From positions 1-32,909 of the forward strand of contig JAJPJD010000041.1 in assembly GCA_021324355.1 (NCBI GenBank): a stretch of 32,909 nucleotides of DNA, read 5' to 3'. A model generated the notes under the pieces. It was not told the origin of the DNA, made no database searches, and saw only the letters and a program-made list of their open reading frames with translations. This stretch comes from Actinomycetota bacterium (GTDB lineage Bacteria; Actinomycetota; Acidimicrobiia; Acidimicrobiales; RAAP-2). Position 1 is the first letter of the stretch; each line of letters starts with the position of its first letter. The translations under genes were made by a program, and so were the position numbers. Of this stretch, positions 1 to 32,909 are shown piece by piece.

Positions 1-317
1 CGGCGCCGGCGCCGACTGCTGGCTGATTGCCCCGCCGCTCCCTCGCTGCCCCCCCGTGCGGCTGCCCCCTCACCACTTCGAGCCGGAACTTGCCGCTCCG
101 TGGCCGCTCGGCGAGGCCGGTGCTGCCGCTTGGGCCGCGGCCTGACCGGCCGAACCCGGGCCCGGACGCGCGCCTCGCCGCGGGTGCGGCCGAACAGCCC
201 AACCTTCGGCTCGGACAGGATGATCCATTCCGCGTCCTGCTCGGCCACCCCGAGCTGTTCGAGTGCCTGTTCCTTGGCTTCCTCGAGCGTGCGGCCCGAG
301 ATCTCTACCCACTCCAC
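1..317 (-). CDS. jag: Jag/KhpB RNA-binding protein, N-terminal part (gene runs off left edge)
   Basis: The minus frame from a GTG at 317 stays open to base 1 and gives about 105 residues. The first 55 match the Jag N-terminal domain: it begins VEWVEISGRTLEEAKEQAL and contains ILSEPKVGLFGRTRGEARV, the typical K-x-G-L-F-G signature. An Arg/Ala/Gly-rich linker follows. The KH and R3H RNA-binding domains that normally complete Jag (KhpB) lie outside the window. In the family, KhpB works with KhpA as an RNA chaperone affecting cell division and envelope. The GTG start follows the yidC stop (320) by two bases, and a GGAAGG lies about ten bases upstream, so it is probably co-translated with yidC. 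Identity is clear; completeness cannot be judged. Confidence 0.88.
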   Translation of the reverse strand, partial: MEWVEISGRTLEEAKEQALEQLGVAEQDAEWIILSEPKVGLFGRTRGEARVRARVRPVRPRPKRQHRPRRAATERQVPARSGEGAAARGGSEGAAGQSASSRRRR

Positions 318-319
318 CG

Positions 320-1420
320 CTACCGCGCCTTCCGTGGTCGCTTCCCCCGTGCCCTGGGGTGGGGGGCCGGCTTCTTCCCCCCATTCCTGGCGCTCCCCGA
401 GCCCGCCTGCGGCGCCGGCTTCCCGTTCCGCTGGACTGGCTTTGCCTCGGGGGCCGCGCCATTGCTCGCTGCCCCCACCCCATCGGGGTCGCTCGACCCG
501 GCCACCAGCCCCGGCGCGCCAGCCAGTCGGCCCAGCCCCCGCCTGGCTCCTCCGATCGTGCGCTCCGCACCCACCGGCTGGACCATGCCGGTCCGGAACA
601 TCACTTCTTGCGTCAGGATCCGGATTACCGTCGACACGATCATATACACGACCACTGCCGCCGGAACTAAAAAGTAAATGTAGGCAAATAGTATCGGCGT
701 TATTTTCTGAATGGTCTGCATCTGCTTGTTGGCAGTTGCTTGCTTATTGCGGCTGTTCATCTGCCGCATCTGGAAGTACTGCAGACCAACTGCAACTGCA
801 ACTAGGGCAAAGAATGGGACCCGCTGTGCCCCGCTCAAGCCATGGCCAAACGGCTTGTTCGCCAGGTCCACGCCGAAGGACACCATGATCCCATGCCCAG
901 CCACCAGGGGATGTGCGAGGCTGTGGTAGAGCTTGTCCACCAAGGAGTACGACGTTGCGCCGTGGGGTGGCTTTGGGATATAGCGGGGCTGAACCACCTG
1001 CTGAGTGACACCATTGACCTTCGTCGTTACCACGTTGGTCAAGCCACGGATCGTGTCGTACAGGATGATGAGGAAGGGCATCTGCAGGAACATCGGTAGA
1101 CAGCCACCGGCTGGGTTGATGCCCTTTTCTTTGTAGAGCGCCATCAGCTCTTCGTTCAGCTTCTGGCGGTTCTCCGCGCCCTTGTACTTGGCCTGGAGTT
1201 TCTTGATCTCCGGTTGGAGCTCCTGCATGGCAAGCATCGAACGGGTGCTCTTCACGGTCAACGGGGTCAGCAGCACCATGACGACCACCGTCAACAGGGC
1301 AATCGCGACCGCGTAGTTCGGGATCAGCCCGTAGATGAGGGCGAGCACCCACCCGACCAGGTCGAAGAGGGGCTGGAAGATCCGCCCGATGTCGTGGAAC
1401 AGCGCGTTCTCGGCCAGCAT
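320..1420 (-). CDS. yidC: Membrane protein insertase YidC (Oxa1 family)
   Basis: This is a 366-residue YidC/Oxa1 insertase, which places proteins in the cytoplasmic membrane alone or with SecYEG. Start ATG at 1420 was chosen because the protein then opens directly into the family's first membrane segment (about 22-52) and the ATG overlaps the yidD stop (TGATG). Visible features are the conserved Arg (R60) after the first helix, the charged cytoplasmic hairpin 65-100 (EIKKLQAKYK), the helix with INPAGGCLPMFLQMPFLIIL (101-120), and hydrophobic segments near 203-216 and 241-268. A long basic, Ala/Gly/Pro-rich C-terminal tail (about 280-366) follows, as in many Gram-positive YidC proteins where the tail contacts ribosomes. 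There is no large periplasmic domain, which is the Gram-positive form. Longer in-frame starts exist but would overlap yidD. Confidence 0.96.
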   Translation of the reverse strand: MLAENALFHDIGRIFQPLFDLVGWVLALIYGLIPNYAVAIALLTVVVMVLLTPLTVKSTRSMLAMQELQPEIKKLQAKYKGAENRQKLNEELMALYKEKGINPAGGCLPMFLQMPFLIILYDTIRGLTNVVTTKVNGVTQQVVQPRYIPKPPHGATSYSLVDKLYHSLAHPLVAGHGIMVSFGVDLANKPFGHGLSGAQRVPFFALVAVAVGLQYFQMRQMNSRNKQATANKQMQTIQKITPILFAYIYFLVPAAVVVYMIVSTVIRILTQEVMFRTGMVQPVGAERTIGGARRGLGRLAGAPGLVAGSSDPDGVGAASNGAAPEAKPVQRNGKPAPQAGSGSARNGGKKPAPHPRARGKRPRKAR

Positions 1421-1671
1421 CACCGTCCGGCCCCGTGTCCAAGCGGCGGGACCAGGTCCACGCCGCTTCCGCCGAAGGGATGGCAACGCAGGAGTCGCCG
1501 GACGGCCAACCGCCCCCCGTGCCACAGGCCGTGCGTCTCGATCGCTTCGGACGCGTACGCCGAGCACGACGGCCAGAACCGGCATGGCGACGGCCGGCCG
1601 GCGCGCAGCGTTTGATAGAGGCCGATCACCCCCAACGCCAGCCGGGCCGGGACGGACGCCGGCGCTTTCAT
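1420..1671 (-). CDS. yidD: Membrane protein insertion efficiency factor YidD
   Basis: A YidD-family protein of 83 residues starting with [20 protein letters not shown]. It has the family signature: an amphipathic N-terminal helix, then [15 protein letters not shown] with paired cysteines, and [18 protein letters not shown] near the C terminus. YidD is a small membrane-peripheral protein that assists YidC. Start ATG 1671 overlaps the rnpA stop in ATGA, and the stop overlaps the yidC start in TGATG, so rnpA, yidD and yidC look translationally coupled. A longer in-frame start at 1779 would lie wholly inside rnpA and is unlikely. Confidence 0.95.
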
Positions 1672-2009
1672 CGAGGCGCTCCCCGGCGCGCGGCGGTGGT
1701 CATCGCCTCCCGGACCACCGTCTGCAGTCTGGAAAACTCCAGGTCCAGGACCTCGTGTCCGGCCCCGACCAGGTAGCACCCTGGCGGCGCCCCGGCGGTC
1801 GCGACCGCGGCCCGCAGCCGGCGCCGGACCCGGTTCCGGACCACCGCCGGTCCGCAGTGCCGCCCGACCGCGTACGCCACCTGGGCGACTGGCCGGTCAC
1901 TGGGCACCCAGCGGACGTGGACCGGGCCGGCGGCAGCCCGGCCAGCAGGCCGGCGCAGGGCGGCGAACACCCGCCGGTGGCGGATCCGGTCGACCGGTGG
2001 CGCGGGCAC
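1668..2009 (-). CDS. rnpA: Ribonuclease P protein component RnpA
   Basis: The protein subunit of RNase P, which helps the RNA subunit cleave tRNA 5' leaders. From GTG 2009 it is 113 residues. The RNR signature is visible in [14 protein letters not shown], preceded by [14 protein letters not shown] in the position of the family's conserved Gly-x-x-x-Gly/Ala stretch, and the protein is strongly basic. GTG 2009 was chosen because it sits just after the rpmH stop (2014) and gives a normal length. An in-frame ATG at 2054 would add 15 residues and overlap rpmH by 41 bases, which is possible since rpmH-rnpA overlaps are known. The 3' end overlaps yidD by 4 bases. Confidence 0.92.
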
Positions 2010-2013
2010 AGCC

Positions 2014-2148
2014 TCAGACCGTGAGCCGCCGGCGGTGCTTCCGTCGGCGGGCACGCAAGATGGCGCGGCCGCTGCGGGTCGCCATCCGGGCTCGAAACCC
2101 GTGCGTCTTGGCCCGTTTCCGGGTGTTCGGTTGGTAGGTCCGCTTCAC
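2014..2148 (-). CDS. rpmH: 50S ribosomal protein L34
   Basis: L34, 44 residues, with the near-invariant start [20 protein letters not shown] and the Arg/Lys-rich end [11 protein letters not shown]. It is a structural protein of the large ribosomal subunit. The start codon is GTG (2148), with GGAGAAAGG about nine bases upstream. It is the first gene of the leftward rpmH-rnpA-yidD-yidC-jag operon, the standard arrangement beside oriC. The reading frame is open well upstream of the GTG, but only this start gives the conserved N terminus. Confidence 0.96.
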
Positions 2149-2384
2149 GCCGCTCGGCCTTTCTCCATCCCGCGCGTCGATGCCACAGCGGGGGCCCGCC
2201 GGCGGCCGGGTCCTACGAGCCGCGGCGCGACGGGACGTCTCCCTGAGACTAGTGGCGATCGGCCGATCGCCACTAGTCGCCGCCGGTCCAACGGTGTACC
2301 TTCGAACGACCAGGTAATGACCTGTGTTCCACACCTGTGGAGGACATTGTGGACGGTACCACCTGGAGGAGCTCGGAGGCGCAG
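2149..2384 (+). promoter_or_regulatory. Divergent rpmH/dnaA control region
   Basis: These 236 bases separate the divergently transcribed rpmH and dnaA and must hold both promoters. A perfect 32-bp palindrome is at 2247-2278 (separate entry). Nearer dnaA there is a TGTG-TTC-CACA inverted repeat (about 2323-2333) and two ACCTGTG direct repeats. TACCTT near 2296 fits the actinobacterial TAnnnT -10 pattern, but I see no convincing -35, so promoter positions are not assigned. Two Shine-Dalgarno plus GTG units precede dnaA (GGAGG 2339-2343/GTG 2349 and GGAGG 2375-2379/GTG 2385). Imperfect DnaA-box-like sequences (TGTGGAC) occur near 2349 and 2404, so autoregulation by DnaA is plausible. Confidence 0.6.
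2247..2278. repeat. Perfect 32-bp palindrome between rpmH and dnaA
   Basis: The 16-base half gactagtggcgatcgg is followed with no spacer by its exact reverse complement. It contains two ACTAGT sites and two GATC sites and reads GGCGATCG/CGATCGCC around the centre. It lies about 100 bp from either start codon. A perfect two-fold site of this length suits a homodimeric or tetrameric regulator, a cruciform, or a hairpin in either leader transcript. It does not match the parS consensus or a DnaA box. Function is unknown. Confidence 0.9.
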
Positions 2385-3752
2385 GTGGAAGACACCAACG
2401 GGTTGTGGACACGCTGTGCCGCGCTCCTGCGGGAACAGCTGCCGGAATCCGCGTGGCAGATGTGGCTCGCCGGGATCGAGCCAGTCACCGTCCGGACCAC
2501 CGACACCTCCGTCGTCTTGGTCCTCGGGGTCCCCAACCAGGCCGTTCGCGACCGGCTCGAGACCCGGTACCTTTCGCGGATCCGGGAGACCTTGGCCATG
2601 CTCGCCGGCCACGACATCGAGGTGGAGCTCAAGGTCCGCCCCGACGTGCCGGTGCCAGTCCCAGGACCCCAGCTCCAGCCCGCCGAACCCACCGTGACCG
2701 GCTCGTCGACGACCGAGGACGCGACGGTGATCCTCGATTCCCGATTCACCTTCGACAGCTTCGTCGCCGCCTCGTCCAACCGCTTGGCCTACGCCGCCGC
2801 GCAAGCGGTCGCCGAGAACCCCGGCCGGGCGTACAACCCGCTGTACATCTACGGAGACTCGGGCCTCGGCAAGACCCACCTGCTTCACGCGATTGGGAAC
2901 TATGTACGGGAGAACTTCCCGCACCGCAAGGTTCGCTACGTGACGACAGAAACCTTCATGAATGACTACGTCGAGTCGCTCCGGCTCGCCACACAAATGG
3001 TGTTCAAGCGCCACTACCGGGACTGCGACATGCTGTTGATCGACGACATTCAGTTCATGCAGGGTCGAAGCGGGCTGCAGGAGGAGTTTTTCCACACCTA
3101 CAACGATCTCCACGGAACTGGCCGCCAAATTGTCCTCACCTCCGATCGTGCCCCGACCTCGATCGAGACCCTTCAGGACCGGCTACGCAGCCGCTTCCTT
3201 TCCGGCCTCATCACCGAGATCGATCCTCCGGACTTGGAGACCCGTGTCGCGATCCTGCGATCCAAGGCAGCCGCGCACGGCATGGACGTTCCCAATGAGA
3301 TCCTGGATTTCATCGCCACCCATGTCACGAACAACATCCGCGAGCTCGAGGGAGCCCTGATCCGGGTGAGCGCCTTCGCCTCTTTGAACCAGCAACCGTT
3401 CTCCCTCGCACTCGCTGAGAAGGTCCTTGCGGACATGGTCTCGGCCTCCGAGACCCGGCAGATCACCCCCCAGGCCATCCTCGAGACCACGGCTGCCTAC
3501 TACGGTTTCACCGTCGACGCCCTCTGCGGCCCCAGCCGAACTCGGCCCCTGGTCACCGCCCGCCAGGTCGCCATGTACCTGGTGCGCGACCTCACCGAGC
3601 ACAGCTACCCGACGATCGCTCGGATCTTCGGCGGCCGTGACCACACGACCGTGATCCACGCCGTCGACAAGATCACCAAGCAGATGATGGAGCGCCGGCA
3701 AATCTACGACCAGGTCACGGACCTGATCTACAAGATCAAGAGCAACCAGTGA
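2385..3752 (+). CDS. dnaA: Chromosomal replication initiator DnaA
   Basis: DnaA binds oriC, opens it and loads the replicative helicase. From GTG 2385 it has 455 residues: domain I (about 5-75, LWTRCAALL...SAWQMWL), a very short domain II, AAA+ domain III and DNA-binding domain IV. Walker A is GDSGLGKT (157-164), Walker B is [10 protein letters not shown], and the domain IV signature [15 protein letters not shown] is intact near the C terminus. GTG 2385 was chosen because GGAGG lies five bases upstream and domain I begins a few residues later. GTG 2349 has an equally good GGAGG, and GTG 2337 is also in frame, giving 467 or 471 residues. The short domain II contrasts with the long acidic linker in streptomycetes. 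It heads the rightward replication gene set. Confidence 0.97.
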
Positions 3753-4037
3753 CCGCCTGGGGATACCAGGGCGCGAAAGCTGTGCATGCTCCGCCCCTTC
3801 CTGGGACGCATCGGCCAGTTGTCCCCATCCGGCCGAAGCCCCGCCGCCATCCATCCCCAGCCCTCCCCAGCTCATCCACTGCCACGCGGCCGCCACATCC
3901 GCCGCTGAGCAGGGCTGTCTTCACGCAATGCACAATCCCCAGCCCTTATCACCACTATCAACGCGAAATCTCCCCTCAGTCACCACAACGAGTCAGTACA
4001 CGGTGAGCACTCCTCATGGCCGAAAGGACCGGAAGCG
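3753..4037. other. Candidate replication origin (oriC), dnaA-dnaN intergenic region
   Basis: The 285-bp gap between dnaA and dnaN is the usual oriC position in actinobacteria. I see no exact TTATCCACA or TTGTCCACA box. Instead related pyrimidine-rich elements recur: TATCCCCAGG (minus strand, 3756-3765), TTGTCCCCA (3819-3827), CATCCCCAG (3852-3860), TCATCCACT (3872-3880), AATCCCCAG (3934-3942) and TTATCACCA (3946-3954). The right part (about 3925-4000) is richer in A and T than the surroundings and could be the unwinding element. Gene orientation diverges around dnaA, supporting an origin here. No coding sequence is supported in the gap. Placement is inference; the rpmH-dnaA gap is the alternative. 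Confidence 0.5.
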
Positions 4038-5144
4038 GTGAAGTTTCGTTCGGAACGTGATGCCCTGGTCGATGTGCTGGCCACTGCCAGTCGGGCGGTA
4101 GGGGGCCGAGGCGTGTCGTCGGTGGTCCTCTCCGGGGTGCTGCTGACATGCGAGGGCAATGGGCTGCGGGCAACCGGGACGGACCTCGACCTGACGATCC
4201 GGGTCGATCAGGAGGTGATCGGGCTCGAGTCCGGGTCGTGCGTGGTGCCGGCCCGTCTGGCCACCGACGTGGTGCGTTCGTTGGAGCCTGGCGCGGTGAC
4301 GGTGGAGGCAGGGGAGGAGCGGGTGGAGATCTCTGCCGCCCGTTCGCGCTTCGAGCTGCGGGCGTTTCCGGTGGTGGAGTTTCCGACCCTTGGGGAGCCA
4401 CCGGAGGGAGGGCAGGCGCTCGGGCCTGGGTTGGCCGAAGGGCTCCGGCAGGTCATTCGGGCGGCCTCGAATGACGATGCCCGACCGTTGTTGACCGGGG
4501 TCTTGATCACGGCCGAAGGTGGGAGTGTGCGGCTGGTCGCAACGGACTCCTACCGGCTCGCGCTTCGGGACTTGCGGGAGACCAAGGCGATCTCAGAGGA
4601 GGCGGACATCTTGGTTCCCGCACGGGCCTTGGCGGAGCTGCAGCGGCTCTTGCCGACGGCAGCCGACGCTGCGTCGCCGGTCGTGGTGAGCGCGGGGGCT
4701 CATGAGGTGAGCTTCACGGTGGGCTCGGTGGAGGTGCGGAGCCGTTTGTTGGACGGGAGCTACCCCGACTATCGACAGCTGATCCCGGAGAGCTACCCAA
4801 ACCGGCTGCACCTCGGCAAGGAGTCCTTGTTGGCCGCCCTGCGACGGGTTCGGCTCCTTGTCCGAGACAACACCACCCCGGTTCGGCTCGCGATGCGCTC
4901 AGGAGGGGTGGACCTCTCCGTCATGTCTCAAGAGCTAGGCGAGGCAAACGAGACCGTCGATGGCGATTTCTCGGGAGAAGACCTGCTCATTGCGTTCAAC
5001 CCGTCGTATTTGATCGACGGCGTCGAGGCAGTACTGGACGACGAGGTGATCATCGAGACGGCCGATCCGAGTAGGCCGGCGACCGTCCGAGCCGCGGAAC
5101 GAGACGACTACCGCTACCTGTTGATGCCGGTACGGGTGTCCTGA
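4038..5144 (+). CDS. dnaN: DNA polymerase III beta subunit (sliding clamp)
   Basis: The 368-residue beta clamp, which dimerises as a ring on DNA and holds polymerase III and repair polymerases to the template. It starts VKFRSERDALVDVLATASRAV and contains three repeated clamp domains of about 120 residues; LVATDSYRLALRDL is the conserved middle-domain strand and RYLLMPVR the conserved C-terminal motif that helps form the protein-binding pocket. GTG 4038 follows an AAAGGA nine bases upstream. Length and order (dnaA, dnaN, recF) are normal. A gap of 20 bases separates it from recF, suggesting co-transcription. Confidence 0.97.
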   Translation: MKFRSERDALVDVLATASRAVGGRGVSSVVLSGVLLTCEGNGLRATGTDLDLTIRVDQEVIGLESGSCVVPARLATDVVRSLEPGAVTVEAGEERVEISAARSRFELRAFPVVEFPTLGEPPEGGQALGPGLAEGLRQVIRAASNDDARPLLTGVLITAEGGSVRLVATDSYRLALRDLRETKAISEEADILVPARALAELQRLLPTAADAASPVVVSAGAHEVSFTVGSVEVRSRLLDGSYPDYRQLIPESYPNRLHLGKESLLAALRRVRLLVRDNTTPVRLAMRSGGVDLSVMSQELGEANETVDGDFSGEDLLIAFNPSYLIDGVEAVLDDEVIIETADPSRPATVRAAERDDYRYLLMPVRVS

Positions 5145-5164
5145 GGTCCGAAGAGCGACGGGCC

Positions 5165-6231
5165 GTGCTGCACTCGGTCGCGCTGACCGACTTTCGCTGT
5201 TTCACCGCCATCGTGGTGGAACCAGCGCCCGAGGGTACGACCGTGCTCACCGGACCCAATGGCAGCGGCAAGACGACCGTTCTGGAGGCAGTGGCCTACT
5301 TGGGTTCGGGACGATCGTTCCGCGGTGCACCCAGGGACGCGCTGGTGCGCACGGGGTGCGATCGGGCGTATATCCGAGGAGAACTGGTCGGAGGAGAACG
5401 GCGAGTGACCGTGGAGCTCGAGATCGGCCGGACCGGGTACCCGTCCCGAGCCCAAGTCAATCGTCAGCGGGCGAGCCGGGCGATTCTGGCCGAGGCTGCC
5501 CCTGCCACGATCTTCTCTCCGGAGGACCTTCGTATCGTGCAGGGCGGGCCGGCCGAACGGCGGCGGTTCCTCGACGACGCGGTGATCCCAGTCGACCGGC
5601 GTGCTGCGGCGATCCTGGAAGACCTGGAGCGCGCCTTGCGCCAGCGCGGCGCACTGCTTCGACAAGCCGCCGGCCGCTGCACCCCCGACATCGAACGGTC
5701 GCTCGCGGTCTGGGACGAGCGCCTCGCTCGGGCCGGCACCGCCCTGGCCGAAGCCCGGTCGCGTCTGGTGGCCGACCTGGGGCCGGCGGTGGCCGACGCG
5801 TATCACCAGGTCGCCGGGTCTGCTGGCGGCACCGTGCGCTTGTGCTACCGGCCGAGCTGGGACGGCGACTATGCGGTCGCTCTGGCCGAGGCCCGCCGGG
5901 AGGACCTTCGCCGGGCCACCACGACGGTCGGCCCGCACCGAGACGACCTGTCGATCGAGCTCGACCAGCGTGACGTCCGGTTCCAGTGCTCCCAGGGAGA
6001 GCAGCGTTGCGTCGCCCTCGGCCTCCGGCTCGGCCTCCACCAGCTCGTTGCCCGCCGCACCCACCACGCACCCACCCTCCTGCTCGACGACGTCTTCTCA
6101 GAGCTCGATCCAGTGCGAACCGAGGCGCTGGTGCGGGCGCTGCCGCCAGGCCAGTGTCTCTTGAGCACCGCGCTCGCGGTGCCAGCCGCCATGGAGGTGG
6201 CAGCGGTCCTGGACATCGGGAGCCTGGCCCG

Positions 6232-6235
<4 letters not shown>
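5165..6235 (+). CDS. recF: DNA replication and repair protein RecF
   Basis: RecF, 356 residues, is an SMC/ABC-like ATPase that helps RecR/RecO load RecA at gapped DNA. The Walker A is GPNGSGKT (30-37), the ABC signature region is CSQGEQR, and Walker B is in LLLDDVFSELD. The coiled middle portion contains the usual ERRRFLDDAV segment. GTG 5165 gives the typical N terminus (LHSVALTDFRCF). The stop overlaps the start of the DUF721 gene in ATGA, so the two are probably translationally coupled. The protein is slightly shorter than many homologues, but no domain is missing. Confidence 0.96.
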
Positions 6236-8641
<2,406 letters not shown>

Positions 8642-8655
8642 GGAGCCAGAACCCG

Positions 8656-11163
8656 ATGCCAACCAAGCGCACCACCCGCGCCTCTCGGACCTCGACCGCC
8701 GGACAGGGGGCCAACGGCCGGGCCAACGGCGACGCCGAGGCTGCGGTCGGGTTCATCGAGCCCATCGAGATCCAAGAGGAGATGGAGCGCTCGTTCATCG
8801 AGTACTCCATGTCGGTCATCACGGCACGAGCGCTCCCCGACGTGCGCGATGGGCTCAAGCCAGTGCAGCGCCGGATCCTCTACACCATGTACGACCAGGG
8901 GCTCAGGCCGGACCGGCCCCACGTCAAGTGCGCCGAGGTGGTCGGGCGGGTCATGGGGACCTTCCACCCTCACGGCGACGGTGCCATCTACGACGCACTG
9001 GTCCGTATGGTCCAGGACTTCTCCATGCGGCTCCCCCTCATCGACGGTCACGGGAACTTCGGTGGTACCGGTCCCGACGAGGGCCCTGCCGCCATGCGCT
9101 ACACCGAGTGCCGGCTGGCGCCGGTCGCGCTCGAGCTGATGAACGGCATCGACGAGGAGACGGTCGATTTTGGGCCGAACTACTCGAACGCGACCGAGGA
9201 GCCGCTGGTGCTCCCGGCCCGCTTCCCGAATCTGCTGGTGAACGGTTCCGAGGGCATCGCGGTGGGGATGGCGACCAAGATCGCTCCCCACAACCTGGGC
9301 GAGGTCATCGACGCCACGATCTACCTGATCGATCATCCCGACGCGACGCCCGATGACCTCATGCGCTTCATCCAGGGCCCGGACTTTCCGACCGGAGCGC
9401 TCATCCTGGGCCGCCAAGGCATCATCGACGCGTACCGCACCGGTCGGGGCTCCATTCGGATGCGAGCGGTCGCCGAGATCGAGGAGCAGCGAAGCGGCAC
9501 CAGCATCGTGGTCACCGAGCTCCCCTACCAGACCTCGGTTGAGGTGGTTGAGCAGAAGATCCACGAACTGGTCCGATCGGGCGAGCTGGACGGCATCGCT
9601 GAGGTCCAGAACGACTCGGCGGCCCGCCAGCCGCGGCTGGTGATCCGGCTGAAGCGGGACGTCAACGCCAACGTGGTTCTGAACAAGCTCTACAAGCACA
9701 CCCCGCTGCAGACCACCTTCGGCATGAACACCCTGGCACTGGTCGACGGGGTGCCCCGCACCTTGAACCTCTCCCAGCTGCTCGGGCACTACGTGGCGCA
9801 CCAGGTGGAGGTGGTCACCCGTCGTTCGCAGTACCAGCTGCGCAAGGCGAGGGCCCGAGCGCACATCGTCGAGGGGCTGCTCAAGGCAATCGGGATGCTC
9901 GACGCGGTGATCGCGACCATCCGGGCGTCCGAGGACCGCCCGGCGGCGCGGAACGCGTTGGTGGCAGAGCCGTTCTCTTTCAGCGAGGAGCAGGCCAACC
10001 ACATCTTGGACCTCCAGCTGGGCCGGCTGACCAGGCTCGGCCGCAGCGAGCTGGAGGAGGAGATGGCGCAGCTGCAGGCGACGATCGCCGAGCTCGAATC
10101 GATCCTGGCCGACGGCGCCAAGCTGCGGGCGGTGATCAAACGGGAGCTGGGCGAGGTGAAGGAGAAGTTCGCCGACCCGAGGCGCAGCGTGATCACTCAC
10201 GATCCGGGCGAGCTCGCGCTGGAGGACCTCATCTTCGATCAGGAGATCGTGGTCACCATGACCGCGGCCGGATACGTGAAGGCAGTGCCGGCGAGCGCGT
10301 TCCGCACCCAGGCTCGCGGCGGCCGGGGGGTCCAGGGAGCCCGGCTGAAGGAAGAAGACCTGGTGACCCATGTGGTCCACACCACGTCGCACGCGTACCT
10401 GCTGCTGTTCTCGGACCGAGGTCGTGCCTACCGGCTCCGAGGCCACGAGATCCCCACCAAGGACCGAACCGCCCGAGGCACGGCGCTGGTGAACCTGCTC
10501 CCGCTCGAGAGCGGCGAGCAGATCCGGGCGATCGTCGGGACGCGGGACTTCCCGCCCGACCACTTCCTCATGTTCGCCACCGCCCAGGGTCAGGTGAAGA
10601 AGACCCCGCTGTCGGAGTATGACAAGTCACGCCGTGAGGGCTTCATTGCGATCAACTTGCGGGACGGGGACCGGCTGGTCCGGGTGATCGAGACGAGCGG
10701 CGAAGACGACCTGTTCGTGGTGACCAGGCAGGGGATGACCATCCGCTTCGCCGAGGAGGAGATCCGGCCGATGGGCCGGGACGCGGCCGGGGTCCGGGGG
10801 ATCCGGCTGCGGCCGGGGGACGAGGTGGTCTCGTGCGACGTGGCCCGGGACGACGTCGACATCCTCATGGTGACCGACGCCGGCTACGGAAAGCGGACCA
10901 AGCTGGATCGGTTCCACCGCCAGGCTCGGGGCGGCCAGGGGGTCCGGGGGATCCGGCTCACCGCCAAGCGGGGCGCGGTGGTGGCGGCGTTCATGGTCCC
11001 CTACGACAGCGACATCCTGCTCGTGTCGTCCGGCGGGGTCACGATCCGGACCTCGGTGCGGGAGATCGCCTCTCAGGGCCGGGACGCGACCGGGGTCCGG
11101 ATCATGAACCTCGACGAGGGCCAGGTGGTGGCGTCGGTCGCGCTGGTGGCGGACCAGGACTGA
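8656..11163 (+). CDS. gyrA: DNA gyrase subunit A
   Basis: The cleavage-and-religation subunit of gyrase, 835 residues. A basic, low-complexity N-terminal extension (about 1-32) precedes the winged-helix breakage domain. The catalytic tyrosine is Tyr149 in [10 protein letters not shown]. The quinolone-determining loop reads [15 protein letters not shown]: the residue equivalent to E. coli Ser83 is Gly109 and that of Asp87 is Asp113. The C-terminal DNA-wrapping propeller is present, with a GyrA box QARGGRG and further Q-x-R-G-G-x-G repeats such as QARGGQG. GyrA with such a box is a true gyrase rather than Topo IV. The ATG lies 14 bases after gyrB. The gene converges with the RodZ-like gene, leaving only 10 bases between stops and no visible terminator. 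Confidence 0.97.
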
Positions 11164-11173
11164 GCCGGCCGCC

Positions 11174-12259
11174 CTACTGAGAGGTGAAGGTCATGACGAA
11201 GGGGGCTCCTGGGGGGACGTAGGTCCCGAGGAGCCGCCCCTTGGCCTTGACGGCGATCCGGGCCGCCACCGACCCGATGCGGACGACGAGCGCATGGTCG
11301 GCCGGCACCACCTGGGACTGGCCATTGTGCAGGATGCCCACGAAGCTCGGCGCGTTGCGCTGCGGGCCGGTCGCCTGCACCCAGGTCTCGCCACCGCGTG
11401 CGCTGATCTGGACCTCGAAGCGCGAGCTCGTCACCGCGAAGGTGGCCTGACTGGTGGTCGCCGAGACCAGGCGCATCGAGGGCGGCGCGGTGACCGGGTG
11501 CCGCACCGCTGCTTTGACCGGGCTGGTCGAGGTGGGGGTGGTCCGGACGGGCGCGCCGGGCACGGTGCTGGAGGCCGGCGCGGCGGGGGAGTAGGGGAGG
11601 TGGAGGTCGGCCAGCCACTGGGGGCGGACGCGGTCCACCACCAACCAGGCCGTTCCCACCACCAGGAGCACCAGGAGCACGACCACCAGGCCTCGAACCA
11701 GCGCCATCGCCACCCCGTCGTCGGAGCTGGCGCGCACCGCCGGCGTGCGACCGGTGTCGGCCATGACCACCGGCACCTGGGCGGTCGAGCCGTGCCGGTC
11801 GGAGACCACGATCGTGCTGGGAGGAGTGGGGGGCCGGGGTCGGGCGGCGGTGAGCGCGATGGCCGTGGTCTGCGGTGCCACGGTGGGCACCGGGGCAGTG
11901 GCCGCGCCGGTGCCGGTCACGCTCGCACCGGTGGGGACCGGGGCAGTGGCCGCCGCGCTCTGGCCGGCAGGCCAGGCCTCGACCAACGACAGGACGAGCT
12001 GGTCGGCCGGCAGGCCGAGGAAGCTGGCATAGCGGCTCAGGTCCCGCAGGATCTCGACCCGGTCGGGGAGCCGGTCGACGGTCCCAGACTCGAGGTCCTC
12101 CAACCGCTCCAGCGCGACCCCACTCTGGCGACTCGCCTCGTCGAGGGGGAGTCCTCGGGCTGCTCGGGTCTGGCGAAGCAGGCGGGAGAGCTCCGGTACG
12201 GAGCTCGGCCGCGCCGATGGTGGCGTGCGACGCCCCGGACCCTCACGGTGCACGATCAC
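11174..12259 (-). CDS. RodZ-like helix-turn-helix membrane protein (DUF4115)
   Basis: A 361-residue protein with RodZ architecture: a cytoplasmic XRE-type HTH (about 22-95, LSRLLRQTRAARGLPLDEAS and SGVALERLEDLESG), a Pro/Thr/Ala-rich linker (about 100-180), one membrane segment (184-208, MALVRGLVVVLLVLLVVGTA), then an extracytoplasmic Thr/Ser/Pro stretch and a DUF4115-like beta domain (about 265-361, FEVQISARGGETWVQATG). RodZ couples MreB to the wall-elongation machinery; whether this bacterium has MreB cannot be seen here. The linker carries a 48-bp (16-codon) internal duplication: 24-base copies at 11882-11905 and 11930-11953 differ at one base. It is convergent with gyrA. The start may be shorter than the ATG at 12259. 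Confidence 0.8.
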   Translation of the reverse strand: MIVHREGPGRRTPPSARPSSVPELSRLLRQTRAARGLPLDEASRQSGVALERLEDLESGTVDRLPDRVEILRDLSRYASFLGLPADQLVLSLVEAWPAGQSAAATAPVPTGASVTGTGAATAPVPTVAPQTTAIALTAARPRPPTPPSTIVVSDRHGSTAQVPVVMADTGRTPAVRASSDDGVAMALVRGLVVVLLVLLVVGTAWLVVDRVRPQWLADLHLPYSPAAPASSTVPGAPVRTTPTSTSPVKAAVRHPVTAPPSMRLVSATTSQATFAVTSSRFEVQISARGGETWVQATGPQRNAPSFVGILHNGQSQVVPADHALVVRIGSVAARIAVKAKGRLLGTYVPPGAPFVMTFTSQ

Positions 12260-12389
12260 CGGTCACCTCGCCATGCCTGATGCCCGTCATCCGGCTTGTG
12301 CCCAGCGTACTGCCCGACCAGCGGAATTGGTCCTGCGGGAGGCCGGCGAGAGGGGGTTGGTAGGGTCGGCCGGGCAGCAGGAGGGTGCG

Positions 12390-14072
12390 GTGGCAGGGAC
12401 GCTCGGGCACAAAGGGCAGCGCGGCCGAGCCGCACCCGAACGCGCCGCCGACCTGCTCGTCCGGTGCCTCGAAGCGGAGGGCGTGGTGCACGTGTTCGGC
12501 ATACCCGGGGAGGAGACCCTGGATGTCTCGGACGCGCTCGACCGCTCCGCGATCCGGTTCGTGCCGGTCCGTCACGAGCAGGCCGGGGCGTTCATGGCCG
12601 ACGCGATCGGGCGGCTCACCGGCCGGGCCGGGGTCTGCCTGGGGACTCTCGGGCCGGGCGCCACCAACCTCGTCACCGGGGTGGCCGACGCCTTCTTGGA
12701 CCGTGCCCCATTGGTCGCGCTGACCGGCCAGAGCGGGCTCGAGCGGATGCACAAGGAGTCCCACCAGTACTTGGACGTGGTCCGTCTGATGAGCCCGATC
12801 ACCAAGTGGAACGCCCGGGTCTCCAGCCCCAGCATCGTGCCAGAGGCGGTTCGCAAGGCGTTCAAGGTCGCCGAGTCCGAGAAGCCGGGCGCGACCCACC
12901 TCGAGCTGCCCGAAGACGTGATGGCGGCGCCGGCAGTCGGGGTGCCCCTCGAGCGCACCGCAGTGGTGCACCCCCGCCCGTCGGACCGGGATCTGGCCCG
13001 AGCGGCGGAGCTGCTGGGAGCAGCCGAGCACCCGGTGGTCCTGGCCGGCAACGGGGTGGTTCGCGGCGCGGCGGCGCCGGCACTCCGGCGCTTCGCCCGT
13101 CGCACCCGGATCCCGGTCGCTGAGACCTTCATGGGCAAGGGGCTGCTCGACGTGGGCGATCCGCTCGCGCTGGGCGCAGTCGGCTTGCAGGCCGGTGACT
13201 ACGCCGCAGCCGGGTTCGACCGGGCCGACGTGGTGGTGGCCGTGGGCTACGACCTCGTCGAGCACGCGCCCCGGCACTGGAACCCTCGTCGGGACAAGCG
13301 GATCCTGTGCATCGACTCCTCGCCGGCCGAGATCGACGACCACTTCGTGCCCGAGGTGGAGCTGGTCGGGGACATCGCGTTCGCGCTCGGCGCGCTGGCC
13401 CGGCGGTGCGAGCGGGTGGTCCCGTGGACCGCCAACCAGGGGCTCCGGACCACCGTGGCCGGGGTGCTGGCCAGCGCAGCCGGTGACGATGCCTTCCCCC
13501 TGCGGCCGCCGCGCATCCTGCTCGAGCTGCGCCGAGCCATGCGCCGTGACGACCTGCTGGTCTCCGACGTCGGTTTGCACAAACTGTGGATCGGCCGCAT
13601 GTTCCCCGCACACGAGCCCAATACGGTCCTCATCGCTAACGGCCTGGCCGGCATGGGGTTCGCCGTGCCGGCGGCGATCGGCGCCAAGCTGGCCCGGCCC
13701 GGCCAGCGGGTCGTCGCGGTGTCGGGCGACGGCGGGTTCCTCATGAACGTCCAAGAACTGGAGACCGCCAACCGGCTGGGCACACCCTTCGTCAACGTCG
13801 TCTGGGAGAACGGCCAGTTCGGCTCGATCGTGTGGAAGCAGGAGCGCCGCTTCGGGCGGCACTTCGGGACCGACTTCACCAACCCAGACCTGGTGGCGCT
13901 GGCCGGCGCATTCGGGCTGCCGGCCGCGAGGGCCGTCTCGGCCGGGCACTTCGCCCAGTGCCTCGCACGCTTTCTCTCCCTGGACCGCCCTTCGGTGCTG
14001 GTGGTGCCGGTCGACTACTCGATCGACATCGCGGCGGCGACCGGCCTCGGCGAAGAGACCGCCCCGACCTGA
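12390..14072 (+). CDS. Thiamine-diphosphate enzyme, acetolactate synthase-like
   Basis: A 560-residue enzyme of the acetolactate synthase/pyruvate oxidase superfamily with N-terminal PYR, central and C-terminal PP domains. The catalytic glutamate is Glu63 in RHEQAGAFMAD. The ThDP/Mg motif runs from GDGG (446) to Asn474 (VVWEN). The stretch HQYLDVVRLMSPITKW and LGPGATNLVTGVADAF resemble AlsS-type and other large-subunit synthases, which condense two pyruvates to acetolactate. No small regulatory subunit (ilvN) or acetolactate decarboxylase is nearby, so substrate is uncertain; sulfoacetaldehyde, benzoylformate or glyoxylate-type activity cannot be excluded. GTG 12390 was chosen: GGAGGG ends four bases upstream and the domain begins soon after. 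The frame is open to 12225, but that start overlaps the divergent HTH gene. Confidence 0.85.
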   Translation: MAGTLGHKGQRGRAAPERAADLLVRCLEAEGVVHVFGIPGEETLDVSDALDRSAIRFVPVRHEQAGAFMADAIGRLTGRAGVCLGTLGPGATNLVTGVADAFLDRAPLVALTGQSGLERMHKESHQYLDVVRLMSPITKWNARVSSPSIVPEAVRKAFKVAESEKPGATHLELPEDVMAAPAVGVPLERTAVVHPRPSDRDLARAAELLGAAEHPVVLAGNGVVRGAAAPALRRFARRTRIPVAETFMGKGLLDVGDPLALGAVGLQAGDYAAAGFDRADVVVAVGYDLVEHAPRHWNPRRDKRILCIDSSPAEIDDHFVPEVELVGDIAFALGALARRCERVVPWTANQGLRTTVAGVLASAAGDDAFPLRPPRILLELRRAMRRDDLLVSDVGLHKLWIGRMFPAHEPNTVLIANGLAGMGFAVPAAIGAKLARPGQRVVAVSGDGGFLMNVQELETANRLGTPFVNVVWENGQFGSIVWKQERRFGRHFGTDFTNPDLVALAGAFGLPAARAVSAGHFAQCLARFLSLDRPSVLVVPVDYSIDIAAATGLGEETAPT

Positions 14073-14088
14073 CCCCCCGAAAGGGTCC

Positions 14089-14901
14089 TCAGCACGGGCG
14101 GCAGAGTAGCTCGCCGTGGAGGACCGCGAACCAAGCGTCGGGATCCTCGGCCCAGTCGAGCCAGCCCGCCGCCAGCTCAGCCAACTCGCGCTGGCTGGCC
14201 AGCCCCAGCTCGAGCGCCCGGGTGGCCAGCGCGCTCGAGGTGGTGCGCTCGGCCCAGGTCTCCGCCCACCACCGCCGGTCCTGCGAGGTGGCGAAACACC
14301 ACGCCGAGGCGGACAACGACACCTCCTGGCACCCGGCCGCCCGGGCCCAAGCCCCGAGCCGCCGTCCGGCGTCGGGCTCCCCGCCGTTGCGCCGAGCGAC
14401 CGCGCGGTACAGGGCACGCCAGCGTTCGAGCTCGGGCCGGGCGGGGAACCAGGTCATCGCGCCGTAGTCCGCGTCGCGCACCGCGAGGAGACCCTCGGGC
14501 CGGCAGACCCGGGACAGCTCCCGCAGCGCCGCGACCGGGTCGGCCACGTGCTGGAGGACCTGGTGGGCATGGACCACGTCGAACGCGTCGTCGGGGTGGG
14601 GGAGGGCGAAGAGGTCGGCGGCCGCGAACTGGGCCTCCGGTGCAGCCGAGGCGGCGGACCGCAGGACGCCGAGATCGGTATCGATGCCCACCACTGGGCC
14701 CGGCGCCACCCGGCGGGCCAGACCCTCGGTGACGGTGCCGGGCCCACAGCCAACGTCGAGGAGGCGGAGGCCGGGACCGAGGTGCGCCAGGAGATAGGCG
14801 GCCGACGTCTCGGCGGTGCGCTGCCGGTGGGAGCGCAGGACGCTCTCGTGGTGCCCGTGGGTGTAGCGGGCCGTGCCACTCCCCGACGCTTCGCTCGGCA
14901 C
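14089..14901 (-). CDS. SAM-dependent methyltransferase (class I)
   Basis: A Rossmann-fold methyltransferase of 270 residues from GTG 14901. Motif I is LDVGCGPGT (48-56), followed by VVGIDTDLGVL (acidic motif II), AAADLFALPHPDDAFDVVHAHQVLQHV (motifs III/IV region) and LRELSRVCRPEGLLAVRD, the usual Methyltransf_11/25 pattern. The C-terminal third is Trp- and Ala-rich (DRRWWAETWAERT) and resembles the UbiE/CoqG-like small-molecule methyltransferases. GTG 14901 has GGGGAGG eight bases upstream; the frame is open to an ATG at 15006, which would add a low-complexity extension. The 3' end lies 16 bases from the convergent ThDP enzyme gene. Substrate unknown. Confidence 0.85.
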   Translation of the reverse strand: MPSEASGSGTARYTHGHHESVLRSHRQRTAETSAAYLLAHLGPGLRLLDVGCGPGTVTEGLARRVAPGPVVGIDTDLGVLRSAASAAPEAQFAAADLFALPHPDDAFDVVHAHQVLQHVADPVAALRELSRVCRPEGLLAVRDADYGAMTWFPARPELERWRALYRAVARRNGGEPDAGRRLGAWARAAGCQEVSLSASAWCFATSQDRRWWAETWAERTTSSALATRALELGLASQRELAELAAGWLDWAEDPDAWFAVLHGELLCRPC

Positions 14902-15385
14902 CGCCAATACCTCCCCGCCACCTGACACGGTTGCGCCGCTCGGCCCGCGCTCGTCCCGGCAACCGGACCACTGCACCGGCCCGCCCCGGCGCCACCCGCT
15001 GCCCACGCCTTCTTGGTGAGCGAGGGGGACCCAACTCCGATTCGGCGCCGCGCGTTCGAAAGCGTGTTCGTGGTCGATTGTAGGCCTGACGAGGGAAAAT
15101 ACAAATTCAGTGATGGCGGAGCCGGGGGTTGCCTCCCCTCCGGTAGCCGGGCTGACGGGTCGGCACCATGACGAACCCGACAGTGGGACCTGGATGGCCG
15201 GTGCATCCGGACATTCAAGTCGCCAAGGCTGACCTCGGCCTCAAGTACTACAGCAGAGGGCCCTCGCCAGGCTGTGGATTCAACGGATCCGGATCCCCCT
15301 CGATACCTCCATGGAAAGAATCTGTGCGCCTCCTGTGGGACGTCAGCGCCCCAGCCCGACGGGCGATGTCAATGTCGGAATGTTC
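14902..15385. other. Intergenic accessory sequence, no supported gene
   Basis: About 480 bases with lower coding character than the neighbours. An A/T-richer patch around 15076-15112 contains TTGTAG (15078-15083), a 16-base spacer and TACAAA (15100-15105), a possible rightward promoter. A 73-codon frame at 15168-15389 (begins MTNPTVGPGWPVHPDIQ) follows it, but it lacks a clear ribosome binding site and I recognise no family, so it is not called. No tRNA, repeat array or transposase trace was seen. Confidence 0.4.
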
Positions 15386-15704
15386 CTAAGCGAATTTCAG
15401 CGGGTGGCGCACCTCGACGGGCGGTGCCCAGGTGAGCACACCCTCGTGACCATCAGGCCAACGAACCAGCCAGGTCCCGACCGCTCGTCCGTATTGCGGT
15501 TCACCAGCGTCAGAGAGGTCCTCCCGCGGCCACACAGGCGCGTTGCAACACCGCACCGTCGATCTGGCGCACAGGGCCCCAGTCGCTGTCCGTCAGGATG
15601 ATGATCGTCTGACCTCGCCCGTCCACCGTCCCATCCCCGGCCGTGAAGATCAACCAGGCCCCTCCAGCGCCGGTCAGCACCAGCCAGAAGCAGGGAGCGT
15701 TCAC
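15386..15704 (-). pseudogene. Probable frameshifted small gene of unknown function
   Basis: On the minus strand two frames join into one coherent product if one base is skipped near 15515. The first part, from GTG 15704 to a TGA at 15510, includes LIFTAGDGTVDGRGQTIIIL and TDSDWGPVRQIDGAVLQRAC. The second, in the next frame down to a TAG at 15386, includes EPQYGRAVGTWLVRWPDGHE and GVLTWAPPVEVRHPLKFA. Both look like real protein while the third frame does not. The span is 319 bases, 106 codons plus one base, consistent with a single-base insertion or a sequencing error. No family was recognised. No good Shine-Dalgarno precedes the GTG. It is divergent from the orphan gene at 15790. Confidence 0.35.
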
Positions 15705-15789
15705 GGTACAGTCTGGCGAACAAAGCGGCCGGTGAAATGACCTGGCACGTTGGCACGTGCGAGTATCGGGCGGCCTGGAGGAGGACTTG

Positions 15790-16053
15790 ATGTACTGGCT
15801 GCACCGAATCGACCAATGGTCCCTCGTCCGCAACGATGACGGATGGTCTTGCTACGAGCATGATCCGGATTCTGCCCAGTTGCTCGGGCACGGCTGGGGT
15901 GTCCTTCGGGAATGGCAGGGGCTGCCCATCGTCAAGTACGAGGATGCCTGGCTGGGTCCGGAGTTGCCGTTTGAGGTGCCTCCCGAGATCGCAGCAAGCC
16001 TTATCGCTTCGGCGAAGGCGTCAGGCCACGGTGGCCCGGTAGTCACACCCTGA
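15790..16053 (+). CDS. Hypothetical protein, 87 residues
   Basis: A short ORF beginning MYWLHRIDQWSLVRNDDGWS. ATG 15790 is preceded by the very strong Shine-Dalgarno GGAGGAGG (15777-15784) with a five-base spacer, the main evidence that it is translated. The product is acidic and tryptophan-rich with no signal peptide or membrane segment; the middle (LGHGWGVLREWQGLPIVKYE) and the end (PFEVPPEIAASLIASAKASG) suggest a small folded domain with a C-terminal helix. I recognise no family. It is isolated between the degraded gene on the minus strand and a 470-bp gap before tRNA-Leu, so its context looks accessory. Confidence 0.55.
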   Translation: MYWLHRIDQWSLVRNDDGWSCYEHDPDSAQLLGHGWGVLREWQGLPIVKYEDAWLGPELPFEVPPEIAASLIASAKASGHGGPVVTP

Positions 16054-16523
16054 CACCAGGAAGTCACTAAGACCGGAACTGCCGCAGAAGCCCCGCCCGA
16101 CAGGGCATGAAGGCCGCCGGTCCGATGTCCCCGGTCCATCATGGACAGCTGCCGCAGTTGCGGTCGCAGAACCCTCGAGGGGAAGCCGTCCACCTAGAAC
16201 CAGGCCTCGACCTCCGACCAGCGCCACAGCGGGTTGCGAGTGGAACAGTGGTCGTCTCGGCAAAGCCCCGGCCACTCTAGGAGGGCAGCCGCCACCCGCT
16301 AGGCTCGCCCATTGCTTCACCACGCTGCCCACGATCCGATGGGACCGACAAGTCGCAGGTCAGGGCGGGTACGGGCGAGCGGGTCGGAGCGCCCGATGGG
16401 GCCCGCGTGCACCACGCGCCGCCGTCTCGTGGCCGCCGACGTGCAGACGGCTCCGGAGGGGCGTTCGGGAGGAGTCGGCCGCTTCGGGGGTCCCCCCACC
16501 CCCTCTGACCTGGGCTTGTTTTG
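16054..16523. other. Intergenic region upstream of tRNA-Leu, no supported gene
   Basis: About 470 bases without a convincing reading frame. I noticed two CTGCCGCAG copies (near 16079 and 16147), the second in a small CCGCA-GT-TGCGG hairpin, and G/C homopolymer runs at 16487-16503 just beyond the tRNA 3' end. These runs could fold but lack a T-tract, so no terminator is called. A non-coding RNA here cannot be excluded by eye. Confidence 0.35.
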
Positions 16524-16607
16524 TGGGCGAGGGGGGACTTGAACCCCCACATCCTTTCGGACACAGGAACCTGAATCCTGCGCGTCTGCCTATTCCGCCA
16601 CTCGCCC
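16524..16607 (-). tRNA. tRNA-Leu, anticodon CAG
   Basis: An 84-nt class II tRNA on the minus strand. The acceptor stem GGGCGAG (16607-16601) pairs with CTCGCCC (16531-16525), followed by discriminator A at 16524. The anticodon stem CAGGA/TCCTG encloses loop TTCAGGT, giving anticodon CAG (complement of 16571-16573), reading CUG leucine codons. A long variable arm (TGTCCGAAAGGATG) and the T-loop GGTTCAAGTCC are present. The 3' CCA is not encoded; the next genomic bases are CAA. It is divergent from fhaA. Confidence 0.97.
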
Positions 16608-16657
16608 CCGAGCTGATCCAGGCTAGTCAACCCGGCCCGGGGGTCGCATCCGTCGAG

Positions 16658-16686
16658 CCCGTGTTCACGGGTTTGCCCAGTAGGAT
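16658..16686 (+). promoter_or_regulatory. Putative fhaA-operon promoter with inverted repeat
   Basis: CCCGTG-TT-CACGGG (16658-16671), a 14-bp inverted repeat, lies ten bases before TAGGAT (16681-16686), a good TAnnnT -10 element. The fhaA ATG is only 10 bases beyond that hexamer, so transcription from it would give an almost leaderless mRNA, which is common in actinobacteria. The repeat occupies the -35 region and could be an operator. This is pattern-based only. Confidence 0.35.
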
Positions 16687-16696
16687 GGGCCAAACC

Positions 16697-17353
16697 ATGG
16701 GACTCCAGCAGTTCGAGGACCGACTCGAGCGCCTTGTGGAAGGAACGTTGGCCAGGCCCTTCCGAAGCAACCTGCAGCCGGTGGAGATCGGTCGTCGGCT
16801 TACCCGGGAGATGGACCTGCACCGGCGGGTGGGGGTCCACGGTCTCATCGCTCCGAACGCGTTCTCGGTGACGCTCTCGGCGGCAGACGTCGAGCGGTTC
16901 TCCAACTTCTTGGACGCGTTGGTCCGAGAGCTGGCCGAGGCAGCCCGGGAGCATGCCCGCAACGAGCAGTACAGCTTCGTAGGGCCGATCGACGTGCAGA
17001 TCCTCGAGGGCCCCGAGCTGCGCCCGGGCCGCTTCGAGGTGGTGGCCGAGGTGATCGAGGGGGAGGACGGGCTGGCCCCGGCCGAGCTGGTTCTGCCCGG
17101 CGGCGGCCGGGTCCCGATCCACAACGAGCCGGTGATGATCGGCCGGATGCCCGAGTGCACGGTCGTGCTGAGCGATCCCAACGTCAGTCGCCGCCATGCC
17201 GAGGTCTACCGGCTCGACGACGCCGTCGTCATTCGCGACCTCGGCTCGACCAACGGCATTAGGGTCAACGGGGCGCCGACCACCGAGAGCTACCTCAGGT
17301 CGGGCGACACCATCACCGTCGGCTCGACCACCTTGCTCTTCGAGATGCTGTGA
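16697..17353 (+). CDS. fhaA: FHA domain protein FhaA (short form)
   Basis: A 218-residue FhaA. The N-terminal DUF3662/FhaA_N domain (about 1-112) starts MGLQQFEDRLERLVEGTLAR, and the C-terminal FHA domain (about 145-218) has GRMPECTVVLSDPNVSRRHAE and LGSTNGIRVNG, the conserved G-R, S-R-x-H and S-T-N-G phosphothreonine-binding residues. In mycobacteria FhaA binds the phosphorylated MviN pseudokinase domain and modulates wall synthesis. This copy lacks the long disordered linker of mycobacterial FhaA (about 520 residues). ATG 16697 was preferred over ATG 16685 because the family starts MG-L-Q-x-F-E. It is the first gene of the plus-strand fhaA-fhaB-pstP-pbpA-pknB cluster. Confidence 0.92.
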   Translation: MGLQQFEDRLERLVEGTLARPFRSNLQPVEIGRRLTREMDLHRRVGVHGLIAPNAFSVTLSAADVERFSNFLDALVRELAEAAREHARNEQYSFVGPIDVQILEGPELRPGRFEVVAEVIEGEDGLAPAELVLPGGGRVPIHNEPVMIGRMPECTVVLSDPNVSRRHAEVYRLDDAVVIRDLGSTNGIRVNGAPTTESYLRSGDTITVGSTTLLFEML

Positions 17354-17366
17354 CGGTGCGCGACCG

Positions 17367-17855
17367 GTGCTCGTCCTAGGGACCAACTACTCGGCAATCA
17401 TCCGGCCCCTGCAGTGGTTGGTGGTGGTGCTGATCTTTTTGTTCTTTCTGCGGGTCGTCCGGGCCATCGTGGTCGAGGTGCGCCCGGCCGGCCCGTCCCG
17501 GGCGGAGCGCCGGGCCGAGCGACGGGCCGAGGAGCAGCACCGGGGCCGTCGGGACGGCCGGGGCCAGCTCCGGCTGCGGGTCATCGAGCCGCCCGAGCGC
17601 GAGGGCATGGTCTACGAGCTGGACGGGGAAGTCACGGTCGGTCGGTCCAATGGCTGCGGGATTCCGACGACCTACGACTCCTACAGCTCGAGCCTCCATG
17701 CCCGCATCTATCGCAGCGGCGGGCAGGTGTGGGTCGAGGACCTGGGCTCGACGAACGGCACCTACGTCAACTCGGAGCGAATCTCCCAACCGGTCCGTCT
17801 GGCCAGGGGCGACGTCCTGCAGATCGGGGCCACGGTGTTCGAGGTGCGGCGGTGA
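17367..17855 (+). CDS. fhaB: FHA domain membrane-anchored protein FhaB/FipA
   Basis: A 162-residue FhaB: one N-terminal membrane segment (about 12-32, LQWLVVVLIFLFFLRVV), an Arg/Glu-rich linker, and a C-terminal FHA domain (about 70-162) with VGRSNGCGIPTTYDSYSSSL, HARIYRSGG and LGSTNGTYVN. In mycobacteria FhaB (FipA) is phosphorylated by the cluster's kinases and supports septation under stress. Length and anchor match that protein. GTG 17367 follows the fhaA stop by 13 bases; the frame is open further upstream inside fhaA but has no membrane anchor there. The stop overlaps the pstP start in GTGA. Confidence 0.93.
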   Translation: MLVLGTNYSAIIRPLQWLVVVLIFLFFLRVVRAIVVEVRPAGPSRAERRAERRAEEQHRGRRDGRGQLRLRVIEPPEREGMVYELDGEVTVGRSNGCGIPTTYDSYSSSLHARIYRSGGQVWVEDLGSTNGTYVNSERISQPVRLARGDVLQIGATVFEVRR

Positions 17856-19246
17856 CCGTCTTGCGGGCCGGCCTGGCGACCGACATCGGTCGGGCCCGCC
17901 ACACCAACGAGGACCGGGCGGCTGCCGGCGACACCTTGTTTGCGGTGGCCGACGGGATGGGCGGAGCTCGCGGCGGGGAGGTCGCGGCCCGCCTGGCCAT
18001 CGAGACGCTGCAGGCTGCCTACGCTCGCAACCCGACCATTGCCGGCCTCCGGGAGGCCTTCGTGGCTGCCAACGCGGCCATCTGGGAGCAGAGTCTCCGG
18101 GTCGACGGCCTGCGGGGGATGGGCACTACCCTGACCGCGGCCGGTCTCACCGTGGGGGCCGATGGCCGGGACGTGATCGGCCTGGCCAACGTCGGGGACT
18201 CCCGGGCCTACCTCATGTCCGGCGGGACGGTTCGCCAGATCACGGCCGATCACAGTCTGGCCGAGGAGCGGGTCCGCCACGGTGAGATGACCGAGGCCGA
18301 GGCCGAGGTTCACCCCCATCGCCACATCCTGACCCGGGCGCTGGGCGTGGCCCCCGAGGTCGACGTGGACCTGTGGGAGCTGCACGTCCACACCGGCGAC
18401 CGGCTCCTGCTGTGCAGCGATGGCCTGACCAACGAGGTCGGGGTGGATCAGATCGCCCAGGTGCTCCGCTCGGTCCGTGACCCCCGGAAGGCCGCCCGGG
18501 CCCTGGTCGATCGGGCCAACGCCCACGGTGGCAGCGACAACGTCACGGTGGTCGTGGTGGACGTGCTGGTCGGCGAGGAAGGTTCGTCCGAGCCCTCCTC
18601 GGTCGCTCGGGTGGCCGCCGCGCCGGCTGGGCCGGTCGGTCCGGCGCCGGCGCCACCGGCCCTGGTGCCACCGGCGTCCGGAGGCGGGCCCGGCCCGTCA
18701 CCGGAGCGGCCCCCTGAGGTCACGTCGATGACCGCGGCGGTGACTGCCGGCGCGCCCGAAGCCGTCCGGGCCGGCGGGGTGGCCGTGATCGCTCCCGCCC
18801 CGGCGGCCCCGCCCCGGCCGGTCCCGCCCCGGCCGGGAGGGAGGGAGCTGGCCCCGCCCCCCCGGGAACCCCGGCGCGAGCGGCGGCGCCGGCTCGGAGT
18901 CCCCCGCCGGGTCACGCTCCGGGTGGTGCTGTTCTTCCTGGTCCTGCTGGCGGTGCCAGCTGGGGCGGTCGCGGTGGTGCGCTGGTACGCGATGGACAAC
19001 TGGTACGTGGCGATCGACCGCGGCAACCTCGCCGTCTACCAGGGTCGGCCCGGCGGGTTCCTCGGGTTCGAGCCTCGCCTGGTCGATCTGAGCACCGTGA
19101 CCACGAGCGAGGTGCTGCCGTTCCGGCTGGCCGCCCTGCGCCGCACGGTCAGCGAGCCGACGCTGATTGCGGCCGAGCACTACATCGCCAACCTCCACCA
19201 GGAGTACGTCGCCCAGCGAGTCTCGGCTCCGATGACCGGGCTGTAG
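17852..19246 (+). CDS. pstP: PP2C-type Ser/Thr protein phosphatase PstP
   Basis: A 464-residue membrane phosphatase that opposes PknB. The PP2C catalytic domain (about 5-240) has the metal-binding motifs ARHTNEDR, VADGMGG (Asp34), GTTLTA, NVGDSRAY, CSDGLTNE (Asp190) and GGSDNVTVVV (Asp229). A Pro/Ala-rich cytoplasmic linker (about 245-350), a membrane segment (356-378) and an 85-residue extracytoplasmic tail follow, as in mycobacterial PstP. GTG 17852 overlaps the fhaB stop by four bases. The gene ends three bases before pbpA, where rodA sits in mycobacteria and streptomycetes. The extracytoplasmic tail is of unknown function. Confidence 0.94.
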   Translation: MTVLRAGLATDIGRARHTNEDRAAAGDTLFAVADGMGGARGGEVAARLAIETLQAAYARNPTIAGLREAFVAANAAIWEQSLRVDGLRGMGTTLTAAGLTVGADGRDVIGLANVGDSRAYLMSGGTVRQITADHSLAEERVRHGEMTEAEAEVHPHRHILTRALGVAPEVDVDLWELHVHTGDRLLLCSDGLTNEVGVDQIAQVLRSVRDPRKAARALVDRANAHGGSDNVTVVVVDVLVGEEGSSEPSSVARVAAAPAGPVGPAPAPPALVPPASGGGPGPSPERPPEVTSMTAAVTAGAPEAVRAGGVAVIAPAPAAPPRPVPPRPGGRELAPPPREPRRERRRRLGVPRRVTLRVVLFFLVLLAVPAGAVAVVRWYAMDNWYVAIDRGNLAVYQGRPGGFLGFEPRLVDLSTVTTSEVLPFRLAALRRTVSEPTLIAAEHYIANLHQEYVAQRVSAPMTGL

Positions 19247-19249
19247 CCG

Positions 19250-20794
19250 ATGAGCCGCCGAATCCGCTGGTTGGGAGTTCTGCTGATCGTGTGCTTCGGG
19301 CTGGTGATCGTCCAGCTCACCAACATCCAGTTCCGTCGGGCCAGCGCGCTGGCCCACTCACCCAAGAATCCGGTCAACAACGTGGTGAACTTCGACAACC
19401 AGCGGGGGGACATCTTCGCTGCCGACGGGACGCTGCTCGCCCAGTCGGTGCGGGTTGCCCCGCCGGGGTCGAACCGGTTCCAGTTCGAGCGCCAGTACCC
19501 GACCGGGTCGCTGTTCTCCCAGATCGTTGGGGTGTGCAACGACGCGGTGGCGGTCGTCGGCTGCGACACCGGCGTGGAGGGCTACTACAGCGCCGTCCTC
19601 GGCCTTCACAAGCAGCCGATCCAGACCCTGAGCCAGCTGTTGTCGCCCCCGCCGCCCAGCACCGACGACATCACCCTGACCGTCGACCCGCACCTCCAGC
19701 AAGTGGCGATGGAGCAGCTGGCCAACCTGCAGGGGCCGCACAAGGACGGGGCGATCGTGGTCCTCGACCCAAAGACCGGGGCCGTCTTGGCCATGGCGTC
19801 CCAGCCGACGTATGACCCGGCCCCGCTGGCCTCGCCCGACCCCAAGGTGGCCGCCGCCGCCGAGTACCTCGACAACCTGCCGGACGACGAGGGCTACAAG
19901 CCGATCCTGCCCTTGGCCACCTTCTACCCGATCCAGCCCGGGTCGACGGCCAAGGTGGTGACCACGGCTGCGATCTTCGACATGGACCCGGCGCTGGCCA
20001 CCTACAACTACCCGGTGTCGCTGTGCCAGGCCCTTCCTGACACCAACAAGACCATCTGCAACGACGCCGACACCGCCTCGCTCGCCACCCCGTGCGGGGG
20101 GACCATCCAGACCATGCTGCCCCAGTCCTGCGACCCGGGCTACGCCGAGCTGGGCCTGCTGCTGGGCGCGTACTCGCTGTCCCAGCAGGCGAGCCTGTTC
20201 GGGTTCAACAGCCGCCCGCCCCTCGACATCGCCCCCGACAACTCGACCGTCGGCTACGCGGTGCAACCGTCGCTGTACCCGACGGCGCAGCAGCTGAGCC
20301 CGGGCGGCAACCCCGGCGTTCCCGGCCAGGCGTACTCGGCATTTGGCCAGCAGGACGTGGAGACCACTGCGCTGCAGAACGCGCTGGTGGCCGCGGCGGT
20401 CGCAAACGGCGGCAAGGAGATGGTCCCCCATTTCTTGGAGAAGATCACCGACGCCCAGGGGCGGGTGGTGGAGACCTACAAGCCCCAGCTGTGGCGCCAG
20501 GCCATGTCGCCCCAGGCGGCCGCCCAGATCATCCCGCTGATGGAAGCGGTGGTGACCTCGGGCACCGCCAGCGGCGACGGCTTCCCGCCTTCGCTCCAGG
20601 CCGCGGTCAAGACCGGGACGGCCCAGGTCGGCACCCCGACCCAGTCCATCGCCGACTGGATGATCGGGTTCGCCCCCGCCTCCAACCCCAAGATCGCGGT
20701 GGCGGTCGTGGTTCCCGACCAGGGGCTGGGCACCTACGGGGCCACCGTGGCCGGGCCGATCATGGTGGCCATGATGGAAGCCGCACTGGGATGA
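19250..20794 (+). CDS. pbpA: Class B penicillin-binding protein PbpA (transpeptidase)
   Basis: A 514-residue monofunctional transpeptidase that crosslinks peptidoglycan. It has an N-terminal membrane anchor (about 6-24, IRWLGVLLIVCFGLVIVQL), a short dimerisation/pedestal region with NQRGDIFAADG, and the transpeptidase domain (about 160-514). Active-site motifs are STAK (Ser232-Lys235), SCD (293-295) and KTGT (454-457). The second motif is normally S-x-N; here the third residue is Asp. Six extracytoplasmic cysteines (96, 105, 259, 270, 282, 294) could form disulfides. Class B enzymes normally work with a SEDS glycosyltransferase (RodA/FtsW), which is absent from this operon. The ATG is three bases after pstP, so coupling is likely. 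Confidence 0.94.
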   Translation: MSRRIRWLGVLLIVCFGLVIVQLTNIQFRRASALAHSPKNPVNNVVNFDNQRGDIFAADGTLLAQSVRVAPPGSNRFQFERQYPTGSLFSQIVGVCNDAVAVVGCDTGVEGYYSAVLGLHKQPIQTLSQLLSPPPPSTDDITLTVDPHLQQVAMEQLANLQGPHKDGAIVVLDPKTGAVLAMASQPTYDPAPLASPDPKVAAAAEYLDNLPDDEGYKPILPLATFYPIQPGSTAKVVTTAAIFDMDPALATYNYPVSLCQALPDTNKTICNDADTASLATPCGGTIQTMLPQSCDPGYAELGLLLGAYSLSQQASLFGFNSRPPLDIAPDNSTVGYAVQPSLYPTAQQLSPGGNPGVPGQAYSAFGQQDVETTALQNALVAAAVANGGKEMVPHFLEKITDAQGRVVETYKPQLWRQAMSPQAAAQIIPLMEAVVTSGTASGDGFPPSLQAAVKTGTAQVGTPTQSIADWMIGFAPASNPKIAVAVVVPDQGLGTYGATVAGPIMVAMMEAALG

Positions 20795-20862
20795 GCCGGC
20801 CGGACCTCCGCTGTCCCCATCGCCCCGTGGCGCCGGCCCCCGACGCCTAGGCTCTGGTCGGC

Positions 20863-22821
20863 ATGCAGCCCGTCGAGGTCCCCCGAGTCTTCTCCGAGCG
20901 GTACGAGCTCACCCACCTGGTGGCTCGGGGAGGGATGGCCGAGGTCTACCGCGCCCAGGACCGCCTGCTCGACCGCCCGGTCGCGCTCAAGGTGCTGTTC
21001 CCCGAGCTGTCGGTGGACCGGGCGTTCGTCGAACGGTTCCGCCGGGAGGCCCAGGCGGCGGCCAGGCTCTCGCACCCCAACATCGTGCCGGTCTTCGACT
21101 GGGGTGAGGACGCCGGCGCGTACTTCATCGTGATGGAGTACGTCGAGGGCCGGCCCCTCTCCGCGGTGCTGCGGGAGAGCGGACCGCTCGATCCAGCTCG
21201 AGCGGCCGAGATCGCGTCCCAGGTAGCGGCGGCGCTGGCCTCTGCGCACCGCCACGGGGTGGTGCACCGGGACATCAAGCCGGGCAACGTCCTCATCACC
21301 GACGACGGCCAGGTGAAAGTGACCGACTTCGGCATCGCCCGGGCGGTCAACACCGAGGACAGCCTCACCCAGACCGGGGCGGTGATGGGGACCGCGACCT
21401 ACTTCTCGCCCGAGCAGGCCGAGGGGCTGGGGGTGGATGCCCGCAGTGACATCTACTCGCTCGGGGTGGTGCTGTTCGAGATGCTCACCGGCCGCCCCCC
21501 GTTCCTGGGAGACACCCCGGTCTCGGTCGCCTCCAAACACGTGCGCGACGTGCCCCCCACGCCTCGGGAGATCGTCGAGACCGTCCCGGTCGAGCTGGAG
21601 GCGGTGGTCATGAAGGCCATGGCCAAGCAGCCCGCGCAGCGCTACCAGGGGGCCGAGGACTTCCAGGCCGACCTGGGCCGGTTCTTGGAGGGCCGGCCGG
21701 TGGTGGCCGGGCCCCCCAACGGGAACTTGACCGCGACCCAGGTCATCGGGTCGGTGCCCGCCACACAGACCCAGGCCGCGGCGACCCGGGCCTTCCCCGC
21801 CGCCCCCCGGCGCGAGACCGGCCGCCGCCGGCGCCGGTGGGGCTGGCTCGCGCTGCTGGCCATCCTGCTGGCGGCGCTGGCGGTGGTTGCCTACCTGCTG
21901 GTCTCCAGCCTCACCGGAGGGTTCGCGCTTCCCAACGTGGTTGGCAAGCCGCTGGTCCAGGCCGAACGGATCCTCACCGCCAAGGGCCTGGTGATCGGCA
22001 CCACCACCAACCGGGTCGACCCGGCTGCCCCGGGGACGGTCATCAGCACCGAACCCCCGCCGGGGGCCCGGGTCTCCAAGCACGCGGTGGTGAACCTGGT
22101 GGTGTCCACCGGCAACGCCACGGTGAAAGTGCCCAACGTGGTCGGTCTTGACCTGGCCTCGGCCGAGGCAGTGCTGACCAACGACCACCTCGCCTACAAG
22201 GTGCAGTTCGTCCAGAGCTCCGGGCAGCAGAACTTCGTGCTGTCCCAGTCGCCGGCTCCGGGGACCACCGTCCGGCGCGGCGCGAAGGTCGTCATCTCCA
22301 TCCCCCAGCCGACCAACCAGGTCACCGTGCCCAACCTGGCCGGCCTCACCCCTGGGCAGGCGGCGGCCGAGCTGGGTGGCGAGTCGCTGTCGGTCGGGAG
22401 CCAGACCCAGGCGTGCTCCAACTCCTACCCCTCGGGCGAGATCTCGGGGTCCAGCCCGCCTGCCGGGGCCTCGGTGGCCCGGGGGACCTCGGTGAACCTG
22501 GTCGTCTCGAGCGGCCCCTGTCAGGTGGTGGTGGAGAACGTGGTCGGCCAGAGCGCGACCGACGCCACCAACACCCTGAAGGGACAGGGCCTGACGGTGG
22601 CCCAGACCACCACCAACGCCTGCTCGGGGTCCGACAACGGCACCGTGGTCAGCCAGAACCCCTCAGCCGGCACCCAGGTCAACCTGCCGGCCACGGTGAC
22701 CATCACCGTCTGCAGCGCCCCGGTGCCGCCGTCCACCACCACGACCACCGCCCCCGGGCCCGGCAACGGCCCCGGGGGGCTCAACCACCAGGTAACGCGG
22801 CCAGGAAGTTCCGGAGCATAG
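20863..22821 (+). CDS. pknB: Ser/Thr protein kinase PknB with PASTA domains
   Basis: A 652-residue receptor kinase. The kinase domain (about 14-280) has glycine loop VARGGMAEVY, catalytic Lys43, HRDIKPGNV (Asp137), DFG (155-157) and an activation loop with SLTQTGAVMGTATYFSPEQ containing the phosphorylatable threonines. After a juxtamembrane linker and Arg-rich stop (320-326) come a membrane helix (328-349) and four extracellular PASTA repeats (about 355-417, 421-481, 487-551, 554-618), then a Ser/Thr/Pro tail. PASTA domains bind muropeptides or lipid II. Repeats 3 and 4 each contain a cysteine pair (518/553, 587/617). No pknA precedes it, so this is the cluster's only kinase. The 3' end overlaps the convergent trpG by 41 bases. 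Confidence 0.95.
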   Translation: MQPVEVPRVFSERYELTHLVARGGMAEVYRAQDRLLDRPVALKVLFPELSVDRAFVERFRREAQAAARLSHPNIVPVFDWGEDAGAYFIVMEYVEGRPLSAVLRESGPLDPARAAEIASQVAAALASAHRHGVVHRDIKPGNVLITDDGQVKVTDFGIARAVNTEDSLTQTGAVMGTATYFSPEQAEGLGVDARSDIYSLGVVLFEMLTGRPPFLGDTPVSVASKHVRDVPPTPREIVETVPVELEAVVMKAMAKQPAQRYQGAEDFQADLGRFLEGRPVVAGPPNGNLTATQVIGSVPATQTQAAATRAFPAAPRRETGRRRRRWGWLALLAILLAALAVVAYLLVSSLTGGFALPNVVGKPLVQAERILTAKGLVIGTTTNRVDPAAPGTVISTEPPPGARVSKHAVVNLVVSTGNATVKVPNVVGLDLASAEAVLTNDHLAYKVQFVQSSGQQNFVLSQSPAPGTTVRRGAKVVISIPQPTNQVTVPNLAGLTPGQAAAELGGESLSVGSQTQACSNSYPSGEISGSSPPAGASVARGTSVNLVVSSGPCQVVVENVVGQSATDATNTLKGQGLTVAQTTTNACSGSDNGTVVSQNPSAGTQVNLPATVTITVCSAPVPPSTTTTTAPGPGNGPGGLNHQVTRPGSSGA

Positions 22822-23365
22822 GAAGCCCCGAGGCGGTCAGCACCGACTCGGGGTGGAACTGGACCCCCTCGACCGCCAGCTGGCGGTGCCGGAGCCCCAT
22901 CACCACCCCGTCGTCGGTGGTCGCACTGACCTCGAGCACCGCCGGCACGTGCTCTGGGTCGACGACCAGGGAGTGGTAGCGGGTCGCGACCAGCGGATCG
23001 GGAAGGCCGGCGAACAGGGTGCGGCCGTCGTGGTGGATCTCGGAGGTCTTGCCGTGCATCAAGGTGGGGGCTGGCACGACCTGGCCGCCGAAGTACTGGC
23101 CGATGCACTGGTGGCCGAGGCACACCCCCAGGATGGGCACCCGTCCGGCGAAGTGGCCGACGACTGCCAGCGAGACACCGGCTGACTCCGGTCGACCCGG
23201 ACCGGGCGAGATGACGATGCCGTCTGGCTGAGCTGCCTCGATCTCGTGGATGCCGACCGCGTCGTTGCGGCCGACGACCGGGTCGGCTCCCAGCTCCCCC
23301 AGCTCCTGGACGAGGTTGTAGACGAAGGAGTCGTAGTTGTCGACGAGGAAGATCCGCGGCCCCAC
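22781..23365 (-). CDS. trpG: Glutamine amidotransferase, TrpG/PabA type
   Basis: A 194-residue class I glutaminase subunit that supplies ammonia to anthranilate or aminodeoxychorismate synthase. It begins GPRIFLVDNYDSFVYNL, the family N terminus, has the oxyanion motif SPGPGRPESAG, the nucleophile cysteine in LGVCLGHQCIGQYFG, and the His/Glu of the triad in GVQFHPESVLT. GTG 23365 was chosen because it starts just before that N terminus; an ATG at 23425 would add a Pro/Gly-rich stretch. Tryptophan versus folate role cannot be told from sequence alone and no trpE or pabB is adjacent; in mycobacteria the trpG gene holds this same position between pknB and crgA. Divergent from crgA (74 bp). Confidence 0.93.
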   Translation of the reverse strand: MGPRIFLVDNYDSFVYNLVQELGELGADPVVGRNDAVGIHEIEAAQPDGIVISPGPGRPESAGVSLAVVGHFAGRVPILGVCLGHQCIGQYFGGQVVPAPTLMHGKTSEIHHDGRTLFAGLPDPLVATRYHSLVVDPEHVPAVLEVSATTDDGVVMGLRHRQLAVEGVQFHPESVLTASGLPMLRNFLAALPGG

Positions 23366-23439
23366 GGCGGCGCCATGGTACTGCCCGGGTGCTGCACCCG
23401 GTCCGGGACCAGCGCCGGCCGGCACTAGTGTGCACAGCC

Positions 23440-23754
23440 ATGGCCAGGACCGGTCGGGCTGGGCGAGCCCGTGGCGGGCGCACGACTCCCAAGGGTGGAA
23501 CGGCCGCCGGTCCCCGGGTCGGCCGGTACACCCCTCCCGAGCAGAGCGGCCGCTACACCCGGCCGGTCCCGACCACGGTCCGTCGCAGCGCCCGGTGGTT
23601 CGGGCCGGCCATTCTGGCGCTGCTCGTGATCGGGATCCTCATGATCCTGCTCAACTACCTCACCGTGCTGCCAGGATCGGTCTCGGTGTGGTACCTGGTG
23701 GCCGGGTTGGTGGTGATCTTCCTCGGCTTCATCATGGCCACCACCTACCGCTGA
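23440..23754 (+). CDS. crgA: Cell division protein CrgA
   Basis: A 104-residue CrgA (UPF0233). A basic cytoplasmic N terminus with the family's GRYTPPEQSGRYT is followed by two membrane helices (about 53-75, WFGPAILALLVIGILMILL, and 84-103, WYLVAGLVVIFLGFIMATTY) joined by a short loop with NYLTVLPG, the conserved signature. CrgA is an actinobacterial divisome membrane protein that contacts FtsZ and septal PBPs. ATG 23440 gives the usual length; an in-frame upstream start at 23389 has no support. Its place beside trpG and pknB matches mycobacteria. Confidence 0.94.
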   Translation: MARTGRAGRARGGRTTPKGGTAAGPRVGRYTPPEQSGRYTRPVPTTVRRSARWFGPAILALLVIGILMILLNYLTVLPGSVSVWYLVAGLVVIFLGFIMATTYR

Positions 23755-23769
23755 GGGGCGGCCAGCGCC

Positions 23770-24948
23770 TCAGCCGAGGCGCTCGATGATGCAGGCGTTG
23801 GCCAGCCCACCCCCCTCGCACATGGTGAGCAGGCCGTAGCGGCCGCTGGTCCGTTCCAGCTCGTTGAGCAGGGTGGCCAGCAGCTTGGCCCCTGACGCCC
23901 CGAGCGGGTGGCCGAGCGCGATCGCGCCGCCGTTGACGTTCACCCGCTCCATGTCCGGGTGGAGCTCCTTCTCCCAGGCCAGCACCACCGACGCGAAGGC
24001 CTCGTTGATCTCGACGACGTCGATGTCGTCAATGGTGAGCTTCGCCCGCTCGAGCACCATCTTGGTCGCCGGGATGGGCCCGGTCAGCATGGTCACCGGG
24101 TCGGCCCCGGTGACCGCGAAGGCCACGAAGCGGGCCCGGGGCGTGTAGCCCATGGCCGACGCCTTCTCCTCGCTCATGATGAGCGTTGCTGACGCACCGT
24201 CGGTGATCTGGGAGGAGTTGCCGGCGGTGACCTTGCCGTCCTCCTTGAACGCCGGCTTCAGGTTGGCCAGCACCTCGACCGTGGTGTCGGGCCGGATTCC
24301 CTCGTCGCTGGCGAAGATCTCGTCGGTGTCCTTGCCCTCGTCGTCGCGCACCGCGACGGGCACGATCTCGTTGTCGAACCGGCCCTCGGCCCTGGCCCGG
24401 GCGGCCCGCTGCTGGCTCCGGGCGCCGTAGGCGTCGAGGTCCTCGCGGCTCAGCCCCCAACGGTCGGCGATCATCTCGGCGCCGATGCCCTGGCTGACCA
24501 GCCCGCCCACCGGGGCGTAGCGGGCCTGGACCCGGGGCCCGAAGGGGAACCCGACCTCGCGGACCACCGAGGAGCCCATCGGGACCCGAGTCATCGCCTC
24601 GACGCCGCCGGCCACCACCATGTCGTACGCGCCGGCCATCACCCCTTGGGCTGCGAAGTGCACCGCCTGCTGGGAGGAGCCGCACTGGCGGTCGACCGTG
24701 GTCGCCGGGACCGACTCAGGCCAGCCGGCCGCCAGGACAGCCGAGCGGCCGATGTTGAGCGCCTGCTCGCCGACCTGCATCACGCAGCCGGTGATCACGT
24801 CGTCGACCTGGGCCGGGTCGAACCCGTTGCGGGCCTGGAGCGCCTTGAGCGGCTCGGAGGCGAGGTCGACCGCGTGCCAGTTGCGGAGCTTGCCGTTGCG
24901 CTTGCCTCCAGCGGTGCGGACGGCGTCGACGATGACGGCAGTGGTCAT
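23770..24948 (-). CDS. Acetyl-CoA acetyltransferase / 3-ketoacyl-CoA thiolase
   Basis: A 392-residue thiolase that cleaves or condenses beta-ketoacyl-CoA. Catalytic residues are Cys89 (VDRQCGSSQQAV), His347 (ALGHPLGASGAK) and Cys377 (TMCEGGGLANA), and EINEAFA is intact. The wording VAGGVEAMTRVPMGSS and an ending IIERLG resemble actinobacterial FadA-type thiolases used in fatty acid or sterol side-chain oxidation; chain-length preference cannot be read. ATG 24948 has AAGGAGAG seven bases upstream. It is a single gene, convergent with crgA and divergent from the thioesterase gene, with no beta-oxidation partners adjacent. Confidence 0.94.
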   Translation of the reverse strand: MTTAVIVDAVRTAGGKRNGKLRNWHAVDLASEPLKALQARNGFDPAQVDDVITGCVMQVGEQALNIGRSAVLAAGWPESVPATTVDRQCGSSQQAVHFAAQGVMAGAYDMVVAGGVEAMTRVPMGSSVVREVGFPFGPRVQARYAPVGGLVSQGIGAEMIADRWGLSREDLDAYGARSQQRAARARAEGRFDNEIVPVAVRDDEGKDTDEIFASDEGIRPDTTVEVLANLKPAFKEDGKVTAGNSSQITDGASATLIMSEEKASAMGYTPRARFVAFAVTGADPVTMLTGPIPATKMVLERAKLTIDDIDVVEINEAFASVVLAWEKELHPDMERVNVNGGAIALGHPLGASGAKLLATLLNELERTSGRYGLLTMCEGGGLANACIIERLG

Positions 24949-25082
24949 GGGACTCTCCTTCCGGGGCCACGGTGTGGGCCGCGTACCCAGCCTAGTTCGG
25001 CCGCCGGGACCCGTACCGGGGCCGGCTAACCTGCCGGCCCATGGTTGCAGCGGGCGCTGGACGCGGCGGTGAGGGGCGCGAC

Positions 25083-25502
25083 ATGGACCGGTGGCTGGGC
25101 GACGGCGGCATGCCGCTGCTCGGCCAGGTGGGGGCCCGCCTCGAGCGATACGGGGTCGACGGCGAGGACCTGGGCTGGGTGGAGGGCTCGTTCACCCCGA
25201 CCGAGCTGGCGTGCAACACCGGCGGCATCGTCCAAGCGGGGGTGCACTCGCTCCTCCTCGACGCCTGCATCAACTTCGCCATCAACGCTGCTTTGCCCCG
25301 AGGCGCCCGGGCCCGTGCCACCCTCGAGCTCAAGACCGAGACCATGCGACCGGTCGCGCCGGGGGCCACCTACCTGCTCCGGGGCGAGGTGGTCCGGATG
25401 GCCCGCCAGGTCGCCTACGGCGAGGCCAGCGTGCGGGGGGCAGACGGCGAACTGTGCTCCCGGGCCACCGGCACCTTCCTGCTCCAGCGACCCGAGCGCT
25501 GA
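25083..25502 (+). CDS. Hotdog-fold thioesterase, PaaI-like
   Basis: A 139-residue single-domain hotdog protein. The core reads ELACNTGGIVQAGVHSLLLDACINFAIN, then LELKTETMRPVAPGATYLLRGEV and a C-terminal SRATGTFLL, the PaaI/YbgC-like pattern of acyl-CoA thioesterases. The usual H-G-G is Q-A-G here, while the catalytic-type Asp in LLLDA remains, so activity is likely but not certain. ATG 25083 has GAGGGG six bases upstream; ATG 25041 is also in frame and would add 14 residues. Its stop lies two bases from the convergent pirin stop. It may serve the neighbouring divergent thiolase, but this is only proximity. Confidence 0.82.
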   Translation: MDRWLGDGGMPLLGQVGARLERYGVDGEDLGWVEGSFTPTELACNTGGIVQAGVHSLLLDACINFAINAALPRGARARATLELKTETMRPVAPGATYLLRGEVVRMARQVAYGEASVRGADGELCSRATGTFLLQRPER

Positions 25503-25504
25503 GT

Positions 25505-26458
25505 TCAGCCGGCTGGCTCGAGGTGCTCAGCCGGCACCTGTCCCAGCCGCCCTTGGCGGTAGTCCTCGAACGCCTGGACCAGCTCGGCCCGGGTGGTCAT
25601 CACGAACGGGCCGTAGGCGGCCACCGGCTCTCGGATGGGCCGGCCGCCCAGCAGCAGCACGTCGAAGGTGGCGCCCCCGACCCCGCCTGGTGCCTCGAGG
25701 GCGATCGCGTCGCCGGCGCCGAGCACGGCCAGCTGGCCCGCCCGCAGCGGCGTCCCTCCGGTCGACCCGCGCCCAGCTAGGCCGTAGACGAGGGCGTTGA
25801 ACGCCGGTGGCCAGGGCAGCACCAGCCGGGCGCCAGGGGACACCGTGGCGTGCACCAGGGCGATCGGGGTCCATGTGCGCCCCGGCCCGCGTCGGCCACC
25901 CACCTCGCCGGTGATCACCCGGACCAGCGCCCCGCCGTCGGGCGAGCTGGCCAGGGCAATCGCCCCGGGGCCGATGTCCTGGTAGCGGGGGTTCACCCAC
26001 TTCGCCGCGGCCGGGAGGTTGACCCACAGCTGGATGCCGTGGAACCGGCCGCCGCTGGCCACCAGCGCCGCCGGCGGGGTCTCGATGTGGAGGATCCCGG
26101 AGCCAGCGGTCATCCACTGGGTGGCCCCGTCGGCGATCAGGCCACCGCCCCCGGTCGAGTCGTGGTGCTCGAACGCCCCGTCGATCATGTAGGTGACGGT
26201 CTCAAAGCCGCGGTGGGGATGCCACGGCGTTCCCTTCGGCTCGCCCGGGCCGTAGTCGACCTCGCCCATCTGGTCCATGTGGACGAACGGGTCGAGCTCG
26301 GCCAACGGCACCCCGGCGAAGGCTCGGCGCACCGGGAATCCTTCGCCCTCCAAGGCCCGGGGGGCGCTGGTCAGGCGGGTGACCGGGCGGATCCGAGCGC
26401 CCGCCGGCGCCTCGATGCGCGCCAGGACGAGCGGATCGTCGACAGTGACTGCAGGCAT
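25505..26458 (-). CDS. Pirin family protein
   Basis: A 317-residue pirin, a bicupin iron protein; bacterial members include quercetin dioxygenases and regulators of pyruvate metabolism. The metal site of the N-terminal cupin is intact: PWHPHRGFETVTYMIDG gives two histidines, and SGILHIETP the third His and the Glu. A second cupin domain fills the C-terminal half (RLVLPWPPAFNALVYGLAGRG). ATG 26458 has GGAGG five bases upstream and begins MPAVTVDDPLVL; the frame is open to 26767 but only inside the next gene. Function beyond the family is unknown. Confidence 0.92.
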   Translation of the reverse strand: MPAVTVDDPLVLARIEAPAGARIRPVTRLTSAPRALEGEGFPVRRAFAGVPLAELDPFVHMDQMGEVDYGPGEPKGTPWHPHRGFETVTYMIDGAFEHHDSTGGGGLIADGATQWMTAGSGILHIETPPAALVASGGRFHGIQLWVNLPAAAKWVNPRYQDIGPGAIALASSPDGGALVRVITGEVGGRRGPGRTWTPIALVHATVSPGARLVLPWPPAFNALVYGLAGRGSTGGTPLRAGQLAVLGAGDAIALEAPGGVGGATFDVLLLGGRPIREPVAAYGPFVMTTRAELVQAFEDYRQGRLGQVPAEHLEPAG

Positions 26459-26513
26459 GGTCGCCTCCTTGTGATCCTCAACGCTCCGCTGGTGGCCGGG
26501 ATTCCGCGGCTGC

Positions 26514-27383
26514 TCAGCGAACGACGGCGTACAGGTGCCAGCGGCCCGGGAGGGAGGCGACCTCCTGGATGCCATGGTCGACGAAGCGGTCCTCGGCGCC
26601 CGGGCAGAGTTCCCGCACCGAGGAGGAGGCCAGGACCTCCCCGGGCCGGGCGACGGTGCACAGGGCCCGGCCGACGTACACCGCAATCCCGTCCAGTTCG
26701 GCTCCGAGCTGACTGAGCTCCCCGGTGTGGACGCCCACCCGCACTTCGAGGCCGGCGTGGCGGGCATCGGCTGCCAGGCCGGCGGCGAAGTCGATCGCGG
26801 CGCGCGGGGACGTGAAGGTCGCAGCGGCCAGCGCCGGCTCGACCGCCATCCGGCGGCCGCCGTGGAGCGGGAGGCGGCGGGCCACCAGGTCCTCGAGCCC
26901 GCCGGCCGGGCCCACCGCCGCGATGAAGACCACGGTCAGCACCGCCGCGCCGGGGCCGGTGGGGCCCGCCAGCGCTGGCGGCGCCGAGGCCCGAGCACGG
27001 TGACGGTGGCGGAGCCGCTGGAGCGCCCCGACGCCGGTGGCCAGCCACACCCACTCCGGCCAGAAGTTGCCGTGGCCGGTCATCGCCCACACCGCGGTGC
27101 ACACCAGTCCAGGCGCAACCAGCGCGGCTGCCCGTTCCACGTCTGCGCTGAGATCCCGCCGCCGGCGGGGCATCGCCGGAGGCCGGGGGGTTGGCGCCGG
27201 AAGGTCGGCGAACACCCGGGACAGCTCGGCGTCGGTCTTGGCCGCGTAGACCTGGTCCAGCCGCTCGAGGGTCTCGTCGAGGTCCAGCCGGCCTTCGGCG
27301 AAGAACGCGTTGATCCGCTCCGCCGCCGCGTTCCGCTCGGCGTCGGAGAGCCGGATCGCTCCGTCGTCGGCGGCCGGGGGCAC
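26514..27383 (-). CDS. DUF1707 membrane protein with truncated class III cyclase-like domain
   Basis: A 289-residue protein from GTG 27383. Residues 10-62 are a DUF1707 domain (LSDAERNAAAERINAFFAEG, RLDLDETLERLDQVYAAKTD). Two membrane segments follow (about 84-122 with GHGNFWPEWVWLATGVGAL, and 145-160). Residues 185-289 match the C-terminal half of class III nucleotide cyclase domains: LEVRVGVHTGELSQLGAEL, DGIAVYVGRALCTVARPGEV, and LPGRWHLYAVV. The N-terminal half, with the metal-binding aspartates (F-T-D-I type), is absent, replaced by the membrane region. It is thus unlikely to make cAMP alone and may be a sensor or partner. Divergent from the VOC gene (48 bp). Confidence 0.75.
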   Translation of the reverse strand: MPPAADDGAIRLSDAERNAAAERINAFFAEGRLDLDETLERLDQVYAAKTDAELSRVFADLPAPTPRPPAMPRRRRDLSADVERAAALVAPGLVCTAVWAMTGHGNFWPEWVWLATGVGALQRLRHRHRARASAPPALAGPTGPGAAVLTVVFIAAVGPAGGLEDLVARRLPLHGGRRMAVEPALAAATFTSPRAAIDFAAGLAADARHAGLEVRVGVHTGELSQLGAELDGIAVYVGRALCTVARPGEVLASSSVRELCPGAEDRFVDHGIQEVASLPGRWHLYAVVR

Positions 27384-27431
27384 GCAGCGAGTATCGCCGC
27401 TGCCGCCGCGGGTCGCTAGCGTGCTCGGGGC

Positions 27432-27782
27432 GTGGGTCAGGACTGGGCGAGGCCGGTGGTGCACTGGGAACTGGTGGCGCGCGATCCGGCGCGCCAGGCC
27501 GCCTTCTACCGCCAGCTGTTCAACTGGGCGATCGGGGACGGGCCGCTGGCCCCGATCGCCCCCGGCTTGGGCGGACCCGAGCCCGGGCCCGGTGGCCACC
27601 TGCGCCAGGGGGAGCCGAGGGTGGTCCTCTACGTCCAGGTCCGCGACCTGGGAGCCTCGCTCGACCATGCCCGCCAGCTGGGGGCGACCGTGACGGTCGA
27701 GCCGTTCGACGTGCCCGGCGGTCCGACCGTGGCCGGGATCAGCGACCCCGAGGGCAACCCGGTGATGCTGGTCCAGCAGTAG
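27432..27782 (+). CDS. VOC (glyoxalase/bleomycin resistance) family protein
   Basis: A 116-residue single VOC domain: VVHWELVARDPARQAAFYRQLFNW at the N terminus and ATVTVEPFDVPGGPTVAGISDPEGNPVMLVQQ at the C terminus, the typical beta-alpha-beta-beta-beta halves ending in D-P-x-G-N. The first-strand His (VVHWEL) and a Glu near 40-50 are candidate metal ligands. Such proteins are diverse (lyases, dioxygenases, resistance proteins), so substrate is unknown. GTG 27432 lacks a strong Shine-Dalgarno. It is monocistronic and convergent with the hydrolase gene, three bases between stops. Confidence 0.85.
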   Translation: MGQDWARPVVHWELVARDPARQAAFYRQLFNWAIGDGPLAPIAPGLGGPEPGPGGHLRQGEPRVVLYVQVRDLGASLDHARQLGATVTVEPFDVPGGPTVAGISDPEGNPVMLVQQ

Positions 27783-27785
27783 GGG

Positions 27786-28835
27786 TCAGGCGGCCCGGCG
27801 ATCCAGGCGCCGGACGAAGGTGGCGATGGCGGCGATGACCCCCGGGTCGACGTGCGTCGGCACCTCGTACTCGGCGGGGGTTGGCGGTCCGCTGGCGTCG
27901 AAGAAGAAATGGTCGGCCCGGGGGAAGCGAACCACGGTCACCCCCGGCCGGCCTCGCAGGCCGGCCAGCCAGACGTCGAGGTCGTCGCGCACCGTCACCT
28001 GGTAGTCGCGGTCGCCCTGGAGGAGCAGCAGCGGTTGGCGGATCGATCGGGCCACCGCGACCTCGCGGTACCGGAGGCTGCTCAGGTAGTAGGCCGGGCC
28101 AACCCCGCCGAACAGGACGGTCGAGGGCGGGTCATGCTCGAGCGTGCCGGGGTCGCTGATCGCAGCTCCGATCGCTTCCACCTGGGCCAGCTGGGCCGAG
28201 GCTCGTTGCCCGATCGACCCCGGGAGGGTGGCCAGGTACCGGGTCTGGCGGATAAGGGCCGCGCCGATCGGTTCGGCGCTCGCCGCCAACAGGATCACGC
28301 CGGCCACCTCGGGGGCGCGCCGAGCGATCAGGGGGGCGTAGGTGCCGCCCTGGGAGTGCCCGAGGACGAAGATCTGCGTGGGATCGATGGCCCGGTCCCG
28401 CATGAGCTGCGTGATGGCTGCCAAGGCGTCGGGGACGTACTCCTCGACCGGGGTGAAGGTGCGAGGGTCGATCTCGGTCGGGTAGTCCAAGGTGCGCTTG
28501 TCGTAGCGCAGGGTCGCGATCCCGTCGTGGGCCAGGCCTTGGGCCAGGTCCAAGAACGGGTGGTTCGGGCCCACCGTCTCGTCCTGGTCGTTGGGCCCCG
28601 AGCCCGACACCAGCACCACCGCTGGGAAGGGCCCGGTGCCGGCCGGCAGGGTGAGGGTGCCGCGCAGCGGGGGAGAGCCCACCTCCACCGGGAGCTGGCG
28701 CACGCTGGTGGCAGCGCCGGCAGCGGTGGCCGCCAGGGGCACCAGGACCAGCGCCAGCGCCAGCCCGCCGGCACCGGCCCGCACCGACCGCCAGGTCCCC
28801 GAACCTGGCCGGGAGGCCGCTGGGAGGTGGTCCAC
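27786..28835 (-). CDS. Secreted alpha/beta hydrolase
   Basis: A 349-residue alpha/beta hydrolase with an N-terminal signal peptide (about 17-42, GGLALALVLVPLAATAAGAA, probable cleavage near AGA-AT). Nucleophile Ser161 is in VLGHSQGGTYA; LLQGDRDYQV (Asp275 or 277) and RADHFFF (His309) complete the likely triad, and LVSGSGPNDQDE is the oxyanion region. The layout resembles the family of dienelactone-hydrolase-like esterases with an S-G-S-G-P motif. ATG 28835 comes seven bases after the ABM gene stop, so it is last in a three-gene minus operon. Substrate unknown; it acts outside the cytoplasm. Confidence 0.88.
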   Translation of the reverse strand: MDHLPAASRPGSGTWRSVRAGAGGLALALVLVPLAATAAGAATSVRQLPVEVGSPPLRGTLTLPAGTGPFPAVVLVSGSGPNDQDETVGPNHPFLDLAQGLAHDGIATLRYDKRTLDYPTEIDPRTFTPVEEYVPDALAAITQLMRDRAIDPTQIFVLGHSQGGTYAPLIARRAPEVAGVILLAASAEPIGAALIRQTRYLATLPGSIGQRASAQLAQVEAIGAAISDPGTLEHDPPSTVLFGGVGPAYYLSSLRYREVAVARSIRQPLLLLQGDRDYQVTVRDDLDVWLAGLRGRPGVTVVRFPRADHFFFDASGPPTPAEYEVPTHVDPGVIAAIATFVRRLDRRAA

Positions 28836-28842
28836 GATCCGC

Positions 28843-29127
28843 TCAGTCGAGCTCTCCGTAGCGCTCGGTCTGCACCGACGCCTGATCGATCAGGTCGTGC
28901 AGCCGGCGGGCCGCTGGGTCCTGCGACGCCCGTGCCGCCGCGCCACGGGCGTCCTCCTCGGAGCGCCACAGCGTGATCACCACCCAGCCGGCATCGCCCC
29001 GGGCGGTGGTTCGGCGCACCAGCCCCGGCTGGTGGTAGGCGAAGTCCTCCTGGAACGCCTTGTCCGCCTGGACGAAGCTGGCCGGGTCGGTGCCCGGTGC
29101 CAGACGGAAGCGGACGATCTCGATCAC
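28843..29127 (-). CDS. Antibiotic biosynthesis monooxygenase-fold protein
   Basis: A 94-residue dimeric alpha/beta-barrel (ABM-like) protein: VIEIVRFRLAPGTDPASFVQ at the start, DFAYHQPGLVRRTTARGDAG and WVVITLWRSEEDARGAAA in the middle. Such small proteins include monooxygenases, heme-degrading and quinone-related enzymes, and many of unknown role. GTG 29127 was chosen: the fold begins at once, and the upstream in-frame extension to 29238 lies inside the deacetylase gene. It begins 10 bases after the upstream stop and ends seven bases before the hydrolase start, so it is mid-operon. Confidence 0.75.
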   Translation of the reverse strand: MIEIVRFRLAPGTDPASFVQADKAFQEDFAYHQPGLVRRTTARGDAGWVVITLWRSEEDARGAAARASQDPAARRLHDLIDQASVQTERYGELD

Positions 29128-29137
29128 CAGCCGGCCG

Positions 29138-29977
29138 TTAGCGCAGCCCGGCGAACAGGTCGTCCTCGGGCACCGGCGCGCCAGTCCGGTCCTCGGCCCG
29201 GATGAAGGTCTCCTCGCCGAACACCTCACCGAAGGCATCTTCGGGAAACCGGACCCACCACGAGCGGTCGAGCTGGCTGGCGTGGGCCGCCAAGGCAGCC
29301 CGCTTGCGAGCGACCACCGCGGAGACGTCGATGGTGGTGGTGATGCGGCGCTCGCGCTCTTCCATGCGCCGCTGCGCCTCGGGGTCCGGGGGCCGCTGGG
29401 GCGGCGTCGGAACCTCGATCCCGGCAGCCGCCATCCGCTCCCGCAGCCGCTCCCAGTCTCGGCGCCGACGGGCGATGAAGTAGAGCTTGTCGGGGATCCC
29501 GGTGCGGTGGAACGCCTCCACGGCGACCCGGTGCGCCTGGCGGTGGTCGGGGTGACCGTAGCCGTCCTGGCCGTCGTAGGTGACGAGCACCTGGGGCCGG
29601 TAGCGCTCGATCAACGCGGCGACCCGGGCGGCCGCCTCGTCCAGCGGGACGTTGCAGAAGACGTTCGCTGCCTCGTGGTACGGCCAGTCAGCCATGCCCG
29701 AGTCGTGGTAGCCGAGTCGTTCGAGGTGGGTCACCCCCAGATGGCGGACCGCCTCGTCCAGCTCGGCCAGCCTGGTCTTGGCAACCTCCGCCGGGTCGTG
29801 GCCCGCCTCCCCTGGCTTCACGTGGTCCGGGCCGTCGCCGTACTCGCCATTGGTGCAGGTGACCAGGACCGTGGTGACCCCTTCGTCGGCGTAGCGGGCC
29901 AGGATCCCGCCGGTGCTCGAGGACTCGTCGTCGGGGTGGGCATGAACCGCCATGAGGGTGAGAGGTGTCTCGGCCAT
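29138..29977 (-). CDS. PIG-L family deacetylase, Mca/MshB-like
   Basis: A 279-residue zinc-dependent deacetylase of the LmbE/PIG-L family. The metal-binding motif is AHPDDESS (13-20) and the second His site is GYGHPDH. In actinobacteria the closest relatives include mycothiol S-conjugate amidase (Mca) and MshB, which cleave GlcN-acyl bonds in mycothiol metabolism. The ending EDDLFAGLR resembles the Mca C terminus, while the residue after AHPDDESS (Ser-Thr-Gly-Gly) lacks the Lys of classical Mca, so specificity is uncertain. The start at 29977 gives MAETPLTLMAVHAHPDDE; ATG 29992 is also possible and neither has a clear Shine-Dalgarno. First gene of the three-gene operon. Confidence 0.85.
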   Translation of the reverse strand: MAETPLTLMAVHAHPDDESSSTGGILARYADEGVTTVLVTCTNGEYGDGPDHVKPGEAGHDPAEVAKTRLAELDEAVRHLGVTHLERLGYHDSGMADWPYHEAANVFCNVPLDEAAARVAALIERYRPQVLVTYDGQDGYGHPDHRQAHRVAVEAFHRTGIPDKLYFIARRRRDWERLRERMAAAGIEVPTPPQRPPDPEAQRRMEERERRITTTIDVSAVVARKRAALAAHASQLDRSWWVRFPEDAFGEVFGEETFIRAEDRTGAPVPEDDLFAGLR

Positions 29978-30162
29978 CGTGCCAGCATGCACCGCCCGAG
30001 CGGCCGGCGACCAGCCTCAGCGGTGTTGTCGGCCTCCGCCCGCCCCCGTTACCGTCGGGCTGCCGTCGCGGACCGGCGCGGTGTCCTGGCGGCTGACGTC
30101 GGGAGGGGACCGGTCATGGCCGAGGAGGTCCGGGAGCGAGCGGCGGTCGGGACGCCGGACGG

Positions 30163-30795
30163 ATGCCGGTGAGCGGCCGTCCGGGGGTGCCCCCCCTCGG
30201 GGTGCTGGGGTGCGCGTACCTGGCTGGGAGCGTTCCGGCGGCCAACCTTGCCGCCCGTTGGCTCCGTGGCGTGGACCTGCGGGCAGTGGGGCCGGGGACG
30301 GTGTCGGGCTCGGCGCTGTACACGGTGGCCGGGTTCGGCCCGCTGGCCGTCGTCGGGTGCCTGGAGCTGGCCAAGGGCGCCGTGGGCCCGCTGCTGGCCG
30401 GGCGAAGCCGACCGCTGCTGGGGGCGGCCGCGGCCGCGGCCGGGATCGTCGGGCACAACTGGTCGCCGTGGTTGGGACTGCGCGGTGGCCGGGGCGTCTC
30501 CTTGGCATTGGGGGCCAGCCTCGTCCTGGCGCCCGAGGGGCTGGCCGTGCTGGCGGCCGGGCTCGGTCTGGGAAGGCTGGTCCGCCAGACCGGGGTCGGG
30601 ACGTTCCTCGCCCTGGTCGTCTACCCACTCGTCCTGGCGGTCCGTCGTGGGCGCCGGGGCCTGGCGGCCGGGGCCACCATTGTCACCCCGGTCTTGGTGA
30701 AGCGGGTTCTGGGCAACGACTCGAGGATCCCGGCCACCTGGCCAGCCCGGCTTTGCCGCCTGGTGGCCGACCACGACCCGGAGGGGACGGCATGA
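30163..30795 (+). CDS. Divergent PlsY-type glycerol-3-phosphate acyltransferase
   Basis: A 210-residue polytopic membrane protein with the PlsY layout. Motif 1 is LAGSVPAANLAARW, motif 3 is GHNWSPWLGLRGGRGVS (family: G-H-x-x-P-x-x-x-x-x-K/R-G-G-K/R-G). PlsY moves an acyl group from acyl phosphate to glycerol-3-phosphate. Motif 2, normally GSGN-x-GATN in a phosphate-binding loop, reads VGPGTVSGSALY, so the key Asn residues are gone and activity or substrate may differ. About five to seven hydrophobic segments are visible. The stop overlaps the DegV start in ATGA. The 170-bp gap upstream shows no gene. Confidence 0.8.
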   Translation: MPVSGRPGVPPLGVLGCAYLAGSVPAANLAARWLRGVDLRAVGPGTVSGSALYTVAGFGPLAVVGCLELAKGAVGPLLAGRSRPLLGAAAAAAGIVGHNWSPWLGLRGGRGVSLALGASLVLAPEGLAVLAAGLGLGRLVRQTGVGTFLALVVYPLVLAVRRGRRGLAAGATIVTPVLVKRVLGNDSRIPATWPARLCRLVADHDPEGTA

Positions 30796-31574
30796 CCGTC
30801 GGGGTGGTGGTCGACGGCGGCGCGTCGCTGCCCGAGGCGGCACGGTGGCCATTCCGGGTGGTGGCCATGCATGCCGGCCCGGCCGCGCCCGGGGCGCCGG
30901 ACCCCTTGACCACCACCGCGGCCCCTTCCCCGGGGGAGTTCCTGGAAGCGATCGAGGCGGTCGACACCGGGTCGGGGGTGGTGGTGGTGACCGTGGCCGG
31001 AACGCTCTCGGCCAGTCTCGAGGCGGCCAGGGTGGCCGCCGGACTGGCTGGGACGACCTCGGTGGTGGTGGTCGACAGCGCCACCGCCACCACCGGCGAG
31101 GGCCTGGTCGCGCTGGCGGCGGCTCGGGCGGCAGCGCGGGGTCGGTCGCTCGCCGAGGTTGCGGCCGCTGCCCGAGAGACGGCGCAGCGGATCCACCTGG
31201 TGGGCCATCTCGGCGACGTGGGCCCGGTGGCTCGCCGGGGGCGGCTCCGGTTGCCCGCCGGGGAGGCGCCGGGACCGGGTCGGGCGGTGGTCGAGCTGGT
31301 TGCCGGCGAGGTGCGGATCGCCGGGTCGGCCAGCGGGTTCGAGCCAGCTCAGGACCAGGTTGTGGAGGCTGTGGCGGCATCGATGCCGCCCGGCGCGCGG
31401 CTGCATGCCGGCGCCTTTCATGGTGGCCGGGCCGAGGCGGCCGCCTCGTTGCTGGCGACGGTGCAGCGGCTGGCGCCGGTCGAGACCGCGTTCGTCGCCG
31501 AGTTGTCGACGGTCATGCTGGCCCACACCGGTCCCGACGTCTGCGGGCTCGCCTGGTGGTGGGAGGAGGGCTGA
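30792..31574 (+). CDS. DegV family fatty-acid-binding protein
   Basis: A 260-residue DegV (FakB-like) protein. It starts MTVGVVVDGGASLPEAA (family: V-x-D-S-x-x-x-L), has VTVAGTLSASLEAAR where S-G-T-x-x-x-A is usual, and VVVDSATATTGEGLVALAAA. HTGPDVCGLAWWWE near the C terminus matches the H-x-G-P-G-x-x-G motif. DegV/FakB proteins bind a fatty acid and present it to FakA kinase for conversion to acyl phosphate, the PlsY/PlsX substrate. The ATG overlaps the PlsY-like stop in ATGA, so both are probably translated together. No FakA is in the window. It is a little shorter than typical DegV proteins (about 280). Confidence 0.82.
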   Translation: MTVGVVVDGGASLPEAARWPFRVVAMHAGPAAPGAPDPLTTTAAPSPGEFLEAIEAVDTGSGVVVVTVAGTLSASLEAARVAAGLAGTTSVVVVDSATATTGEGLVALAAARAAARGRSLAEVAAAARETAQRIHLVGHLGDVGPVARRGRLRLPAGEAPGPGRAVVELVAGEVRIAGSASGFEPAQDQVVEAVAASMPPGARLHAGAFHGGRAEAAASLLATVQRLAPVETAFVAELSTVMLAHTGPDVCGLAWWWEEG

Positions 31575-31590
31575 GCTCGGTTCAGGCAGA

Positions 31591-32400
31591 TCAGCCTGAG
31601 ATCGCCTGCTGGAGCTCGGCACCGTGCGTCGCCAGGAACGCCCGGGCCTCGTCCATGCCGAGCAGGTGGCCTTGTTCGATCAGCCGGGCGTAGGCCCGGT
31701 TCCCCTCGGCAGCCCGCCGCACCATGAGCTCGCGGTTGTAGGCGATCCGCCTGACCACCTGGTCGACGAAGCCGTCCCGCTCGGTCAGGCCGTAGGCGTC
31801 GAGCAGGAGCCCGAGGCGCGCCGCGCGCGCCGGGGGGCGGTCCCAGCCCAACCGACGGGTCACGCCAGGCCCGTGGAGGGGGACCCACTGCCAGGCCACG
31901 AAGGCGAGGTCAAAGGACGCGGTTCCCGGCCCGGCCAGGTCCCAGTCGATGATGCCGGCCAGCCGTCCGGCCCGCAGCACCACGTTGTAGGGGGCGATGT
32001 CGTGGTGGCACACGATCTGGTCGGGCGCCAGCGCTGCCGGACCGGACTGCCACGGGACCACCCCCTCGGGCCGGAAGTCGGCCACCGCCCGGTGATAGGC
32101 GGCGGTCGCCATGCCAACCTCGACGAGCAGGGAGTCGCGGCGCACCTCCTCGGGCCAGGGCACCTGCCACCCCACGGTCAGCCCTGGGATGTAGCCGAGG
32201 ATCTCCCGCCCCTTCGGGTCCAGGCCCATCGGTTCGGGGGCCAGCGTGAAGCCTCGTTCCCGGACGTGACGCAGCAGGGCGTGGATCGTCGGGGTCCACG
32301 GGCCGGCGGTTCGTCGCACTGTGGCGCCCACCCGGACCACCGGAGCCAGGGTGCCGCCGGTGAGTGGGACCTCGGGCTGCTCCGGCGGCGGCGAGCTCAC
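31591..32400 (-). CDS. Aminoglycoside phosphotransferase (APH)-fold protein
   Basis: A 269-residue kinase-like protein of the APH/choline kinase superfamily. The catalytic loop is CHHDIAPYNVVL (Asp134, Asn139) and the metal-binding motif is IDWDLAGPG (151-159). The N-terminal lobe carries VRRTAGPWTPTIHALLRHVRERG, typical of actinobacterial members of this family that are not resistance enzymes. Substrate unknown; resistance should not be assumed. GTG 32400 overlaps the stop of the upstream gene in GTGA, indicating coupling with the unknown protein. It converges with the DegV gene 16 bp away. Confidence 0.85.
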   Translation of the reverse strand: MSSPPPEQPEVPLTGGTLAPVVRVGATVRRTAGPWTPTIHALLRHVRERGFTLAPEPMGLDPKGREILGYIPGLTVGWQVPWPEEVRRDSLLVEVGMATAAYHRAVADFRPEGVVPWQSGPAALAPDQIVCHHDIAPYNVVLRAGRLAGIIDWDLAGPGTASFDLAFVAWQWVPLHGPGVTRRLGWDRPPARAARLGLLLDAYGLTERDGFVDQVVRRIAYNRELMVRRAAEGNRAYARLIEQGHLLGMDEARAFLATHGAELQQAISG

Positions 32401-32909
32401 CCCGCGGCCAGCCCGAACCAGGTCTCCCGGTGGGGGAAGAGAAAGCGCTCGGTGATGAAGCTGAGCACCCGGCGGGCTTGGGAGAACCGCTCGGCCAGCT
32501 CGCCCACCACCACCAGGTCGGCCGGGACCGGCCGGGGGATGAGGTCGAACGCAGCCCGGTACCAGCGGGGGCCGAGCTGGCTGAGGAGGCCCACCGGCTC
32601 GGTGGCTTCTCGTGCCCAGGTCGGAGCGGTTCCTGCCCGCTGGCCAGCGTCGGCGGCCAGCCGTCCGGCACGGCGCAGCCGGCTCTCCTCGACCGGGCCG
32701 AACCCCCGCCGGGAGACCGCGTCGGGGAAGACGCCGGTGAGGAACAAGGCGAGGTCACCGAGGCGCCGGAGCACGCCCGGGCGCTCGGCGTCGGAGACCA
32801 CTTCGAGCAGCGAGGCCAGGCGCACCGGGTCCAGCTCCGAGAACCGGTGGCGACGCAGACCCCGCCGGGTGAGCTGGACCACCGACCCGCTGCGGACGTG
32901 GGTGTAGGA
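32397..32909 (-). CDS. Conserved hypothetical protein (5' end beyond window)
   Basis: An open frame that continues to the right edge, so its start is probably outside. The visible 170 residues begin SYTHVRSGSVVQLTRRGLRR and include RFSELDPVRLASLLEVV, RLGDLALFLTGVFPDAVSRR, LGPRWYRAAFDLIPRPVP and an end SFITERFLFPHRETWFGLAAG. It is helical and Arg-rich with no signal peptide or zinc motif. A GTG at 32882 could serve as an internal start, but the codons before it continue the same style of protein. I recall no named function. It overlaps the APH-fold gene by four bases (GTGA), so the two probably act together. Confidence 0.75.
   Translation of the reverse strand, partial: SYTHVRSGSVVQLTRRGLRRHRFSELDPVRLASLLEVVSDAERPGVLRRLGDLALFLTGVFPDAVSRRGFGPVEESRLRRAGRLAADAGQRAGTAPTWAREATEPVGLLSQLGPRWYRAAFDLIPRPVPADLVVVGELAERFSQARRVLSFITERFLFPHRETWFGLAAG

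Follow-up and report, generated by a model that had tools for sequence, protein, structure and literature searches.

A perfect 32-bp palindrome between rpmH and dnaA in an Acidimicrobiales genome is probably the core of back-to-back promoters

The region between the divergent genes rpmH and dnaA of an Actinomycetota genome (Acidimicrobiales, RAAP-2; GCA_021324355.1) holds a perfect 32-bp palindrome. We suggest that it is probably the core of two back-to-back promoters, one driving rpmH (minus strand) and the other dnaA (plus strand), and that its symmetry came from mutation. To judge from the sequence and its relatives, it most likely acts as the shared -35 region of these divergent promoters. 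A striking but misleading feature is thus replaced by a testable one: a small cis-element, kept in at least 18 genera, in which the -35s of rpmH and dnaA would lie in one box and which appears in two copies when the promoters separate.

Results

The window, by which we mean the whole 32,909-nt stretch analysed, carries the palindrome at 2247-2278 as two halves, GACTAGTGGCGATCGG and CCGATCGCCACTAGTC, with 16 of 16 pairs and a spacer of 0. With a pairing probability of 0.297 per position, taken from the 71.6% GC of a 400-kb sample of the same genome, and assuming independent bases, the expected number of such palindromes is 0.00012 for a window and 0.009 for a genome of 2.445 Mb; the second-longest spacer-free palindromes in the window have arms of 9 nt. 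The original prediction of a real, exact, spacer-free palindrome beyond chance, placed in the rpmH-dnaA divergent promoter region, is therefore borne out. A genome-wide excess of palindromes was considered and rejected, since arms of 8, 9, 10, 11 and 14 nt number 25, 10, 3, 1 and 1 in the 400-kb sample, near expectation except for the last. That exception, the only one in the sample with arms above 11 nt, is another perfect, spacer-free palindrome of 28 bp (locus L109, 5078-5105; G000:C15:105078-105105).

The rpmH gene starts with the GTG at 2146-2148 on the minus strand and continues down to 2014. On the plus strand the mechanical dnaA reading frame begins at GTG 2337, but the likelier start is the in-frame GTG 2385 (gene 2385-3752), because a GGAGG at 2375-2379 and the reading frame from there are both kept in relatives. 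The centre of the palindrome lies about 114 nt from the rpmH start, 122 nt from GTG 2385 and 74 nt from GTG 2337, so that the near-equal distance to both genes that had been proposed holds with the later dnaA start and less well with the earlier one. The first in-frame GTG overlaps an inverted DnaA-box-like pair, TTCCACA-CC-TGTGGA followed by TTGTGGAC (2327-2354), which lies downstream of the putative dnaA -10 and ahead of the likely start, is kept in many relatives and may perhaps have a role in dnaA autoregulation.

The palindrome had been said to match neither parS nor DnaA boxes, and both statements stand. The parS consensus is TGTTTCACGTGAAACA, and no match to it within 3 mismatches was found in the whole window. 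For the DnaA box, whose consensus is TTGTCCACA, seven sites with at most 1 mismatch occur in the window, none of them inside 2247-2278.

Two further origins were weighed. That the palindrome is a copy of a mobile repeat can for practical purposes be dismissed: the only exact occurrences of the 16-base half in the whole genome are the two arms themselves, a 251-base query of the locus matched its own genome at this locus alone, and relatives have the homologous element at the same place. At 2-3 mismatches the half has 30 further sites, and the total of 32 is below the 56 of a reversed control pattern. An assembly artefact is very unlikely. The genome is metagenome-assembled, lies in 64 contigs and is a single assembly of one strain; however, on either side of the palindrome the sequence aligns with relatives base for base and at equal spacing, where a fold-back join would put the left flank out of register, and the differences from the related genomes G003 and G006 within the 32 bp are confined to six sites.

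The relatives were approached through DnaA, matches at E <= 1e-80 placing the locus in 149 of 172 genomes of the family. Of the 149 family genomes that had a DnaA match or were otherwise located, the locus was read in 84; 81 of these gave a gap measured from the rpmH start (62 genomes from 20 genera outside genus g9, plus 19 of g9), and three were without rpmH. None of the six other species of the same genus has the palindrome, the closest DnaA (G006) being 74% identical, and among the 172 family genomes it is present at the locus in this one only, so that within the genomes covered it is confined to this species. The pair CTAGTGGC-N2-26-GCCACTAG, searched for in the 172, turned up in two, namely in this genome at the palindrome itself and in G015, where it lies on a contig other than that of dnaA, and a scan of genome contigs with DnaA returned eight loci and no sister bearing the palindrome. 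A role of the palindrome as such as a conserved site for a dimeric regulator is thus not supported, absence from close relatives being the very observation by which the original prediction was to be refuted.

The same absence bears on a possible role of the palindrome as a cruciform or hairpin close to the replication origin. A single strand does fold, forming a stem of 14 bp closed by a loop of 4 bases (-16.1 kcal/mol, z of -4.5 against shuffles), but such a fold is expected of any perfect palindrome and is missing in all six same-genus species, and we regard this role as highly unlikely. No intrinsic terminator was found, and an RNA hairpin is unlikely, as the putative transcription starts lie outside the palindrome.

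What is conserved is an asymmetric element, CATGCTAGGCGCGAT-N8/9-GCCACTAGTCGG, seen in 44 of the 62 rpmH-dnaA gaps and in 18 genera, and the right half of the palindrome belongs to this cis-element. With a fit threshold of at least 9 of 15 in the left part and a spacing of 8 or 9, 45 gaps pass and 17 fail; one that passes (G075) is a misfit to its dnaA copy and was left out of the 44. All 19 gaps of g9 lack the element (best score 16 of 27), and in this large genus the rpmH promoter seems to have been replaced. Without mismatches the composite occurs in 23 of the 172 genomes, beside rpmH in 22 of the 23, and a reversed control gave 3 matches. Within the partial coverage of our literature search, no account of the motif was found.

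It includes the box CCACTAGTCG (2270-2279), from the right half of the palindrome and one base beyond it, which stands where both promoters would have their -35. Across the family the exact 10-mer lacks specificity, being present in 140 of the 172 genomes; of 30 loci read, one per genome, 8 are at rpmH or dnaA and 22 elsewhere, and the latter lack the composite and look like chance matches, several of them resembling by eye the end of one ribosomal-protein gene. In genera g15 and g5 (L048, L049, L051, L052, L054, L057, L069-L071) the 10-mer recurs at a single conserved position in coding sequence, which by eye is probably the end of a ribosomal-protein gene.

Both strands of the window carry a TANNNT -10 with a -35 at 16-19 nt, and in both cases the spacing is conserved. 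The putative rpmH promoter is TAGTGG (2270-2275, minus strand), 18 nt and TAGTCT (2246-2251); the putative dnaA promoter is TAGTCG (2274-2279, plus strand), 17 nt and TACCTT (2297-2302), the latter inside CGGTGTACCTTCG, which is conserved in the alignment of relatives. The two -35 elements would thus overlap within the one box. The conserved element reads as TAGTGG with TAGCAT for rpmH and TAGTCG with TACCTT for dnaA. Outside g9, the minus strand before rpmH reads TAG(T/A)GN-N17/18-TANNAT; over the 45 fitting rows the -10 is T44 A45 n n A43 T44, and the spacer is 17 nt in 9 and 18 nt in 36. On the plus strand, TAGTCG stands 17 nt upstream of the dnaA TANNNT in 32 gaps and 18 nt in 3, the distance being 30-52 nt in 15 further gaps.

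The hexamer CTAGTC was counted over 61 gaps, with g18 (1 gap) and g9 (19 gaps) left out, and each of its 62 copies has a TANNNT at a distance of 17-18 nt on one side or both. When spacers of 8-30 nt were scanned, every match on the rpmH side fell at 17-18 nt (50 of the 62 copies), and on the dnaA side 35 of the 62 did so with 2 elsewhere. One copy serves both promoters in 23 gaps and the rpmH side only in 15; 12 gaps have two copies, one per promoter (10 of genus g4, with G013 and G017), and 11 have none. In other families of the order, the rpmH side carries TTGNNN-N17-19-TANNNT in all five gaps read, a count made without a control; this favours reading the box position as a -35. A scan of 2100-2450 for the E. 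coli TTGACA/TATAAT consensus gave no site with at least 9 of 12 matches, and assignment to the sigma-70-type class is accordingly one of position and spacing only. TAGTSG-N17/18-TANNNT is absent from the 400-kb sample and so is not a general promoter type there, and TAGTSG, TAGAGS, TTGACN and TTGNNN promoters at 17-18 nt showed no enrichment in that sample, a comparison of weak power.

The same facts can be read in another way, namely that a dedicated activator or repressor binds at CCACTAGTCG and couples rpmH and dnaA, and that inverted doubling of the box here makes a stronger, symmetric site. The box has its sole exact copy in its own genome at this locus, which leaves room for such a regulator; the full composite stands almost always at rpmH, copies share one orientation even in two-copy gaps, each promoter has a box copy of its own in 12 genomes, promoters of this form were not found elsewhere in the 400-kb sample, and the left arm recreates 9 box bases (CCACTAGTC, minus strand). 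However, the box is locked 17-18 nt from a -10 in both directions, which is the place of a -35, the corresponding place at rpmH in other families holds TTGNNN, no other family genome has the inverted doubling at the locus, and the symmetry is not selected. We therefore consider a dedicated regulator unlikely, while giving it more weight than any other alternative. Slightly less likely still is its fuller form, in which the box would be bound by a regulator not yet described, its sites being found so far at the rpmH-dnaA promoters of the family. The box would then lie at both -35s, be usable in either orientation and be duplicated when the promoters part, and in this species it would have become a symmetric pair of sites that favours dnaA at the expense of rpmH. 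If true, the regulator would couple ribosome and replication genes. Some protein may in any case bind the conserved box.

Symmetry between the halves is not conserved across genera, contrary to what a palindromic operator would predict. The gap-9 rows of the 12 genera, the window left out, average 6.2 of 16 pairs when weighted by genus, against 6.3 permuted (p = 0.64), and for the central six pairs the average is 1.8 against 1.95 with arms dealt among the 12 genera (p = 0.70); the family element is therefore not a palindrome under selection. The raw symmetry values, 6.71 within rows and 6.39 between genera, lean the other way. Within the genus itself, all six species have 10-11 of 16 pairs, a quasi-palindrome. 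In a further observation, the element of L124 and L122 (G041 and G042) has 10 pairs and is perfectly symmetric over its 12 central bases, GATTGGCCAATC, so another genus too has come to near-symmetry.

The departures of the window from the family columns are concentrated in the left half, in a stretch (2247-2254) with four differences from consensus, at 2247, 2248, 2253 and 2254; the consensus base has a frequency of 0.91, 0.68, 0.92 and 0.90 at these columns. Each of the four bases complements the right arm, and none is found in any other aligned row, so that change to them is rare or never seen among relatives; the other departures are in variable columns, and columns 2253-2254 also vary in G004 and G005. 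Because the left state of the relatives is common to many other genera, the left half of the palindrome is in a derived state in the window. Against G003 and G006, which have 10 of 16 pairs, there are six differences in the 32 bp, one for each mismatched pair and zero in matched pairs, five of them left of the centre and the sixth immediately to its right. By hand arithmetic, post hoc and with G003 and G006 not the true ancestor, the probability of this pattern from six random changes is about 1e-7.

We suggest the following course of events. Across the genus, the stretch TGCTAGGCGCGATC, which covers the rpmH spacer and -10, is by chance complementary at 10-11 of 16 positions to GATCGCCACTAGTC on the side of the box; the lineage of this species then probably had its left half rewritten to mirror the right half, giving the perfect palindrome. 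The same rewriting would have turned the rpmH -10 from TAGCAT, as in all six same-genus relatives, into TAGTCT, keeping TA and the last T, and the 130 nt on the rpmH side offer no other TANNNT on the minus strand. The rpmH promoter may have been weakened in this way, with the dnaA side left unaltered.

Discussion

Our results make mutation a more likely source of the perfect symmetry than a conserved protein-binding site, and the palindrome probably has no dedicated binder. The cause was plausibly template switching, in what may have been a single arm-conversion event. A free search for a reverse-complement copy event was not significant, with 4 sites gained from G003 or G006 and at least 4 in 66 of 300 randomised targets; other species pairs gave gains of up to 4, and with G001 or G002 as ancestor the best event lay elsewhere. 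Selection for symmetry in this lineage alone is conceivable, and in its own right the palindrome probably matters little for function. The locus would nonetheless be a natural candidate for a promoter rewritten through quasi-palindrome correction, beside the gene for the replication initiator.

Template switching perfects quasi-palindromes in E. coli (PMC7202029), and correction by replication template switching is described for E. coli and yeast (PMC7202029, PMC8794818). As in those accounts, an imperfect inverted repeat here appears to have become perfect when one arm was rewritten to complement its partner; unlike the documented cases, the change is deduced from a comparison of species without a parent sequence, and the free switch search was not significant. 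The Mycobacterium rpmH-dnaA region offers the same gene pair and divergent promoters, and its binders have been sought by affinity pull-down (PMC3982210). PrpR of Mycobacterium prefers an 8-bp palindrome, TTTGCAAA, and by eye this motif, as given in that source (PMC3982210), is not in the 32 bp. A related layout is seen in bidirectional promoters of E. coli, in which a symmetric -10 element is shared (PMC12825309). The two arrangements have in common divergent starts, overlapping core elements and polymerases that may compete; unlike in E. coli, the shared part here would be the -35 box, with the promoters standing back to back and their -10s about 45 bp apart.
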